A stretch of 64,000 nt of DNA from Streptomyces sp. DH-12. GTDB taxonomy: Bacteria > Actinomycetota > Actinomycetes > Streptomycetales > Streptomycetaceae. The stretch spans positions 496,001-560,000 of the forward strand of contig NZ_PPFB01000001.1 in the NCBI RefSeq assembly GCF_002899455.1, given 5' to 3'. Positions 1 to 64,000 of this stretch are shown one piece after another. Position 1 is the first letter of the stretch; each line of letters starts with the position of its first letter. A model generated the notes under the pieces. That model was not told the DNA's origin. It worked only from the letters and a program-made list of their open reading frames with translations, and made no database searches. A program made the translations under genes and the position numbers.

Positions 1-1
1 C

Positions 2-1075
2 GACGCCCCGTTCACGGTGGAGGAGGTGGTTCTGCGGACGGAGCCGGCCGCCGGCGAGGTCCTGGTCGAGATCGCGGGCACCGGGATGTGCCGGACCGAT
101 CTCGCGGTCCGGCGATCGGCCGGTCGGAGCCCGGTGCCCGCCGTCCTCGGCCACGAGGGCGCCGGGGTCGTGGTCCGCACGGGAGGCGGCCCGGACACCG
201 GGATCGGCGTCGGTGACCACGTCGTGCTCAGCTTCGACTCCTGCGGACACTGCCCGACCTGCCGCGGTGCGGCCCCCGCCTACTGCGACTCCTTCGCCTC
301 CCTCAACCTCTTCGGGGGACGCGAGGAGGAGCCGCCCCGGCTCGCCGACGCGTCCGGCGACGCGTTGGCACCCCGGTGGTTCGGGCAGTCCTCGTTCGCC
401 GAGTACGCCCTCGTCTCCGCTCGCAACGCCGTACGGGTCGATCCCGCACTGCCGCTCGAACTGCTCGGTCCCCTCGGCTGCGGCTCCCTCACCGGCGCCG
501 GAGCCGTGCTGAACACCTTCGGCGCGGGACCCGGCGACACCCTCGTCGTCCTCGGCGCGGGTGCCGTCGGCCTGACCGCGGTGATGGCGGCGACCGCCGC
601 GGGCGCACCGACCGTGGCCGTCGACCGGCATCCCGAGAGGCTCGCCGCGGCCGAGCGGTTCGGCGCGATGCCGCTGCCCGCCGCCTCACCCGACCTGCCC
701 GAGCGGATCCGGCGGCTGACCGACGGCGGCGCCCGCTACGCGCTGGACACCACCGCCTCGCTCCCGCTCATCAACCAGGCGCTCCACGCACTGCGCCCCA
801 CCGGCACCCTCGGCCTGGTGGCGCGCCTCCACAGCCCGCTCACCCTCGAACCGGGCACCCTCGACCGCGGCCGCAGCGTGCGCCACATCTGCGAAGGGGA
901 CGCCGTACCCGCGCTGTTGATCCCCCGGCTGATCGGACTGTGGCGGGCCGGACGCTTCCCTTTCGACCAGTTGATCCGCACCTATCCCCTGTCCGGCATC
1001 AACGAGGCCGAACGCGACTGCGACGCGGGCCGTACGGTCAAACCCGTCCTGCTCCCGGACAGGGCGAGCCGATGA
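2..1075 (+). CDS. Zinc-dependent alcohol dehydrogenase (5' partial)
   Basis: Medium-chain zinc alcohol dehydrogenase, probably oxidising an aromatic or branched alcohol with NAD(P). The frame is open to the window edge; the first GTG (nt 17) lies inside conserved sequence (VEEVVLR), so the true start is upstream. Visible motifs are the catalytic-zinc region MCRTD and GHEGAG, the four-cysteine structural-zinc loop CGHCPTC followed by a later Cys, a third catalytic ligand in LGCGSLTGAG, and the Rossmann motif GAGAVG. The C-terminal substrate domain is complete. Family members are about 360-370 residues, so only roughly ten residues are missing. The pattern CxxC with a long insert (FGGREEEPPR) resembles aryl-alcohol dehydrogenases; the substrate is not determinable here. 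The next gene starts 79 nt downstream on the same strand. Confidence 0.9.
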   Translation, partial: DAPFTVEEVVLRTEPAAGEVLVEIAGTGMCRTDLAVRRSAGRSPVPAVLGHEGAGVVVRTGGGPDTGIGVGDHVVLSFDSCGHCPTCRGAAPAYCDSFASLNLFGGREEEPPRLADASGDALAPRWFGQSSFAEYALVSARNAVRVDPALPLELLGPLGCGSLTGAGAVLNTFGAGPGDTLVVLGAGAVGLTAVMAATAAGAPTVAVDRHPERLAAAERFGAMPLPAASPDLPERIRRLTDGGARYALDTTASLPLINQALHALRPTGTLGLVARLHSPLTLEPGTLDRGRSVRHICEGDAVPALLIPRLIGLWRAGRFPFDQLIRTYPLSGINEAERDCDAGRTVKPVLLPDRASR

Positions 1076-1154
1076 CCGCGGCCCGCGGCGCCGGGCGCCC
1101 ACTCACCCCGTCCCTTGACATCCGGCAGTTCCCACTCCCGCCGACGGAGGCAGC

Positions 1155-2060
1155 ATGGAAGGCACGACACCCCGGCACACGGACGCGGAAGGCGTGGACG
1201 GAGGAGTGGGCCTGACCGCCCTCCTGGTCGCCGCGTCCCGGGCCATCGAAACCCACCGCCACGACAGTCTGGCCCAGGACGCCTACGCCGAGCACTTCGT
1301 GCGCGCGGCCCCTGCCTGCACCCACTGGCCGCTGCGCATCGAGGAGGTTCCGGACGGGGACGACAACCCGCTGTGGGGGAGGTTCGCCCGCTACTTCGGC
1401 CTGCGGACGAGGGTGCTCGACGACTTCGTCCTCCGGTCGGCCGGTGCGGGCGCCCGCCAAGTGGTCCTGCTGGGGGCGGGGTTGGACACCCGCGCCTTCC
1501 GTCTGGACCTGCCGTCCGACTGCGTCGTCTTCGAGATCGACAGGGCGGGCGTGCTGGCGTTCAAGGAACGGGTGCTCACGGGGCTGCCGGCCGCTCCCGA
1601 GGTGAAGCGCGTCCCCGTGCCGGTCGACCTGCGGGAGGACTGGGCCGGCGCGCTCACCGCCGTCGGCTTCGACCCGGCCGCACCCAGCGTCTGGCTGGCC
1701 GAGGGACTCCTCTTCTACCTGCCGGGCCCCGCCGAGACGTACCTCGTCGACACGGTGGACCGGCTGACCGCCGCAGGCAGTGCTCTGGCCTTCGAGGCCA
1801 AGCTGGAGAAGGACCTCCTGGCGTACCGTGACAGCCCGATCTACACGGCGACGCGCCGGCTGATCGGCATCGACCTGCTCCACCTCTTCGACAAGGGACC
1901 ACGCCCCGACTCCGCGGGCGCCCTGACGGCCAGGGGCTGGTCCACCTCGATGCACACGCCCTTCGAGTTCACCAGGCGGCACGGGCGTGGTCCCCTTCCC
2001 GAGCCCAACGACGCGCTGGAGGGGAACCGCTGGGTGTTCGCGCACAAGCTCGCGCCCTGA
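1155..2060 (+). CDS. Class I SAM-dependent O-methyltransferase (leucine carboxyl methyltransferase type)
   Basis: A 301-residue methyltransferase of the PPM/TCMP family common in actinomycete secondary metabolism. Residues 10-35 carry the family opening GLTALLVAASRAIET; motif I is VVLLGAGLDTRAF (about residues 98-110), followed by an acidic motif II (VVFEIDR) and motif LAEGLLFYL. Predicted cytosolic. It follows the alcohol dehydrogenase on the same strand with a short gap, so the two may be cotranscribed and modify the same small molecule; that link is inference. A perfect hairpin lies 30 nt after the stop codon. Acceptor substrate unknown. Confidence 0.88.
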   Translation: MEGTTPRHTDAEGVDGGVGLTALLVAASRAIETHRHDSLAQDAYAEHFVRAAPACTHWPLRIEEVPDGDDNPLWGRFARYFGLRTRVLDDFVLRSAGAGARQVVLLGAGLDTRAFRLDLPSDCVVFEIDRAGVLAFKERVLTGLPAAPEVKRVPVPVDLREDWAGALTAVGFDPAAPSVWLAEGLLFYLPGPAETYLVDTVDRLTAAGSALAFEAKLEKDLLAYRDSPIYTATRRLIGIDLLHLFDKGPRPDSAGALTARGWSTSMHTPFEFTRRHGRGPLPEPNDALEGNRWVFAHKLAP

Positions 2061-2089
2061 CGCCCGGGCGCTGACGACGCGGACGTCCG

Positions 2090-2129
2090 GCCAGGGGCTG
2101 TACCGGCCGTCGGCGGCACAGCCCCTGGC
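2090..2129. terminator. Bidirectional hairpin terminator between convergent genes
   Basis: Perfect 12-bp inverted repeat (GCCAGGGGCTGT at 2090-2101, complement at 2118-2129) with a 16-nt loop. It lies exactly between the convergent stops of the methyltransferase and the EF-hand gene. No U-tract, as usual in Streptomyces. Confidence 0.8.
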
Positions 2130-2137
2130 GAGCAGGG

Positions 2138-2680
2138 TCAGACGGCGCGGGCCGGCACCAGCCGGTCGCCCGGGATCCCGGCCTTGTCCGGCGCGTAGTA
2201 GTCCTTGATGCCGGCGGCCCACGCGGCCACGGTGATGCGGTCGTCGGCGTCCGGACCGAAGGCGTCGAAGAGGGCGTGGATGTTCGCCTCCTCGAAGCCG
2301 ATCGCCTTCATCAGCGACACGAACAGGGGGCGCTCGATCAGGCCGTCCCCGTCGGGGTCGCCGAGTGCGGAGAGAGCCTCGGCGAACTCGGCGGCCGTGG
2401 GTCCGAAGCGCTCGGGGTCCAGCACGAAGGGACGGAACTCCTCCACGGAGATGACACCGTCGCCGTTGGCGTCCAGTTCCGTGGCCAGCGTCGTCCAGTA
2501 GCGGCGGAACGCGGCTCTGATGGCGTCCTTGGCACCGTCGTCCGAAGCGGCCGCCGCTTCCAGGACACGGCCTGTCATCAGGTCGAAGTCGTCGGAGTCG
2601 AGGACTCCGTTGCCGTTGGCGTCGAAGAGGGAGAAGACCAGCTCGACCCGCTTGGCGGCTTCATCTCGCATGTGCGTCAC
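2138..2680 (-). CDS. EF-hand calcium-binding protein (calerythrin-like)
   Basis: A 180-residue soluble calcium sensor of the four-EF-hand calerythrin or sarcoplasmic-binding-protein type found in actinomycetes. Three canonical loops are visible: DANGNGVLDSDDF near residue 20, DANGDGVISVEEF near residue 75 and DPDGDGLIERPLF near residue 108. A fourth, degraded loop (GPDADDRITVAAW, near residue 147) lacks the first Asp and may bind weakly. No signal peptide or membrane segment. Two Met codons (residues 1 and 4) could start it. Specific partner unknown; calcium buffering or signalling is known for the family. Confidence 0.9.
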   Translation of the reverse strand: MTHMRDEAAKRVELVFSLFDANGNGVLDSDDFDLMTGRVLEAAAASDDGAKDAIRAAFRRYWTTLATELDANGDGVISVEEFRPFVLDPERFGPTAAEFAEALSALGDPDGDGLIERPLFVSLMKAIGFEEANIHALFDAFGPDADDRITVAAWAAGIKDYYAPDKAGIPGDRLVPARAV

Positions 2681-3526
2681 CTGTCTTCCACGACCCGACC
2701 ACTTCGGGCCTGCATCCGTGACCCATGGAACCGCCGGGAGGAGCCGCAGGATCCCGATCTTCGCTTTTGGTGCCGGGGGAACCGCTGAATGAGCGGGTGT
2801 GACACGTTTGACGCCACACCTGTGACGACCAGGGTGTTCCGACCGATCCCGTTGATCAGCTCATATGACCTGACGCTTCGGCGCGGAAGGAGGCAGCCGA
2901 CACCAGGATCCGGCAACTGCCGACCCTGGTGCGCGAGTTCCGCGGCAACCGAACCCACGGCCTGGAGGAACACGCCCGCCATGCCGGGCACAGCCCCTCC
3001 GGGGTGCGCGCCGCCCACGGTGAGACAGAGACCAGGCAAGTCACCGCACAGATCGGCCGGGAGGCGAACCACCCCCGTCGCGCCCCACCGGAACCACCCG
3101 GCGACCGCGGGGCGGGCAACGCCGTTGGCCCCGCCGTCCAGTGAGCACCGTGCATCGTGAAGTTGCTGGTCACGGGGCTGGTGTGCGCGGAGTCCGGGAT
3201 GTTCGTGCCGGTCGTGGGCGGATGACTTCGGCGAAGATCGTCGGTCACCGGGAAACTTCGCGGTCCGTGAGGACGAGCAGGGACCTGACCAGGTCGGAAC
3301 GAGGGTGGAAAAGGCTCACGGACCCGCGGGTCCGCGTTCGGCCTGCTGGGGCGGTGGAGCGTGTGCGGGAGTCGTTCGCGTCAGGTCAGCGCGCGGAAGC
3401 GCTCAGCACCGATCCCGTTCGTGCCCGCGTTGTGCTCGGCTGCCTGCGAGCAGGGCGCGAGCCGGATCCGGCCGGGCTCGCGGCTCAGGGCCGGCTCGGA
3501 CTCCCCTCCGGTGTGCTCCGCCGTGC
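2681..3526. other. 846-nt stretch without a recognisable gene
   Basis: Open frames exist on both strands but none has a family signature, convincing start or plausible amino-acid composition. A plus-strand frame at about 2890-3144 reads as a possible C-terminal tail (RIRQLPTLVREFRGN) without any upstream start, so it may be a decayed gene fragment. The 5' end presumably holds the promoter of the EF-hand gene. Confidence 0.5.
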
Positions 3527-3862
3527 TCAGCGAGGGGCGGTACCGCCCGGGAGCTCCGCTTCCAGGAGCGCGAGCAGTCCGGGGAACCTCTTCTCGACGT
3601 CCGCGCGTCGCAGTCGGACGCCCTTGCGGTTGCCGTAGTCGATCTCCTCGATGAGACCTGCCTCGCGCAGGACCCGGAAGTGGTGGGTCTGGGTCTGCTT
3701 CGAGATCGGAAGACCGAACGAGTTGCAGCCCCGCTCGTTGTCGCTGCGGTCGGCGGCCAACTGCGCCATCACCGAACGCCGGTGCTCGTCGGCGAGGGCA
3801 CGGAACACCGCACCCAGATCGAGCGCGTCGGCCTTCGGGCCGACCAGGTTCATCCCAGCCAC
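3527..3862 (-). CDS. ArsR-family winged-helix repressor
   Basis: A 111-residue ArsR/SmtB-fold repressor. The DNA-binding part includes the helix-turn-helix with SKQTQTHHFRVLREAGLI and the wing YGNRKGVRLRR. It lacks the CVC metal-binding motif of arsenic sensors, so the signal is probably organic rather than a metal. The start is GTG 3862, chosen because AGGGG sits six bases upstream; ATG 3853 would be too far from it. It is divergent from an FAD monooxygenase at 4035, and two matched palindromes lie between them, so autoregulation and control of the monooxygenase are likely. HTH regulators of this type controlling a neighbouring oxygenase are common. Confidence 0.85.
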   Translation of the reverse strand: MAGMNLVGPKADALDLGAVFRALADEHRRSVMAQLAADRSDNERGCNSFGLPISKQTQTHHFRVLREAGLIEEIDYGNRKGVRLRRADVEKRFPGLLALLEAELPGGTAPR

Positions 3863-3874
3863 GCGGCACCCCTT

Positions 3875-3900
3875 TCAGGTACGACTTGAATCGTACCTGA
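3875..3900. promoter_or_regulatory. Operator 1 of the ArsR-type repressor
   Basis: Perfect inverted repeat: TCAGGTACGA at 3875-3884 and its complement at 3891-3900, separated by six bases. It lies just upstream of the repressor start. The core AGGTACGA-N6-TCGTACCT is repeated exactly 40 bp away. Confidence 0.8.
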
Positions 3901-3912
3901 AGGATGTGCTCC

Positions 3913-3942
3913 ACTGAGGTACGAAATTTTTCGTACCTCAGT
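3913..3942. promoter_or_regulatory. Operator 2 of the ArsR-type repressor
   Basis: Perfect inverted repeat with 14-bp arms (ACTGAGGTACGAAA at 3913-3926, complement at 3929-3942) and a 2-bp centre. It has the same AGGTACGA-N6-TCGTACCT core as operator 1, facing the monooxygenase gene. Confidence 0.8.
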
Positions 3943-4034
3943 CCGGTTGCGCTGCTCCGTGCCGCCGCGCCCTGAGACCACGTCCCCGGCGCTCGCCGGG
4001 GACGTGGTCATCGACACTTCGAGAGGTCATCGTC

Positions 4035-5177
4035 ATGAAGAAGCCCGAGGTACTGATAGTCGGTGCCGGAATCGCAGGGCCCGCACTCGCGTACTGGCTC
4101 TCCCGGAACGGCTACCGGCCGACGGTCGTCGAACATGCCCGGCAGCTGCGCTCCGGTGGTAGCGCGATCGTCGTGAAGGGGCCCGCTGTCCCGGTCGCCG
4201 ACCGCATGGGTATCCTCCCGCAGCTCCGCGGGCTCGCCACCCGCAATCGGTCACTGACCCTGCTCGACCCCGACGGCAGGCGAATCCTGCGACTCCCGCT
4301 CACCTCGGACGAAGCGCCGACGGTCGAGGTGACCCGAGCCGACCTGTCCGAGGTGCTCCACCGGTCGGCGCAGACCGAGGCCGAGTTCTTGTTCGACGAG
4401 ACGGTCACCTCTCTCGACCAGGACGGAGGCGGGGTCGACGTCACCTTCCGACGGTCCGCGCCACGGCGCTTCGACCTGGTGGTCGGTGCCGACGGGATCC
4501 ACTCCACCGTACGACGCCTGGTCTTCGGACCCGAGCGGCAGTTCGCGGGCGACCTGGGCCTGTACGGCGCGACCGTGCCGCTGGAACCTGACGCCGTTGA
4601 GGACCCGAGCGAGATGACGATGCTGACCGTGCCGAACCGGATGCTGGTCGTCCACCCCTCGCGGACCACTCCGCTCGCGATCTTCACCTTCCGGGCCGCA
4701 CAGCGAGCGCCCCACGACCGCAAGAACATCGCCCTTCACAAGCAGACCGTGGCCGACGCCTACGCCGACGTGCGGTGGCGGGCACCGGAGCTCGTGGCGG
4801 CGTTCCTCGACCACCCAGCTCCGTTCTTCGACCCCCTGACCACCATCCGGGTGCCCTCGTGGTCCCGCGGACGGATCGTGCTGCTCGGGGACGCGGCGGC
4901 GGCGACAGCCCTGCTGGGTGACGGGTCCAGCATGGCGATGGCGGGCGCGTACGCCCTCGCAGAAGAGCTCGCCGCCCATCCCGGTGATCACGCCCGCGCC
5001 TTCGCCGCCTACGAGTCGCGGCTCCGCCGTGAGGTGGGTCCGCGGCAGCGACGCGTCGGTCTGCTCTCCAGGCTCATGGTGCCCCGCACCCGGCCGGGTC
5101 TCGCGGTGCGCAACGCGGTGGGCCGCGCGGTCGGTCGCACGAACCGGATCGCCTCTCGCGAAGCCGCGAACCGGTAG
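4035..5177 (+). CDS. FAD-dependent aromatic monooxygenase
   Basis: A 380-residue class A flavoprotein hydroxylase (PHBH/UbiH fold) that uses FAD, NAD(P)H and oxygen. The N-terminal ADP-binding motif is VLIVGAGIAGPALAYWL; the middle NAD(P)H/FAD motif is DLVVGADGIHSTVR (near residues 150-163); the C-terminal FAD motif is GRIVLLGDAAAATALLGDG (near residues 280-298), where the usual GDAAH is GDAAA. Length is typical. The start ATG has GAGAGG upstream. It is divergent from an ArsR-type repressor and probably induced by the compound it oxidises. Substrate could be a phenolic, a flavonoid or an antibiotic; unresolved. Confidence 0.9.
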   Translation: MKKPEVLIVGAGIAGPALAYWLSRNGYRPTVVEHARQLRSGGSAIVVKGPAVPVADRMGILPQLRGLATRNRSLTLLDPDGRRILRLPLTSDEAPTVEVTRADLSEVLHRSAQTEAEFLFDETVTSLDQDGGGVDVTFRRSAPRRFDLVVGADGIHSTVRRLVFGPERQFAGDLGLYGATVPLEPDAVEDPSEMTMLTVPNRMLVVHPSRTTPLAIFTFRAAQRAPHDRKNIALHKQTVADAYADVRWRAPELVAAFLDHPAPFFDPLTTIRVPSWSRGRIVLLGDAAAATALLGDGSSMAMAGAYALAEELAAHPGDHARAFAAYESRLRREVGPRQRRVGLLSRLMVPRTRPGLAVRNAVGRAVGRTNRIASREAANR

Positions 5178-5689
5178 ACCGGGTCCGCACCGGCCGCTCA
5201 CCGGTCGGTGCGGAGTTCCGCGGCAGCCCTCAGCCGGCCGGCGACGCCATGTCCGACGAGCCCGGCTCGGCGTGGTGGGTCATCGCCGATGCGGCAGGTC
5301 GGCCGCTGTGGACCTCACCCACCGTTCCCCCGCTCCGCCTGGACCTCCGCCGGCTGGCAGCAGAACCCGGCGACGGCCCCGTCCGGCGAGTCAGCGGTAG
5401 TGCTGTCCGGCCGGTCCGACCCGCACCCGTGCTCGTGTCCCACCACACTGGGTCGTGAAGCGGTCCGCTGCACCCGCCACCGTGGCCGGTCCGGGCCTGC
5501 TCCTCCGGCCGCTGCATCGCGGGCATCCGGGGCCGGGCGACCGCGAACCTCAGGCGGAGGACCGGCGGATGGCCCGCCTGCCGCCCGCCGCCCGTTCCGA
5601 GGTCTTCGAGCGCTCAAGCCACTTGCGTCCTCGGAGGAGTCCGAGTGCTTCGACTCCCCCGGCCTCGCCTTCCTGACCGGGTAGGCCGT
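5178..5689. other. 512-nt stretch without a recognisable gene
   Basis: Short frames occur (for example 5249-5458, opening MSDEPGSAWWVIADAAG) but no family is recognised and no good ribosome site is seen. I call no gene here. Confidence 0.45.
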
Positions 5690-5760
5690 CGGTGAGGGTG
5701 AGTTGTTCCTCACCGGCGCGGGGCGACGGTCGGGTCCGTCGGGTCCGCCGCGCCGGACCC
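5690..5760 (-). terminator. Two hairpins behind the tripeptidyl aminopeptidase gene
   Basis: Two GC-rich hairpins follow the minus-strand stop at 5763: GGGTCCG at 5741-5747 with its complement at 5754-5760, and CGGTGAGG at 5690-5697 with its complement at 5708-5715. Likely tandem terminators. Confidence 0.6.
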
Positions 5761-5762
5761 TG

Positions 5763-7352
5763 TCACGAGCAGACGGTGCCGTTCTTCGGAACCGTTCCGT
5801 CCAGCAGGTACTCGTCGACCAGACCGGTCAGGCAGTCGTTGACGCCGTAGGTGCCATGGCCCTCGCCCTTCACGGTGACGTGGACGCCCACTCCGTCGCC
5901 CAGTTGGTCCGCCATCTTCTTGGCGCCCTCGTAAGGAGTGGCAGGGTCACCGGTGTTGCCGATGACCAGGACGGGATCCGCACCGTCGGCCGACACGTCG
6001 ACGGTGGAGGCGTGGCCGTCCACGGGCCAGTCGGTGCACTGGAGCAGCCCCCAGGCCAGCCATGCGCCGAACACCGGCGACGTCTCACGGAACTCGGGCA
6101 GGTGGCGGCGCACGTCCTTGACGGTGAAACGGTCCTTGTAGTCGGCGCAGTTCACCGCTGTGTTGGCGGAGTTGATGTTGGCGTATCCGTCGTCGTCGAC
6201 ACGCTGGCTGTAGCTGTCGGCCAGCAGGAGCAGCGTGGTGCCGTCACCGTCCATGGCCGCTGCCAGCCCGCCCCGGAGCAGCATCCAGCCCTCCTGGTCG
6301 TAGAGGGCTGCGGCGATCCCGTCGAGCGCCTGGCTCTGGGAGAGGGTACGTCCGAACTCCGTGGGCAGGGGGTCGTCGTCCAGGCGCTCGAGCAGCGCGA
6401 TGATGTCCTTCTCGCCCTGCTTCGGGTCCGTTCCCTCGAAGAAGCACGAGTCCTGTCGCGCGCAGTCCTCGAGGAAGTTGCGCAGGGCACGCTGGAAGCC
6501 CTCGCTCTGGCCGAGCGCGCCGGCCAGGACGTCCTCGGTGGGGTCGACGACGGCGTCGAGGACCAGCCGCCCGACGTTCTCGGGGAAGAGGTGCGCGTAG
6601 ACGCCGCCGAGCTGCGTTCCGTAGGAGACGCCGAAGTAGTTCAGTTTCTCGTCACCGAGGACACGGCGCATCAGGTCGAGGTCGCGTGCGGCCTCCTGTG
6701 TGCCGACGTGGTCCAGCACCGCGCCGGACCTGCTTTCGCATGCCCGGGCGAACGCACGTACCCCACGGGCGTGGGCCTTCTCCTCCGCGGCGTCGTCCGG
6801 GGTGGAGTCCGAGGCCAGCCAGGCGTCCATGTCCTTCGCGTCCAGGCACTGCACACCGGCGCTGTCGCCGATCCCGCGGGGGTCGAACCCCACCAGGTCG
6901 TAGCGCTCGTGCAGCTCCATGTAGTCGTCGCCGGCGACGAGGGGGAGGGTCGTCACCCCGGAATCACCCGGGCCGCCGAAGTTGAAGAGCAGGGAGCCGA
7001 GGCGTTCGCCACCGGAGTCCGGGGCCGCCTTCGCGCGGATGAGGGCCAGGTCGATGGTCTCGCCGTCGGGGTGTGCGTAGTCCAGCGGTGCCTTCATGGT
7101 GCTGCACTGCCACGTCGTTCCGTCCGGGAGCTTCTCAGGCTTGTCGCCGCCGCCCTGGGCCAGGGAAGGGGCGGAGCACGCACGCCACTTCAGTTCCTGC
7201 TCGAGGAGCGCGGCGGGCACCGGGGGCGTTGCAGCCGTGGTGTCGGGCTCGGGATCGGCCCCGGGGTCGCAGGCCGTGACCGCGGTGGCCGCCAACACGG
7301 CGAGTGATGCCAGGGCGACGGCGAACCGGGGCGTGCGGTGGTGTGCGGGCAT
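5763..7352 (-). CDS. Secreted tripeptidyl aminopeptidase, S33 family lipoprotein
   Basis: A 529-residue alpha/beta-hydrolase exopeptidase that releases tripeptides from N-termini of secreted proteins. The N-terminal signal ends in AVTAC, a lipobox, so it is likely anchored outside the membrane. The oxyanion region NFGGPGDSG is near residue 107, the nucleophile elbow GVSYGTQLG near residue 245, and a TAP-like C-terminal domain carries GNTGDPATP (Asp) and GEGHGTYG (His). Length matches Streptomyces Tap and SlpD/E-type enzymes. Eight-plus cysteines agree with extracellular folding. It is monocistronic, followed by hairpins. Confidence 0.93.
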   Translation of the reverse strand: MPAHHRTPRFAVALASLAVLAATAVTACDPGADPEPDTTAATPPVPAALLEQELKWRACSAPSLAQGGGDKPEKLPDGTTWQCSTMKAPLDYAHPDGETIDLALIRAKAAPDSGGERLGSLLFNFGGPGDSGVTTLPLVAGDDYMELHERYDLVGFDPRGIGDSAGVQCLDAKDMDAWLASDSTPDDAAEEKAHARGVRAFARACESRSGAVLDHVGTQEAARDLDLMRRVLGDEKLNYFGVSYGTQLGGVYAHLFPENVGRLVLDAVVDPTEDVLAGALGQSEGFQRALRNFLEDCARQDSCFFEGTDPKQGEKDIIALLERLDDDPLPTEFGRTLSQSQALDGIAAALYDQEGWMLLRGGLAAAMDGDGTTLLLLADSYSQRVDDDGYANINSANTAVNCADYKDRFTVKDVRRHLPEFRETSPVFGAWLAWGLLQCTDWPVDGHASTVDVSADGADPVLVIGNTGDPATPYEGAKKMADQLGDGVGVHVTVKGEGHGTYGVNDCLTGLVDEYLLDGTVPKNGTVCS

Positions 7353-7404
7353 GCTGGTGTCGGTCTCCAGGTCGTTGACGGGTGAGGAAGGGGGGTGCGG
7401 ACGC

Positions 7405-7707
7405 TCAGGCGTCGAGGTCCTGGCGGTCGGCGGTCCGGTCGGCGGGTGCGCCTCGCAAGGACCCGAGCCCCTTGAGAGCGGACGTGACGAGCACGCAGCA
7501 CAGAAGGCCGACGCTGAGCAGGAAGGTCCACTCGGCCCACGCGGCGGCGCCCTCTGCCGGCTCCAGCGCCTCGAACAGCGCCGCGCCCACGGGGTAGGAG
7601 AGGGCGCACACCAGGACGAGCTGCCAGAAGGCCAGTGTCTTGAGGGGTTTCAACCATGCGGTCAGGGCAGTGGCCAGAACGGCGAGCAACGCGACGAAGA
7701 CTTCCAT
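7405..7707 (-). CDS. Small integral membrane protein
   Basis: A 100-residue hydrophobic protein of unknown function. I prefer ATG 7707 (MEVFVALLAVLATALTAWL) because AGGA lies about ten bases upstream; an ATG nine bases earlier is too close to it. Three hydrophobic segments are visible: residues 2-20, 30-50 and about 63-85, the last containing a CC pair. The tail is charged (PADRTADRQ). It lies 52 nt upstream of the tripeptidyl aminopeptidase on the same strand and could share its transcript. Confidence 0.65.
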   Translation of the reverse strand: MEVFVALLAVLATALTAWLKPLKTLAFWQLVLVCALSYPVGAALFEALEPAEGAAAWAEWTFLLSVGLLCCVLVTSALKGLGSLRGAPADRTADRQDLDA

Positions 7708-7937
7708 GCGGTCCATGTCCTGATCATTTCGCGCGGGATGCGCCGCACCCTGGTCCACCAGGAGGAATGCCACCTAGTCCGCAAGACATAGGACGGTGAG
7801 CGAACTTGTGTACCGGCCAGGCGGAACCGACACCGTGTCCCGCCACCGACGGGCGTCTCCGCCTCACCCGCACGGATGAGTACGGCACGGACGCGGCGCT
7901 CGCCGCACGCCGGCATCCCGGCGGACCACTGTCCCGG

Positions 7938-8059
7938 CGCGCGGTGGAGGGCGGGACCAACCGGCTCAAGAGACACCGGGCGGTGGCCACCCGCTACGGA
8001 AACTCGCCGTCCGTCACGAGGCGACTGTGCTCGTCGCGGCCGTCAACGAATGGCTGTGA
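7938..8059 (+). pseudogene. IS5-type transposase C-terminal remnant, frameshifted
   Basis: The plus strand reads RAVEGGTNRLKRHRAVATRY in one frame, then after a one-base shift near 7996 reads KLAVRHEATVLVAAVNEWL and a stop at 8057-8059. Together these are the conserved C-terminus (DDE-distal RLKRHRAVATR block) of IS5-family transposases of Streptomyces. The rest of the element and its terminal repeats are not visible. The fragment is dead. Confidence 0.75.
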
Positions 8060-8088
8060 CCCACACTCCTCTGGAGCCAGGAGGACCA

Positions 8089-8436
8089 TCAACGGTGTTC
8101 CAGCACGTTGACCACCCGGCCGTTGGGGTCACGGACGAAGAACCGGCGCACCCCCCACTCCTCGTCCTGCAGGGGATGGACGATCTCCGCGCCACTCGCC
8201 CGCATGGTCGCGTAGGCCGCGTCCACGTCATCCACTTCGACGCTCACGTCGGGAGTGACCGGTGCGCTCTCGTCACTGGCCATGAAGCTGATCTGCGCCG
8301 TCGGACTGGACGGAGACGCGAGCGTCATGATCCAGCCGTGGTTCATGACCTCCTCGAATCCGAGCAGGCCGTAGAACTCCCGGCTCTCCCGCGCGGCCTC
8401 CGACTGGACATTGGGTACGACACGGCGAACGGCCAT
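8089..8436 (-). CDS. VOC-family (glyoxalase/bleomycin-resistance fold) protein
   Basis: A 115-residue single-module vicinal-oxygen-chelate protein, predicted cytosolic dimer. Visible are SREFYGLLGFEEV near the N-terminus, the central DVSVEVDDVDAAYATM segment, and the C-terminal RRFFVRDPNGRVVNVLEH with the usual Glu metal ligand. The start is ATG 8436 (MAVRRVVPNVQS), preceded by GGGAG at six bases. Such proteins act as dioxygenases, glyoxalases or drug-binding proteins; the substrate cannot be told from the sequence. Confidence 0.85.
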   Translation of the reverse strand: MAVRRVVPNVQSEAARESREFYGLLGFEEVMNHGWIMTLASPSSPTAQISFMASDESAPVTPDVSVEVDDVDAAYATMRASGAEIVHPLQDEEWGVRRFFVRDPNGRVVNVLEHR

Positions 8437-8526
8437 CGATGACTCCCGGGTGGTAGCAGGTCGGTGTTGAGGCTCTCCAGGAGTACTACGCCACACCACC
8501 CGCCGCACACACCTTCGATACACGCC

Positions 8527-9933
8527 CTAGCCGCAGCAGCCGCCCGTCGGCGTCTCCTCGGCACCAGCCGCCCCGGCTGCTGCGGTGGGGGTGCCGAGCC
8601 GGACGAGCTGCGGTGCGGGCGTACAGCAGCCGCCACCGTCGCCCTCCGCGGCGCCGGGGGCGTCGAACAGGCCGGCGCCGCCGCAGACTCCGGTTTCGGG
8701 CAGGGTGAGTTCCACGCGGTCGGCGGCTTCGAGGTCGCCGGCGATCGCGGCGGCGACGGAGCGGACCTGTTCGTGGCCGGTCATCGCGAGGAACGTGGGG
8801 GCACGGCCGTAGGACTTCATGCCGACCAGGTAGACGCCCTTCTCGGGGTGGGCGAGCTCGCGGTGGCCGTGCGGGTGGACGGTTCCGCAGGAATGCTGGT
8901 TGGGGTCGATCAGCGGGGCCAGGGCGACGGGGGCCTGGAGGCGCTCGTCCAGGTTCAGGCGCAGCTCGTCGAGGAAGGACAGGTCCGGGCGGAAGCCGGT
9001 CAGGACGATCACTTCGTCGACCGGGTCCAGGTGGCGGCCGTCCTCGCCGACGAGGATCAGGCGGCCGTCGTCCGCCCGTCCGATCACCTCGGTGCGGAAG
9101 CCGGTGACCGCGTCCGCGTGGCCCTCGTCCACGGCGGCCTTCGCCGCCAGGCCCAGGGCGCCGCGCGCCGGAAGCTGGTCGGCCTCTCCCCCGCCGAAGG
9201 TGGAGCCGGAGATGCCCCGGCGCAGGATCCACACGCCCTTGGTGCCCGCGCCGTCGTCGGACCTGGCGAGGTCGGCGAGGTGGGCGAGGGCGGTGAAGGC
9301 GGAGGCGCCGGAGCCGATGACGGCGGTGCGCCTGCCCGCGTAACGGGCGCGGACGGCTGGGTTCTTCAGGTCCGGGACGCGGTAGGTGATCCGGTCCGCG
9401 GCCGCCTTCTCGCCCAGGGCGGGCAGGCCGCTGCCGCCGGCCGGGGACGGCGTGGCCCAGGTGCCGGAGGCGTCGATGACGGCACGTGCGTACACGCGTT
9501 CCTCGCGGCCGTCGGCGTGGGTGACGTGCACGACGAACGGCTGGTTCTCGCGGTCGGCGTCCACGATCCGGTCCCGGCCGGCACGGGAGACGCCGGTGAC
9601 CCGGGCGCCGTAGCGGACGCGGCCGCCGAGGACGTCGGCGAGTGGCTGCAAGTAGAGGTCGGCCCAGTCACCGCCCGAGGGGTGGGCGGCCGGGTCCGGC
9701 CTCGTCCAGCCGGCGGAGGCGAGGAGCTTCTCGGCGGCGGGGTCGACGACTTCACCCCACGTGGAGAACAGCCGTACGTGCGACCACTCGCGGACCGAGG
9801 CGCCGGCCGTGGGCCCTGCTTCGAGGACCCGGGGCTCGATGCCCTGGTCGAGCAGGTGGGCGGCGGCGGCCAGACCCGTGGGGCCTGCTCCGATCACGAT
9901 GACGGGCAGTTCGGCGGTGGCGGGCGCGTTCAC
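8527..9933 (-). CDS. ArsO-like flavin-dependent monooxygenase with Cys-rich tail
   Basis: A 468-residue FAD/NAD(P)H protein associated with arsenic islands in Streptomyces (ArsO type). The start is GTG 9933, with GAGGAG upstream. Motifs: FAD-binding VIVIGAGPTGLAAAAHLL near residue 10, NAD(P)H-binding TAVIGSGASAFTALAHL near residue 215, and an ATG-like segment VLTGFRPDLSFLDEL. The C-terminus is unusual: three cysteine clusters (VCGGAG, GGGCC, GGCCG) in the last 60 residues, which could bind arsenite or another thiophilic metal. It is divergent from an ArsR with shared operator elements between. The role in arsenic resistance is inferred from context; the enzymatic reaction is not established. 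Confidence 0.82.
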   Translation of the reverse strand: MNAPATAELPVIVIGAGPTGLAAAAHLLDQGIEPRVLEAGPTAGASVREWSHVRLFSTWGEVVDPAAEKLLASAGWTRPDPAAHPSGGDWADLYLQPLADVLGGRVRYGARVTGVSRAGRDRIVDADRENQPFVVHVTHADGREERVYARAVIDASGTWATPSPAGGSGLPALGEKAAADRITYRVPDLKNPAVRARYAGRRTAVIGSGASAFTALAHLADLARSDDGAGTKGVWILRRGISGSTFGGGEADQLPARGALGLAAKAAVDEGHADAVTGFRTEVIGRADDGRLILVGEDGRHLDPVDEVIVLTGFRPDLSFLDELRLNLDERLQAPVALAPLIDPNQHSCGTVHPHGHRELAHPEKGVYLVGMKSYGRAPTFLAMTGHEQVRSVAAAIAGDLEAADRVELTLPETGVCGGAGLFDAPGAAEGDGGGCCTPAPQLVRLGTPTAAAGAAGAEETPTGGCCG

Positions 9934-9951
9934 GGCGGCTCCTCGCGTGTT

Positions 9952-10027
9952 TCGACGTCTGTCGATGGCTTGCGCGGCCCAGCATGACACCTGCATCGAT
10001 GAGCGTCAACATAGACATCTATCGAAT
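9952..10027. promoter_or_regulatory. Probable ArsR operators, flavoprotein side
   Basis: TCGAC-GTCT-GTCGA (9952-9965) is a small perfect inverted repeat, and ATAGA-CA-TCTAT (10011-10022) another. The 12-mer GTCAACATAGAC at 10005-10016 recurs exactly at 10210-10221 before the arsR start. These flank the divergent promoters. Confidence 0.65.
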
Positions 10028-10199
10028 TTAGCGGGTGGATCACGGGACACATCGACGGCGCCGTGATGGCGGCCGGTCCGGCCCCACCACCGCCGACGCG
10101 CCGCTGCGGCGCGGGCCGGGACGCGGGCCGTGCGATCGGCCCGGCGCCTGGCCGTCCGCCTCGCGTGCCGGTGACAGGCCTGGAGACCTCCCGCACTGG

Positions 10200-10231
10200 T
10201 TCGACGTATGTCAACATAGACGCATGTCGAA
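10200..10231. promoter_or_regulatory. Probable autoregulatory ArsR operator
   Basis: TTCGAC at 10200-10205 and GTCGAA at 10226-10231 form the outer arms of an imperfect palindrome that contains the second copy of GTCAACATAGAC (10210-10221) and overlaps the arsR start codon at 10224. Binding here would block its own transcription. Confidence 0.65.
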
Positions 10232-10598
10232 TGCCAAGGTGCTGCCGTTGCTCGATCCCGCCGATGGCCAGGTGCCGCCGTGCTGTCCGCCGCTCACCGA
10301 GCGCCCGATGACCGCCGAAGAGGCGGAGACGGCCGCCCGGATGTTCAAGGCGCTCGGCGACCCGGTCCGGCTGCGGCTGTTCTCCGCCGTGGCATCGCAC
10401 GAGGGCGGCGAGGCGTGCGTGTGCGACATCTCCGACGTCGGCGTCTCCCAGCCCACGGTGTCCCACCATCTGAAGAAGCTCAAGGAGGCCGGGCTGCTCA
10501 CCTCCGAGCGGCGTGGCACCTGGGTCTACTACCGGGTGGAGCCGTCCGTACTGGCCGCCATGGGCCGACTGCTGGTGGGGCCGTCGGCTGCCGCATGA
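10224..10598 (+). CDS. arsR: ArsR arsenite-responsive repressor
   Basis: A 124-residue ArsR/SmtB repressor. The winged helix spans roughly residues 38-110: ALGDPVRLRLFSAVAS, then ACVCDISD, the recognition helix SQPTVSHHLKKLKEAGLL and the wing RRGTWVYYRV. The CVC pair is the arsenite-binding site of E. coli-type ArsR; an extra PCCPP near residue 19 could add ligands. Start ATG 10224 (MSNAKVLPLLDP) is inside the operator. Divergent from the ArsO-like gene it probably controls. It differs clearly in sequence from the second ArsR at 13076. Confidence 0.9.
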   Translation: MSNAKVLPLLDPADGQVPPCCPPLTERPMTAEEAETAARMFKALGDPVRLRLFSAVASHEGGEACVCDISDVGVSQPTVSHHLKKLKEAGLLTSERRGTWVYYRVEPSVLAAMGRLLVGPSAAA

Positions 10599-10902
10599 CC
10601 GCAGGCCGACGCCCGCCGGGGCGTCCAGGGACGGGGTCGGCGGCGCGCAGCGGCCATGAGCGGCGGCGGACGAGGCCGGCGGTTGTCATCCGGACGGGAC
10701 GGAGGCTGCCGAGGAGCGGCTGAGCCCGCCTCCGGCCCTGCCGGGAGCGCGTCGGGATCGCCGTCCGGGGCGACGGCGTCGAGGACGGCTTCGCCCTCGA
10801 CGGCAGATGCGTGCGCGCGGCCGGGAGCGGTGCACCTGGAACCGCCCGCGGTCCGGCAGCGCGTCCCCCTCTGATTCCCGGCGGGACTGGTCCCCGCGGC
10901 GC
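10599..10902. other. 304-nt gap between convergent ars genes
   Basis: No coding potential is apparent; the stop codons of arsR (plus) and the second flavoprotein (minus) converge on it. Probably transcription-termination and spacer sequence. Confidence 0.5.
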
Positions 10903-11964
10903 CTACGCGAGAAGGCCGGCGATGTCGCGGGCGGCGTCCCGGGCGGTGCGGCCGACGCCAATGAGCGTGGCCGACGCCGGGCCGGTCCAGTCGCCGTAAC
11001 CGAGCAGGTGCAGCCGTGGCTCGCCCAGGGCGCGGGTGCCGTCGGTGGGGACGCGGCCGCGCGGCCCGCGCAGGCCCAGCGGCGCGAGGTGGGACAGAGC
11101 GGGACGGAAGCCGGTGCACCAGATGACCGCGTCCGCGCCGGCCTGGCTGCCGTCGGCCCACCGGACACCGTCGGCGGTGAACCGGGCGAACATCGGCCTC
11201 GCGGACAGGAGTCCTGCGTCGCGGGCGGCGCGGACCGGCGGTACGGCCACGATGTCGCCGAGCGAGGCCACCCCGCCGGTGTCGCCGCGGCCCGCGTCCA
11301 GGGCGCGACGGCGGGCGGTGGCGACGTCGAACAGGGCCCGGCCGTCGATGTCGTCCGGCAGGAACCGCGGCGGGCGCCGCGTCACCCAGGTCGTCTCGAC
11401 GCGTCCGTCCAGGGCGAGGTCGGCTGCGATCTGGGCACCGGAATTGCCGCCCCCGACCACGAGGACCCGCTTTCCTCCGAATCCGGCCGGGGAACGGTAG
11501 TCCACCGTGTGCAGTTGCCGCCCGGCGAAGACGGACCGGCCGGGGACGGCGGGGAGGAAGGGGCGCGACCACGTGCCGGTCGCGCTGATCACCGCCCGGG
11601 CCCGCCATGTCCCGGCCTCCGACTCGGCCAGGAGCCTGCCGCCGTCGCGGCGTACGGCCCGCACGCGGGCGCCGTGCTGGACGGGCAGGTCGTAGCGCTT
11701 CTCGTAGTCGGTGAGGTAGTCCACCACGTGCCCGGCGTCCGGGTACGTCTCACCGGGCTGGGCGGGCATGAGCCGTCCGGGCAGCGAGGAGTGCCCGGCC
11801 GGGGAGAACAGGTGCAGGGAGTCCCACATGTGCCGCCAGGACCCGCCGGGCGCGGTGCCGGCGTCCAGGATCACGAAGTCGAGGCCCTGGCGGCGCAGGT
11901 GGTAGCCGGCGGCGAGTCCTGCCTGGCCGCCGCCGACCACCACCACGTCCGTGTGCTGGGTCAC
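10903..11964 (-). CDS. arsO: ArsO-type flavin-containing monooxygenase
   Basis: A 353-residue flavoprotein monooxygenase. Start GTG 11964 overlaps the stop of the arsenite pump gene (GTGA), so translation is coupled. Motifs: FAD site [19 protein letters not shown] at residues 7-25, FMO-like [21 protein letters not shown] site [14 protein letters not shown] near residue 160, and [12 protein letters not shown] near residue 285. It ends with the conserved [16 protein letters not shown]. ArsO-type genes are known neighbours of Streptomyces ars operons (arsRBOCT arrangement); the reaction on arsenicals is not firmly known. Confidence 0.88.
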
Positions 11965-13079
11965 GGGGCGGTCGTCACCGCGTCGGCGGCGAACTTCCCG
12001 CGCCAGGCGAGCGCGACGTGGACCAGGCCGATCAGCACCGGGACTTCGATGAGCGGGCCGACGACGCCGGACAGGGCCTGACCGGAGGTGACGCCGAAGG
12101 TGGCGACGGCGACCGCGATGGCCAGCTCGAAGTTGTTGCCCGCCGCGGTGAAGGCGAGGGTCGCGGTGCGGTCGTAGGCCAGGCCCAGGCCCTTGCCGAG
12201 GAGGAAGGCGCCGAAGAACATGACGGCGAAGTACACCAGCAGCGGCAGCGCGATCCGGGCCACGTCCAGCGGCTGGGAGGTGATGGTCCTCCCTTGCAGG
12301 GCGAAGAGGATGACGATCGTGAACAGCAGCCCGTACAGCGCCCACGGGCCGATCCTCGGCAGGAACGTCGCCTCGTAGCCGGTACGGCCCAGCTTCTGCT
12401 CGCCGATGCGGCGGGTCAGGAAGCCGGCCAGCAGCGGGACGCCGAGGAAGACGACGACGTTCAGCGCGATGTGCCACACGGACACGTCCAGGCCCTGGCC
12501 GTCGCCGAGGTTCATCCAGCGCGGCAGGAGGTCGAGGTAGAACCAGCCCAGCAGCCCGAACGCGAGGACCTGGAAGACCGAGTTCAGTGCGACCAGGACG
12601 GCCGCGGCCTCGCGGTCGCCGCAGGCGAGGTCGTTCCAGATGATGACCATGGCGATGCAGCGGGCCAGGCCGACGACGATCAGACCGGTGCGGTACTCGG
12701 GCAGGTCCGGAAGGAAGGTCCACGCCAGGGCGAACATCACCGCAGGGCCGACGATCCAGTTGATGACCAGCGAGGAGACCATCAGCTTCTTGTCGCCGGT
12801 CACGCGGTCGAGCCGGTCGTAGCGGACCTTGGCCAGGACCGGGTACATCATCACGAGCAGGCCGAGCGCGATCGGCAGGGAGATCCCGCCGATCTCGATC
12901 CTCGCGAGCGCGTCGTTCATCCCCGGGATCAGGCGGCCCAGGCCCAGGCCGACGGCCATGGCGAGCAGGATCCACACCGCGAGGTAGCGGTCGAGGGTGG
13001 AGAGCTTCTTGACGATCGAGTCGTCCCCGGCCGCGTCGGCGCCTCGGGCGCGTGCGGTGGCGGGCTCGGTGGAGGTCAC
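11961..13079 (-). CDS. acr3: ACR3-family arsenite efflux transporter
   Basis: A 372-residue polytopic membrane protein that exports As(III). It starts at GTG 13079, overlapping the ArsR stop by the GTGA arrangement. About ten hydrophobic segments are visible, beginning after residue 40 ([16 protein letters not shown]). The family signature Cys is in [19 protein letters not shown] (near residue 135), the residue essential for transport in ACR3 proteins. Also typical are [18 protein letters not shown] and the C-terminal [13 protein letters not shown]. It forms a coupled arsR-acr3-arsO operon, induced by arsenite through ArsR. Confidence 0.95.
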
Positions 13080-13384
13080 GGACAGGCCCTCTTGTTCTCG
13101 GCGGCGGTGCGGGCCAAGGCGGCGAGTCCGGCGAACTGCTCGGACAGGCCGGCCAGGACCTCGGGCTTGAGCTTGTAGTAGACGAAGCGGCCGCACGGCT
13201 CGGTCTCCACGATCCCGGCCTCGCGCAACACCTTCATGTGGTTGGACAGGTTGGTCTGCCTGGCTCCGGTCTCCTCCACCAGGTGCGTCGTACAGAGCGT
13301 CTCGCGCGCCAGCAGGGTGACGATCTTCAGGCGGAGCGGATCGCCCAGCACCCGGATCACCTCAGGATCGACTGAAGTCAGCAT
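13076..13384 (-). CDS. arsR: ArsR-family repressor of the ACR3 operon
   Basis: A 102-residue ArsR repressor, first gene of the arsR-acr3-arsO operon. The fold runs from [20 protein letters not shown] through the recognition helix [18 protein letters not shown] to the wing CGRFVYYKL. It lacks CVC; candidate arsenite ligands are Cys in [11 protein letters not shown] and in EPCGRFVYY, a layout like Corynebacterium-type ArsR with differently placed cysteines. A palindrome overlaps its start. Divergent from arsC. Confidence 0.9.
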
Positions 13385-13422
13385 GCGCTGATACTCTCAC
13401 ATCACTGCTCGCTGATATCAGC
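13378..13422. promoter_or_regulatory. Operators of the arsR-acr3 / arsC divergent promoter
   Basis: TCAGC-ATGC-GCTGA at 13378-13391 spans the arsR start codon, and the perfect 12-bp palindrome GCTGATATCAGC lies at 13411-13422. Both share the GCTGA half-site, so one ArsR dimer type probably binds both and controls both directions. Confidence 0.75.
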
Positions 13423-13485
13423 CGAAGCTGACGTCATCGGCGGCGGTGGGCGGTATCCGTCCTACGACGAGAGAGAACGATCACC

Positions 13486-13908
13486 ATGGCCGACAAGCCG
13501 TCCGTCCTGTTCGTCTGCGTCCACAACGCAGGCCGCTCCCAGATGGCCGCAGCATGGCTGACCCACCTGGCCGGTGACCGCGTCGAGGTCCGCTCCGCCG
13601 GCTCCGACCCCGGCGACCGCGTCAACCCGGCCGCCGTCGCGGCCATGGCCGAGGTCGGCATCGACATCTCCGCCCGGACGCCGAAGTCGCTCACCGCCGA
13701 CGCGGTCCGTGAGTCGGACGTCTGCATCACGATGGGGTGCGGCGACACCTGCCCGGTGTTCCCCGGCAAGCGCTACCTCGACTGGAAGCTCGACGACCCG
13801 GCCGGACAGGGTGTCGACGCCGTCCGCCCCATCCGCGATGAGATCAAGGCCCTCGTGGAGGACCTGATCGCCGAGATCGCCCCGGCGACGCCGGAGGGTA
13901 CGGCGTGA
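13486..13908 (+). CDS. arsC: Arsenate reductase, LMW-PTP type
   Basis: A 140-residue cytosolic thiol-dependent arsenate reductase that turns As(V) into As(III) for export by ACR3. The P-loop CVHNAGRSQMAAAW (residues 11-24) contains the nucleophilic Cys; a pair in MGCGDTCPVFPGKRY (near residues 84-98) supplies the resolving cysteines of the redox relay, followed by LDWKLDDPAGQ. Length and motifs match thioredoxin- or mycothiol-linked enzymes. It is divergent from arsR-acr3-arsO with GCTGA operators between. Its stop overlaps a GTG of a short frame. Confidence 0.94.
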   Translation: MADKPSVLFVCVHNAGRSQMAAAWLTHLAGDRVEVRSAGSDPGDRVNPAAVAAMAEVGIDISARTPKSLTADAVRESDVCITMGCGDTCPVFPGKRYLDWKLDDPAGQGVDAVRPIRDEIKALVEDLIAEIAPATPEGTA

Positions 13909-14057
13909 GCGACGACGTCATCACCGACTTCGACGCCGTCGGACGTCCGATCCGGAGCCGGACCGCGATGAAGCCTCGGGGGCGTGAGGCTGCGGACGAC
14001 GGGACGGGGCCGGCGCCTCGGCAGGGGAAGCAGAGGGCTCGCCCCGGGTTTGGCTGA
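13905..14057 (+). CDS. Short frame coupled to arsC, possibly a truncated gene
   Basis: GTG 13905 overlaps the arsC stop (GTGA) and opens a 50-codon frame (VSDDVITDFDAVGRPIRSR). In related ars islands the gene after arsC encodes thioredoxin reductase (ArsT), which begins with a short acidic lead before the FAD motif. Here no GxGxxG follows and the composition becomes Arg/Gly-rich, so this may be the stub left by a deletion of arsT. Function cannot be assigned; the coupling is the only firm evidence. Confidence 0.4.
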   Translation: MSDDVITDFDAVGRPIRSRTAMKPRGREAADDGTGPAPRQGKQRARPGFG

Positions 14058-14279
14058 CGCGCGAACACCGCCGCGTCGGGACGCGTGCCCGGTGTCGGCC
14101 GCACTCCCCGGCCTCTCCCCTGGCGGCGTGCCGTCTCACGACTCCCCCTGCCGGACCGCCCCTGGTTCGTGGGGCACTGGAGCCAACAGCAGCAGTACGC
14201 GGAGAGGTTTCGGCCGTGCCGACGAAGCCACGACGACACTGGGCCGCACATCCCCCGGAGAACCGACAGGGGCGCCGAC

Positions 14280-14780
14280 ATGAGCCTTCGGGATTCCGAC
14301 GAGCCGGCTACGGCTGCGCCCGGTGGGCCGCAGTCCGGTGGCGGGCGCTGCAGCCCGGCCTGCTGCGGGCCGCCCAGGACCGGTGAGGCTGCCGGGCCCG
14401 ACGAGCCCGTCGCGGCTCGTCACCGGAGCGGCCCGCTGGTCCCCCGTCAGGCGGGTGGGCGCCTGTGCGTCGCCTCGCGCGCTTCGGCGAGGGCTCGCTG
14501 CCTGACGCTGCCGCCGAACAACTGCATCGCGACGGCGGCCAGGACGTCGTCCTCGCCGATGGTCCGCCCGTCCCCCTCGCGGGTGGAAGCGACCCGCAGG
14601 GGATCCTCGGAGGAAGGGGGCGGGACCGGTTCGCCCGGCATCGTCAGAATGACCGTCCCGAAACGTCGGACTCCGCCCTCGCGGACGACCGTGGCCGCGT
14701 CCCGGACGAGGCGCATCAGGAACACGCTCGCGATGCCGTTCAGTTCGCGGACCATCGCCGGTACGGCCCTGACCTCCTGA
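14280..14780 (+). CDS. Cys-rich frame overlapping the histone-like gene; doubtful
   Basis: ATG 14280 has AGGGG about nine bases upstream and opens SLRDSDEPATAAPGGPQSG, then GGRCSPACCGPP, a thiol cluster like the arsenic-binding tails of the neighbouring flavoprotein. The first 50 or so residues look real; beyond about nt 14447 the frame runs antisense through the end of the histone-fold gene and looks like chance coding. The most likely reading is the 5' remnant of an arsenic-linked gene whose 3' part was lost. The other possibility is a 166-residue Cys-rich protein. Confidence 0.35.
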   Translation: MSLRDSDEPATAAPGGPQSGGGRCSPACCGPPRTGEAAGPDEPVAARHRSGPLVPRQAGGRLCVASRASARARCLTLPPNNCIATAARTSSSPMVRPSPSRVEATRRGSSEEGGGTGSPGIVRMTVPKRRTPPSRTTVAASRTRRIRNTLAMPFSSRTIAGTALTS

Positions 14781-15178
14781 CGCCGCAGCAGCTTCCTGAC
14801 CCCCGCCTCGAACCTGTGCGCGCCGGCCACCGCGCTCAGCTTGCGCTCGCCCGACCTGCCGCCCCTGCGAGACGGCACGACGGCACCCCCGGCGTCGTGC
14901 ACGGCACCGTTCAGGCGCCGGAACGTCGGGCTGTGGGCGTACCATTCGTTCGCCACATCCACCTCCACGTTCCGGTCGATCGCCGAGACAAGGTGCCGGG
15001 GAAGGAGCACCCTCCGGCCCTCCTCCGACGCCGCTTCCCTCGCGCCGTCGATGATCTCCGTCAGCAATGTGCTCGTCACCGACGCCGCAGCTCGCACCGC
15101 GGGGCGGGACACGTGCATCCACGTCACGTCTCTGAAGGCGGCTCTCACGACAGCGGCACTGAACGGCGGGACATCCAT
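14447..15178 (-). CDS. Tandem histone-fold protein, H2A-like then H2B-like
   Basis: A 243-residue protein that I read as two histone folds in one chain. Unit 1 (about residues 7-70): short helix SAAVVRAAFRDV, long helix from RPAVRAAASVTSTLLTEIID, loop GRRVLL and helix PRHLVSAIDRN. The run RVLLPRHLVSAI aligns without gaps to eukaryotic H2A RIIPRHLQLAI, with LLTEIIDGAREAA matching LTAEILELAGNAA. A GGAVVPSRRG stretch (97-106) resembles the H2A GGVLPNI docking segment. Unit 2 (about 122-235): FEAGVRKLLRRQ, VPAMVRELNGIASVFLMRL, a 35-residue loop insertion, then TIGEDDVLAAVAMQLFGG and RALAEA, resembling H2B TITSREIQTAVRLLLPGEL. Many Arg and Lys residues suggest DNA binding. No weak-homology search was possible; fold and order are inferred from these alignments. 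Neighbours give no functional hint. Confidence 0.72.
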   Translation of the reverse strand: MDVPPFSAAVVRAAFRDVTWMHVSRPAVRAAASVTSTLLTEIIDGAREAASEEGRRVLLPRHLVSAIDRNVEVDVANEWYAHSPTFRRLNGAVHDAGGAVVPSRRGGRSGERKLSAVAGAHRFEAGVRKLLRRQEVRAVPAMVRELNGIASVFLMRLVRDAATVVREGGVRRFGTVILTMPGEPVPPPSSEDPLRVASTREGDGRTIGEDDVLAAVAMQLFGGSVRQRALAEAREATHRRPPA

Positions 15179-15341
15179 GCCCGAGACGATCTCACGACTG
15201 CCGTGCCCGCGGCGGCCGTCGCACGGTCCGGGACCGTCGGGGCGCTTTCCCCGCTCACCGGAGAGGTGCGAGGACCAGGCAGGGGTTCACAGCCGAGAAA
15301 ACGGGGTGCGCGGTTGCGCTCCTGCGACCGATCATGGGCGT

Positions 15342-16058
15342 GTGGCCCCGCATCCGACGATCAGCACGTTGACTCTGCAGCACAGGATTCCGGACGACTG
15401 GGCGGCGGATCCCTGGGCCGAGGTGCGTCCTCTGGTCGACGGCGTGGACGTCCTGAGGGCAGCGCACCCGGAAGGTCTCGCCCCCAGCTGCGCGTACTGG
15501 AGGGGGCCGGCCGAGAGCTGGCCGCTGGCAGTCGCACAAGAACCCCGGCGGGTCATGATCTCCGAGCCGACCTGCACAGCCGGCTGTTGCGGTGCCCTGT
15601 ACGTCACCATCCGCCGCGAGGGCGATCATGTGCTCTGGGAGTCCTGGGAGAACACCAGCGGCACCGCAGCGGTGCCGCCGGAACACCGCTTCGACAGCGC
15701 CCAGTACGAAGCCGAGCTGGCGCGGGCGGCCTCGGACCGCAGTTGGGAGGAGCCGGTCGACACCGTCGCCCGGCTGCTCGAGGAGAGGCTCGTGGACAGC
15801 GGTTGGTTCGAGCGCTGGGGCTGCGTCCTCACGAGCGTCTCGCCACGGCGCGAGGAGCCCGGTCTTCCCGAGGAACTCACCAGTCCCGAGGGGGTGGATG
15901 TCCACTTCCACCAAGTCGGTGGGCCCGGCGAGCGTATGGACCGGTACCAGTACGAGTTGATCGTGACCGGCGACCACCCGGTGGAGGAGCAGGCACGACG
16001 GCTGGCTGCGCAGATCATGGCGGACGACCCGCGGAAAACCGCCGGTGTGAGTCACTGA
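15342..16058 (+). CDS. Hypothetical cytosolic protein
   Basis: About 238 residues, no family recognised. GTG 15342 is a plausible start, but no strong ribosome site is seen and a TTG nine codons on (in STLTLQHRIPDDW) is possible. The body is acidic and globular, with a Cys motif EPTCTAGCCGALYVTI near residue 75 that could bind a metal, aromatic-rich HVLWESWENTSGT, and a C-terminal half with MDRYQYELIVTGDHPVEE. No signal peptide or membrane segment. A fragment of an aminoglycoside phosphotransferase follows 54 nt downstream in the same frame. Confidence 0.65.
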   Translation: MAPHPTISTLTLQHRIPDDWAADPWAEVRPLVDGVDVLRAAHPEGLAPSCAYWRGPAESWPLAVAQEPRRVMISEPTCTAGCCGALYVTIRREGDHVLWESWENTSGTAAVPPEHRFDSAQYEAELARAASDRSWEEPVDTVARLLEERLVDSGWFERWGCVLTSVSPRREEPGLPEELTSPEGVDVHFHQVGGPGERMDRYQYELIVTGDHPVEEQARRLAAQIMADDPRKTAGVSH

Positions 16059-16112
16059 GGGCCGAGACGACCGTCGGCGACGACGTGCGCCGGCCTTCGG
16101 AGGGAGGGCTCC

Positions 16113-16484
16113 GTGTTGAGCAACTCCGGGCGGGAGCTCACAGCACTCGACAGCCTTCCCCACCTCACCCAGGCAGTGGTCCATGGCGACCTCGGTGCCG
16201 GAAACGTCCTGTGGGAGTGGACGCACGGCCTGCCGCACCTCTCCGGGGTACTCGACTGGGACGACGTCACACTCGGCGACCCGGCCGAGGACCTCGCGGC
16301 CATCGGCGCCGGCCACGGCCCCGAGGTCCTGGACCGGGTGCTCGCCCTGGGCACCTGGTCAGACCACGGACTCCTCACTCGCATCGCGACGATCCGCGGC
16401 ACATTCGCCCTGCAGCAAGCCCTCTGCGCAATCCGCGACGGCGACGAGGAAGAACTCGCGGACGGCCTGGCCGGCTACCGCTGA
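16113..16484 (+). pseudogene. Aminoglycoside phosphotransferase, C-lobe fragment
   Basis: 123 codons encode only the catalytic half of an APH-family kinase. The loop VVHGDLGAGNVLWEW (HGD...N, near residue 24) and the metal-binding GVLDWDDVTLGDPAEDLA are intact, followed by normal C-terminal helices. Full-length members are 270-320 residues; the N-lobe with the ATP-binding Lys is absent. GTG 16113 does have a good GGAGGGAGG site, so the fragment may be translated, but a functional kinase is unlikely. Confidence 0.75.
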
Positions 16485-16904
16485 GTCACACCGGCACATC
16501 CGCTTCGTCGAGCACTCCACACCGACAGCAACCCGGTGAACCTGTGCGGTCACGGCACCAGCGAAGCACAGAAGGGTTGTGCGAGTTCGCCGCTCCGCAT
16601 CCACGGAGCGGCCGACCAGACGCTGGCCGACGGTTTCCAGCCGGCCGCGGAGCAGTCGCTGCTCCTCCGGCCGGGCCGGCCCACACGGTGACCCGCGAGC
16701 GCCTGGTGCCCTTCAGGGCGGACGGCTCGTCATTCCGCCCATGTCGGCGCCTGGCCATCCCCGTTCGGGACGCAGCACGACCTCGCTGCCCATGGGGGTG
16801 AACCCGCAGCTGACGCGCGGCGGAGCCATCACGGGTGGCTCCGCCGCGCCGGACGTCACGTCCCAGGACTCGGGGTCCGGGCCCCCGGCCAGGAGTCGCA
16901 GCGC
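16485..16904. other. 420-nt stretch without a recognisable gene
   Basis: No frame here has a family signature. Nothing structural stands out apart from GC-rich composition. It separates the phosphotransferase fragment from the 3' end of a convergent membrane gene. Confidence 0.45.
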
Positions 16905-17201
16905 TCAGGCAGGGGCGTGGCTGCGGGTGTTCGAGACCGGGGACTGGGCGGCACGGCGCACCGGTCGGTCAGCGGGCGGGACGGCGAGGCGCCGTAGAGC
17001 AACGCTCGCCGTGACGAACAACGCGGCGAAGACGGCCAGGAGAAGGACACAGACCCACAGCTGTCGCCCCCCGGACGCCTGCCAGGCGGTCAACGCGGCC
17101 GAGCCGGCCCACAACACCATCGCTGCGGCGTAGAAGGACCGGATGCGGCGGAGCTGCCGCACGGCCCGCATGATCTGAGTACGTTCACTCTTCGGTGCCA
17201 T
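16905..17201 (-). CDS. Small membrane protein, two transmembrane helices
   Basis: A 98-residue protein starting at ATG 17201 (MAPKSERTQIMRAVRQ). A basic amphipathic lead (RAVRQLRRIRS) precedes a first helix (FYAAAMVLWAGSAALTAW) and a second (LWVCVLLLAVFAALFVTASVAL); the tail is Arg-rich and cytosolic by the positive-inside rule. No family assigned. Monocistronic in appearance. Confidence 0.65.
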   Translation of the reverse strand: MAPKSERTQIMRAVRQLRRIRSFYAAAMVLWAGSAALTAWQASGGRQLWVCVLLLAVFAALFVTASVALRRLAVPPADRPVRRAAQSPVSNTRSHAPA

Positions 17202-17692
17202 GCGCCCCCGTGTACCCCCGAATCGCACACTCACCGGACGGGTTCGGCGGTACGGCGGGCACCTGGTTCCCGCCCGGTCCCGTCCCGGGGCTGACTTCAC
17301 GGGCGGTGCGGGTCAGCGGCGAAGACGACGATCGGGCATGAGGCCTGAAGTGCAGGCATTCGTCGCAGACGGACCGCTTCCCGGCCGGAACGCGCGTGAG
17401 GGAGAGACCGACCGGCGTGACCGCCCACTGACCGGGATCACCAGCCTTGTCGGAATTGATTCCGCCCGCGGCTCGACCCCGCCGACCGGCAGCCGATCCG
17501 CCGTGCCTACGGACGAAGCCGGTCATGACCGCCGCTCCCCCGCCCCGCATCGCCGGACCGGGCCGTCCCGTCTGCGAGGACACCCTTCTTCCCCGCTCCG
17601 CCGAGACGTCCCGGCCGCTCGACGGCGCCGTCCACGGCCCGCTCTTCACCGGACTGCCTGACTCCGCCACCAGCGGGCAGTTCGAGACCGTC
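17202..17692. other. 491-nt stretch without a confident gene
   Basis: A plus-strand frame from 17527 (MTAAPPPRIAGPGRPVCED) has no recognised family and runs into the antisense of the SWIM gene, so I do not call it. The 17202 end should hold the promoter of the small membrane protein. Confidence 0.4.
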
Positions 17693-19018
17693 TCAGGGCA
17701 GGCCGTCACCAGCGTTTTCGCCGGCTGCCGGGCCGGTCAGGTCGGCGAGCGCCTCGGCGGGGCCGGCGGACGGTGGGCCGGCCGGCCACCATCGGTCGTC
17801 ACGGCGGCGGTAGGGGTACCAGCGGCCGTCGCGGCCCAGACGGAGCTGCAGGTCGCGGCCGGTGAGCGTCCAGTGGTTGCCGTCGACGTCGATCGGGGGG
17901 AGTTCCTCCGCCTCCCAGGCCGTGGTGAGCGCCGTGCGGGCGCGGGCGGCCTGCTGTTCGGGCGGGGTCCAGGAGTGTTCCAGGGTCTCCAGTGCGGCCC
18001 GGCCGCCGGTGCGCCACGCGGCCGCGGCGCGGTCGAGGTCCTCGCCGGGGCGGCCGCAGCCCTCGCGGAGCCGCTGCACGGCGCGTGGGTCGGGGTGGGT
18101 GGCGGCCAGGCGCACCGTGTCCTGCCAGAGGTCGAGCGGTTCCGGTGGTGCGGCGCCGAACCCGTGGACGTGGGCGAGGAGTTCGCGGGCGTGCAGGGCC
18201 GCGTCCGCGGCGAGCCGGTCCAGCGGGTCGGCCTCGATGCCGGTCAGCGGTTCCTCGGGAGCGGTGGGTGGTTCGGGCAGCGGGGGGAGGGCGGGCAGTG
18301 CGGTGGTGGGGCGGGAGTAGGCGGCGCGCTGCGCGGCGTACGCGTCGGGGTCCGGGGTGCCGGCTGTCGCCTCCGGCCGGCTCCCGCCCTCCCCTGTCTC
18401 CCCCGGCTCGCCGTCCTCGTCGTCACCTGCCAACGCCCTCAGCAGCACCGCCGACTTGAGTTCCTCCACCGCCTCCTGCTCGCCGCGGCCGCGGATCAGG
18501 ACCAGCAGCCAGGGGTCGGTGTCCAGCAGCCAGGACAGCTGGTAGGCGAGTGCGGTGGCGTGCGGGCAGGGGTGGTCGAGGGCGTCGCAGTCGCAGTCGG
18601 CGTCGAGGTCGCCGTAGCCGGGCAGCATGCGGACCCGGGCGTCCTCGACGGCCTCCAGCAGGTCCTCCGGGAGGTCGCCGGCCAGCAGCGCCCCGGTCTC
18701 GGCGGGCCGGCCGGCGGTCTTCTCCCAGAGGAGGTCCCACTCGTCGTCGTCCAGGACGGTCAGCGTCAGCTGCGTACGGTACGTCTCCTCACCGCCGTGG
18801 ACCTCGGCCGCCACCCGGCCGGTACTGACCGTGATCGGGCCGATGCGGCCGGTGCGGGCCAGGGAGCGCCCCTTCTTCAAAGGGCCTTCCTCCGGCCAGA
18901 CGTCCTCCATGGCCTCGGCCCACGCCTTGGCCCAGAAGGACTGGCCGCGGGCGCGGCCGCCCCGGCGTGCCGCGAAGGCGGGGAAGCCCCGTGCGCCGCT
19001 GCCCTGTGCCTCGCTCAT
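17693..19018 (-). CDS. SWIM zinc-finger protein paired with SNF2 helicase
   Basis: A 441-residue protein with a SWIM finger, DCDCDALDHPCPHATAL (CxC-x6-CxH, near residue 140), a DNA- or protein-binding zinc motif. The N-terminal half has the family pattern GQSFWAKAWAEAMEDV and a beta-rich domain around TYRTQLTLTVLDDDEW. A Pro/Glu-rich linker (roughly 225-270) leads to a helical C-terminal part. The start ATG 19018 overlaps the SNF2 stop (ATGA), so the two proteins are made together and presumably act together in remodelling or repairing DNA-protein complexes. That partnership is known as a conserved gene pair in actinomycetes; the biochemical task is not. Confidence 0.88.
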   Translation of the reverse strand: MSEAQGSGARGFPAFAARRGGRARGQSFWAKAWAEAMEDVWPEEGPLKKGRSLARTGRIGPITVSTGRVAAEVHGGEETYRTQLTLTVLDDDEWDLLWEKTAGRPAETGALLAGDLPEDLLEAVEDARVRMLPGYGDLDADCDCDALDHPCPHATALAYQLSWLLDTDPWLLVLIRGRGEQEAVEELKSAVLLRALAGDDEDGEPGETGEGGSRPEATAGTPDPDAYAAQRAAYSRPTTALPALPPLPEPPTAPEEPLTGIEADPLDRLAADAALHARELLAHVHGFGAAPPEPLDLWQDTVRLAATHPDPRAVQRLREGCGRPGEDLDRAAAAWRTGGRAALETLEHSWTPPEQQAARARTALTTAWEAEELPPIDVDGNHWTLTGRDLQLRLGRDGRWYPYRRRDDRWWPAGPPSAGPAEALADLTGPAAGENAGDGLP

Positions 19019-21894
19019 GCCGTGCTCCTCAGTTCCACCAGGTTGGCCAGCTCGTCGTTGGTCAGCTCGGTCAGCGCCTGCTCGCCGGAGCCGAGGACGG
19101 AGTCGGCGAGTTCCTTCTTCGCTTCCAGCAGGGCGGCGATGCGGTCCTCGACGGTGCCCTCGGCGATCAGCCGGTGCACCTGCACCGGCCTGGTCTGGCC
19201 GATGCGGTGGGCGCGGTCGGTGGCCTGGGCCTCGACGGCCGGGTTCCACCAGCGGTCGTAGTGCACGACGTGGTCGGCGCGGGTGAGGTTCAGGCCGGTG
19301 CCGGCCGCCTTCAGTGACAGCAGGAAGACGGGGAACTCACCGTCCTGGAACCGTCGTACCAGCTCCTCCCGCTTGGCGACCGGTGTGCCGCCGTGCAGCA
19401 GGGCGGCGGCGGTGCCGCGCTCGCGCAGATGGCGCTCGAGCAGGCGGCCCATGGTCACGTACTGGGTGAAGACCAGGGCCGCGCCGCCCTCGGCGGTGAT
19501 GGTGGCGAGGAGTTCGTCGAGCAGTTCCAGCTTCCCGGAGCGGCCCGCGAGCGCCGCGTCCGCCCCCTCCTTGAGGAACTGCGCGGGGTGGTTGCAGATC
19601 TGCTTGAGGCCGGTGAGCAGCTTCAGCACCAGGCCGCTGCGGGCGATGCCGCCCGCGCCGGCCCGGATCTCGCCCATCACCGTCTCGACCTGCTCGCGGT
19701 AGAGGGTTTCCTGCTCGGCGGTGAGCGCGACCGGCCGGTCCGTCTCGGTCTTCGGCGGCAGTTCGGGCGCGATGCCCGGGTCGGTCTTGCGGCGGCGCAG
19801 CAGGAACGGCCGTACCAGTTCCGACAGGAGGCGGGCGGTGCGCTGCTCCCCGTCCCCGTCCGCGGCGAGGACGCGTTCGGCCTCGATGGGTGCGATCCAG
19901 CGCTTGCGGAACCTGCCGTGGGTGCCCAGGAGTCCGGGCGTGGTCCAGTCGAGGACCGCCCACAGTTCGGAGAGGTTGTTCTCCACGGGGGTGCCGGTGA
20001 GTGCGATGCGGGCTCGGGCGCCGATCAGCCGCAGCGCCTTGGCGGTGGAGGAGTGGGGGTTCTTCACGTGCTGGGCCTCGTCGGCGACGACCAGGCCCCA
20101 GGCGTGCGCGCCGAGCCGGTCGGCGTCCAGGCGCATGGTGCCGTACGTGGTGAGGACGAAGCCCTCGTCGGCGCCGTCGAGGGTGCGGCCGGGGCCGTGG
20201 TGGCGGCGCACCGGGGTGCCCGGGGCGAAGCGGCCGACCTCGCGTTCCCAGTTGCCCAGCAGGGAGGCGGGGCAGACGACCAGGGTGGGGCCGCGGTCCT
20301 CGGGGCGTTCCTGGCGCAGCAGGTGCAGCGAGATCAGCTGGATCGTCTTGCCCAGGCCCATGTCGTCGGCGAGGCAGCCGCCGAGGCCGAGGGAGGTCAT
20401 GCGGTCCATCCAGCGCAGGCCGCGCAGCTGGTAGTCGCGCAGGGTGGCGGTCAGGCGGGCGGGCTGCGCCACCGGTCCGTCGCCGCCGTCGGGATCGGCG
20501 AGGGCGCGGCGCAGGGCGTCCAGCCACGCGCTGGGCGCCACCCGTGCCCGCTCCCCGCCGATGTCGGTGTGGCCGGTCAGGGCGACGGCGAGCGCCTCGA
20601 TCGCGGTGAGCGGCGGCAGCCGGCGTTCGCGGGCCTTGCGGGCGACGCCGGCGTCGACGAGGATCCAGCGGCCGCGCAGCCGGACCACGGCCCCGCCTCC
20701 GGCGACGGCCGCCACCTCCTCGGCGGTGAGGGGTTCACCGTCCAGTTCGATGCGCCAGCGCAGGTCGACGGTGCCGTCGCCGTCGAAGAACGAACGCAGG
20801 TCGGCGGGCGGCACCCGATCGGCGCCGGCCACCGCGCGGGCCGTGAGCGCCCCGGTGGCCGTCTCGGGCCAGGTGACGTCGATGCCGTGCCCGGCCAGCC
20901 GTCCCGCGGCCCCGCCCAGCAGGTCCCGCAGTTCCTCGTCGCTCAGGTCCAGGGCGGTGGGTACGGGCAGCAGCCGTCCCAACGGCTCCCACACGCTCGC
21001 GGCACGGCGGACGGCGAGCACCATGTCGGCCTGGGCGCCCGGTCCGAGGGCGTGATCGGCGCGGGCGAACAGTTCGTCGGCGTCCAGGGCCAGGGTGGGG
21101 TCGGCCAGGCTGTGGGCGCGGGGCACCAGGCGGGGGCGGGGCGGTTCCGCGTCACCAGGGGTGCCGGGGGCGTCGGTGAGTTCGACGCGCAGGGACATGC
21201 GTACGCCCGAGTCGAGTCCGGCGGAGATCTCCTCGGCCCAGGCGCGCAGTTGCGGTACGTGCTGGGGTTCGGTCGCGGCGAACGCCGCACGGCCTGTGGC
21301 GAGTTCGGCGGCGGGAGTGCGCGGGAGGGTGTCGGCGACGGCGTCGAGGAACGCCCGCACCGATGCCGTCGGGGCGGTGCCGGGCACGGCGACGGCCTCG
21401 CCGGGGGCGGCGTCGGCGAGTTCCCGGACGCGGGCGATGTCGTCGGCGTCGAACGGGCCGGCCCGCCAGGTGTCGTAGCCGGCCGGGGACACGCCGGGGA
21501 GCAGGCGTTCGCGGGCGATCAGGTGCAGGGCGAGGGCGGCGACCGCTCCCCAGAAGACGGCGGCGCGGTGCGGTGGGGTCCCGTCGCCGCCGGTGAGGCC
21601 GTCGCTGGTGGTCGTGGCTGTGGCCGTGCGGCGGGCGTGGAGGAGGGCGGGCAGGGCGTGGGCCGGGGTCAGGCGCAGTACGGGCACGGTCCGGACGGTG
21701 AATCCGTCGCCGTCCGGGACCACGAGGTCCGCCTCGCCCGCTGCGCCGCCCGGCGCCTGGGGCGGTGTGCCGCCGGCCGGGTCCCAGAAGGCGACCCGGC
21801 CCGTGCGGGCGGGGTCCCCCGGTTCGAACACGGCCGCACAGCGCGCCAGCGGCGCGGCCTGCCGCGGTGTCATCCACTCCATGCGTCCCGACAC
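19015..21894 (-). CDS. SNF2/RapA-family DEAD-box helicase
   Basis: A 959-residue double-stranded-DNA translocase of the bacterial SNF2 group. A long N-terminal region (about 1-470), including an SNF2-associated bacterial domain, precedes helicase motifs: QLRGLRWM (Q-type), LADDMGLGKTIQ (Walker A), VADEAQHVKN (DEAQ, Walker B), LTGTPVENNL (motif III), then SLKAAGTGLNLTRADHVVHY (motif V) and HRIGQTRPV (motif VI). Two starts are possible, GTG 21894 or ATG 21882; GGGGAG favours the first. First gene of a two-gene operon with the SWIM protein. Confidence 0.93.
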   Translation of the reverse strand: MSGRMEWMTPRQAAPLARCAAVFEPGDPARTGRVAFWDPAGGTPPQAPGGAAGEADLVVPDGDGFTVRTVPVLRLTPAHALPALLHARRTATATTTSDGLTGGDGTPPHRAAVFWGAVAALALHLIARERLLPGVSPAGYDTWRAGPFDADDIARVRELADAAPGEAVAVPGTAPTASVRAFLDAVADTLPRTPAAELATGRAAFAATEPQHVPQLRAWAEEISAGLDSGVRMSLRVELTDAPGTPGDAEPPRPRLVPRAHSLADPTLALDADELFARADHALGPGAQADMVLAVRRAASVWEPLGRLLPVPTALDLSDEELRDLLGGAAGRLAGHGIDVTWPETATGALTARAVAGADRVPPADLRSFFDGDGTVDLRWRIELDGEPLTAEEVAAVAGGGAVVRLRGRWILVDAGVARKARERRLPPLTAIEALAVALTGHTDIGGERARVAPSAWLDALRRALADPDGGDGPVAQPARLTATLRDYQLRGLRWMDRMTSLGLGGCLADDMGLGKTIQLISLHLLRQERPEDRGPTLVVCPASLLGNWEREVGRFAPGTPVRRHHGPGRTLDGADEGFVLTTYGTMRLDADRLGAHAWGLVVADEAQHVKNPHSSTAKALRLIGARARIALTGTPVENNLSELWAVLDWTTPGLLGTHGRFRKRWIAPIEAERVLAADGDGEQRTARLLSELVRPFLLRRRKTDPGIAPELPPKTETDRPVALTAEQETLYREQVETVMGEIRAGAGGIARSGLVLKLLTGLKQICNHPAQFLKEGADAALAGRSGKLELLDELLATITAEGGAALVFTQYVTMGRLLERHLRERGTAAALLHGGTPVAKREELVRRFQDGEFPVFLLSLKAAGTGLNLTRADHVVHYDRWWNPAVEAQATDRAHRIGQTRPVQVHRLIAEGTVEDRIAALLEAKKELADSVLGSGEQALTELTNDELANLVELRSTA

Positions 21895-22278
21895 TCTCTC
21901 CCCATGCCTTGGTTTCAGCCCCGTCCGCCGTGCGCGGCGCGCGCGACGGGAGGTGGCGGATGCGTGTGCGACTCCGCCGATAATGTCTCACCCCCGGTGT
22001 ACACGGCGGGACGAACGAGCGGACCGGTACCGAGGTGTGGGCCGTCGACGGGGTGTGGTCGGTCCTGCTCGCTCGTCGACGAGGAACGCCGGCACGGCTG
22101 CGGGAGGCGGTGCGTGTGCTCCGTCGCTCCCTGCGGCCGATACGACTCCGACGAGTCCGGTGCCCCGGCACTGGGAAAGGGGCGGGCGGATGCGTCTGAC
22201 GACCGGGCACCGGCCGGTTGTCAGTCCCCTGTGCCAGCGTGGGGTGCGTGATCGTGGGCCGTGTCCGAAGGGGGTCGC
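21895..22278. other. 384-nt divergent promoter region
   Basis: It separates the SNF2 operon (minus) from the ankyrin gene (plus), so both promoters should be here. No clear operator palindrome or coding signal was seen. Confidence 0.45.
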
Positions 22279-23238
22279 GTGTCGGGGAGGAATGACGGCT
22301 GGGCCGGTCCGGGGTGGGACTGGACCGATGTCGACGTGGTGAGGCGGCGGTTGGACGCCGGGGCGGATCCGGAGAGGTGGGGCGGCGGAGGGCGGCCCTT
22401 GCACCGCGCGGCTGTGCTCGGGTCGCCGGAGGTCGTCGCGGAGCTGGCCGGGCGGGTCGCGGACGTGGACGCCCTGGAGGACGGGGTGACGGCGCTGTGG
22501 GAGGCCGTGGTGCACCACAAGCCGGAGAACGCCCGGGCGCTGGCTGCCGCCGGGGCCGATCCGTGGCGGCCCGCGCTCGCGGGCTGGTCGCCGGGGCGGC
22601 TCAGCCTTGCCGGGCCCACGCCCGACCTGTTTCCCGTGCCCGACGGGGTGCGCCTGACCGATGCCGAGCGGGCGGCCGCCGAGGAAGCACACCGGCTCAC
22701 CGCTGCCCTGGGCACCTTTCACTACGACGGCACGGGGCTTGCCTGCGTCGCCGGGATCGATGCCGCCGAAGCGGTGCGGCGGCTCGAGGCGACGCCGGCG
22801 GCCGGCGACGTCGTCGACCTGCTGCTGGACGATCCGTACTCCTACGACATGGACGAGAGTCTGCGGATCGTCGGCGTGACGACCGTTCCCGGCGGCTGCG
22901 TCGTCACACAGCCCTGGGGGTACGCGCCGGACATGACGGGGGTTCTCCGTCGGTTGTCCGAGGGCACGGTGTGCTACGGGCTGTACGCCAATCCGAAGAG
23001 CGGAAACCAGGGCCGCATCGCTCGCGACGGCGTGATCGAGGCGTCCGACCTGCACCCCGGCGGAGGGCCGCGGCGGGGTGACACGACGGAGGAGGTGCTG
23101 ACCGCCTGCCTGTACCTCCACCACGCCGTGGCCCACTCCTGCGCCTACGCCGGACTGCGGCTCACCGACCGCCGTGCCGTCGTGGGACCGGCCGACGTGT
23201 GGGTCGAACTGCCGCGTCGCCACTTCCGGAGGAGCTGA
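22279..23238 (+). CDS. Ankyrin-repeat protein with DUF6461-like C-terminus
   Basis: A 319-residue cytosolic protein. I prefer GTG 22279 because AGGGGG lies just upstream; GTG 22261 is an alternative. Residues 15-110 hold two or three ankyrin-type units: DVVRRRLDAGADPERW, RPLHRAAVLGSPEVVAELA, and TALWEAVVHHKPENARAL with AAAGADP. The C-terminal 180 residues (VGVTTVPGGCVVTQPWGY, LSEGTVCYGLYANPK) resemble the DUF6461 domain of actinomycetes, which is of unknown function. Likely a protein-interaction module; no partner is adjacent. Confidence 0.75.
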   Translation: MSGRNDGWAGPGWDWTDVDVVRRRLDAGADPERWGGGGRPLHRAAVLGSPEVVAELAGRVADVDALEDGVTALWEAVVHHKPENARALAAAGADPWRPALAGWSPGRLSLAGPTPDLFPVPDGVRLTDAERAAAEEAHRLTAALGTFHYDGTGLACVAGIDAAEAVRRLEATPAAGDVVDLLLDDPYSYDMDESLRIVGVTTVPGGCVVTQPWGYAPDMTGVLRRLSEGTVCYGLYANPKSGNQGRIARDGVIEASDLHPGGGPRRGDTTEEVLTACLYLHHAVAHSCAYAGLRLTDRRAVVGPADVWVELPRRHFRRS

Positions 23239-23697
23239 AGCGGGAACGGGTGCGGCGGTGCCGGGGGAAGGGTGACGAGGCAGCCACGGGTACGTGTCCG
23301 GGCCGGAGGGGTGGCGTTGACCGGGGTGACGGTTCTCGTCGCCCTGAAGAAGTGCCGGCGCACGTCCTCCGATGCGACGCGGCGGACGATCCGCCCCTGG
23401 GAGCGGCTGGTGCCGGATGCGGACCTACGAAGGGCGTGCGGGGCTCGGGCGGGTGCTGCCATGCATGATCGGATCGGTTCGCAGCGGTCGGGCCCGGGCA
23501 GGGGACTCGCTGCCAGGGTTGACGGCGCGCGCAGCGTCCCAGCGGACCGAGTGCGTGCTCGAGCCGGTGGCGCCGCCGGTTCGGGCGTCCTCGGTCATTC
23601 CCGGGACCCGCCGCCATGTTCGGTGTATTTCGATTAGCGTGAGCCCTCACATCATCCGTGGGGCGCGCGCGAGCGGTCGCCGGCGAGGGGTTCGGGC
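23239..23697. other. 459-nt stretch without a recognisable gene
   Basis: No frame with family similarity or a ribosome site. It should contain the promoter of the downstream hydrolase near its 3' end. Confidence 0.45.
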
Positions 23698-24285
23698 ATG
23701 GCTGACGTCGTACTGTTCCCTCACGTGCAGGGGCTGACCTCCGGCGTCGTCGCCTTCGCCGACGAGCTGCGTGCGGCCGGACACACCGTGCACGTCCCCG
23801 ATCTGTTCGGCGGGCTCACCTTCGACTCGCCGGAGGCGGGGACGGCGCACGTGGAGCAGGTCGGGTTCGGGGAGGTCGCCGCTCGTGGGGTGCGCGCGGC
23901 CGACGCCCTCCCCCGTGACGTCGTCTACGCCGGTTTCTCGCTCGGGGTGATGGCCGCGCAGCAGCTGGCGCAGACGCGGGGCGGGGCACGGGGCGCACTG
24001 CTGGTGCACGCCTGCCTCCCGGTGTCCGAGTTCGGTGCGGCCTGGCCGGACGGTGTGCCGGTGCAGGTGCACGCGATGGAGGACGATCCGCTCTTCACCG
24101 AGGACGCCGACGCCGCCCGTGCGCTGGTCGCCGGCTCACGCGACGCGGAGCTGTTCCTGTATCCGGGGGACCGGCATCTGTTCGCGGACCGCTCGCTCAC
24201 GTCCTACGAACCGGGGGCCGCCGGGCTTCTCACTCAACGGGCGATCGAGTTCCTCGGTTCGGTCGGGGACGCGCACCGGCGCTGA
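23698..24285 (+). CDS. Dienelactone hydrolase family protein
   Basis: A 195-residue alpha/beta hydrolase. The nucleophile elbow is YAGFSLGVMAAQQLA (near residue 80), with Ser where classical dienelactone hydrolase has Cys; HAMEDDPLF supplies the Asp region and GDRHLFADR the catalytic His near residue 160. Short length and the opening ADVVLFPHVQGLT are typical of this actinomycete subgroup. Cytosolic; substrate unknown, probably an ester or lactone. Confidence 0.85.
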   Translation: MADVVLFPHVQGLTSGVVAFADELRAAGHTVHVPDLFGGLTFDSPEAGTAHVEQVGFGEVAARGVRAADALPRDVVYAGFSLGVMAAQQLAQTRGGARGALLVHACLPVSEFGAAWPDGVPVQVHAMEDDPLFTEDADAARALVAGSRDAELFLYPGDRHLFADRSLTSYEPGAAGLLTQRAIEFLGSVGDAHRR

Positions 24286-24485
24286 GCGGTCGGGGTGCTC
24301 CCAGGAGGCCCGTCACCCGCACCCACGCCATCATCATCGCCATCGCCCTCACCACCGTGAGCGCCCGGAGGCACTCAAGGGCTGTTCGACGTCCCCGCAT
24401 CGCACCTCGCCGTTCGCACCCCTCGCCCATCCGGATCGACAGGACGGTGCACCGGCAGCCGGGCTGACACCGAAGCGCGTGAGCG

Positions 24486-24531
24486 CGAGCAGTTTGCGCG
24501 TTCCTGCTCGAAGTGGCGACCCTCTGAGCAA
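24486..24531. promoter_or_regulatory. GAGCA-type operator half-sites upstream of GH109
   Basis: CGAGCAG at 24486-24492 and CTGCTCG at 24504-24510 form a perfect 7-bp inverted repeat with an 11-bp spacer; TGAGCA follows at 24525-24530, next to a TTGACA-like sequence at 24535. The same half-sites cluster before the ABC-importer operon at 28151-28207. The rest of 24286-24613 shows no gene. Confidence 0.6.
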
Positions 24532-24613
24532 CTATTGACATGTCTCCGTCGCTCCCGCCAGAGTCATTGCCGCCAGTGATGCTTGGTTCGTCGGATCGAA
24601 GGAGCGTTCACTC

Positions 24614-26071
24614 ATGCCCGAACTCCCCGCAGTCTCCCGCAGGTTGCTCCTGGGCGGCGCCCTGGCCACCGGTGCTGCGGCCGCCGGCGCCGCGGCCGCC
24701 GGCACGGCGCACGCTGCGCCGGCGGCCGGAGCCGTCGGTGCACACGCGCCGCTGCCGGTGCGCACTCCCCCGCGCCGTCGCGGCCAGCGCTCGATGATCG
24801 ACGTGCCGTTCGACGTCCATGGGACCGTCCGCGTGGGGATCATCGGTCTCGGCAACCGCGGGTCGGGGATGGCGGAGGGCTGGGCGGCCGTTCCCGGATG
24901 CCGGGTGACCGCTGTCTGCGACATCCGCGCCAACCGTGCCGCGTCCGTGGCGAACCGGCTCGTCGCCCTGGGCAGGCCCCGTCCCGCCGAGCACGGCGGC
25001 TCCGCGGACGCCTACGCGCAGATGCTGAAGCGGGACGACATCGACCTCGTGTACATCGCCACGCCCTGGGAGTTCCACCACCAGCAGGGCAAGGAAGCCT
25101 TGGAGGCCGGCAAGCACGCCATCGTCGAGCTGCCCGTCGCCACCGAGCTGGACGAGTTGTGGGACCTCGTCGACACCTCCGAGCGCACCCGCCGTCATCT
25201 GATGCTGGCGGAGAACTGCTCCTACGGCCGCAACGAGCTGGCCATGCTGAAGATGGCGCACGACGGACTGTTCGGCGACGTCACCAACGGCCACGGGGGC
25301 TACCTGCACGATCTGCGCGAACTGCTGTTCTCCGACACGTACTACACCGACTCCTGGCGCCGGTTGTGGCACACGCGCAGCACCGCGTCGTTCTACCCGA
25401 TGCACGGCCTGGCGCCGATCGCCGCCGCGATGGACATCAACCGCGGTGACCGCATGACCGTGCTGCGGGCGACCGCCACCGAGCCGAAGGGGCTCGCCGA
25501 CTACCGGGAGCGTTTCATCGACCGGTCCCATCCCTCGTGGAAGGAGACCTACATCAACGGCGACCTCGTCACCTGTCTGATCGACACCGCCAAGGGGCGG
25601 GTGATCCGGGCGGAGCACGACGTCAGTTCGCCGCGGCCGTACAGCAGGATCAACAGCCTGGCGGGCAGCCACGGGATCTTCGAGGACTATGCGGGCACGT
25701 CGGCGACCGGGGGCCGGATCTACGTCGAGCCGGACCACGGCGGGCACTCCTGGCGCGCCTTCGACGCCTACCGCAAGGAGTTCGACCACTGGCTGTGGAG
25801 GACGATCGGCGACGACGCCGCGAACAACGGCGGGCACGGCGGCATGGACTACATCCTGCAGTGGCGCACCGTGCAGGTGATGCGGGCCGGCCTGGTGCCG
25901 GACATCGACGTCTATGACTCCGCCGCCTGGTGCGCGCCGGTGCCGCTGAGCGTCACGTCCCTTGCCGCCGGGGGCCGTCCGGTGGCGTACCCGGACTTCA
26001 CCCGCGGTTCCTGGGTCAACCTCCGCACGGGTCTGGACTCCCGTGAGTCGGCCATGCCTCCCGTCGCGTGA
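24614..26071 (+). CDS. Secreted GH109 glycosidase (alpha-N-acetylgalactosaminidase), Gfo/Idh/MocA fold
   Basis: A 485-residue enzyme of the oxidoreductase fold that hydrolyses alpha-linked N-acetylgalactosamine using bound NAD. The N-terminus has a Tat signal (SRRLLLGGALATGAA ... AHA), consistent with export folded with its cofactor. The Rossmann motif is VRVGIIGLGNRGSGMAEGW (near residue 70), followed by VYIATPWEFHHQQG and KHAIVELP (the EKP-equivalent, here ELP). Family-typical are NGHGGYLHDLRE, FYPMHGLAPIA and NGGHGGMDY. Start ATG with AAGGAG upstream. It heads a locus with an importer, isomerase, kinase and aldolase that fits galactosamine catabolism. Substrate is inferred from family. Confidence 0.9.
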   Translation: MPELPAVSRRLLLGGALATGAAAAGAAAAGTAHAAPAAGAVGAHAPLPVRTPPRRRGQRSMIDVPFDVHGTVRVGIIGLGNRGSGMAEGWAAVPGCRVTAVCDIRANRAASVANRLVALGRPRPAEHGGSADAYAQMLKRDDIDLVYIATPWEFHHQQGKEALEAGKHAIVELPVATELDELWDLVDTSERTRRHLMLAENCSYGRNELAMLKMAHDGLFGDVTNGHGGYLHDLRELLFSDTYYTDSWRRLWHTRSTASFYPMHGLAPIAAAMDINRGDRMTVLRATATEPKGLADYRERFIDRSHPSWKETYINGDLVTCLIDTAKGRVIRAEHDVSSPRPYSRINSLAGSHGIFEDYAGTSATGGRIYVEPDHGGHSWRAFDAYRKEFDHWLWRTIGDDAANNGGHGGMDYILQWRTVQVMRAGLVPDIDVYDSAAWCAPVPLSVTSLAAGGRPVAYPDFTRGSWVNLRTGLDSRESAMPPVA

Positions 26072-26109
26072 GCGGCGTTCCGGACCACTCGACCGAAGGA
26101 GTGTGACGC

Positions 26110-27117
26110 ATGAAGGCGACCCGTCGGGTCAGTCCCCTCAGAGCGCTGAGAGCCGTGGCGGTGGCGGCCTCCCTGGCGCTCGTCGCGGTGCCCGCCGCCA
26201 CCGCCGCCGAGCCTCCGGCGGACGCGCCGGCCGCGCGGACCGAGGTGTCCGTCTCGCCCGTCGACCTGGACGGTCCGGCGATCTCGACCGTCACGGTGAC
26301 CGTGAAGAACGCCGGACCGCAGCGGATGCGGTCGCTGAAGGTGGCGTTCGCGGGGCCCGTCGGTTGGGCGGTGCAGCCGTCCGTCGCCGCCGTGTCCGGC
26401 TCGCTCGCCGCGGGCGCGTCCGCCGAGGCGGCGTTCCGTGTCCGGGTGCCGGAGAAACGGCCCGGGTTCGTGCTGCGCACGTTCACCGCCACGGCGACCT
26501 ACAGCGGTGGGGACGGGGCCGGTTCGGCGACCGGGACCCGTACCGAGGTCGTCGGCAGTCCGCTGCCCGATCTCGCCGCCGCCTACGACAACGTGGGCGT
26601 CACCGACGAGGGTGACACGGCGCCCGGCGACTACGACGGGGAGGGCAACAGCTTCTCCGCGCAGAAGCTGGCCGCCGTCGGGCTGACGCCCGGCGCCACC
26701 GTCCGCGCCCTCGGCGCGGAACTCACGTGGCCCGAGGCGGAACCGGGCACCCCGGGCAACGTCTCGTCCGCCGGCCAGGCGATCACCCTGAGCGGTCAGG
26801 GCAGCAGGCTCGTGTTCCTCGGGTCGGGCGTCGGCAGCGCGGCCACCGGCACGGCCACGGTCCACTACACCGACGGCACCAGCAGCCGCGGCCGGTTCGG
26901 GTTCCCCAACTGGTCGTTCGACCCGGCCGACGCGCACGGTGCGACCCTGGTGGCGTCCGCCGACGGCCGCAACCGGCCGGACGGGTACGGCAACGCGGGG
27001 ATCGCCTACCGGATCTTCGCCCACTCCGTGCCGCTGGACGCGTCGAAGCAGGTGGCGTTCGTGGTGCTGCCGTCCAACGGGAACGTCCACGTCTTCGCCA
27101 TGGCCGTCGCCCCGTAG
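26110..27117 (+). CDS. Secreted NEW3-domain protein
   Basis: A 335-residue exported protein with a signal peptide ending near ATAAEPPA. Residues about 45-150 form a NEW3-type beta-sandwich (alpha-galactosidase-associated): TVTVKNAGPQ, SLAAGASAEAAFRVRVPE. The C-terminal half (YDNVGVTDEGD ... GTATVHYTDGT ... VPLDASKQVAFVVLPSNGN) is a second sandwich that recurs at the end of the GH92 enzyme at 43888-47175. No catalytic domain is present, so it may be a carbohydrate-binding or surface-retention protein. Cotranscribed with GH109 (38-nt gap, GAAGGAG site). Confidence 0.82.
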   Translation: MKATRRVSPLRALRAVAVAASLALVAVPAATAAEPPADAPAARTEVSVSPVDLDGPAISTVTVTVKNAGPQRMRSLKVAFAGPVGWAVQPSVAAVSGSLAAGASAEAAFRVRVPEKRPGFVLRTFTATATYSGGDGAGSATGTRTEVVGSPLPDLAAAYDNVGVTDEGDTAPGDYDGEGNSFSAQKLAAVGLTPGATVRALGAELTWPEAEPGTPGNVSSAGQAITLSGQGSRLVFLGSGVGSAATGTATVHYTDGTSSRGRFGFPNWSFDPADAHGATLVASADGRNRPDGYGNAGIAYRIFAHSVPLDASKQVAFVVLPSNGNVHVFAMAVAP

Positions 27118-27126
27118 GGGCCGGCG

Positions 27127-27939
27127 TCAGACGGCGTGGACCTTGATGCCCGCCTCGGCGAGGCGGGCGGCGGTCTCGGCGGGCAGGCCGGAGTCGGTCA
27201 CCAGCACGTCGACGCGGTCCAGTCCGCAGATCCGGGCGAAGGCGCGCCGGCCCATCTTGGAGGAGTCGGTGACCACGATGACGCGGCGCGCCCGTTCGGC
27301 GAACAGCCGGCTGACGCTGGCCTCGTCCTCCTGGTGGGTCATCAGCCCCAGCTGCGGATCCACGCCGTCGACTCCGAGGACCGCGACATCGAGGACGACC
27401 TCGTTGAGGACGCCCACGGTGAGCGGTCCGACGAGTTCGTACGTCTGCGGGCGGGCGACGCCGCCGGTGACGACGATCTTCACCTGGGGGCGGACCGCGA
27501 GTTCGCCGGCGATGTTGAGGGCGTTGGTGACGACCGTGTACGCGGGCGCCGACGTCTCGGCCGGCTCGCGCCGCCCCCGTCCCTCGCGGTTGCCGCCCGC
27601 CCGCAGGGCCAGGGCGCGGGCCACCTCGGTCGTGGTGGTGCCGCCGTTGAGGCCCACCACGTCGCCGTCGGCGATCATCCCGGCGACGGCGGTCGCGATG
27701 CGCTGCTTCTCGGGTGCGTGCCGGGAGGACTTGTAGCGCAGGGGCAGTTCGTAGGAGACGCCGTGCGCGATGGCGCCGCCGCGGGTGCGGACCAGCATCT
27801 GCTGCTCGGCGAGCTCGTCGAGGTCGCGGCGGATGGTCGCGGGGGAGACGTCGAGTGCGCGGGCCGCGTCGTCGACGTCGATCCTGCCCTCGCCGGCCAG
27901 CAGTTCCAGCAGCTTGCTCCACCGCTCGTGCTTGGACAT
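27127..27939 (-). CDS. DeoR-family sugar-catabolism repressor
   Basis: A 270-residue DeoR regulator. The N-terminal HTH is RIDVDDAARALDVSPATIRRDLDELAEQ (residues 18-45). The C-terminal DeoR sensor domain has the sugar-phosphate motifs GLNGGTTTTEVARAL and VLGVDGVDP and TDSSKMGRRAFA. It is divergent from the ABC importer, and the two transcription units carrying TGCTCR half-sites (importer and GH109) are its likely targets. The effector is expected to be a phosphorylated intermediate of galactosamine or tagatose metabolism; that is inference. An insertion RAGGNREGRGRREPAE breaks the sensor domain and may be a flexible loop. Confidence 0.9.
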   Translation of the reverse strand: MSKHERWSKLLELLAGEGRIDVDDAARALDVSPATIRRDLDELAEQQMLVRTRGGAIAHGVSYELPLRYKSSRHAPEKQRIATAVAGMIADGDVVGLNGGTTTTEVARALALRAGGNREGRGRREPAETSAPAYTVVTNALNIAGELAVRPQVKIVVTGGVARPQTYELVGPLTVGVLNEVVLDVAVLGVDGVDPQLGLMTHQEDEASVSRLFAERARRVIVVTDSSKMGRRAFARICGLDRVDVLVTDSGLPAETAARLAEAGIKVHAV

Positions 27940-28150
27940 GTGTCGGACTCCCTCGGCCTCGGTACTGCGCTCCGGACACGGTAAGGGACACGCCGGGCGG
28001 CGGTGCCTCAGGGAAACACCGTGCGTGATTCGGCTCGAAAGGTTGTCACTCTGCGCACATCAGCGCAGCCTGGCCGCCCTTCTTTGGCAACGGTCGGATA
28101 ACGGCGTATGGACCTGACCTGCGGTTCGCCTGAATACTACCCGACACGAC

Positions 28151-28207
28151 AGATGCTCATTGCTGCTCGTAAAGCTCATTGATTGAGCATGTTCACGCAT
28201 TGCTCGT
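28151..28207 (+). promoter_or_regulatory. Cluster of TGCTCR half-sites before the ABC operon
   Basis: GCTCATTG occurs at 28155-28162 and 28174-28181, TGCTCGT at 28164-28170 and 28201-28207, and GAGCAT at 28185-28190; GCTCA-TTGAT-TGAGC (28174-28188) is a perfect palindrome. The repeated half-site array is typical of DeoR-family operators. A further inverted repeat, CTGCGC-ACATCA-GCGCAG, is at 28051-28068. Confidence 0.65.
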
Positions 28208-28229
28208 GGAGACAAGGCGGTAGACGGCA

Positions 28230-29498
28230 GTGAAGAAGAGAATGCTCGTCCTCTCGGCGGCCTGTGCGGCCGGTGCCCTGGTCCTGACCGCGTGCGGCGG
28301 CGGTGGCGCCGGGGAGTCCGGGGACGGAACCGTGACCCTGAAGCTCGTCGCGGCCGATTACGGCGACAAGGCGTCGAACAGCTCCACCGTCTACTGGGAG
28401 GACGTGGCGCGGCGCTTCGAGGCCGCCAACCCGGACATCAAGGTCGATGTGCAGGTCGTCAACTGGAACGACATCGACGCGCAGGTCAAGACGATGATCC
28501 AGAGCGGCAACGTGCCGGACGTCCTGCAGACCGGCGGCTACGCCGACAAGGTCGCCGACGACCTCCTCCACAAGGCCGAGGAGGTGCTGTCCCCCGCCAC
28601 CCGCGACAACCTGGTCGACACGTTCGCCGAGGCGGGCGAGGTGGACGGCGTGCAGTACGGCATCCCCTTCGTCTCCTCCGCCCGCGCCCTGTTCTACAAC
28701 AAGAAGCTCTTCGCCGACGCCGGCCTCACCGAGCCCCCGAAGAGCTGGGCGGACCTCCGGGCGGCCGCCGAGGCGATCAAGAAGAAGAACCCGGACGTCA
28801 TTCCGTACGCGCTGCCGCTCGGCCCCGAGGAGGCGCAGGGCGAGACCCTCGTCTGGGAGCTCGGCAACGGCGGCGGCTACACCGCCGCCGACGGGAAGTA
28901 CACCCTCGACAGCAAGGCCAACGTCGAGACGTTCCAGTGGCTGCGCGCCAACCTCGTCGAGCCCGGCCTGACCTACAGCAACCCGGCCGCCACCGACCGC
29001 AAGACGGCGTTCGCCGACTTCGCCGCGGGCAAGGTGGGCATGCTCAACGGCCACCCCTCACTGATCCAGATGTCCAAGGACGGCGACGTCGACTACGGCG
29101 TCGCGCCCATCCCCGGCAAGGACGGCGCTCTCGACTCCACGCTCGGCGTGGCCGACTGGGTGATGGCGTTCAAGGACCGCGGTCACCGGGAGGAGATCAA
29201 GAAGTTCCTCGACTTCGCGTACTCCAAGGAGAACACGCTGAAGTTCGACGAGATGTACAACCTGATGCCCGTCACCGAGGACACGCTGCAGGAGATGACC
29301 TCCAGCGGCAAGCACAAGGACCTCGAGCCGTTCTTCGAGCTGCTGCCGAAGGCGTCCTTCTACCCGCTGGGCGACACCAGTTGGGACGCCGTCTCCGCGG
29401 AGATCAAGAAGAGCGGCGGCACGGCCGTCGAGGAGGACCCGGCCGAGGTGCTCGGCGAGCTGCAGAAGAAGGCCGAACAGATCGCGGCCGGTCAGTAG
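28230..29498 (+). CDS. ABC sugar transporter, solute-binding lipoprotein
   Basis: A 422-residue extracellular sugar-binding protein. GTG start, signal peptide with lipobox LTACGGGG, then a family-1 binding fold: YWEDVARRFEAANPDIKVDVQ, QSGNVPDVLQTGGYADK, PFVSSARALFYNKKLFADAG, FADFAAGKVGMLNGHPSL. Delivers the sugar to the two permeases that follow; the ATPase must be supplied by a multi-use protein (MsiK type) encoded elsewhere, as usual in Streptomyces. Given GH109 and AgaS-like neighbours, the ligand may be N-acetylgalactosamine or galactosamine-containing glycan. Confidence 0.92.
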   Translation: MKKRMLVLSAACAAGALVLTACGGGGAGESGDGTVTLKLVAADYGDKASNSSTVYWEDVARRFEAANPDIKVDVQVVNWNDIDAQVKTMIQSGNVPDVLQTGGYADKVADDLLHKAEEVLSPATRDNLVDTFAEAGEVDGVQYGIPFVSSARALFYNKKLFADAGLTEPPKSWADLRAAAEAIKKKNPDVIPYALPLGPEEAQGETLVWELGNGGGYTAADGKYTLDSKANVETFQWLRANLVEPGLTYSNPAATDRKTAFADFAAGKVGMLNGHPSLIQMSKDGDVDYGVAPIPGKDGALDSTLGVADWVMAFKDRGHREEIKKFLDFAYSKENTLKFDEMYNLMPVTEDTLQEMTSSGKHKDLEPFFELLPKASFYPLGDTSWDAVSAEIKKSGGTAVEEDPAEVLGELQKKAEQIAAGQ

Positions 29499-29531
29499 TC
29501 CGGCGGACACCGACACACGGAAGGCACCCCC

Positions 29532-30467
29532 GTGTCCAGCAATGTCACCTCCGGCGGCCGCAGGCCGCCCCGCACCGGCCGGGGCGGCGCCCGCCGCTCC
29601 GGCCTCGGCCGGCTGGGGCCGCTGCCCTGGATCGGCCCCGCCGTCCTGCTCATCGTGGCCGTCGTGCTGTGGCCGGTCTACGAGATGGTCCGCACCTCGT
29701 TCCTGAAGATCAGCGTCAGCGGCTTCGTCCGGGGCTGGGCGGGCCTGGACAAGTACCGGCAGCTGTTCGACGAGCCGGACCTCGGCTCCGTGATCACCGC
29801 CACCGTCGTGTGGACCGTCGGCGTGGTCGCGCTGACGATGGTGATCTCCCTGGTACTGGCCCAGCTGTTCGACCAGCGGTTCCCCGGGCGCCGGGTGACC
29901 CGGTGGGCGCTCATCGCCCCGTGGGCGGCGTCCGTGCTGATGACCGCCATCGGCTTCAAGTGGATGCTCGACCGGACCGCCGGCGTGCTGAACACGGTGA
30001 TGACCGACCTCGGCATCATCGACTCCCCCAGGGACTGGCTGGGCGACCCGGCGACCGCCTGGCCCTGGATGATGTTCGTCGCGGTCTTCGTCTCCCTGCC
30101 GTTCACCACGTACACACTGCTCGCCGGGCTGCAGACGGTGCCCGGCGAGGTGTACGAGGCGGCGCGCGTGGACGGGGCCGGCGTGTGGCAGACGTACCGC
30201 CGGATCACGCTGCCGCTGCTGCGGCCGGCGTTCCTGGTCGGCGTGGTCATCAACCTGATCAACGTCTTCAACTCGTTCCCCGTGATCTGGGGCATGACCC
30301 GGGGCGGCCCGGACAGCGACACGGCGACCACCACGGTGTTCATGTACCAGCTCAAGAGCTCCGACATCGGGGAGTCCGCGGCCATGTCGGTCGTCAACTT
30401 CGCCCTGGTCGTCGTGATGGTGGCGGCCTTCCTCAAGGTCAGCCGCTGGAACCAGGAGGAGGCGTGA
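29532..30467 (+). CDS. ABC sugar transporter permease (MalF type)
   Basis: A 311-residue inner-membrane permease. An Arg-rich lead (about 30 residues) precedes six hydrophobic segments, starting WIGPAVLLIVAVVLWPVYEMV. The EAA loop EVYEAARVDGAGVWQTYRRI (near residue 210) contacts the ATPase. Start GTG 29532 with GGAAGG seven bases upstream. Its stop overlaps the next permease start (TGATG). Confidence 0.92.
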   Translation: MSSNVTSGGRRPPRTGRGGARRSGLGRLGPLPWIGPAVLLIVAVVLWPVYEMVRTSFLKISVSGFVRGWAGLDKYRQLFDEPDLGSVITATVVWTVGVVALTMVISLVLAQLFDQRFPGRRVTRWALIAPWAASVLMTAIGFKWMLDRTAGVLNTVMTDLGIIDSPRDWLGDPATAWPWMMFVAVFVSLPFTTYTLLAGLQTVPGEVYEAARVDGAGVWQTYRRITLPLLRPAFLVGVVINLINVFNSFPVIWGMTRGGPDSDTATTTVFMYQLKSSDIGESAAMSVVNFALVVVMVAAFLKVSRWNQEEA

Positions 30468-31375
30468 TGGCCCAGCAGACGGTCCCCGCCGCGGCCGGTG
30501 ACGCCACGTCCCAGACCGCACAGGCGCGTACGACGCGCCGCCCGGTCCGTCCCCCGCGCGCGCTGCGGCCCCGCACGGTGGTCGTCGCCGCCGTCGCCTG
30601 GCTGATCGCCGCCGTGTTCCTGCTGCCGTACCTGCAGATGGTGATCACCGCGCTGCGGCCCGCCTCGGAACTGCGCGACGCCGGCTACCTGCCCGACCAC
30701 TTCGCCTGGTCCAACTTCATCGACGTGTGGCGGGAGTCGAACCTCGGCAGCAACCTGCGCGTCACCCTCCTCGTGGCCGGCGGCTCCACGCTGCTGGTAC
30801 TGCTCGTCGCCATTCCGGCCGCGTACTGCACGGCCCGCGTCAGGTACCGCGGGCGCAAGGCGTTCCTGCTGCTCGTGCTGGTCACCCAGATGTTCCAGCC
30901 GACCTCGCTGCTGGTGGGCCTCTACCGCGAGTTCCACCAACTGGGCATGCTCAACTCGGTGTGGACCCTGGTGCTGTGCAACGCCGCGTTCAACCTGGCG
31001 TTCGCGGTCTGGATCCTCACCGCCTATTTCTCCGCCATACCCGTGCAGTTGGAGGAGGCAGCGATGATCGACGGACTCGGCCGGGGCGGCGCGCTGCTCC
31101 GGGTGACGCTGCCGTTGGCCCTGCCCGGTGTGGTCACCGCGGTCATCTTCACCTTCATCGCCGCGTGGAACGAGTTCGTCATGGGACTGACCCTGTCCAC
31201 CGTCCCGGAGAGCCAGCCCCTGACCGTCGGCATCAACAGCTTCATCGGCAACTACACCGTGCAGTGGAACTACCTGTTCGCCGCGTCCGTGATCGCGATC
31301 GTGCCCGTCGTGGTGCTCTTCGCCTTCATCGAACGCCATGTGGTGTCCGGTCTGACCGCCGGCGCGGTGAAGTAG
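30467..31375 (+). CDS. ABC sugar transporter permease (MalG type)
   Basis: A 302-residue permease, partner of the preceding gene. It starts at ATG 30467, one base into the upstream stop. A basic 40-residue lead precedes VVAAVAWLIAAVFLLPYLQMV; six membrane segments follow, and the EAA motif is LEEAAMIDGLGRGGALLRV. The C-terminus ends in VVSGLTAGAVK, the typical tail of the family. Confidence 0.92.
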   Translation: MAQQTVPAAAGDATSQTAQARTTRRPVRPPRALRPRTVVVAAVAWLIAAVFLLPYLQMVITALRPASELRDAGYLPDHFAWSNFIDVWRESNLGSNLRVTLLVAGGSTLLVLLVAIPAAYCTARVRYRGRKAFLLLVLVTQMFQPTSLLVGLYREFHQLGMLNSVWTLVLCNAAFNLAFAVWILTAYFSAIPVQLEEAAMIDGLGRGGALLRVTLPLALPGVVTAVIFTFIAAWNEFVMGLTLSTVPESQPLTVGINSFIGNYTVQWNYLFAASVIAIVPVVVLFAFIERHVVSGLTAGAVK

Positions 31376-31428
31376 CCGGCCGGCCGCGCCGTGTCCCCCC
31401 TCCCCCGTTCCTGAAGGAGCACATCGCC

Positions 31429-32379
31429 TTGTCCGCCATCAGTTCGTCCCGCACCTCGGCCGAGATCGCCTCCCAGCCCACCGTGTGGCGTCAGGCCGCC
31501 GCGTCCCTGCCGCGCCAGGCCGGGGCCCTGCCGAAGCGGGGCGAGCGCGTCGCCGTCGTCGGCTGCGGCACCTCCTGGTTCATGGCCCAGTCCTACGCGG
31601 TCCTGCGCGAGACCGGCGGCCACGGGGAGACCGACGCCTTCGCCGCCTCGGAGTTCCCCGCCGGCCGGCGGTACGACCGGATCCTCGCCATCACCCGGTC
31701 CGGCACCACCACCGAGGTGCTCGACCTGCTGCACCGGCTCAAGGGCACCGTGGCCACCGGCGCCGTCACCGCCGACCCGGACACCCCGGTCATGCGGGCG
31801 GCCGACGCCGTCGCCGTCCTGGACTTCGCGGACGAGGAGTCCGTCGTCCAGACCCGGTTCGCCACCGCCAACCTGGCGCTGCTACGCGCCCATCTGGAGT
31901 CGGAGGACGCCCTGCCCCCGGACGTCCTGCCGCTGGAGGCGGCCATCCGGGACGCCGAGCGGGCCGTGGACGTGACGCTCGACGGGGTCGTGCTCGGTGC
32001 GGAGCAGTTCACGTTCCTCGGCACGGGCTGGACGTGCGGGCTGGCGCTGGAGGCCGCGCTGAAGATGCGGGAGGCTGCAGGCGCCTGGACGGAGGCGTAC
32101 CCGGCGATGGAGTACCGTCACGGCCCGATCAGCATCACCGGCCCCGGGCGCGTGGCGTGGGCGTTCGGCCGGCTTCCGGAGGGGCTGGCCGACGACGTCG
32201 ACCGGGTCGGCGGCGCCCTGGTCGCGGACTCCACCGGCACGGCCGGAAGCCTGGACCCGCTCGCCGATCTGGTCCGCGCCCAGCGCCTGGCCGTGGCCTG
32301 CGCGGAGGCACGCGGGTACGACCCGGACCGGCCCCGCAACCTCACGCGGTCCGTCGTCCTGCAGGACGGTCGTGCCTGA
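31429..32379 (+). CDS. SIS-domain sugar-phosphate isomerase, AgaS/GlmS-like
   Basis: A 316-residue protein with two SIS domains, of the AgaS (galactosamine-6-phosphate deaminase/isomerase) or FrlB type. Start TTG 31429, preceded by GAAGGAG at nine bases. Domain 1: VVGCGTSWFMAQSYAVLRE and LAITRSGTTTEVLDLL (phosphate-binding Ser/Thr). Domain 2: FLGTGWTCGLALEAALKMREAAG and EAYPAMEYRHGP, the latter the conserved E-x-x-H-G catalytic region. It sits between the importer and the kinase/aldolase, giving the route galactosamine-6-P to tagatose-6-P; the exact substrate is inferred. Confidence 0.87.
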   Translation: MSAISSSRTSAEIASQPTVWRQAAASLPRQAGALPKRGERVAVVGCGTSWFMAQSYAVLRETGGHGETDAFAASEFPAGRRYDRILAITRSGTTTEVLDLLHRLKGTVATGAVTADPDTPVMRAADAVAVLDFADEESVVQTRFATANLALLRAHLESEDALPPDVLPLEAAIRDAERAVDVTLDGVVLGAEQFTFLGTGWTCGLALEAALKMREAAGAWTEAYPAMEYRHGPISITGPGRVAWAFGRLPEGLADDVDRVGGALVADSTGTAGSLDPLADLVRAQRLAVACAEARGYDPDRPRNLTRSVVLQDGRA

Positions 32380-32418
32380 GCCGGCGGGCGTCTGCCCCTG
32401 GGCGGAGGGCCGGCGACC

Positions 32419-33354
32419 GTGATCCTCACCGTCACCCTGAACGTCGCCCTCGACGTCACCTACGGCGTCGACAGCCTGCGCCCCCGCACCTCGCACCGGG
32501 TCGGGTCCGTCCACCGGCGGGCCGGAGGCAAGGGCGTCAACGTGGCCCGGGTGCTCGCCGGGCGGGGGCGTGACGTCGCCGTCACCGGGCTGGTCGGCGG
32601 CCCCACGGGCGCGCTGGTGCGCGAGGACCTGCGCGCGGTGCCCGGGCTGCGTGACGAACTCGTCCCCGTCGCGGGCGACTCGCGGCAGACCGTGACCGTC
32701 GTGTCCGGTGACGACGGGGACGCCACCGTGTTCAACGAGCAGGGCCCGCAGGTGAGTCCGCGGGAGTGGCGGACGTTCGCCGAGCGCTTCGCGGTGCTGG
32801 TGCGCGAGGCGTCGGTGGTCACGCTCTGCGGCAGTCTGCCCCCGGGGCTGCCCGAGGACGCGTACGCCCGCCTGGTGCGCACCGCCGCCGGGAGGGGGGT
32901 GCTGACCGTGCTGGACACCAGTGGCGCCCCGCTGCTCGACGCGCTCGGCGCAGGGCCCGACGTCGTCAAGCCCAACGCGGCCGAGCTCCTGGCGGCCACC
33001 GGGTCCGAGGACGCCGGGGCGGGCGCCGAGCGGCTGCGCGCCCTCGGCGCACGGTCCGTCGTGGTGTCCTCAGGACCCGGCGGGCTCCTGGCCGTCACAC
33101 CCGACGGCCGCCGGCGGGCCGTGCCGCCCGAGCGGCTGGCCGGCAATCCCACCGGGGCGGGCGACGCCTGTGTCGCCGCGCTCGCGGCGGGGCTCGCCGA
33201 CGGCGCGGGCTGGCCGGCCGTCCTGCGCGAGGCGGTGGCCCTGTCGGCCGCCGCCGTCGTCCGCCCCGTGGCCGGCGAGGTCGACGCCGCCGCCTACGAA
33301 CGTCTCCGTACCACCGTGACCGTGGAGGATCTCCATGCCCCTCAGCCCCACTGA
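32419..33354 (+). CDS. PfkB-family hexose-phosphate kinase (1-PFK / tagatose-6-phosphate kinase)
   Basis: A 311-residue sugar kinase. Start GTG 32419. Sugar-binding GGKGVNVARVLAGRG near residue 35; phosphate-binding NEQGPQVSP; LCGSLPPGLPEDAYARLV near residue 138; and the ATP/anion-hole signature GNPTGAGDACVAALAAG near residue 240 with catalytic Asp. With the aldolase, whose first 20 nt overlap it, it forms a tagatose-6-P to bisphosphate to triose route. Confidence 0.9.
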   Translation: MILTVTLNVALDVTYGVDSLRPRTSHRVGSVHRRAGGKGVNVARVLAGRGRDVAVTGLVGGPTGALVREDLRAVPGLRDELVPVAGDSRQTVTVVSGDDGDATVFNEQGPQVSPREWRTFAERFAVLVREASVVTLCGSLPPGLPEDAYARLVRTAAGRGVLTVLDTSGAPLLDALGAGPDVVKPNAAELLAATGSEDAGAGAERLRALGARSVVVSSGPGGLLAVTPDGRRRAVPPERLAGNPTGAGDACVAALAAGLADGAGWPAVLREAVALSAAAVVRPVAGEVDAAAYERLRTTVTVEDLHAPQPH

Positions 33355-34177
33355 CGACATCGTCGGCCCCGCCTCCCGCGCCGGCGTCGGTGTCGGGGCG
33401 TTCAACGTGGTGCAGCTCGAGCACGCCGAGGCGATCGTCGGCGGCGCGGAGGCCGCGGGCCGCCCGGTGATCCTGCAGATCAGCGAGAACACCGCCCGCT
33501 ACCACGGCGGCCTCGAGCCGATCGGGCTGGCGACCCTCGCCGTCGCGCGCGGCGCGCTGACCCCCGTCGCCGTGCACCTCGACCACGCGGAGTCCGTGGA
33601 CCTCGTGCACGAGGCCGTACGGCTCGGCTTCTCGTCCGTGATGTTCGACGCCTCCACGCTCCCTTACAAGGAGAATCTGCGGTCGACCCGTGAGGTCGCC
33701 GAGTACTGCCACGCCCGGGGCGTGTGGGTGGAGGCGGAACTGGGAGAGGTCGGCGGGAAGGACGGGGCGCACGCGCCGGGGGTGCGGACCGACCCCGCAC
33801 AGGCGCGGGACTTCGTCGCCGCCACGGGGGTCGACGCGCTGGCCGTGGCGGTGGGCAGCTCGCATGCCATGACCACCCGCGACGCCGTGCTGGACTTCTC
33901 CCTCATCTCGGCGCTGCGCGACGCGGTGAGCGTGCCTCTGGTGCTGCACGGCTCGTCGGGCGTGGCGGACGCGGAGCTGGCGCGGGCGGTGCGGGCCGGC
34001 ATGACGAAGGTCAACGTCTCCACCCACCTGAACAAGCGGTTCACGCGGGCCGCGCGGACGTATCTGGACGCGCATCCGTCGGCCGTGGACCCGCGCCGGT
34101 ACCTCGGTCCGGCGCGGGACGCCGTCGCGGAGGCGGTGACGCGTCTGCTGGAGGTGCTGCACGGTGAGCCCGACTGA
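33335..34177 (+). CDS. Class II ketose-bisphosphate aldolase (tagatose-bisphosphate type)
   Basis: A 280-residue zinc aldolase that splits tagatose- or fructose-1,6-bisphosphate. Metal ligands are visible in VAVHLDHAESVD (His, near residue 85), a Glu in GVWVEAELGEVGG, HAMTTRD (near residue 175) and VLHGSSGV (near residue 205). NVSTHLNKRFT carries the phosphate loop. Start ATG with GGAGG upstream, inside the 3' end of the kinase gene, so the pair is coupled. Similarity to GatY/KbaY and the operon support the tagatose assignment. Confidence 0.9.
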   Translation: MPLSPTDDIVGPASRAGVGVGAFNVVQLEHAEAIVGGAEAAGRPVILQISENTARYHGGLEPIGLATLAVARGALTPVAVHLDHAESVDLVHEAVRLGFSSVMFDASTLPYKENLRSTREVAEYCHARGVWVEAELGEVGGKDGAHAPGVRTDPAQARDFVAATGVDALAVAVGSSHAMTTRDAVLDFSLISALRDAVSVPLVLHGSSGVADAELARAVRAGMTKVNVSTHLNKRFTRAARTYLDAHPSAVDPRRYLGPARDAVAEAVTRLLEVLHGEPD

Positions 34178-34433
34178 GCCGCGGCGGGTCGTCGCGCACC
34201 GCGCGCCGCAGGAGTGGGACAGGCACGGGGGTCCGGCGTTGTGACCGCCCGGTTCCACCACCCGTAGGGGGATCTGGCAGGCTGGTGCACGCGGCAACCA
34301 CGCGCGGACGACGAGGACCGGCGCCGGACCGCCCCTACCGACCAGGCACCGCTGCCACCGGACGATGACCGGTGGCGCTGTGCCCAGCGGTGCGCGCCCT
34401 CACCCGGCTCCTATTCGGAAGGTTCCCCTCCGC

Positions 34434-35678
34434 ATGCCCTTGGCCCTGTTCGCCCTGGCCGTCGTCGCGTTCGGCATCGGCACGACCGAGTTCGTCACCA
34501 TGGGTCTCCTCCCCCAGATCGCCGACGGCCTGGCGGTGTCCGTGCCGGCCGCGGGCAACCTCGTCTCCGCCTACGCGCTGGGCGTGGTGATCGGCGCGCC
34601 GCTGCTGACCGCGATCGGCGCGCGGGTGCCGCACAAGCGGCTGCTGCTGATGCTCACGGGCGTGTTCGTCGTCGGGAACGTGGCCTCGGCGCTCGCGCCG
34701 AACTACGGGCTGCTGTTCGCGGCGCGCGTCCTGGCGGGACTGCCCCACGGGGCGCTGTTCGGCGTCGGCGCGGTCGTCGCCTCCAAGCTGGTCGCGCCGG
34801 ACCGGGCGGCCCGTGCGGTGTCGATGATGTTCCTCGGTCTCACGGTCGCCAACATCGTCGGCGTCCCCGCCGGGACGGCACTCGGGCAGCAGTTCGGCTG
34901 GCGGTTCGCGTACGCGGCGGTGGCCGTCATCGGCGTCCTCGCCCTCGCGGCGCTGGTGCGGCTCGTCCCGCACCAGCCGCGGGGCGAGCAGGCGGGAGTC
35001 GTGCACGAACTGCGCGCGATGAAGAACAAGCAGGTGCTGCTCGGGCTGGTCACGGCGGTCGTCGGGTTCGGCGGCTTCTTCGCCATGTACAGCTACCTCG
35101 TGCCGATGCTGACCAACCTCACCGGGATCGCGGACTCGTCCACGACTGTGGTCCTCGCGCTGTTCGGCGTCGGCATGACGCTCGGCACGCTCGTCGCGGG
35201 ACCGCTCACCGACCGGGCGCTGCGCCCCACCCTGTACGGCGGGTTCGCGCTGCTCGCGGCGGCGCTGGTGACGCTGCACTTCGTCATCGGGCACCTGGTG
35301 CCGGCGCTCGTCGTCATCACGATCACGGGCGGTCTGAGCTCGCTGATCACCACGCCGGTGCAGATGCTGCTGATGACCAAGGCGCAGGACGCTCCGACGA
35401 TGGCGGCCGCGTCCAACCACTCCGCCTTCAACCTCGCGAACGCGGGCGGGGCCTGGCTGGGCGGCCTGGTCATCGCGGCGGGCTGGGGCTGGTCCTCGCC
35501 CACGCTGGTCGGCGCCGCCCTGGCGGTCATCGGTCTCGCCCTCGCCGCGACGGGCGGCTACCTGGACCGGGACAGCCGCGCGTCCAAGGTCGTGCTCGCC
35601 TCCACGGGCGGGGGCGCCGAACGGGCTCCGGGGCGGGAGGCGCCCGCTGCCGCCTGCGGCAAGGATCCGTCCGCGTGA
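34434..35678 (+). CDS. MFS transporter, DHA1 (Cmr/AraJ-like) drug or sugar exporter
   Basis: A 414-residue membrane protein with twelve hydrophobic segments. The start ATG 34434 (MPLALFALAVVAFGIGTTEF) is preferred over an upstream in-frame ATG because GGAAGG lies ten bases before it and family members begin exactly this way. Motif A is seen in the loop GARVPHKRLLL; GLPHGALFGVGAVVASKLVA is typical of the chloramphenicol-efflux subgroup. A strong hairpin follows the stop. Substrate unknown. Confidence 0.88.
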   Translation: MPLALFALAVVAFGIGTTEFVTMGLLPQIADGLAVSVPAAGNLVSAYALGVVIGAPLLTAIGARVPHKRLLLMLTGVFVVGNVASALAPNYGLLFAARVLAGLPHGALFGVGAVVASKLVAPDRAARAVSMMFLGLTVANIVGVPAGTALGQQFGWRFAYAAVAVIGVLALAALVRLVPHQPRGEQAGVVHELRAMKNKQVLLGLVTAVVGFGGFFAMYSYLVPMLTNLTGIADSSTTVVLALFGVGMTLGTLVAGPLTDRALRPTLYGGFALLAAALVTLHFVIGHLVPALVVITITGGLSSLITTPVQMLLMTKAQDAPTMAAASNHSAFNLANAGGAWLGGLVIAAGWGWSSPTLVGAALAVIGLALAATGGYLDRDSRASKVVLASTGGGAERAPGREAPAAACGKDPSA

Positions 35679-35699
35679 CGCGGCAGGACCGGACGCGAC

Positions 35700-35734
35700 G
35701 GGCCGTCGACCGCTGGGTCAGCGGTCGACGGCCC
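35700..35734. terminator. Strong hairpin terminator after the MFS gene
   Basis: Perfect 15-bp arms (GGGCCGTCGACCGCT at 35700-35714, complement at 35720-35734) with a 5-base loop. Confidence 0.85.
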
Positions 35735-35951
35735 GCCGTGCGTCCAGGGGCCGGTCGCCCGTGCGCACGACGTGCTCCACGAGCCGGAACGCCTCGGCGG
35801 GGGGCACGGCGTTCTCGTTCCGGTAGCGGTCGTGCCGGCCGTCGGCGAGGCTGCTTCCGGCGGCGCCGTGCCGGCCCCGCCGCCCTCGATCGCCCATGCC
35901 CCGGCCACGCCCGGGACGCTCTCGCGGCACGGGAAGGGGGCGGGCAGCCAT
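35718..35951 (-). CDS. Possible decayed small gene
   Basis: A 77-codon minus-strand frame whose last 43 residues (RHDRYRNENAVPPAEAF, then LVEHVVRTGDRP) look like a conserved globular C-terminus, reminiscent of Imm1-type immunity proteins, while the first half is Arg/Gly-rich and unconvincing. Its stop lies inside the loop of the MFS terminator. A truncated remnant is most likely. Low confidence. Confidence 0.25.
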   Translation of the reverse strand: MAARPLPVPRERPGRGRGMGDRGRRGRHGAAGSSLADGRHDRYRNENAVPPAEAFRLVEHVVRTGDRPLDARRAVDR

Positions 35952-35968
35952 CTTGGCCGCCCGCCCCC
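35936..35968 (-). terminator. Hairpin terminator after the MMPL gene
   Basis: GGGGGCGGGC (35936-35945) pairs with its complement at 35959-35968 around a 13-base loop, 12 nt past the minus-strand stop at 35981. Confidence 0.7.
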
Positions 35969-35980
35969 TCGCCGGTCACG

Positions 35981-38107
35981 TCACGTGCGTTCGGGGGCCG
36001 CCGTGTCCGGGTTCTCCGGGTTCTCCGGGGACGTCGAGCGGGACAGCGCGCCCGGCCACCAGGCCTTCGGGCCGATGTCGATCACCAGGGCCGGGACCAG
36101 CAGGGACCGGACGACGAGGGTGTCGAGGAGGACGCCGAAGGCGACGATGAAGGCGATCTGGACCAGGAAGGCCAGGGGGATCACCATCAGCGCGGCGAAG
36201 GTCGCGGCGAGCACCACGCCGGCCGAGGTGATGACGCCGCCGGTGGTGGTCAGACCGCGCAGCACGCCCTGGCGGGTGCCGTGCGACAGGGCCTCCTCGC
36301 GGACCCGGGACATCAGAAAGATGTTGTAGTCGACGCCCAGGGCGACCAGGAACACGAAGCCGTACAGCGGGACCGACGCGTCCGTTCCGCTGAAGCCGAA
36401 GAGGTGCTGGAAGACCAGCGCGGAGACGCCGAGGGTGGCCAGGAAGTTGAGCCCCACGGTCGCCACCAGCAGCACCGGCACGATCACGGACCGCAGCAGC
36501 AGGACGAGGATCAGCAGGATCACGACGAGCACGATCGGCACGATCAGCGCGCGGTCGTCGGAGGCGGTCTGCTGGGTGTCGACCTGCTGGGCGGTGTAGC
36601 CGCCGACGAGGGCGTCGGCGCCCGGGATGCCGTGCAGGTTGTCCCGCAGCCGTTCGACGGTCTGCTTCGCGGCGTCGCTGTCGGCGGCGGCCTCCAGTGT
36701 GGCGTCGACGCGCACCCGCCCGTCGACGATCTTGGGTTCCCCGCCGCCGGGCCGTCCGGAGGCGGAGACGGGGGCGGCGGAGGCCACTCCCTCGGTCTCG
36801 TTCGCGGCGGCCGTGACCTCGTCGAGCCGGTCGGCGTCGGCGAGGATGACGGCCGGGTTGCCGGACCCGCCGGGGAAGTGCTCGCCGAGCGTCTTCTGCG
36901 CGGCGACGGACGGCGCGTCGTTGACGAAGATCTCGTCGAGCGGGGTGCCCTTGGCGGACAGGGACGGGGAGAAGGCCGCGAAGACGGCCAGGACCAGCAC
37001 GGTCACCGCCCACACGCGGCGCGGCTTGCGGTCGACGGTCGCGGCGACGCGGCGCCACACGCTGTGCCCCTCGACGGTGGCGTCCGACGCCTTGGGCTTG
37101 GCGGGCCAGTACGCGCTGCGGCCCAGCAGGGCGAGGGCGGCCGGCAGGAAGGTGAGCGCGGACAGCACGGAGCAGACGATGCCGATGGCGCCGACCGGGC
37201 CGAGGGCGCGGTTGTTGGTGAGGTCGCTGACGAGCAGCGTCAGCAGACCGAGGGCGACGGTGGCGGCACTGGCGGTGATGGCGCCGAGGGACCGGCGTAC
37301 GGCGGCGAGCGCGGCGGCGAACCGATCGCCGCGCACGGCGAGTTCCTCGCGGAAGCGGGCGGCGAGGAGCAGGGCGTAGTCGGTGGCCGCGCCGATCACG
37401 AGGATGGACAGGATGCCCTGCACCTGGCCGTCGACGCGCACCACGTCGTGGTCGGCGAGGACGTAGACGATGGCGCAGGCCAGGCCGAGCGCGAAGACGG
37501 AGCCGAGGATGATGACGAAGGGCAGCAGGACACTGCGGTAGACCAGCAGGAGGATCAGCAGCACGGCGGCGAGGGCCACTCCGAGCAGCAGGCCGTCGAT
37601 GCCGGCGAACGCGTCGGACAGGTCCACCTGGCTGGCCGCGGGGCCCGCCACCTCGGCCGTGGTGCCGTCGACGGCGCCCGCCGCCTCGCGCACCTCGTCG
37701 ACGACGTCGGCCAGCCCGTCACCGAGGTCGGGCTCCACCTGCACCACGGACTGCAGGGCCTTGCCGTCCTCGGAGGGGAAGGCGGGCGAGGGCTCGCCGA
37801 CGACGCCGGGCTCGCCGGCGAGCCCGGCGACCGCGCGGGTGGCCGCCGAGCGCTGGGCGTCGGTGATCCGTCCGCCGTCCGCGGTCCACACGACGATCGC
37901 GGGCAGCGTCTCCTGCTGGTCGAACGCCTCGCGTTCGTCGAGCACCCGCGTGGACTCGGCGCTCCGGGGCAGGAAGGAGGCCTGGTCGTTGGTGGCCACC
38001 TCGCCCAGCTTGCCCGCGTACGGGCCGAGCGTCCCGCCCACGCCGAGCCAGACGATCAACAGAGCGAGTGGTACGAGCCACCGGGCCCGCCGTGGTGCGG
38101 TTGTCAT
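35981..38107 (-). CDS. MMPL/RND-family exporter
   Basis: A 708-residue inner-membrane transporter that exports lipids or drugs on the proton gradient. Two repeats each have one leading helix, a large extracytoplasmic loop and five further helices; the first loop begins YAGKLGEVATNDQASFLP. Motifs: GAATDYALLLAARFREEL near residue 245 and FLVALGVDYNIFLMSRVREE near residue 590, the Asp-Tyr pairs needed for proton relay. The C-terminal tail is Pro/Glu-rich. Divergent from a MarR regulator 76 nt away, which probably represses it. Confidence 0.92.
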   Translation of the reverse strand: MTTAPRRARWLVPLALLIVWLGVGGTLGPYAGKLGEVATNDQASFLPRSAESTRVLDEREAFDQQETLPAIVVWTADGGRITDAQRSAATRAVAGLAGEPGVVGEPSPAFPSEDGKALQSVVQVEPDLGDGLADVVDEVREAAGAVDGTTAEVAGPAASQVDLSDAFAGIDGLLLGVALAAVLLILLLVYRSVLLPFVIILGSVFALGLACAIVYVLADHDVVRVDGQVQGILSILVIGAATDYALLLAARFREELAVRGDRFAAALAAVRRSLGAITASAATVALGLLTLLVSDLTNNRALGPVGAIGIVCSVLSALTFLPAALALLGRSAYWPAKPKASDATVEGHSVWRRVAATVDRKPRRVWAVTVLVLAVFAAFSPSLSAKGTPLDEIFVNDAPSVAAQKTLGEHFPGGSGNPAVILADADRLDEVTAAANETEGVASAAPVSASGRPGGGEPKIVDGRVRVDATLEAAADSDAAKQTVERLRDNLHGIPGADALVGGYTAQQVDTQQTASDDRALIVPIVLVVILLILVLLLRSVIVPVLLVATVGLNFLATLGVSALVFQHLFGFSGTDASVPLYGFVFLVALGVDYNIFLMSRVREEALSHGTRQGVLRGLTTTGGVITSAGVVLAATFAALMVIPLAFLVQIAFIVAFGVLLDTLVVRSLLVPALVIDIGPKAWWPGALSRSTSPENPENPDTAAPERT

Positions 38108-38133
38108 GTGGGTTCCTATGACGCGAGAGGTTG

Positions 38134-38162
38134 TGTCAACGGTCGATTATGTCAATCATCGA
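38134..38162. promoter_or_regulatory. Direct-repeat operator or promoter between MMPL and MarR genes
   Basis: TGTCAAYNNTCGA occurs twice, at 38134-38146 and 38150-38162, 16 bp apart. On the minus strand each copy reads TTGACA, a -35-like sequence for the exporter gene. It is the best candidate for the MarR site. Confidence 0.5.
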
Positions 38163-38182
38163 GTGATCTTATACTGGCCGCT

Positions 38183-38680
38183 ATGAGCGGCTCACAAACC
38201 CCAGCGCCTCCTCCGCCCGAGGAGTGCCCGACCGGGCTGCAGTCATTCGCGGTGCAACTGCGCCGGATGACCGGCGAGTTCAACCGCATCGTCCAGGAGT
38301 TCGCTCAGGCGCACGGTCTGCACCACACCGACATGCTCGCCCTGATAGCGATCCTCGACGGCGGCGGACCCGACGCACCCATGACACCCGGCCGTCTGCG
38401 CAAACAGCTCAACCTCACCTCCGGCGCGATGACAGCATGCCTGGACCGCCTGGAGCGGGCGGGGCACATTCGGCGTGTCCGGGCGGTCGACGACCGCCGT
38501 GTGGTGCATCTGGAGTACGCGGACCGGGCCAAGAGCCTGGCGCGGGAGTACTTCCAGCCGCTCGCGCGCAGCACCGACACGGCGCGCGGGCGTTTCACGA
38601 CCGAGGAACTGCGCGTGGTCATCCGCTTCCTCGCCGAGCTGAACCACGAGCTCGCGCTGTTGCGCGGACGCGCGGACTGA
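38183..38680 (+). CDS. MarR-family regulator
   Basis: A 165-residue winged-helix repressor. Helices about residues 22-45 (LRRMTGEFNRIVQEFAQAHG), recognition helix TPGRLRKQLNLTSGAMTACL (73-92), wing RRVRAVDDRRVVHLEY, then C-terminal dimer helices. A Pro-rich lead (TPAPPPPEECP) is unusual but short. Divergent from the MMPL exporter; a ligand-relieved repressor of that gene is the simplest model. Confidence 0.9.
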   Translation: MSGSQTPAPPPPEECPTGLQSFAVQLRRMTGEFNRIVQEFAQAHGLHHTDMLALIAILDGGGPDAPMTPGRLRKQLNLTSGAMTACLDRLERAGHIRRVRAVDDRRVVHLEYADRAKSLAREYFQPLARSTDTARGRFTTEELRVVIRFLAELNHELALLRGRAD

Positions 38681-39010
38681 CCCACCGAGCGGCGGACGGC
38701 CAGGCCAGGGCACGAGAAAGGGAGTTGTGGCTCATCTGCTGATGGGCGGGAGCCGGGTGGGGTCGATGAGCAGGATGCCGCCACGGGCGACACAGGAAGG
38801 CGGACACACCTTCACGTTCCTCACCCGCGGCCTGCACCACTGCCTGCGTACGGCAGCCGAGGGCGCCGCGCGCCCCCCGCTCGGGGCGCGCGACGTGATC
38901 ACGAGGGACCGGCACCGGCGGTTCCGGCCGGCCCGCGGCACCCGTCCACGAGGGCGCCGGCCGGCACGGCCGCATCCGCCGCGAGCGCATGAGGTCCCGT
39001 GTGCCGTCGG
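38681..39010. other. 330-nt stretch without a recognisable gene
   Basis: It lies between the convergent stops of the MarR gene and the SGNH hydrolase. No coding or strong hairpin signal seen. Confidence 0.45.
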
Positions 39011-39805
39011 TCAGCCGTCCGTCACAGGGCGGCGGTCGTCCAGTACCGGGTGGAGGAGCGGGCGCCTGGCCGTGCGGCCGTCACCGGACGAGCGGCCCCG
39101 CAGACGGCGGAGCAGCCACGGGCCCAAGAAGCCTGTCGGCCAGCGGAGTTCGGTGCCGACGGCGCGCAAGCCGGTGGGCGGGGCCTGCGGCGGGAGGGGG
39201 TGGGTCCAGGTGTCGTCGCCGCCGGGCAGCCGCAGGGCGTGGGCGAGGGCGGCGGCGATGCGCTCGCGGCCCAGGGGGCCGGCGTGGAGGCGGTCGGGGC
39301 TCCCCAGCCGGGGGTCGCCCGCGACCGGATGGAGGGCCGCTTCCGCGACGACGACTCCGTGCCGGCGTGCGGTGCGGCGTATGCCCTCGTTGAGGGCCGT
39401 GACGCGCGGAATCAGAGGCCGTGCGACGGGACAGACGCGGGAGAGGTCCGGGACGGTGACCGTGGCGACCCGGGCGCCCTGCTCCGTGAGCGCCCCGAAC
39501 ACGGCGTCCAGGTGAGCGCAGACCTCGTCGGCGTCGAAGCGGGGTCTCAGCAGGCCGTTGACGCCGGCGACGACGGTGGCGAGGTCGGGCCGCAGCGCGG
39601 GGGCGGGCGGCAGCTGCTCGGTGCGGATCCGGGCGGTGAGGCGGCCCCGCACCGCCAGGTTGGCGTACCGGAGGGCGGGCTCGTGCCGGGCCGGGTGCTC
39701 GGCGAAGCCGCGCAGGCCGGTGACGTCGTCGCCGTCGCCGACGCCCTCGGTCTGGCTGTCGCCGAGAGCGACGTGGCGGAGGCAGGTCGTCTCAGTTCCG
39801 GGCAC
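39011..39805 (-). CDS. SGNH/GDSL hydrolase
   Basis: A 264-residue cytosolic esterase or lipase-like protein. Block I is VALGDSQTEGVGDG at residues 13-26 (nucleophilic Ser), block III TVVAGVNGLLRP (oxyanion Asn; N of GxN), and block V SPDRLHAGPLGRERIA (Asp-x-x-His) near residue 195. GTG 39805 is the likely start, overlapping the upstream small gene by 14 nt. There is no signal peptide. The tail after residue 215 is Arg/Pro-rich and probably disordered. Confidence 0.85.
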   Translation of the reverse strand: MPGTETTCLRHVALGDSQTEGVGDGDDVTGLRGFAEHPARHEPALRYANLAVRGRLTARIRTEQLPPAPALRPDLATVVAGVNGLLRPRFDADEVCAHLDAVFGALTEQGARVATVTVPDLSRVCPVARPLIPRVTALNEGIRRTARRHGVVVAEAALHPVAGDPRLGSPDRLHAGPLGRERIAAALAHALRLPGGDDTWTHPLPPQAPPTGLRAVGTELRWPTGFLGPWLLRRLRGRSSGDGRTARRPLLHPVLDDRRPVTDG

Positions 39806-40058
39806 GGCTGCGCCGCCTCTCCTCCAGTACGGCAACGGTCCGCAGGCACCAGTCGCGGTTCTCCTGCTCGAAGGCCACGCCGCACAGACAGGTCAGGTAG
39901 GGGCCGATGCGCTCGCCGTGGCGGAGGAAGTCCTCCTCGCTGCGGTCGCCGCGCAGACGCCGGAGCAGCGCCTCGAAGGACTGACGCCTGCCGGCGTATT
40001 CTGCGGGCGTGGGGCTGTGGTTCGAGACGCGTCGGTCCGACTCTCCGTGGATCGACAC
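39792..40058 (-). CDS. Small helical hypothetical protein
   Basis: An 88-residue frame just upstream of, and overlapping, the SGNH gene. The body (SFEALLRRLRGDRSEEDFL, GERIGPYLTCLCGVAFEQEN, CLRTVAVLEERRR) looks like a genuine helical, charged protein with three cysteines. No start is well placed: GTG 40058 is the first usable one and lies antisense to the 5' end of the AraC gene. Translation with the SGNH gene is likely by overlap. Function unknown. Confidence 0.5.
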   Translation of the reverse strand: MSIHGESDRRVSNHSPTPAEYAGRRQSFEALLRRLRGDRSEEDFLRHGERIGPYLTCLCGVAFEQENRDWCLRTVAVLEERRRSRARN

Positions 40059-40719
40059 CGTGTGGACGTGCACCAGCGAGCGTGTCACCAGCATGACGTC
40101 CGTCGCCGGGGCGCGGCTGGGGCTGGTCTTCTGGCAGCAGGGCGGGACGGCGTACGCGGCGGTCACGGGACCCGAGACCCGGGCCGGGTCGGCGCCCGTG
40201 CCGGAGGGGGCCGTTTTCACGGGGATCGATTTCGCCGTGGGCACCTCGCTGCGGATGGCGCCGACGGCGGAGCTGCTCGACGGCGGGGTCGCGCTCCCCG
40301 ACACCTCGCGCCGGACGTTCCGGCTGGACGGGACGCGCTGGGAGACCCCGGGTCCCGACGATGCCGAGGCCCTGGTGGAGCGGCTGGTGCGGGCCGGGGT
40401 GCTCGACCGCGATCCGCTCGTCGCCGACGTGCTCCGCGGCCACCGTCCCGCCGTCTCGCAGCGGACCGTCGAGCGGCGCTTCCGGGCCGCGACCGGGCTC
40501 ACGCGGGGTGCCGTACGGCAGATCGAGCGGGCGCGCACGGCGGCGCGGCTGCTGGCCGCCGGCGAGCCGGCCGCCGGCGTCGCCGCCAAGCTGGACTACT
40601 TCGACGAGCCGCACTTGGCCCGGGCCTTGCGGACGTACGTCGGACGCACCGCGCGGCAGCTGCGTGAGGGCGCCGGAGGGGCGATCGCGCTCGACGTCGA
40701 TCAGCGCCTGACGTCGTAG
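40009..40719 (+). CDS. AraC-family transcriptional regulator
   Basis: A 236-residue AraC/XylS regulator. The N-terminal sensing half starts LWFETRRSDSPWIDTVW, a common actinomycete group. The C-terminal double HTH is at about residues 150-225: VSQRTVERRFRAATGLTRG and RTAARLLAAGEPAAGVAAKL, DYFDEPHLARALRTYVG. Its 3' end overlaps the convergent DHFR-like gene by 19 nt. Overlap with the small antisense gene at its 5' end leaves the GTG 40009 start somewhat uncertain. Confidence 0.85.
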   Translation: MGLWFETRRSDSPWIDTVWTCTSERVTSMTSVAGARLGLVFWQQGGTAYAAVTGPETRAGSAPVPEGAVFTGIDFAVGTSLRMAPTAELLDGGVALPDTSRRTFRLDGTRWETPGPDDAEALVERLVRAGVLDRDPLVADVLRGHRPAVSQRTVERRFRAATGLTRGAVRQIERARTAARLLAAGEPAAGVAAKLDYFDEPHLARALRTYVGRTARQLREGAGGAIALDVDQRLTS

Positions 40720-41279
40720 ACGAGCTTGACGATGCCGTTGGAGTAGGTCTCCGACTCCCGGAGGGCCAGCATCTGCTTGTCCCGGTCGGCGCGGCCGAAC
40801 AAGCTCTTTCCGGCGCCGAGCAGCACGGGGAACATCAGCAGGTTGTACTGGTCGATCAGGCCGGCGTCGGACAGGCGTCGGGCCAGTTCCGCACTGCCGT
40901 GGATGAAGATCGCGCCGCCCTCGCCCTCCTTCAGCGCGGCGACGTCCCCGGTGGAGCGGAGCACCGTGATCGGGCCCCAGTCGTCGACCAGGGCGTTCTC
41001 GGACAGCGTCGACGACACCACGTACTTCGGCAGGTCGCGGTAGGCGGCGTGGTCCTCCGAGCCGGGCCAGACCGGCGCGAACGCCTCGTAGCTGCGGCGG
41101 CCGAACATCAGCGCCGTCGTGTCGGCCAGTTCCTCGCCCTTCAGCGACCAGGCCTCCTCGACGAACTCCAGGTCCTTGAACACCCAGCCGCCGCTGCGGT
41201 GCCCCTCCCCCGGCCCGCCGCCGGGGGAGTCCACGACGCCGTCCAGGGACATGAACCCCGTGTACACCAGTTTCCGCAT
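40701..41279 (-). CDS. Dihydrofolate reductase / RibD C-terminal family protein
   Basis: A 192-residue NADPH-dependent reductase-fold protein. Opening [21 protein letters not shown], central [18 protein letters not shown] (cofactor region) and [20 protein letters not shown], then the RibD C-terminal mark [13 protein letters not shown]. Length is typical. Substrate unknown; these Streptomyces proteins are not essential folate enzymes. A decayed relative lies at 52529-52714. Confidence 0.88.
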
Positions 41280-41371
41280 GCTGCGCCTCCTCCACAGGCC
41301 CGCTGAGCTGTCGCGTCCACGCTAGAGGGAGGCGGGGGCGGCCGTCTTGGACGGAAACGACACGCGGGTGG

Positions 41372-42910
41372 TCAGCGGCGGCTCTGCGCGGCGTAGGGCT
41401 GGAGGAGCTGGTCGACGGGGGCGTAGTCGTCGGTGAGGACGGGGGCGTCGGCGGTCCAGGCGGTGAGGGTGTCGCCCGTGGCGGTCCTCCATCCGGTGCG
41501 GCGGGCGTCGAGCGCCTTCTGGACGGCGGCCAGGTCGACGGGGCGGTCGGAGGCGACGGCCACGAGATTGCCGCCCGCGGGCGTGCCGGTGCGGGCGAGG
41601 CCGATGTCGACGGGTTCGCCGAGGAGGGCGACGTGGTCGAACACCTCGCGGAGCGTGGCCAGTTCGGCCTTCGCGAAGGCCTGCTCGCCGTGGTCGATGA
41701 GATTGACGACGTAGAGGCCGTCCCGGGCGAGGACGCGCCGCACCTCCGTCAGCGCCTCGACCGTGGTGAGGTGCCACGGGACGCTGACGCCTCCGAAGGC
41801 GTCGCCGACGACGAGGTCGAGCGCGTCGGCGTCCAGACGCCTCAGCCCCAGTCTGCCGTCCTCGGTGCGGACGTCGATGCCGGGCTGCGGACGCAGACCG
41901 AGCCGCTCGCGGTCGATCCGTACGACGCCGTCGTCGATCTCGGACACCGCACTGCGCGTCCCGGGGCGGGTGGCCGCGAGGTAGCGGGGCAGGGTGAGGC
42001 CGCCGCCTCCCAGGTGGTGAGCGGTGAGGGGCCTGCCCTCGGGGAAGGCGGCGTCGGCCACCGACGCGACGGCCTTGACGTAGGTGAACTCCAGGTGGGT
42101 CGGGTCGCCGGCGTCGACGTAGGAGTGCCGCACGCCGTCCAGCACGAGCGTGCGGCCGCCGTCGCGGGCGGGGTCGGCGACGACCTCGGCGCAGTGGTAC
42201 CGCGTCTCGACGTCGCAGCCGCCCGGCGCGACGGAGGCGGCCAGGCCGCCCGCCGCCAGGGCGAGGGCGAGGGCGGGCGCGGCACCGCTCCGGGCGCGCA
42301 GCCGCCAGGTGACCAGCACCGACGCGATCACCAGCAGGGCGCCGAGACCGAACAGGATGCCGCTGACCGGCAGTCTCGACAGGAGCACGAAGCCGGTCAG
42401 GACGGTGCCGACGATGGAGCCCACGGTGCCGACGCCCGACAGCCGGCCGACGACCGTGCCGGTCTCGGCGAGGCGGGTGAGCCGCACCTTGGTCACCAGC
42501 GGCGTCACCGCGGACAGCAGCGCGCCCGGCACCAGGATGGTCAGCGCCGCGACGAGGATCAGCAGCGGGCGCGCCCACTCCGCGATGCCGCGCAGCACGG
42601 CCGGGGTGAGGGCCACGACCGCGCCCGAGACGCCGAGCGCGGGTCCGATGAGCCGCAGCGGGTCGACCTGGTCGGCGACGCGCCCGCCCAGCCACGAGCC
42701 GAGCGCGATCGCCGTGAGGGCGATGCCGATCACCAGGGTGCTGGTCTCGAGAGTGAGGCCCAGGTACGGGGCCAGCAGGCGCAGGGCGACGATCTCGACG
42801 ACCAGCACCGCGGCCGATGCCCCGAACACCAGGACGGCGGCGGCGCGGGGCCCCAGGCCGGGGCGGCCGGCAGTGCCCTCGGCGACGGGCGGGGAAGACA
42901 GTCCGGTCAC
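41372..42910 (-). CDS. Membrane-anchored spermidine-synthase-like protein
   Basis: A 512-residue fusion of a multi-helix N-terminal membrane half and a C-terminal methyltransferase-fold (spermidine synthase) half. GTG 42910 is preferred because AAGG lies eight bases upstream; ATG 42919 has no room for it. Membrane half begins [21 protein letters not shown] and has about eight helices. Spermidine half: [30 protein letters not shown] (SAM-binding loop), [15 protein letters not shown] (catalytic Asp region). Such fused proteins are widespread in actinomycetes; whether they make polyamines is unproven. Confidence 0.87.
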
Positions 42911-43048
42911 ACACAGCATCCTTGCACGCGGGCGGTCACCGGCATGCCGTCTTTCGTTCCGCCGCCCGTGGACCGCCGGTGCACCCGCGTCCGGGGCCGG
43001 CGCGGAAAGTCGCGTGCCCCGGCGCCCGCGGTGTCCCATCATGTCCGG

Positions 43049-43744
43049 ATGGAGTCTCGCTTCCTCGGCATCGCCGAATTGACGGACGTACCGGACGTGG
43101 CCGTGGTGGTGGACGTCATGCGGGCGTACACGGTGGCCGCCTGGGCGTTCGCCCGGGGCGCCGAACGGGTCGTTCTCGCCGAGTCGTTGGAGGACGCGCT
43201 GGCGCTCAAGGCGCGGCGTCCCGACTGGCTGACCCTCAAGGACGGGCCGCCCGCACCCGGCTTCGACCTGGTCAACTCCCCTGCCCTGCTGCGCGGGACG
43301 CACCTCGCCGGGCGCACCGTCGTCCAGAAGACCACGGCGGGCACCGTCGGCGCCCTCGCCGTCAAGGACGCCTCCCTGGTGCTGTGCGCGAGCTTCGTGG
43401 TGGCGGGGGCGACGGCCGGGCTGTTGCGGGAGCGCGCCTGTGAGCGCGTCACGTTCGTGGTCACCGGAGGGGGCGGCCGCGCCGAGGAGGATCTGGCGTG
43501 CGCCGAGTACATCGCGCGGAGGGCCGGCGGGGGCGCCGTGGACGCCGGCCCGTACCTGCGGCGTGCCGACGCGTCGCGTTCCGCCGCCGAGTTGAGGCAG
43601 GGGGTGCGCGAGGGCTCCACCCCTGAAGACGTCGCGCTCTGCCTGGAGCCGGACCGGTTCCCGTTCGCGATGGTGGCGGGTGCGGAGGACTCGCTCATGG
43701 TGCTCCGGCGGGTCGCCCCGGTGGACCCCCCGCCCTCGGCCTGA
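43049..43744 (+). CDS. 2-phosphosulfolactate phosphatase (ComB) family protein
   Basis: A 231-residue member of the ComB phosphatase family. Family features: [26 protein letters not shown] near the N-terminus (Asp metal ligand), [27 protein letters not shown] and the [18 protein letters not shown] acidic motif. In methanogens ComB acts in coenzyme M synthesis; in Streptomyces the substrate is unknown. ATG 43049 start. Divergent from the spermidine-synthase-like gene. Confidence 0.85.
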
Positions 43745-43809
43745 CCGCCGGCGCCGGACCGGCACGCCCTCCCGCCGCGCTGCTGAACAGCCGCTTGCGT
43801 CACGGGTAT

Positions 43810-43823
43810 TGACAACGATGTCA
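43810..43823 (+). promoter_or_regulatory. LacI-type operator upstream of GH92
   Basis: TGACAACGATGTCA has perfect TGACA/TGTCA arms around a 4-base centre and closely matches the TGACAACGTTGTCA-like boxes bound by Streptomyces LacI regulators of glycosidases. It lies 65 bp before the GH92 start. No LacI gene is in the window. Confidence 0.65.
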
Positions 43824-43887
43824 GCAGCGTGATCTAGTCCGCTTCCGCCAGCCAGGCACGACAGGCGAGGAACAGGAGACCGCTTCC

Positions 43888-46800
43888 ATGCACCCACCCC
43901 TCCGCAGATGGCGCCACCGCGCCACGACGGTCCTCGCCGCCCTCGCCGTCGTCGGAGCCGGCCTGGCGCCCGCGCCGGCCCTCGCCCGGCCGTCGACGTC
44001 GTCCGGCGAGCGACTGACCTCCCTGGTCAACCCGTTCATCGGCACCCAGAACTTCGGCAACACCTTCCCCGGAGCCAGCGCGCCCTTCGGGATGGTGCAG
44101 GTGAGCCCGGACACCGGCGGGCAGGGCGGTTACGACTACCAGCAGGACAGGATCCACGGGTTCAGCCAGACCCACCTCTCCGGCGTCGGCTGCTCCGTCA
44201 TGGGCGAGCTGCCGCTGATGCCGACCACCGGTGCGGTCGACACCGTGGATCCCGACGCGTACCGCTCGGCCTACTCGCACGACGACGAGGAGGCCGAACC
44301 CGGCTACTACCGCGTCGGGTTGAAGACGTACGGCATCGACGCCGAGCTGACGGCCACCCCGCGCACCGGGTGGCAGCGCTACACCTTCCCCGCCACCGGC
44401 CGGGCCAACGTGCTGTTCAACACCGGCAAGGCCAACCAGCGGGTGTACAGCTCGGAGGTGCACGTCGTCGGGGACCGGACGGTCGAGGGCCGGGTCGAGG
44501 CGGGCAACTTCTGCGCGGGCAAGGACCGGCACACGGTCTACTTCACCGCCACCTTCGACCGGCCGTTCGCCTCGCACGGCACCTGGCGGGGCTCCACTCC
44601 CCGTCCGGGCGGGCGGGACGCGGCCGGTGAGGGCGGCAACGGCGCCTGGGTGACGTTCGACGCCGAGGACGACCGGGACGTCGTCGTCAAGGTCGGCCTG
44701 TCGTACACGGGTCTCGAGGGCGCCCGGAAGAACCTGGAGGCGGAGACGGCGGATTCCTACGACTTCGACGCCACGCGGGAGGCGCTGCGGGCCACCTGGG
44801 AGCGGCAGCTCGCCGCGGTGAAGGTCGAGGGCGGGCCGGAGGAACGGCGGCGTGCGCTCTACACGGCGCTCTATCACGCGCAGTTGCACCCGAACCTCGC
44901 CGGGGACGTCGACGGCCGGTACGCGGGCTTCGACGGGAAGGTGCACACGGCGTCCGGGTTCACGCCGTACCAGAACCTGTCGTTGTGGGACACCCACCGG
45001 CCGCAGAACCAGCTGCTGCAGATGCTGGAGCCGAGGGTGGCGCGGGACGTGGCGCTGTCGGTCGTCGCGATCGGACGGGACGGCGGCTGGCTGCCGCGCT
45101 GGTCGCTCGCCAACAGCGAGACCAACATCATGACGGGCGACCCGGTGACCCCCTTCCTCGTCGAGGCGTGGTCCAAGGGGCTGCTCGCCGGACACGAGCA
45201 GGAGGCGTACGCGCTGCTGCGGAAGAACGCGCTGCGGACGCCGCCGGACGACTCGCCCTACAACGGGCGTGCGGGCATCGCCGCCTACCTGGAGCGCGGG
45301 TACGTGCCCAGCGGGCTCGAGCCGGGGAAGGACTGCCCGGACAAGGGCGGCGACAACGACTGCCGTCACCCGGCGTCGGCGACCCTGGAGTACGCGGCGG
45401 CGGACGCGTCGCTGGCGCTGATGGCCGAGGGGCTGGGCCGCACGGCGGACGCCCGGATGTTCGCGGCGCGCGGGCAGTGGTACCGGAACCTGTGGGACTC
45501 CTCCCTCCAGCAGTTCCGGCCCCGCACCACCGAGGGCACGTGGGTGACGCCGTACGACCCGGTCGAGGCGGGGCACCAGTTCCACGAGGGCGGCGCCTAC
45601 CAGTACCAGTGGCTGGCGCCTCAGGACCCGGCCGGGCTGGTGGAGCTGATGGGCGGCAGGAAGAGGACGGAGCAGCGGCTCGACGCCTTCTTCGCCTACG
45701 ACAAGCTGCTGAAGGACCCCGCCGGGACCGCCCGCCACGACTGGATCTCGGCGCCGTACGACTACTACGGCAAGCCGACCTACAACCCGAACAACGAGCC
45801 CGACCTGCACGCGCCGTACATGTATCTGTGGACGGGCGCGCCGGCGAAGACGGCGACCGTGATCCGCGCGGCGATGACCCTGTTCACCGACGGGCCGGAC
45901 GGCATGACCGGCAACGACGACCTGGGCACCATGTCGGCCTGGTACGTCTTCTCGTCCCTGGGCCTGTACCCGACGACGAACGGCGGCGGCTTCCTCGCCG
46001 TGTCGTCCCCGCAGTTCCCGTCGGCGGAGATCCGCATCGGCGCGTACGGGAAGCGGCAGGGCGGCACGCTGACCGTGAAGGCTCCGGGCGCGAGCGACAC
46101 GCGGCGGTACGTGGAGCGGACGGAGTTCGGCGGGAAGGACCTGCGCGCCACCTGGCTGGACTGGGACGCGGTCGCCGAGGGCGGGCGGCTCACCTTCGAG
46201 ATGAGCGACGAGCCGTCGGCGTGGGGCGCCGGCAAGGGCGCCGAGCCGCCGTCCGTGAACCGGGCGGCCGCCGACTCCCGCCGCCACCTCGACGCCTCGC
46301 TGCGCACGTCCGCCGACGTGGTGCCGGCGTCGGACAGCGCCCAGGACGTGCGGCTGCGGATGGACGTGCTGGGCCAGGCGCCCGGCGCGCTGCGGGTGGA
46401 CGTCGGGGTCGAGGCGCCCCGCGGGTGGACGGCGAAGACGTCCGGACCGTTCACACTGGCGTCGCACCGGCTGCCGGTGCAGCGGACCGCGACGGTGGAC
46501 GTGCGCGTGCCGGCCGGGACCGCGCCGGGCACGTACACCCTGCGGATCACGGCGGGCGCCGGCGGGGTGAGGAAGGTGGAGCGGGTCGCCACCGTCGAGG
46601 TGCGCGAGGCCGCGCGCTGTGCCGGGGCGGCCGGTGAGCAGTGTGCCGTCGACCTCGGCCGGGAGCTGAACCACGACGGGACCGCGACCGTCGCCGCCCC
46701 CGACGAGGGCGACTTCGACGGCGCGGGGTGGAGCTACGACGGGGACCTGCTGCCCGGCACGGGGCCGGTGGCGTGGGACGGCGTGACCTACGACGCCCCG

Positions 46801-47175
46801 GACCCGTCCGGCACGGCCGCCAACTTCGTCGAGGCGCGCGGTCAGGCCCTCCTGCTGCCGGCCGGTTCGTACGGCACGCTGCGGCTGGTCGGCGCGTCCC
46901 ACCACGGGCCGGTGACGACCGGCCTCACCGTCCGCTACACCGACGGCACCACCGCCGAACTGCCGGTCACCGTCGGCGACTGGGCGGGATCCGCACCCGC
47001 GGGCGGCTCCGTGGCGCTGGAGATGCCGCACCGGATCAAGCGGGGGCAGGGCGTGGACGGCCCGCCGGTCCGCCTGTTCGCCGCGTCCGTGGCCCTCGAC
47101 GCGTCGAAGACGGTGCGCTCGCTCGGTCTGCGGAACGACCCCCGGGTGCAGATCTACGCCCTCACGCTCGGGTAG
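43888..47175 (+). CDS. Secreted GH92 alpha-mannosidase, multimodular
   Basis: A 1095-residue exported exo-acting alpha-mannosidase (calcium-dependent). Signal peptide to about ALARP. N-terminal GH92 sandwich starts VNPFIGTQNFGNTFPGA and GMVQVSPDTGG; the catalytic (alpha/alpha)6 part includes LWDTHRPQNQLLQ, NIMTGDPVTPFLVEAWSKG, FHEGGAYQYQWLAPQD (general acid/base Glu region) and TGNDDLGTMSAWYVFSSLGLYP. After residue about 760 come NEW3 and a C-terminal beta-module (RYTDGTTAELPVTVGDWAG, ASVALDASKTVRSLGL) shared with the secreted NEW3 protein at 26110. Probably processes mannosylated glycans. Confidence 0.94.
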   Translation: MHPPLRRWRHRATTVLAALAVVGAGLAPAPALARPSTSSGERLTSLVNPFIGTQNFGNTFPGASAPFGMVQVSPDTGGQGGYDYQQDRIHGFSQTHLSGVGCSVMGELPLMPTTGAVDTVDPDAYRSAYSHDDEEAEPGYYRVGLKTYGIDAELTATPRTGWQRYTFPATGRANVLFNTGKANQRVYSSEVHVVGDRTVEGRVEAGNFCAGKDRHTVYFTATFDRPFASHGTWRGSTPRPGGRDAAGEGGNGAWVTFDAEDDRDVVVKVGLSYTGLEGARKNLEAETADSYDFDATREALRATWERQLAAVKVEGGPEERRRALYTALYHAQLHPNLAGDVDGRYAGFDGKVHTASGFTPYQNLSLWDTHRPQNQLLQMLEPRVARDVALSVVAIGRDGGWLPRWSLANSETNIMTGDPVTPFLVEAWSKGLLAGHEQEAYALLRKNALRTPPDDSPYNGRAGIAAYLERGYVPSGLEPGKDCPDKGGDNDCRHPASATLEYAAADASLALMAEGLGRTADARMFAARGQWYRNLWDSSLQQFRPRTTEGTWVTPYDPVEAGHQFHEGGAYQYQWLAPQDPAGLVELMGGRKRTEQRLDAFFAYDKLLKDPAGTARHDWISAPYDYYGKPTYNPNNEPDLHAPYMYLWTGAPAKTATVIRAAMTLFTDGPDGMTGNDDLGTMSAWYVFSSLGLYPTTNGGGFLAVSSPQFPSAEIRIGAYGKRQGGTLTVKAPGASDTRRYVERTEFGGKDLRATWLDWDAVAEGGRLTFEMSDEPSAWGAGKGAEPPSVNRAAADSRRHLDASLRTSADVVPASDSAQDVRLRMDVLGQAPGALRVDVGVEAPRGWTAKTSGPFTLASHRLPVQRTATVDVRVPAGTAPGTYTLRITAGAGGVRKVERVATVEVREAARCAGAAGEQCAVDLGRELNHDGTATVAAPDEGDFDGAGWSYDGDLLPGTGPVAWDGVTYDAPDPSGTAANFVEARGQALLLPAGSYGTLRLVGASHHGPVTTGLTVRYTDGTTAELPVTVGDWAGSAPAGGSVALEMPHRIKRGQGVDGPPVRLFAASVALDASKTVRSLGLRNDPRVQIYALTLG

Positions 47176-47187
47176 CCCCCGCCCGCG

Positions 47188-47225
47188 GCCGGGCGTCCGT
47201 GTCACCGGTGACACGGACGCCCGGC
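47188..47225. terminator. Perfect 19-bp inverted repeat after GH92
   Basis: Arms GCCGGGCGTCCGTGTCACC (47188-47206) and complement (47207-47225) abut directly; the central bases form the loop. It follows the GH92 stop by 12 nt and is the likely terminator. Confidence 0.85.
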
Positions 47226-47424
47226 TCGTCACGTCCCGCCCGGCGCCCGCGGTGGCGCGGTGCACGAACCCAGGCGTCGCGGCCCGCGGGGCCTGGGCCG
47301 CGCGGGGCGGCGGACCGAGGTGGCCGCCGATGGGCGTCGGGAGCGGGAGCAGGACGGACGCGGTCTTCGGTGCCCGTGAACCTCGTACGGCCGCCGCTCC
47401 TTCCACGGGGACCCCGCTTCATGG

Positions 47425-47480
47425 TGCGGCCCGGACAGGGCGGTGCCGTGCCTGGAAGGCGCCGCCCTGTCCGGGCCGCA
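47425..47480. repeat. Second perfect 19-bp inverted repeat
   Basis: TGCGGCCCGGACAGGGCGG at 47425-47443 pairs exactly with 47462-47480 around an 18-base loop. It stands alone in the non-coding 47176-47678 stretch, about 200 bp before the ferritin-like gene, and may be a terminator, a 5'-leader structure or a remnant element end. No gene is otherwise seen in 47176-47678. Confidence 0.75.
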
Positions 47481-47678
47481 GCACGCGGTCATTCTGCACA
47501 GCGCCCCCGCTTCGGCCATCCGCATGCGGCATCCGGGGCACGTCCGCGCCCGACGGGCGTGTGGCGTGGCGGGCACGGCCGGTCACGCTCAGCATGAGGA
47601 GGTGCCCTGCCGGACCCCGGGCACCCCGCCCGGTGCGGGGGCGTCCGTGCGTCCGGCCCCTCGACGAGGAGCGTGCCC

Positions 47679-48878
47679 ATGACCTTCAACCCCCTGGAGC
47701 AGCGGGGCATCCCGCTGGACCGTCAGCTGCGCAGCTGGCGCGAGCTGAACGTGGAGCCCATCGACCCGGACCGCTGTGACCCGTACACGCGGTGCCGGAT
47801 CATCACGATGAACGGGATCGAGGTGGAGGCGATCCTGTTCAGCCACCAGCTCGCCCGCCACACCCGCGACCCGGAGATCAAGCGTCAGCTGGCCCAGACC
47901 CGGTACATCGAGGCGCAGCAGCAGAAGGCGGTGAACTGGCTGCTCCCGGGTGTCTCCTCGGTGCTGGAGACGACCATCGCGTACGAGCAGGTGGCCGTCG
48001 ACCTGACCGCCTGGGTGGCGCGGATGGAGCCGGACCCGTACCTGAAGCAGGCCTACCAGTTCGGTGTGCTGGAGGACTTCGACCACCTGTACCGGTACGC
48101 GAACCTGTACGAGATGATCGAGCACCGCAAGGCCGAGTCGATCGTCGACAACCTGACCGAGGTCATGCCGGGCCGGCCCACGCGGTACCACCACCGCGAC
48201 CCGGTCGACAACGTCCGCGACCCGTACGCCAGGGACCAGGCCGACCCGCTGTCGAAGCTGCACGCGCTGACGATCATGTCGACGGAGCAGCAGACGATGA
48301 ACTTCTACATGAACACCGGCCCCACCTACATGGAGCCGATCGCCCGTCAGCTCTACCAGGAGATCGGGCTGATCGAGGAGGAGCACGTCACCCACTACGA
48401 GTCCCTGGTGGACCCGGGTGAGACGTGGTGGGAGCAGCTCGTCAACCACGAGTACAACGAGTGCTACCTGTACTACTCGTTCATGGAGCAGGAGAGCGAC
48501 CCGAAGGTCAAGGCGATCTGGGAGCTGCACCTGAACATGGAGCTGGAGCACCTGCGCATCGCGTGCGACCTGATGCGCCGCCACGACGGCCGCGAACCGC
48601 AGGAGGTCCTGGCGCCGGAGCTGCCCAACGTGATCACCTTCGAGCCGAACAAGGCCTACATCCGGGAGCTGCTGGACACCCAGATGGACCTGACGACGCT
48701 CGGGGCGGGCTACGTCCGCGAGGCGCACGAGCGGTTCGAGAAGATGCAGGAGCGGATCCACGGCGGGGAGAACCCGCCGAGCGACCGGGTGATGCACGAG
48801 CACCACGAGATGTTCGGCCGCGAGTACCGCGTGCAGACCGAGGGCGAGCACCCCGACCCCGCCCAGCGCGAGAAGTAG
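47679..48878 (+). CDS. Two-domain ferritin-like (diiron-type) protein
   Basis: A 399-residue protein without signal peptide. ATG 47679 is preferred (GAGGAG about seven bases upstream) over GTG 47673. Long amphipathic helices occur in two sets: NGIEVEAILFSHQLARH, RYIEAQQQKAVNWLL, ETTIAYEQVAVDLTAWV, YANLYEMIEHRKAE and then EQQTMNFYMNTG, EIGLIEEEHVTHYESL, NHEYNECYLYYSFMEQE, ELHLNMELEHLRIAC. Repeated Glu...Glu-x-x-His pairs are typical ferritin-like ligands, so I infer two four-helix bundles with metal centres. Specific family not recognised. It heads a run with hemerythrin, DUF2243 and CtaG-like genes. Confidence 0.72.
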   Translation: MTFNPLEQRGIPLDRQLRSWRELNVEPIDPDRCDPYTRCRIITMNGIEVEAILFSHQLARHTRDPEIKRQLAQTRYIEAQQQKAVNWLLPGVSSVLETTIAYEQVAVDLTAWVARMEPDPYLKQAYQFGVLEDFDHLYRYANLYEMIEHRKAESIVDNLTEVMPGRPTRYHHRDPVDNVRDPYARDQADPLSKLHALTIMSTEQQTMNFYMNTGPTYMEPIARQLYQEIGLIEEEHVTHYESLVDPGETWWEQLVNHEYNECYLYYSFMEQESDPKVKAIWELHLNMELEHLRIACDLMRRHDGREPQEVLAPELPNVITFEPNKAYIRELLDTQMDLTTLGAGYVREAHERFEKMQERIHGGENPPSDRVMHEHHEMFGREYRVQTEGEHPDPAQREK

Positions 48879-48890
48879 GGAGGGGATCGC

Positions 48891-49481
48891 ATGTCCGACT
48901 TGCAGACTCCGCAGGCCGGGGACGACCGTTCCCGGGACGACGACGTCGTCTCCCTGCTGATGCGCCAGCACGGCGACATCCGCAACCTGTTCGACGAGGT
49001 CGAGGCCACCAGCGGCGAGGAACGGCGGGACGCCTTCCGGCGGTTGGTGCGGCTGCTGGCCGTGCACGAGACCGCCGAGGAGGAGGTCGTCCACCCCTTC
49101 GTCCGGCGGTCGGTCGACGGCGGCCAGCAGATCGTCGAGGACCGGCTCGCCGAGGAACGGGAGGCCAAGGAGATGCTGGCCGCCCTGGACGAGATGGACC
49201 CCGACGGCCCCGACTTCCTGCCGCAGCTCATCACGTTGCGGCGGGACGTGCAGATGCACGCCCGGGCGGAGGAGCGCTACGAGTTCACCCACATCCGGCG
49301 CAGCACCGACGTCACCGGCCTCGCCGCGATGGCCAAGGCCATCAAGGCCGCCGAGGCGATGGCGCCCACCCGGCCCCACCCGGGTGTCGAGTCCGGCGCG
49401 AAGAACATGGCGCTCGGTCCGGTGGCCGCCCTCATGGACCGCACCAAGGACACCGTGCGCAAGGCGATGGGCAGGAGCTGA
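48891..49481 (+). CDS. Hemerythrin HHE-domain protein
   Basis: A 196-residue protein with an HHE cation-binding four-helix bundle that can bind diiron, oxygen or act in iron-sulfur repair. Ligand region 1 is LLMRQHGDIRNLFDEV, region 2 AVHETAEEEVVHPFVRR, region 3 RRDVQMHARAEERYEF. The Ala/Pro tail (AMAPTRPHPGVESG) is probably flexible. It follows the ferritin-like gene by 12 nt and is likely cotranscribed with it. Sensing of oxygen or iron is plausible but inferred. Confidence 0.88.
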   Translation: MSDLQTPQAGDDRSRDDDVVSLLMRQHGDIRNLFDEVEATSGEERRDAFRRLVRLLAVHETAEEEVVHPFVRRSVDGGQQIVEDRLAEEREAKEMLAALDEMDPDGPDFLPQLITLRRDVQMHARAEERYEFTHIRRSTDVTGLAAMAKAIKAAEAMAPTRPHPGVESGAKNMALGPVAALMDRTKDTVRKAMGRS

Positions 49482-49574
49482 ACCCCACGACGGGCGCCGG
49501 CCGGCCGGGCTGACCGGCGCCGCGCGGGGTAGACGGCGAGCGGCAGCCGATCGTTCGGAAGGACGGATTGCACC

Positions 49575-50066
49575 GTGAGCACCCCTGACCCGTGGCCCGG
49601 CGCGGCCACCGCACGACGTACCGAGCCCCGACGATCGCTGCTGGTGTGCGCGGTCATCGGGGCCGCCGTCATGGCGGCCGTGGACGAGATCGTCTTCCAT
49701 CAGATCCTGCACTGGCACCACTTCTACGACCGCTCCACGTCGGATGTGGCTCTGATGTCGGACGGGCTGCTGCACACGGCCTCACTGCTGGCGCTCGTCG
49801 CCGGGTTCTTCCTCTTCGCGGATCTGCGGCGGCGCCGGGCGCTGGCGCCGGGGCACGCGTGGAGCGGGGCCTTCCTGGGCGCGGGCGCCTTCCAGCTGTT
49901 CGACGGGATCGTGGACCACAAGGTGCTGCGCGTGCACCAGGTCCGCTACGGCGTCGACGTCACCCCGTACGACTGGGCGTGGAACCTGGCCGGGCTGCTG
50001 CTGTTGCTCGTCGGAGGCTTCCTGCTGGTGCGTGCCCGGCGGGCAGGGAGGCGGCGGCCGTCGTGA
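49575..50066 (+). CDS. DUF2243 membrane protein
   Basis: A 163-residue protein with four hydrophobic segments. Characteristic His-rich pieces: AAVDEIVFHQILHWHHFYD (residues 34-52), SDGLLHTASLLALVAG, and FQLFDGIVDHKVLRVHQVR. The conserved His residues on membrane helices suggest metal or heme contact. Its TGA overlaps the next gene's GTG (GTGA), so it is translationally coupled to the CtaG-like protein; the two families are frequent neighbours. Confidence 0.85.
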   Translation: MSTPDPWPGAATARRTEPRRSLLVCAVIGAAVMAAVDEIVFHQILHWHHFYDRSTSDVALMSDGLLHTASLLALVAGFFLFADLRRRRALAPGHAWSGAFLGAGAFQLFDGIVDHKVLRVHQVRYGVDVTPYDWAWNLAGLLLLLVGGFLLVRARRAGRRRPS

Positions 50067-50860
50067 CGGCCGGTCCGTTCGCGGCGCCCCTGGCGCTCGC
50101 CTGTGTGCTCGCAGCCGTCGTGTACGCAATGGGCGCCGCCCGGCTGCGGCGGCGCGGTGACGCCTGGCCGTGGCGGCGGGACTGCGTCTTCGCCGTCGGC
50201 TGTGCGGCCGTGGTGTGGGGGCTGGCGGGTCCGGTGCCGGGCGGGCCGTTCACCGGGCACGTCGGCCGTCATCTGCTGGTGGCCATGGCGGGGCCCGCGC
50301 TGCTGGTGGCCGGCCGTCCGCTCACTCTGCTCCTGCGACTGCTGCCGCCCGGCGCACCGCGCCGGGGTCTGCTGCGGGTGGCGCACTCCCCCGTCGCCGG
50401 GTGGCTGATGTTCCCCCCGGTCGCCGCGGCCGTCGACATCGGCGGGCTGTGGCTGCTGTACCGCACGGACCTGTGGGCGGTCGCCCACCGGCACCCTCTC
50501 CTGGGCGGTCTGCTGGAGCTGCACATGCTGCTGGCCGGTCTGCTCCTCGCGATGGCCGTCTGCCGGCTCGACCCGGTGCGCGGACGGTGCGGTCTGCCGC
50601 TGCGGGCGGTGACGCTGCTGGCGGCGGGGGCGGCGCACGCCGTGCTGGCCAAGAGCCTGTACGTCGCCGGGCCGCCGGGGACCGCGTTCGCGGCGGCCGA
50701 TCTGGAGGCGGGGGCGCAGCTCATGTACTACGGCGGGGACGCCGTGGAGGTGTTCCTCGCGCTGGTCGTCGCCGTGCAGTGGTACGCGGCGACCGGACGG
50801 CGCCGGGCGCGGCAGGCGGCCCGGACGGCGCGGGGGAGCGTCCCCGCGGGTGCGCGCTGA
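50063..50860 (+). CDS. CtaG/caa3-oxidase assembly-type membrane protein
   Basis: A 265-residue polytopic protein of the CtaG (cytochrome c oxidase copper-chaperone-like) family. About seven helices; family pieces are FTGHVGRHLLVAMAGPALLVAGRPL, WLLYRTDLWAVAHRHPLLGG, LELHMLLAGLLLAMAV and the C-terminal AGAQLMYYGGDAVEVFLALVV. Helix His residues (GHVGRHLL, LELHMLL) are typical. Role: assembling or supplying copper to the caa3-type oxidase or an oxidase-independent copper step; inferred from family. Confidence 0.85.
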   Translation: MTAGPFAAPLALACVLAAVVYAMGAARLRRRGDAWPWRRDCVFAVGCAAVVWGLAGPVPGGPFTGHVGRHLLVAMAGPALLVAGRPLTLLLRLLPPGAPRRGLLRVAHSPVAGWLMFPPVAAAVDIGGLWLLYRTDLWAVAHRHPLLGGLLELHMLLAGLLLAMAVCRLDPVRGRCGLPLRAVTLLAAGAAHAVLAKSLYVAGPPGTAFAAADLEAGAQLMYYGGDAVEVFLALVVAVQWYAATGRRRARQAARTARGSVPAGAR

Positions 50861-50873
50861 CTCGGCCTCCGGT

Positions 50874-52115
50874 CTACAGGCGTACGACGATCAGGGCGAT
50901 GTCGTCGCGGCCGCCGTCGGCCACGCCCAGCCGGGTGAGCAGGGTGTCGGCGAGGGGCTCCGGGTCGAGGTCCGCGTGGCGGGCGAGCGTGTCGGTGAGG
51001 CGCAGCAGACCCGCGTCGATGTCCTCGCCCCGGCGCTCGATCAGCCCGTCGGTGTAGAGCACCAGGGTGTCGCCGGGCGAGTAGGGGACGGTGGCCTGCG
51101 GGCGCCGGGTCTCCCCGGTGAGGACTCCCAGCGGCGGGTCGGTGGCCTGGTCGAGCAGGATCACGGCGCCGTCCCGCCGTCCCAGCACCGGCGGCGGGTG
51201 GCCGGCGCAGGTGTAGGTGATGCGTCGGCCGCGGGTGTCGACGACGGCCTTGGCCGCGGTGGTCGCCAGCGCGCCCTCGAAGGTCTGGGCGTACCGGCTG
51301 AGGAGGTCCATCGCCGCGCCGGGTTCGTGCATGGCGCGCACGGCGGCGGACAGGGCGCTGCGCAGCATGCCCATGACGGCCGCCGCCTCCAGGCCGTGGC
51401 CGACGACGTCGCCGACCGCCACCGTGAAGCTGTCGTCGGCCAGGTCCACCACGTCGTACCAGTCGCCGCACACATTGAGGGAGCGGGTGGCCGGCATGTA
51501 GCGCACCGCTATGCCGCGGTGCGCGGCCAGGTCCGGGGCGTGCAGCATGACGTCCTGGAGGGCCAGGGCGGTGCGGCGTTCCCAGTCGTGGGCGGCGCGG
51601 AGCTTTTCGTTGGTCTCCTGCAGTTGCCGCGCCTTCGCGTACAGCTCCGCCTCCGTCACCGCCCGGACCCGCACCCGGCCCGTCGGCGTGTCGTGGACGG
51701 GGCGGGACAGCAGGAACTCGGTCATGTCCTCGATGCGGTGGACGATCCACTCGATCTCGCCGTCGGGGCCGAGAACGGGCGTGTTGACCGGCGACCACCA
51801 GCGTTCCTCGAAGGCTCCGGGCCGGCCGGGCACCGCCAGGTCGTACCGCTGCGCGGCGAGGGCGTCGGGTTCCTTGGACCGCAGGACGCGCTGCAGGGAG
51901 GCGCTCAGATTGCGGATGCCGTCCGCCGCCGGGTCCTCGGGGTTGTCCGGGTAGATGTCGAAGAGGTACTGGCCGATCAGCTCGTCGCGGGTGCGGCCGG
52001 TCACTCTGAGATACATCTCGTTGACGTCGACGACCATGAGGTCCGCGTCCAGCACCAGGTACGGACTGGGCAGGACGGAGAAGAGGGTCTGGTGGTCGAC
52101 CCGCGATGGGCTCAT
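50874..52115 (-). CDS. PAS-domain SpoIIE-type PP2C phosphatase
   Basis: A 413-residue cytosolic signalling phosphatase. PAS sensor domain about residues 14-140 (LPSPYLVLDADLMVVDVNEMY, FDIYPDNPEDP). A short helical linker (EAELYAKARQLQETNEKL) precedes the PP2C/SpoIIE catalytic domain: LNVCGDWYDVVDLADD (metal Asp), VAVGDVVGHGLEAAAVMGML, TYTCAGHPPPVLG and GDTLVLYTDGLIERRG, ending GGRDDIALIVVRL. Probably dephosphorylates an anti-sigma antagonist (SpoIIAA-type) in a partner switch; no partner gene nearby. Confidence 0.93.
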   Translation of the reverse strand: MSPSRVDHQTLFSVLPSPYLVLDADLMVVDVNEMYLRVTGRTRDELIGQYLFDIYPDNPEDPAADGIRNLSASLQRVLRSKEPDALAAQRYDLAVPGRPGAFEERWWSPVNTPVLGPDGEIEWIVHRIEDMTEFLLSRPVHDTPTGRVRVRAVTEAELYAKARQLQETNEKLRAAHDWERRTALALQDVMLHAPDLAAHRGIAVRYMPATRSLNVCGDWYDVVDLADDSFTVAVGDVVGHGLEAAAVMGMLRSALSAAVRAMHEPGAAMDLLSRYAQTFEGALATTAAKAVVDTRGRRITYTCAGHPPPVLGRRDGAVILLDQATDPPLGVLTGETRRPQATVPYSPGDTLVLYTDGLIERRGEDIDAGLLRLTDTLARHADLDPEPLADTLLTRLGVADGGRDDIALIVVRL

Positions 52116-52528
52116 GTGCGGTCTCCCGTCGGCGCCGGCGCGTCACCGTCAGTATGCGCCGCCGAACTCCGGTCCGTCGGGTCTCCCGGCGCCGGAGGGG
52201 GCACGGGCTCCGCGCAGGAGTGCCGCGGGCCGGCGGAGTCCCCTCGGGGGACGCGGCGACGACGCCGCCCGGCGACCGGGAGCGGGCGCCATGACGCTGA
52301 CCACCGTCACCGACGTCTCCGTCGGCGAGGCCGTGCGGGGCCTCGGTCCGGCGGACGAAGGGTCCGCGGTGGAGACGCTCACCGATCCGGGCTCAGCACG
52401 CACGGCCGTCCGGCCCGGGACCCCTCCGCAGCCGTGCGGTCACGCAAGGAGCGGACGCCCGGTGAGCTCCGGGCGCACGGCGGCGGGCAGTCGGTGCGGC
52501 GGCCGGCCGCCTGGGGCCGACCGACGAG
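52116..52528. other. 413-nt stretch with no confident gene
   Basis: A short plus-strand frame from ATG 52291 (MTLTTVTDVSVGEAVRGLG) reads like the start of a gene but becomes Arg/Gly-rich and has no recognised family. It could be the 5' part of a broken gene whose remnant lies immediately downstream. Confidence 0.4.
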
Positions 52529-52714
52529 ACGGTCCTGCTCGTCCACCTCGTGATCGTGGGCCGGGGCACGCGGCTGTTCCCGGCCGGCGGTCCGGACGGC
52601 GCGCTGGAGCCGGTGGGCTCGCGGGCCATGCCGGGCGGGGTGACGCCCCCGGTCTCCACCGGCCCGCCGGCCCGGCCGCGGTACGCCGCGGAGGTACCGG
52701 ACCGGACGTCGTGA
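52529..52714 (+). pseudogene. RibD/dihydrofolate-reductase-family C-terminal remnant
   Basis: About 60 codons read LLVHLVIVGRGTRLFPAGGP, then GALEPVGSRAMPGGVTPPV, the C-terminal cofactor and strand region of the DHFR-like family seen intact at 40701-41279. The N-terminal two-thirds are missing, and the end (STGPPARPRYA) is shifted relative to the usual YRPAGRPRY, so the gene is dead. Confidence 0.65.
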
Positions 52715-52733
52715 CGTGGGCTTCCGCACCGGG

Positions 52734-52976
52734 TCAGAACGGCATCTTGCCGCGCGCCCGGCGGCCGGCGGAGCCGCTGCGGCCGACGGCGCGGGAGCTG
52801 GAGCTGAAGGGCTTGCTGAGGAGCCGGCCGAGCGGACCCGGGGCCTTGGAACCGGCGCGCGAGCCGAAGCCCAGGGTGCGTTGCGTGCCGTTCTGCGGGT
52901 GGCGGGACAGGCGTGGGACGAGAAAGGCGAGCAGGGCGATGACCACGCAGACGGCGATGATGCCGACGACCATCAT
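52734..52976 (-). CDS. Small single-pass membrane protein
   Basis: An 80-residue protein starting at ATG 52976 with GGAGG five bases upstream. One N-terminal helix (MMVVGIIAVCVVIALLAFLV) followed by a basic, Gly/Ser-rich cytosolic tail (RRARGKMPF at the end). Similar short proteins are common in Streptomyces without known role. Confidence 0.75.
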   Translation of the reverse strand: MMVVGIIAVCVVIALLAFLVPRLSRHPQNGTQRTLGFGSRAGSKAPGPLGRLLSKPFSSSSRAVGRSGSAGRRARGKMPF

Positions 52977-53209
52977 GGAGACCTCCAGGGGTGTTCCGGT
53001 GAGGCGGTGTACCGCGGACCGGGCGGTCCGTGCGTCCACTCGTTCCCGCTCCCGGCGCGAACACGCTTCCGGACCCGTGTCTCGTGCCGGGCCGTGCACC
53101 GGGCTTCACGGGGGCACCGTGATCCCCACGTGATCGTGGGCGCGTAAGGTCCCCCGGGCCGCGAGGAGTTCGTGGCGCCGGTGAGGAACACGGGGTACGG
53201 GGGCGGGAG

Positions 53210-54343
53210 ATGAAGTACCGGTATGCGGCGGTACCGGCCGTGGCGGGCGGGCTGATGCTGACGCTGCTGCTGTGGTGGGCGGGGGCGAGCGCCGAGGCGC
53301 TGGACCTGGACGGCGCCACCGGCGCGCTGGGCGTCGAGACGGCCGCCGCGCTGCGGACCTGGCTGTCGCCGTGGGCGTACGACTCGCAGCCCGGCGGTTC
53401 GGTCGCGGTGACCGCCGACGGCCCCGGCCACCTCGCCCTGCACGACACGGCGATGCAGATCCGCTTCGTCGCCGTGTTCCTGTTCTACGCCGCCGGGGCC
53501 CTGCTGCTGGTCCGGCGGCTCCCGGCGGAGCGCGGCCGGGTCTGGCAGGCGCTGCTCGCGCTGTGGGCCTGGGGCGTGGTGGCGGGGACCCTGGCGGTGA
53601 CGGTGTCGGCTCCCTGGATGATCGCGTCCGGCGGGCGCGGGAGTCACCGGTTCCTGCCGCAGCTCGCCGCGCTCTCCGCGTCCGGGCGGACGGTGCTGGT
53701 GCCGCTGGCGCTCGCCGCGGCGGTGTGGACGGTGTGCGTGACCCGGCTGGCGCTGGGGAACGCCGGGCCGCAGCCCCGCCGGGACGTCCCGGCGCGGGCC
53801 GCCGTCGTCGCCGCGACCGCGGGGACCGTGGTGGTCGCGGTGTCCGTGGTCGTGCTGTCGTACCAGGCGAACGCGGCGCGCGTCCAGACGGTGTTCACGG
53901 GTGACGGGCTCCTCGGCGAGCCGGGGGACCTGCTGCGCCAGTGGCTGCTGCTGAGCGCCTGGTCGGGTCCGTCCGGGGCCGGGTTCGGGGACTGGCTGTC
54001 GGCGCGGTTCGGGGACGTGCTGCTGCTCGTGGTGGTGTGGTGCGCGCTGCGGTGGCTGCCGGGGGCGCTCACCCGGGTCTCGGTCCCGGCGATGGCGGCG
54101 GGCGCGGTGTGCGCCGTCGTCCTCGGGCTGCTCGTGCGGCACCTGTGGCGCGTGGCCGTCGACGGCGGGACGACGTACCGGCATCTGCTCCGGGCGGCGT
54201 CCGGCCTCGGTGACGGGACGAGCGCGGCGGTGCTGTGGGGCGCGCTCGCGGGCGTCACGGCCACCGTGGTGCTGCGGATCGCGCGGCGGCGTACGGCGGC
54301 GCCCGCGCCGTCGTCGACGGCCGGTGCGGAGTCCGACGGGTAG
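53210..54343 (+). CDS. Polytopic hypothetical membrane protein
   Basis: A 377-residue protein with a short cytosolic opening (MKYRYAAVPAVAGGLMLTLLLWW) and about eight helices (for example VAVFLFYAAGALLLV, WGVVAGTLAVTVS, VVVAVSVVVLSYQA). A first extracytoplasmic loop (AEALDLDGATGALGVE) suggests a structured outer segment. No family recognised. It precedes the MOSC gene by 41 nt, but shared transcription is only a guess. Confidence 0.7.
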   Translation: MKYRYAAVPAVAGGLMLTLLLWWAGASAEALDLDGATGALGVETAAALRTWLSPWAYDSQPGGSVAVTADGPGHLALHDTAMQIRFVAVFLFYAAGALLLVRRLPAERGRVWQALLALWAWGVVAGTLAVTVSAPWMIASGGRGSHRFLPQLAALSASGRTVLVPLALAAAVWTVCVTRLALGNAGPQPRRDVPARAAVVAATAGTVVVAVSVVVLSYQANAARVQTVFTGDGLLGEPGDLLRQWLLLSAWSGPSGAGFGDWLSARFGDVLLLVVVWCALRWLPGALTRVSVPAMAAGAVCAVVLGLLVRHLWRVAVDGGTTYRHLLRAASGLGDGTSAAVLWGALAGVTATVVLRIARRRTAAPAPSSTAGAESDG

Positions 54344-54384
54344 GGTCGGTGCCGGTGTGTCCGCCGGAGCCGACGAGGAAGCGC

Positions 54385-54903
54385 ATGATCGACGTCGAGG
54401 TGGTGCAGCTCCTGGTGTCGCCCTCGCACCGGCTGGCCGGGCGTCCCTCGGAGGGGCCCGCGCCCGGACCGGACGACGAGCGCGTCCCGCGCGCCGAGGT
54501 GCGGGCGAACCTGGGGCTGGTGGGCGACCGCTACTTCGCGCGGGCGGCGCACCGGGACGCCTCCGTGACCATGATGTCCGTGGAGAACCTCCCCACGGAC
54601 ATCGACCCCGCCGTCGACCTGCGTCGGACCCGGCGCAACGTGCTGCTGCGGGGCGTGGACGTCGACGCGCTGGTGGGCGCGACGGTGAGCCTGGACTGCG
54701 GGGAGGGACCGGTGCGGTTCTCGGTGAACCGTCCGGCGCGGCCCTGCGCGTGGATGGACGTCACCGTCGGGCCGGGCGCGCGGCGTGCGCTCCGGGACAA
54801 GGGCGGGGTCCGCTGCGCGCCGCTCGACGACGGCGTCCTGCTCGTCGGGCCGGCCCGGTTCGCGATCCTGTCGGAGCCCGCCCCGCGACGCCGCCCCGCG
54901 TGA
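54385..54903 (+). CDS. MOSC-domain protein
   Basis: A 172-residue MOSC (molybdenum-cofactor sulfurase C-terminal) domain protein, predicted to handle sulfur on a pterin cofactor or an equivalent carrier. The core is VVQLLVSPSHRLAGRP, LGLVGDRYFARAAHRDASVT, the TRRNVLLRGVDVDALVG strand block and VNRPARPCAWMDV with the conserved Cys. Standalone MOSC proteins in actinomycetes have unproven substrates. Confidence 0.85.
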   Translation: MIDVEVVQLLVSPSHRLAGRPSEGPAPGPDDERVPRAEVRANLGLVGDRYFARAAHRDASVTMMSVENLPTDIDPAVDLRRTRRNVLLRGVDVDALVGATVSLDCGEGPVRFSVNRPARPCAWMDVTVGPGARRALRDKGGVRCAPLDDGVLLVGPARFAILSEPAPRRRPA

Positions 54904-54936
54904 CCGAGGGGCGCCGGCCCGTGGCACAGGGCGCTG

Positions 54937-55467
54937 CTTGATCACGGCGTTGGCCCCGATGATCACCAGGCCGGTCAGCGTGTCCCCCGTCCCGGCCCGC
55001 AGCGGGGCCGGCCGGTTCCGGCCGGCGTGCCGCGCGGTCCACACGCCCCCTCCGAGGACGAGCGTGTCGACCACCGGGGCGACCTCGACGGCGCCGGTCT
55101 CCGGCCACCGGTCGGGGACCGCGCACAGCAGCAGGACGACCGTGGGGAGCGCCGCGGCGGGCCACCGGCCACTCCGGCGGCCCTGGCGCGCACGCAGTCC
55201 GGCCGCCGGCCCGCCGCGCTCGGCGGACATGCGGCGGGAGAGGACGTGCGCGCAGCCGTGCGCGGCCGAGGCGGCGACGGCGGCGAGCAGCACCCACAGG
55301 GCGTCCGGGCCGGGGGTGGCCCGCTCGTCCGGGGAGTCGAGGGCGGTCGCCAGGGCGCCGGCCAGGACCAGCCCGTGGACGCCGCCGAGCAGGCGGGGTT
55401 CCGGCAGGCGCCGCTCGCCGGTCCGCGGGGCGCCGGGCTGGGACGGCGGGTGGGCGGGTTCGTGCAT
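54937..55467 (-). pseudogene. Membrane protein whose frame lacks its expected stop
   Basis: Start ATG 55467 (MHEPAHPPSQPGAP). Residues 30-180 hold hydrophobic helices (LGGVHGLVLAGALATAL, WVLLAAVAASAAHG, ALPTVVLLLCAV, TLTGLVIIGANAVIK), ending at about 54937 where a natural C-terminus should be. The frame then continues without stop through the antisense of the MOSC and membrane genes to 53644. A lost stop, a frameshift or a sequencing error is likely. Family not recognised; four to five helices. Confidence 0.6.
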
Positions 55468-55505
55468 CGCCGGCGGCCTCCGGCGGGAGGGGCGGGAACG
55501 GACGG

Positions 55506-55558
55506 CACGGCAGCGCGTGAGGCGGCCGGGAGGAGCGGCCGCCTCACGCGCTGCCGTG
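55506..55558 (-). terminator. Long perfect hairpin terminator, 23-bp arms
   Basis: Arms 55506-55528 and 55536-55558 pair exactly around the 7-base loop GGAGGAG. It lies about 100 nt past the APC permease stop on the minus strand and separates it from the downstream minus-strand membrane gene. Confidence 0.85.
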
Positions 55559-55655
55559 TTCCGGATCAACCGCAGGACCGCCCGGAGGCGACGCCCTTGC
55601 GCGGAAGCCGCCCCGTTCGTCCGAGTCCGCTACCGGGAGCCCGCGCACCTGCCGG

Positions 55656-57065
55656 TCACTGCCCGGCCGTACCGTTCGCTGCCCGCTGCCTCCGGGCGGC
55701 CATGACGGCGTGGACCAGCACGCCGCCGAAGAGGAACAGCACGCCCTGGTAGACGGCCTGGTGTCCGGCGCCGGCGACCAGCCACAGCGAGAACGCGGCG
55801 GCGACCGAGGCGACCACCAGGTCGCGGACCAGGCGCCCGCGGTCGACGCGGTCCCGCCGCCCGGAGACGAGGTGGAAGAGCTGCGCGGCCGTGGCGAGCA
55901 GGTAGGGCACGGTCGCGGTGAAGGTGGTGACCAGGACCAGCGTCTCGAACACCCGGGCCGTGCCGGAGGCGTAGTTGTACACGGTGAGCAGCGAGGCGAG
56001 GAGCACGGTGACGCCGACGCCGACCGTCGGCACGCCGCGCCGCTTCCGGGCCAGGGCCCGCGGGAACAGCCCGTCCTCGGCGGCGGCGTAGGAGGTCTGG
56101 GCGCTGAGCAGGGTCCAGCCGTTGAGGCAGCCGGTCATCGACACGAGCGCGGCGAGCGCCACCGCCCAGCCGCCCCAGGCGCCGCCGAACATGGCGTTGA
56201 CGGCGTCCGAGAACGGCGCGCCGGACTCGACGAGCCGGTCGTGGGCGACCGTGCCGAAGACGGCGAGTGTGCCCAGCAGGTAGACGACGGCCGCTCCGGC
56301 GGTGCCGATGACGGTGGCGCGGCCCACGGTGCGCCGGGCGTCGCGCACCTCGCCCGCGCTGACGGCGGCGGACTCCACGCCGAGGTAGGAGAAGAGCAGG
56401 ATGGCGGCCGCGGCGGAGACCGCGCCCATCGCGCTCTCCCCGCCCGCCTGGAAGGGGCCGAGGTTGTCGGCGTCGAAGGCGAACAGTCCGCCGACGGCGA
56501 CGAGCAGCAGCGGCACCAGCTTGAGCACCGTGGACACCACCTGCACGGCGCCGACGCAGCGGGTGCCGGCGACGTTGGCGAGGGCGGGCAGCCACTGCAC
56601 GACGAGCGCGGCGAGGCAGGCGGTCCACCGGTGCTCGTTCACCGGGATCAGCACGTCGAGGTAGCCGACGGCGGCCACGGCGAGGGCCGCGTTGGACACC
56701 CAGGTCGTGATCCAGTACGCCCAGGCGGCGAGGAACCCGGCGAAGTCGCCGAAGGCCTCGCGGGCGTAGACGTACGGGCCACCGGTGCGGGGGTCCCGTT
56801 CGGCGAGGCGTCCGAAGACCAGGGCCAGCGCGATCGCCCCGACGGTCAGCACACCGAAGGCGAGGAGGCTGATGGTGCCGTACGGGGCGATGGACGCGGG
56901 GAGCAGGAAGATGCCGCCGCCGATGATGTTGCCCATGACCAGCGCGGTGGCGACGGGCAGTCCGAAGCGGCGGGTGCGCCGTCCCGTGCCGCCGGGGCGG
57001 GCGGGGCCGCCGGACGTGTCCTGCGGGGCCGGAGCCGGTGGGGGGACGGTTCCGGTGACGTGCAT
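55656..57065 (-). CDS. APC-family amino acid/polyamine permease
   Basis: A 469-residue transporter starting at ATG 57065. After a Pro-rich lead come twelve helices. Helix 1 LPVATALVMGNIIGGGIFLLPA has the unwound GxG...G substrate-binding break; RTGGPYVYAREAFGDFAGF, SYLGVESAAVSAGEVRDARR and SAQTSYAAAEDGLFP are typical of the APC superfamily. Its exact amino acid is not readable. A strong hairpin follows. Confidence 0.9.
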   Translation of the reverse strand: MHVTGTVPPPAPAPQDTSGGPARPGGTGRRTRRFGLPVATALVMGNIIGGGIFLLPASIAPYGTISLLAFGVLTVGAIALALVFGRLAERDPRTGGPYVYAREAFGDFAGFLAAWAYWITTWVSNAALAVAAVGYLDVLIPVNEHRWTACLAALVVQWLPALANVAGTRCVGAVQVVSTVLKLVPLLLVAVGGLFAFDADNLGPFQAGGESAMGAVSAAAAILLFSYLGVESAAVSAGEVRDARRTVGRATVIGTAGAAVVYLLGTLAVFGTVAHDRLVESGAPFSDAVNAMFGGAWGGWAVALAALVSMTGCLNGWTLLSAQTSYAAAEDGLFPRALARKRRGVPTVGVGVTVLLASLLTVYNYASGTARVFETLVLVTTFTATVPYLLATAAQLFHLVSGRRDRVDRGRLVRDLVVASVAAAFSLWLVAGAGHQAVYQGVLFLFGGVLVHAVMAARRQRAANGTAGQ

Positions 57066-57337
57066 GGGGTGGTGCGCCTCTCGTCGAACGGGTGCCCGGG
57101 ATCGCCGGACCGGAGACATGGTCGGGCATGGCCGCGGAACGCTCCAAATCGGGCGTAATCGTCCTGTCGGGGACCGCCCGGCGCAGGAAAAGGTGCATTG
57201 TGAAGGCATGTGGACGCCGAATCGTCCGGCGGCGCGCGCGACCGCCGCGGACCTCTGCGCCGGTCGCGCCCCGGCGGTGGCGTGAGGCGCGAGCCCGTCC
57301 CCGGGCGCTGCGGAGGCGGCGCTCGCCCCGCACGGGG

Positions 57338-57795
57338 TCAGCCGCGCCCGACGGCCGCCTCGATGTGGTCGAGGCGGGCGTGGATGATGTCCTCGAAGGC
57401 GGCACGCCGGTCCGCGCCGAGGGGGCGCACGTCGCGCGCGAAGTGTGCCAGCGCCGGGAACCGCGCGGGGCCGGCGCCCGGGACCGCGACGCGGAACAGC
57501 TCCAGGCCCTGCTCCCGCTCCTCGGGCGTGACGGCGCCGATCCCGGCGTCGGAGGAGATCAGCGCGACGAGGAGCACCGCGAGGCGGTGGTAGCGCGCCG
57601 GGATCTCCTCGTCGGGCAGGCCCGCCGCGCGCAGCGCCTGCAGCACCTCCTCCATGATCAGCCGGGATCCGGCGCCGCTGGAGGCGTGGCGGCCCCACAC
57701 CGCGGCGAGCTGGGGCTGCCGGGCGAGGGCGTCCCTGATGCGCAGGGCGAGGGCCGTGAGACGGCGGCGCCAGTCGCCCTCGGGGCGGTAGCTCC
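57338..57795 (-). pseudogene. TetR-family regulator, C-terminal fragment
   Basis: The minus strand reads a TetR ligand domain: WRRRLTALALRIRDALARQP, AAVWGRHASSGAGSRLIMEE, LQALRAAGLPDEEIPARYHR, then LEHFRVAV-like segments to the stop. The DNA-binding N-terminus is missing; upstream at about 57795 it butts against a broken serine hydrolase, so a deletion has fused two gene ends. Not functional as a regulator. Confidence 0.75.
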
Positions 57796-58206
57796 CATGC
57801 CGTGGGCGGGCCCCGCGGCGTCGCTGGTCTCGACGGTCGCGGACCTCAACCGCTTCTACGCGATGCTGCTGGCCGGGGGACCGTCGCCCCGTCCTCGCTG
57901 GCCGGGATGCGGCGCACCGTGCCCGTGATCTCCCAGGAGGGAAGGACGATCGACTACGGCCTCGGTCTGCACCCGCTGGAGTCCCTGAGCCCGGGACAGG
58001 ACCCCTGCTGGGGGCACGGCGGCACGGTGTGGGGCGGCGGGACGCCGGCGATGGCGCGTGCCGACGGCGGCCGGCAGTGGTGTGTCGCCGTCAACCTCCA
58101 GCGGTGGAACGGGCTCGGCCCCTCCGGCCGCCCGGCACCGCACGCCATCGACGCGGCTCTGGAGGCCTTCCACCGCCTGGCGGCGAACGGCCGACCTGGC
58201 GTGTGA
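57796..58206 (+). pseudogene. Serine hydrolase (beta-lactamase/DD-peptidase fold), truncated and frameshifted
   Basis: The first part (SLVSTVADLNRFYAMLLAGG) is in one frame and continues in another near 57880 (SLAGMRRTVPVISQEGRTID, YGLGLHPLESLSPGQDPC, WGHGGTVWGGGTPAMARADG). Together these are the C-terminal half of a class C beta-lactamase/D-Ala-D-Ala carboxypeptidase-like enzyme (HGGTVWG is the KTG-like box region). The active-site Ser part (SxxK) is absent. Dead gene. Confidence 0.8.
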
Positions 58207-58350
58207 CGTCGCGTCGGCCGCGCTCAAGGCCTGTCAACTCCCGGCCGACGGGCGGCCTGCCGGCCCTCACACGCTGTTGACGCCCCCGTCGCCTACCCTC
58301 GGTGCAGGAGGCACCGGACAGCGGTGCCGGGCCGCGTCGAGGAGGCGGGG

Positions 58351-59187
58351 GTGCTCGGTAGAGGTGTGTGGCTGCTCGCGGGCGCCGTCGTCGTGGCCTG
58401 CATGATGCTGCTCGGCCCCAGCACGCCCGCCGGCGCCCCCTTCGCCAGGACGGTGCCGGTCGACGCCGCGAAGGACGTGGTGCCCAACCGGGTCATGACG
58501 TGGAACCTCTGCAACCCCTGCGAGGAGAGCGCTGTCGACCGGGCGGCGGAGATCGCCGCGTACGCGCCCCAGGTCGTCGGCCTCCAGGAGGCGTGCGTCC
58601 GGGACGTCGAGCGGATCAGGGACCACCTGGCCAACCTGCACGGGCTGGACTACCACGTCGAGTACGGCCCGGTGCTGCGCAACTGGAGCCGGTGCGGCGG
58701 CGCTCCGTGGAAGCCGGGCGGTTACGGGCAGGCGCTGCTGTCGGCGGCCCCGATGACCGACGTCGTCGCGGAGGAGTATCCGGACGGCGGCTCGGAGGAC
58801 CGCGGCTACCTCGCCGTCACCACGGAGGTCGCCGGGCAGACCGTACGGGTCTTCAACACGCATCTGGCGCAACGGCGTCAGGAGGCGGTGCGCGAGAAGC
58901 AGACCGCGGTGCTCGCCCCGCAGGTCGCCCGGTACCCGCGGGCCGTCGTGCTCGGGGACTTCAACGCCGTGCCGGACTCCCCCGAGCTCGCTCCGATGTG
59001 GGCGCTCGCCGAGGACACGGACGCCGGGTGCCGGCCGCCGGCCGCCGGCGCCTGCGAGCCGACGACGGACTGGCAGAGCAAGTTCGACTACGTGTTTCTG
59101 CGCGGCATTTCGGCACTGGGGCACGAGGTGCGGCCCAGCCGGTATTCCGATCACCATCTGCTGCACACCGACGTCACCGCGAACTGA
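58351..59187 (+). CDS. Secreted endonuclease/exonuclease/phosphatase-family protein
   Basis: A 278-residue exported protein of the DNase I-like fold (sphingomyelinase, nuclease or phosphatase type). GTG 58351 is preferred (GAGGAGG upstream) over GTG 58324. Signal region WLLAGAVVVACMMLLGPSTPAGA. Motifs: VMTWNLCNPCEES, GLQEACVRD (metal Glu), VFNTHLAQRR, VLGDFNAVPDS (Asp-x-Asn) and SDHHLLHTDV (Asp-His). Six cysteines probably form disulfides outside the cell. Substrate undetermined. Confidence 0.88.
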   Translation: MLGRGVWLLAGAVVVACMMLLGPSTPAGAPFARTVPVDAAKDVVPNRVMTWNLCNPCEESAVDRAAEIAAYAPQVVGLQEACVRDVERIRDHLANLHGLDYHVEYGPVLRNWSRCGGAPWKPGGYGQALLSAAPMTDVVAEEYPDGGSEDRGYLAVTTEVAGQTVRVFNTHLAQRRQEAVREKQTAVLAPQVARYPRAVVLGDFNAVPDSPELAPMWALAEDTDAGCRPPAAGACEPTTDWQSKFDYVFLRGISALGHEVRPSRYSDHHLLHTDVTAN

Positions 59188-59249
59188 TTTTGTTAGGACG
59201 CCCGATTCGCGGATACACGTTCGGCGAACCGACGTCAAAGGAGTCAGTG

Positions 59250-59534
59250 ATGGGCATTATCGCTTGGATTTTCATCGGTCTGATCGCCGGCGCCATCGCC
59301 AAGGCGCTCATGCCGGGCAAGGACCCGGGCGGCATCATCATCACCATGCTCATCGGTATCGCCGGTGGTCTGCTCGGCGGTTTCCTCGGCAAGGTGATTT
59401 TCGGAGTCGACTCGGTCGACGGCTTCTTCGACCTGTCGACCTGGATCGCGGCCATCATCGGCTCCGTCATTCTCCTCGCCCTGTACCGGATGTTCACCGG
59501 TCGCAGCCACCGAGGCGGTCACGCCCACGCCTAA
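59250..59534 (+). CDS. GlsB/YeaQ/YmgE-family membrane protein
   Basis: A 94-residue protein with three hydrophobic segments: WIFIGLIAGAIAKALMP, GIIITMLIGIAGGLLGGFLG and WIAAIIGSVILLALYRMF. The Gly-zipper repeats (GGxxGG) are the mark of this stress-associated family. ATG 59250 has GGAG upstream. The last residues are His-rich (HRGGHAHA). Followed by a 17-bp perfect hairpin. Confidence 0.9.
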   Translation: MGIIAWIFIGLIAGAIAKALMPGKDPGGIIITMLIGIAGGLLGGFLGKVIFGVDSVDGFFDLSTWIAAIIGSVILLALYRMFTGRSHRGGHAHA

Positions 59535-59584
59535 AGGCGTATTCGACGGTGTGATGTGACACCCGCAGGCACCGGCCTGCACTC

Positions 59585-59620
59585 GCGGAAGGCCCCCGTC
59601 CGAGGACGGGGGCCTTCCGC
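59585..59620. terminator. Hairpin terminator after glsB-like gene
   Basis: GCGGAAGGCCCCCGTCC (59585-59601) pairs with 59604-59620; the apparent loop is two bases, so a few terminal pairs must open. It lies between the GlsB gene and the convergent XRE-cupin gene, so it may serve both. Confidence 0.85.
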
Positions 59621-59628
59621 ACGCTCTC

Positions 59629-60228
59629 TCACGCTTCGTCGCGTCCGGTGCGCGGGCCGGTGCGGAGATGGGCGCGGACGCCCTGGAGGCCGAAGAGGAC
59701 GAGGAGTTCGACCGCCTTGCCGTCGGCGGTGCCCAGCCAGTGCGGCAGGGAGGTGTCGAACTCGGCCGCCTCGCCCGGCGACAGCGTCAGGTCGCGCTCC
59801 CCGACGAGGAGCCGCAGCCGGCCGTCGAGGACGTAGAGCCACTCGGCACCCTCGTGGGTCTGCGGGGCCGGCTCGGCGGGCTCCGGCCGGGCGGGGATCA
59901 TCAGCTTGAAGGCATGCACCCCGCCCGGACGACGCGACAACGGTACGTAGGTCATCCCGGACCGGGTGACCGGCTTCAGGTGGATCCGCGGGTCACCGGT
60001 GCGCGGCGCCCCCACCAGGTCGTCCAGCGGCACGTCGTACAGGCGGGACAGCGGCAGCAGCAGTTCCAGCGTCGCCCGGCGCTGTCCGCTCTCCAGCCGG
60101 GACAGGGTGCTCTCGGAGACGCCGGTGGCCGCCGCCACGTCGGCGAGGGTGAGGCCGCGTCCCCGGCGCAGCGCGCGGAGCCGTGGGCCCACGGCGTCCA
60201 GCACTTGGTCATCCGTTCTGCCGTCCAT
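59629..60228 (-). CDS. XRE-family regulator with cupin domain
   Basis: A 199-residue transcription factor. Start ATG 60228. XRE HTH at residues 14-64 (LRALRRGRGLTLADVAAATG, VSESTLSRLESGQR). The C-terminal cupin begins at about HTHEGAEWLYVLDGRLRLLV and ends at PHWLGTADGKAVELLVLFG; it should bind a small molecule or metal. Divergent from a methyltransferase, with a CTTGCC operator between. The pair is a common actinomycete arrangement. Confidence 0.9.
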   Translation of the reverse strand: MDGRTDDQVLDAVGPRLRALRRGRGLTLADVAAATGVSESTLSRLESGQRRATLELLLPLSRLYDVPLDDLVGAPRTGDPRIHLKPVTRSGMTYVPLSRRPGGVHAFKLMIPARPEPAEPAPQTHEGAEWLYVLDGRLRLLVGERDLTLSPGEAAEFDTSLPHWLGTADGKAVELLVLFGLQGVRAHLRTGPRTGRDEA

Positions 60229-60237
60229 GGGGGCCGG

Positions 60238-60254
60238 CTTGCCACAACGGCAAG
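60238..60254. promoter_or_regulatory. Inverted-repeat operator between XRE-cupin and methyltransferase genes
   Basis: CTTGCC-ACAAC-GGCAAG, perfect 6-bp arms with a 5-bp spacer, ten bases upstream of the regulator start. TTGCC-type boxes are usual for XRE-cupin autoregulation; the divergent gene would be controlled too. Confidence 0.65.
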
Positions 60255-60317
60255 ATTTCGTGCCGGATCGGTGCGGTGCTGCCGAGACTGAGCGCATCGA
60301 CGACCCGAGGGAGTCCG

Positions 60318-60959
60318 ATGAGCAGTCCGATGAGCAGCACCGATGCGGTCACGTTCTGGGACGGCGTTCACGCCGCCCGGCCCGCGGCGGACAGCCCGCC
60401 GCCGCCCAACGTCCGGCTGACGGAGACGGTGACGGGTCTGCCGCCCGGCGACGCCCTGGACCTGGGGTGCGGAAACGGCGGCGACGCGCTGTGGCTGGCC
60501 CGCCGGGGATGGCGGGTCACCGCGGCCGACATCTCGGCCGTCGCGGTCGGACGGCTCACCGCCCTGGCCCGCTCGCACGGCGTCCACGACCGGCTCACCG
60601 CCGTCCGGCTGGACCTGCGGACGTCGTTCCCGCCCGGCGCGTTCGACCTGATCAGCGCCCACTATCTGCACACCCCGTACGACCTGGACCGGTCGGCCGT
60701 GCTGCGTTCGGCCGCGCACGCGCTACGGCCGGGCGGGCGCCTGCTGGTCGTGGACCACGGCTCGACCGCGCCCTGGTCATGGAACCAGGACCCCGGCATC
60801 CGCCACCCGAGCCCGCGGGAGGTCGCCGCGGGTGTCGGGCTCGACCCGGCGGTCTGGACGGTGGAGCGGGCCGACGCGCCCCGCCGCACCGCGACCGGGC
60901 CGAACGGCAGCACGGCCGAGGTGACCGACCACGTCCTGCTCGTCCGGCGTACCGCCTGA
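60318..60959 (+). CDS. Class I SAM-dependent methyltransferase
   Basis: A 213-residue methyltransferase with motif I ALDLGCGNGGDALWLARRG (near residue 50), motif II VTAADIS, motif III LRPGGRLLVVDHGS. Start ATG 60318 (GAGGGAG upstream); another ATG lies 4 codons on. The type resembles small-molecule thiopurine or tellurite methyltransferases, so detoxification is possible but unproven. Divergent from the XRE-cupin regulator, which may control it. Confidence 0.88.
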   Translation: MSSPMSSTDAVTFWDGVHAARPAADSPPPPNVRLTETVTGLPPGDALDLGCGNGGDALWLARRGWRVTAADISAVAVGRLTALARSHGVHDRLTAVRLDLRTSFPPGAFDLISAHYLHTPYDLDRSAVLRSAAHALRPGGRLLVVDHGSTAPWSWNQDPGIRHPSPREVAAGVGLDPAVWTVERADAPRRTATGPNGSTAEVTDHVLLVRRTA

Positions 60960-60991
60960 GCCGGCGCCCCCGGCTCGTGAAGGAGAACGTC

Positions 60992-61390
60992 ATGCCCGCC
61001 CCCGCACACCACCGCCGTCGTCGCGACACTCCCCCGCCCCGGACGGACGGCGGCGAGACCGAGGTGCTGCGCGCCTTCCTCGACCACCTGACGTGAGGGG
61101 AGCGGTCGCTGTTCCTCGGGGAGACGGTGACGGACTGGCCGTCCACGTTCCACGCCGGCCCCGAGGACGGTGTCGCCGACGTCGTGGCCCGGTACCGCGC
61201 GGCGGTCGAGCGGGCCGACGGCGTCCTCGACGGGTGCGCGGATCCCGCCGCTCCCCTCCCCCGGTCGCGGCCGGGACGCCCCGCCCCCAGCGTCCGCTGG
61301 GCCCTCATCCACATGATCGAGGAGACCGGGCGGCACGCGGGGCACGCGGACATCCTGCGCGAACTGGTCGACGGGGCAACGGGACGGTGA
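60992..61390 (+). pseudogene. DinB/DUF664-family protein with internal deletion and stop
   Basis: A single reading frame carries both ends of a DinB-fold protein: ETEVLRAFLDHLT, an in-frame TGA at 61094, then GERSLFLGETVTDWPSTFHA and VRWALIHMIEETGRHAGHAD. About 45 codons that normally lie between the two helices are missing. In intact relatives a second HLTGVERS follows the first HLT, so a deletion between two similar segments explains the junction. Inactive. Confidence 0.8.
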
Positions 61391-61393
61391 GCG

Positions 61394-62293
61394 TCATGAC
61401 GCCCGTACGTCGGCCTCTGCCTCGACCCCGGCCCCTGTTTCGGCTTCGGCTTCGGCTTCGGCTTCGGCGAGGAACTCGCGGATCTCGTGGACGACGCGGT
61501 CCGGTGCGTCCTCCATGAGGAAGTGTCCGGCGTCGGGCACGACGACGAGTTCCGCACCGGGGATGTCGTCCCGCAGCCGCTCGGCGTAGCGCACGGGCTG
61601 CCACTCGTCCTCCGCGCCCCACAGGATGCGCACGGGCATGGCCAGCTCCCCGAGCCGGCCGGTGATCTCCTGGGTGTAGCGCGCGTCGTAGTGGCGTACC
61701 TGATGCTCGAAGAAGGAGGTGCGGCCGAGCCGCGACCCGTGGGGCGCCAGGTACGCGCGCAGGACGTCGCCGGTCATCAGCGACTTGTCGGCGACCGTCA
61801 TGGTGAGCTGACGGGTCAGCAGGGCGTCGAAGTCCTCCTGCGCCATGGCCGCGTACGTGTCCAGCTCCTCGTCGATGACGCGGCGCCAGGTGGGCGAGGG
61901 CCACGAGTCGTAGCTCACGGAGTCCATGATCATCAGTCGGCGTACCCGGCCGGGGTGCGCGAGGGCGAAGCGCAGGGCGATGGCGCCGCCGATGTCGTGC
62001 GCCACCAGGCTGACCCGGTCGACGTCGAGGGCGTCGAGGAGGTGCCCGAGAAGGCCGGTCTGGCCGGCGACCGAGGTGTCCCGGTGCGCGGGGCGTTCGG
62101 AGAGGCCGTACCCGAGCAGGTCGTAGGTGATGGTGCGGTGGCCGGCCGCTTCGACACGGGGGACGACGTCGCGCCACTCGTAGGAGTGGGAGGGCGTGCC
62201 GTGGAGGAAGACCACCGGCTCGCCGCTGCCACTGTCGCGGTAGGCCAGCCGTACTCCGTCGACGATGAGGTGGTCGGTCAGGGTCGTCATCAT
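61394..62293 (-). CDS. Alpha/beta hydrolase, haloalkane-dehalogenase-like
   Basis: A 299-residue hydrolase. Oxyanion motif FLHGTPSHSYEW near residue 30; nucleophile elbow LVAHDIGGAIALRFALAHP near residue 98 with Asp instead of Ser, as in haloalkane dehalogenases and epoxide hydrolases; acid residue in LWGAEDEWQPV; catalytic His in VPDAGHFLMED. The tail ends in five Ala-Glu repeats from five TTCGGC hexamers (61439-61468). Divergent from a TetR gene with an operator between, which probably represses it. Confidence 0.9.
   Translation of the reverse strand: MMTTLTDHLIVDGVRLAYRDSGSGEPVVFLHGTPSHSYEWRDVVPRVEAAGHRTITYDLLGYGLSERPAHRDTSVAGQTGLLGHLLDALDVDRVSLVAHDIGGAIALRFALAHPGRVRRLMIMDSVSYDSWPSPTWRRVIDEELDTYAAMAQEDFDALLTRQLTMTVADKSLMTGDVLRAYLAPHGSRLGRTSFFEHQVRHYDARYTQEITGRLGELAMPVRILWGAEDEWQPVRYAERLRDDIPGAELVVVPDAGHFLMEDAPDRVVHEIREFLAEAEAEAEAETGAGVEAEADVRAS
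61439..61468. repeat. Five tandem TTCGGC hexamers in coding sequence
   Basis: Perfect TTCGGC repeated five times, encoding Ala-Glu five times (minus strand) in the hydrolase tail. Such units can expand or contract by slippage. Confidence 0.9.
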
Positions 62294-62350
62294 GCCCTCC
62301 TCGGAGGCCGGGGCGGTGGGACGGCGGCGGGGGCCGCCGTCGCCTCACCC

Positions 62351-62375
62351 TGTAGACTAGGTAGACCAGTCTACA
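62351..62375. promoter_or_regulatory. TetR operator between hydrolase and TetR genes
   Basis: TGTAGACT (62351-62358) and AGTCTACA (62368-62375) are perfect 8-bp arms with a 9-bp spacer, which also contains another GTAGAC (62361). It lies 16 bp upstream of the TetR start. Confidence 0.8.
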
Positions 62376-62391
62376 TAGGGAAGGGTGCGTC

Positions 62392-63003
62392 ATGACGGAA
62401 CGGCGGCAGCCGGCGGGAACGGCGGGGCCGGAGAGGCGACGACCCGCGCGTGAGCGGATCCTGCGGGCCGCCGCGCGCCGCTTCTACCAGGAGGGCGTGA
62501 CGGCCACGGGCATCGACACCATCACCGCCGAGGCCGGCGTGGCCAAGATGAGCCTCTACAACAACTTCTCCTCCAAGGCCGATCTCGTCCGCGCCTATCT
62601 GGACGACCGGCACGAGGACTGGCTGACGCGGTACCGGGAGCGCGTGGGGCCGGAGCCTGATCCCCGCGACGGCGTGCTGGCCGTCTTCGACACCTACATC
62701 GCCGGTGCCGACTCCCCCGCCACCGGCGACTTCCGGGGGTGCGGACTGCTCAACGCGGCCGCGGAGATGCCCGCCGGACACGAGGGGCGGGCGCAGGTGC
62801 GCCGGCAGAAGGAGGTGGTGGAGCGGATGATCGCGGAGCACGTCACGGCGCTGCTGCCCGGCCGTCCCGACGCCGCCCGGACCACGGCACGGCAGATCGC
62901 CTTCCTGCTGGAGGGGGCGATGGTGCGGGCGGGTCTGGAGGGCGACAGCCGCTGTCTGCGGGACGCCCGCGCGATGGCGGAGCGGCTGCTGGACCAGGCG
63001 TGA
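62392..63003 (+). CDS. TetR-family repressor
   Basis: A 203-residue regulator. HTH domain residues 18-65: RERILRAAARRFYQEGVTAT, GIDTITAEAGVAKMSLYNNF, SSKADLVRAYLDDR. The ligand domain carries DFRGCGLLNAAAEMPAG. Start ATG 62392, just behind a perfect operator. Divergent from the alpha/beta hydrolase; a self-limiting switch that opens when the hydrolase substrate is present. Confidence 0.92.
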   Translation: MTERRQPAGTAGPERRRPARERILRAAARRFYQEGVTATGIDTITAEAGVAKMSLYNNFSSKADLVRAYLDDRHEDWLTRYRERVGPEPDPRDGVLAVFDTYIAGADSPATGDFRGCGLLNAAAEMPAGHEGRAQVRRQKEVVERMIAEHVTALLPGRPDAARTTARQIAFLLEGAMVRAGLEGDSRCLRDARAMAERLLDQA

Positions 63004-63033
63004 CCGTCCGGCTCCGGCGGGGACGGCCGCCGG

Positions 63034-63059
63034 TCCGCCCGCGGTGGCCCGCGGGCGGA
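63034..63059 (+). terminator. Hairpin terminator after the TetR gene
   Basis: TCCGCCCGCGG (63034-63044) pairs with 63049-63059 around a 4-base loop, 30 nt after the TetR stop. Confidence 0.7.
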
Positions 63060-63219
63060 TCCCGCGCCGCCCGCGGTGGCCTGGGACGCCGAGTGGTATG
63101 CCGCCGCTCCGCTCGGCGCCCTCGGCTCCCGCTCGTCACCCGGGCCCTCCGTATGCGCCCGCAGGCCGCGGATCACAGGACCGGCGGAGGGTTTGCAGCG
63201 GTTCCGTACCCTGGGTGAC

Positions 63220-64000
63220 ATGCGCGTGCGCCCCACTTTGAGCTGGACCCCGGCGGGAGACCTGCCGCCGGCCACCACGAACCTGGACCCCGTCGTCGAC
63301 GCGCTGCGCGCCCGCGGCGTGCTGGTGCTCACCGGGGCCGGCATCTCCACCGAGTCCGGCATCCCCGACTACCGCGGCGAGGGCGGGAGCCTGAGCCGGC
63401 ACACCCCGATGACGTTCCAGGAGTTCGTCGGCGGGGCCGCCGCCCGGCGCCGGTACTGGGCGCGCAGCCATCTCGGCTGGCGCACCTTCGGACGCGCCCG
63501 GCCCAACGCCGGGCACCGGGCCGTGGCGGCGTTCGCCCGCCACGGCCTGGTGTCGGGTGTGATCACCCAGAACGTCGACGGGCTGCACCAGGCCGCCGGC
63601 AGCGGGGGCGTGGTGGAACTGCACGGGAGTCTGGACCGGGTGGTCTGCCTCTCGTGCGGGCGGATGAGTCCGCGCAGTGACCTCGCGGAGCGGCTGGAGG
63701 CGGCCAACCCCGGCTTCTCGCCGGTGGCCGCGGGGATCAACCCCGACGGCGACGCCGACCTCACCGACGACCAGGTCGTCGGCTTCCGCGTGGTGCCGTG
63801 CGCGGTGTGCGGCGGCGTCCTCAAGCCGGACGTGGTGTTCTTCGGGGAGACCGTGCCGCCGCAGCGGGTCGAGCTGTGCCGGCGGATGGTGCGGGAGTCG
63901 TCCTCCCTGCTGGTCCTGGGCTCGTCGCTGACGGTGATGTCGGGGCTGAGGTTCGTCCGGCTGGCGGCGGAGAGCGGCAAGCCCGTGCTGATCGTCAACC
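63220..64000 (+). CDS. Sir2-family NAD-dependent protein deacylase (3' partial)
   Basis: At least 260 residues are present; the gene runs off the window. NAD-binding motifs VLTGAGISTESGIPDYRG near residue 34 and ITQNVDGLHQ near residue 113, catalytic His in VVELHGSLDRVVC, and a zinc site with CLSC and CAVCGG. GSSLTVMSGLR and VNxx follow. The NPDGDADL insertion before the second Cys pair is typical of the SIRT4/class II type in actinomycetes. Cytosolic deacylase of lysine side chains. ATG 63220. Confidence 0.92.
   Translation, partial: MRVRPTLSWTPAGDLPPATTNLDPVVDALRARGVLVLTGAGISTESGIPDYRGEGGSLSRHTPMTFQEFVGGAAARRRYWARSHLGWRTFGRARPNAGHRAVAAFARHGLVSGVITQNVDGLHQAAGSGGVVELHGSLDRVVCLSCGRMSPRSDLAERLEAANPGFSPVAAGINPDGDADLTDDQVVGFRVVPCAVCGGVLKPDVVFFGETVPPQRVELCRRMVRESSSLLVLGSSLTVMSGLRFVRLAAESGKPVLIVN

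Follow-up and report, generated by a model that had tools for sequence, protein, structure and literature searches.

The open reading frame at positions 14447..15178 on the reverse strand of the window (the whole stretch of 64,000 nucleotides analysed here), which has an ATG start and encodes 243 amino acids, raises two questions: whether a Streptomyces genome carries a gene for a tandem histone-fold protein and, if so, how such a gene spreads. Bacterial histones are described as rare and patchy, with a share of 1.86% of genomes (PMC10627809), and full-length nucleosomal-type histones are described in the text of PMC11390915 as archaeal only. In PMC11390915, PMC12701072 and PMC10627809 the main text contains none of the strings "strepto", "actinom" and "actino". 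Neither the family described here nor a histone as IS cargo is named in the literature searched, including PMC13088155, PMC11390915, PMC12701072, PMC10627809, PMC3129680, PMC9330008, PMC2266710 and PMC11062931; family proteins may nevertheless be listed in supplementary tables.

Two predicted histone folds in one chain

A sequence-only reading of the locus had claimed a tandem histone fold with an H2A-like first half and an H2B-like second half, and both the reading frame and the motifs quoted from it were indeed present. The protein belongs to a real family: 414 proteins matched it at E≤1e-3 (7999 candidates scored), and among the 120 matches listed the best was 93% identical and the next approximately 65–72%, over nearly the full length. 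Most of the listed matches are named "hypothetical protein", with some sources giving "histone H3/H4" or "Histone H2A/H2B/H3", so that annotators had flagged the histone likeness earlier. Searched as a single sequence, the window protein fell short of the Pfam cut-offs for TAFII28 (E 0.0026, 18.1 bits, cut-off 27), the core-histone model PF00125 (15.1 bits, cut-off 26.4) and CBFD_NFYB_HMF (14.3 bits, cut-off 21.4). Among 22 family members scanned singly at E≤1, TAFII28 was matched by 21, Histone by 19 (best PF00125 E 7.9e-5) and CBFD_NFYB_HMF by 5. NCBIfam gave no match to the window protein, and the DUF1931 Pfam model matched neither it (E≤10) nor any member in the 22-member scan (E≤1).

AlphaFold2 predicted two helix-loop-helix-loop-helix folds in the arrangement of a histone doublet, with long central helices, 28 residues in the first fold and 27 in the second, and third helices of 11 predicted residues each (all coordinates on the reverse strand). 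Fold 1, residues 8–70 (14969..15157; helices 8–18, 25–52 and 60–70), was H2A-like by structure, as assessed from the prediction and the VIA rows for residues 1–91. It is followed by a linker, residues 92–118 (14825..14905), with a net charge of +3 and predicted to be disordered (pLDDT <50), in which falls the GGAVVP stretch that had been likened to the H2A docking region. Fold 2, residues 120–219 (14522..14821; helices 120–133, 140–166 and 209–219), was placed by the prediction and by superposition of a relative, and contains a long loop between its second and third helices (residues 168–204, 14567..14677; pLDDT <50 at 171–202). A long C-terminal helix of the H2B type, residues 224–238 (14465..14509), was predicted after fold 2 as expected for an H2A-H2B pair; it lay at the position of the last helix of H2B when fold 2 and the helix of the relative were superposed on H2B-position chains.

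The two predicted structures, of the window protein and the relative, settle the predicted fold of the family as two histone folds in one chain and, together with the family-wide recurrence of the Pfam matches, support the tandem fold that had been proposed. The assignment of the halves fared less evenly. The first half was nearer H2A by structure, with a sequence resemblance that was only marginal, and the second was H2B-like in structural superposition, with no H2B match by sequence; the best sequence match of fold 2 in the window copy was to H4 (E 0.006). The second half of the relative matched no histone type by sequence, and a search with each half of one relative gave nothing useful for subtype. 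Of the checks proposed with the sequence-only reading, superposition on H2A-H2B returned an H2A-like fold 1 and an H2B-like fold 2; Foldseek had no hit within E≤0.001, which counts against the reading. That interpretation as a whole was partly supported, and on the structure predictions the family would comprise real two-fold histones, a histone-doublet variant with full-length third helices.

Distribution and genomic contexts

Across the class sample, matches were found in 9 of 394 genomes and 1 of 137 genera; one of the nine (G317), which has a penicillin-binding-protein-like frame on the other strand, was discounted as a chance match. Within the genus, 49 of 392 genomes matched at E≤0.01, several with fragments or stops, and a weak match (G414, E 0.002) was among them. 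Named genomes contributed 69 loci from Streptomyces, Kitasatospora, Actinacidiphila and Yinghuangia, and four plasmid records, from Streptomyces and Embleya, carried the gene. The window's own genome held one copy, with a further match at E 0.11 only. The locus set comprised 90 loci (20 regions, the 69 named loci and the window), 89 of them with the gene, and 85 after four duplicates were dropped.

Loci flanked on each side by 3 kb or more numbered 72 and represented 59 distinct contexts; five groups of loci had a context in common, the largest of six loci. DNA shared between unrelated contexts stopped abruptly, even for copies 97–98% identical, mostly 75–375 bp before the gene start on the left, where ends varied widely, and up to ~800 bp after the gene start on the right. 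Empty target sites were sought and none was found, an ARAGORN scan of 32 short loci returned no tRNA, and no general conserved neighbour emerged with a rough GC3-based gene caller that missed the window's histone gene and one copy. A phage or virus origin was discarded: 50,697 phage records gave no match at E≤1, a pattern scan of IMG/VR gave no relatives, and the best PHROGs hit had E 0.29. PADLOC likewise gave no match that would indicate a defence-system role.

An IS5-type element at family copies

The right ends of many units read as the final codons of a transposase followed by an inverted repeat. An IS5-type transposase-gene tail (≤12/34 mismatches) was present at 22 of 85 loci in 17 contexts (control windows 0/488), and in those 17 contexts it stood at one fixed distance from the histone gene. 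The right inverted repeat (≤4/18 mismatches) was found at 17 of 86 places, the 85 loci and the plasmid locus L227 (control windows 0/398), and in 6 of these 17 was directly followed by the target motif TNA (background 0.022, binomial tail 1.2e-6). Locus L067 (S. flaveus) contained a complete unit of 1627 bp (9169–10795), which has a TTA at either end and runs from the left repeat through broken transposase frames, the histone gene and the transposase tail to the right repeat; it was the only locus with both terminal repeats and a perfect target duplication, the organization of a passenger-carrying IS (transporter IS or MIC). Both repeats were also present at L060, with an imperfect duplication (TAA/TAC), and the left repeat was not recognisable in the other 83 of 85 loci. 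Upstream transposase remnants were found at 5 of 85 loci. The absence of the tail from 63 of 85 copies, the perfect duplication at a single locus, the failure to find empty target sites and the lack of any IS end at the window copy count against carriage by the IS.

Of 18 genomes searched, 16 carried related IS copies; the genome of the window itself gave 14 matches. Among 30 related IS loci fetched, nine had both ends 846–858 bp apart, and in six of the nine the TAA or TTA was identical. The two reading frames of the intact ~850-bp IS matched DUF4096 (IS4/5-type) and DDE_Tnp_1, and intact copies resided in the same genomes as histone units with the IS right end. With the L067 stretch as query against 392 genomes, several histone units stopped at the right end of the element (query 2596–2600) and left ends varied. 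Fixed right ends with variable left ends would fit one-ended or surrogate-end transposition.

The varied contexts, the tails, the right repeats, the TNA motif and the L067 unit therefore make spread as an IS passenger the most likely course for the gene. We consider it rather probable that the window gene encodes a predicted H2A-H2B-like single-chain histone, likely DNA-binding, whose family likely travels among Streptomyces genomes as cargo of a small transposable element of the IS5 type. Copies devoid of a transposase gene would be moved in trans by transposase that intact copies of the IS supply. The link to the element belongs to the family and not to the window copy itself, beside which there were no terminal repeats or transposase remnants (its tail comparison, 15/34 mismatches, was at chance level). 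The clade of the window copy, sister group of the mobile clade, has no visible IS ends; the window copy may be a settled descendant of the same family.

Two further units were observed. A degraded histone copy in S. fumigatiscleroticus (L126) retained a perfect IS tail and right repeat, and a 2.35 Mb linear plasmid typed as mobilizable (NZ_CP109481.1, L227) carried a histone unit whose tail is perfect and which also has the right repeat and TAA; the plasmid possibly represents a route between strains.

If the histone moves as IS cargo, a two-fold histone in Streptomyces would explain the patchiness of histones by a concrete vehicle; the genus is culturable, offering a place in which to test a histone, and histone jumps between genomes would become directly testable. 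Plasmids and phages carry proteins of the H-NS or Lsr2 type. By analogy, the IS may have adopted the H2A-H2B-like histone as its own chromatin protein, which would package, bend or shield DNA for the benefit of the element; we consider this somewhat unlikely, and if true it would be the first transposon-borne histone.

Selection on resident copies

In the tree of 85 rows, inner branches were short and tip branches long, and the eight rows of the window clade were split from the other 77 by a 100/100 branch (the midpoint root serves the drawing alone, and bootstrap values had not settled). A full-length open frame was kept in 79 of 85 copies, and comparison of the 77 mobile copies with their consensus gave 3321 differences that change an amino acid against 2057 that are silent, which is 0.53 times the ratio expected. 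Both the open frames and this halved frequency of amino-acid changes would suit a passenger retained because it serves the host, as a minor protein of the nucleoid or of DNA protection that is occasionally advantageous, with the IS only as vehicle, as would one locus common to a related species group with flanks alike over kilobases. Resident copies, however, changed fast. In eight locus pairs with shared flanks the histone dN/dS was 0.91, 0.98, 0.59, 0.71, 0.48, 0.20, 0.58 and 0.64, against neighbour-gene medians, in the same order, of 0.25, 0.27, 0.23, 0.26, 0.26, 0.32, 0.30 and 0.34 (simple counting method; the pairs share rows and are not independent). The histone exceeded its neighbours in seven of eight pairs (0.48–0.98 against 0.23–0.34; the remaining pair, 0.20 against 0.32), so that selection is weak once a copy is resident, and even partial matches were confined to 49 of 392 same-genus genomes. 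Upkeep for the host is unlikely; weak constraint fits copies that persist by spreading better than copies with a vital role in the host, with rapid adaptive change as an alternative reading of the high ratios.

Conserved residues and neighbouring genes

The window protein has a pI of 11.15; across 79 copies the median is 10.4 and the lowest value 9.45. Basic residues were kept in the 77 mobile copies at R55 (77, invariant), K/R57 (77), R122 (77), R16 (74), R205 (74) and R25 (73), together with T206 (75) and the acidic D62 (76) and D211 (75). An R-x-T...D motif, a feature of nucleosomal histones according to PMC11390915, was placed on the family protein by eye alignment. The window copy deviates at conserved basic and motif positions (V57, H62), which counts against the DNA-binding reading. 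From the fold, the basic pI and the conservation of basic residues in loops and in the first helices, we infer that the family protein binds DNA; it would then likely bend or wrap a short stretch, and an architectural DNA-binding role is favoured.

Arsenic-type genes lie near the window copy outside the histone unit (11961..13908; Pfam matches to an SBF-family transporter, an ArsR-type regulator and an LMWPc arsenate-reductase-like protein). In the window the arsenate-reductase-like gene (13486–13908) is downstream of the histone gene. The same holds for L066 of S. pseudogriseolus, with which the window copy has common collinear blocks including this gene, and for L069 of the other clade, where it is 80% alike; its presence across both clades reflects either chance or an old shared landing site. 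At 16113–16484 the window also holds a phosphotransferase piece (APH, PF01636 positions 155–212 of 239), apparently lacking the N-terminal part.

An ALF-repeat reading frame (PF03752) stood less than 1 kb upstream on the same strand as the histone gene at 4 of 88 loci (L044, L045, L046 and L056), all in one sub-clade; that of L056 (8603–9412) scored 154 bits and has a signal-peptide-like start. ALF-repeat DNA traces were found in L052 and L047, and plasmid locus L229 has an annotated ALF-repeat coding sequence upstream of the histone gene, with no tblastn match for L229. The shared unit of this sub-clade extends further upstream to include the ALF-repeat frame, which counts against the IS-passenger reading. 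ALF repeats are described as the ring of Streptomyces umbrella toxins (PMC11062931). A histone fold serving protein contacts and not DNA, like TAFs, SAGA or the SOS histone domain, is distinctly unlikely given the basic pI and conserved basic loop residues, the restriction of the ALF link to one sub-clade and the PADLOC result. Least credible is spread by ordinary transfer and recombination of genes within chromosome arms where IS debris abounds, with incidental IS scraps, which would suit the tail-less majority, the variable left ends and the region with other multi-copy DNA around L016/L039. It would not suit a tail whose distance from the gene is fixed across 17 contexts and which stops at an inverted repeat showing the target preference of the IS itself, nor the complete element L067.

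Comparison with known systems

The archaeal doublet HMk of Methanopyrus kandleri (PDB 1f1e) shows 20–21% identity, is ~90–110 residues shorter and lacks the basic linker, the long loop and the C-terminal helix; it is not known to move. The Marseillevirus and Melbournevirus doublets (7n8n, 9cvt) are viral nucleosome proteins in the order H2B-H2A, whereas in the predicted family structure the fold closer to H2A comes first and the one closer to H2B second. Unlike the bacterial DUF1931 pseudodimers (1wwi, 1r4v), which are said to lack DNA-binding residues (PMC12701072; PMC13088155), the family protein has no Pfam DUF1931 match. The bacterial α3 histones (HBb, FtF) are likewise bacterial histone-fold proteins, but their third helix has 3–4 residues (PMC11390915), in contrast to the 11 predicted here, with two folds per chain. 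As mobile units, the family copies resemble transporter IS and mobile insertion cassettes, in which IS inverted repeats surround a passenger unrelated to transposition and some of which have no working transposase (PMC9330008, PMC3129680). The passengers named for them in the literature consulted are resistance, virulence, metabolism and toxin-antitoxin genes, with no histone, and the histone units differ from them in that most copies have lost one or both ends.
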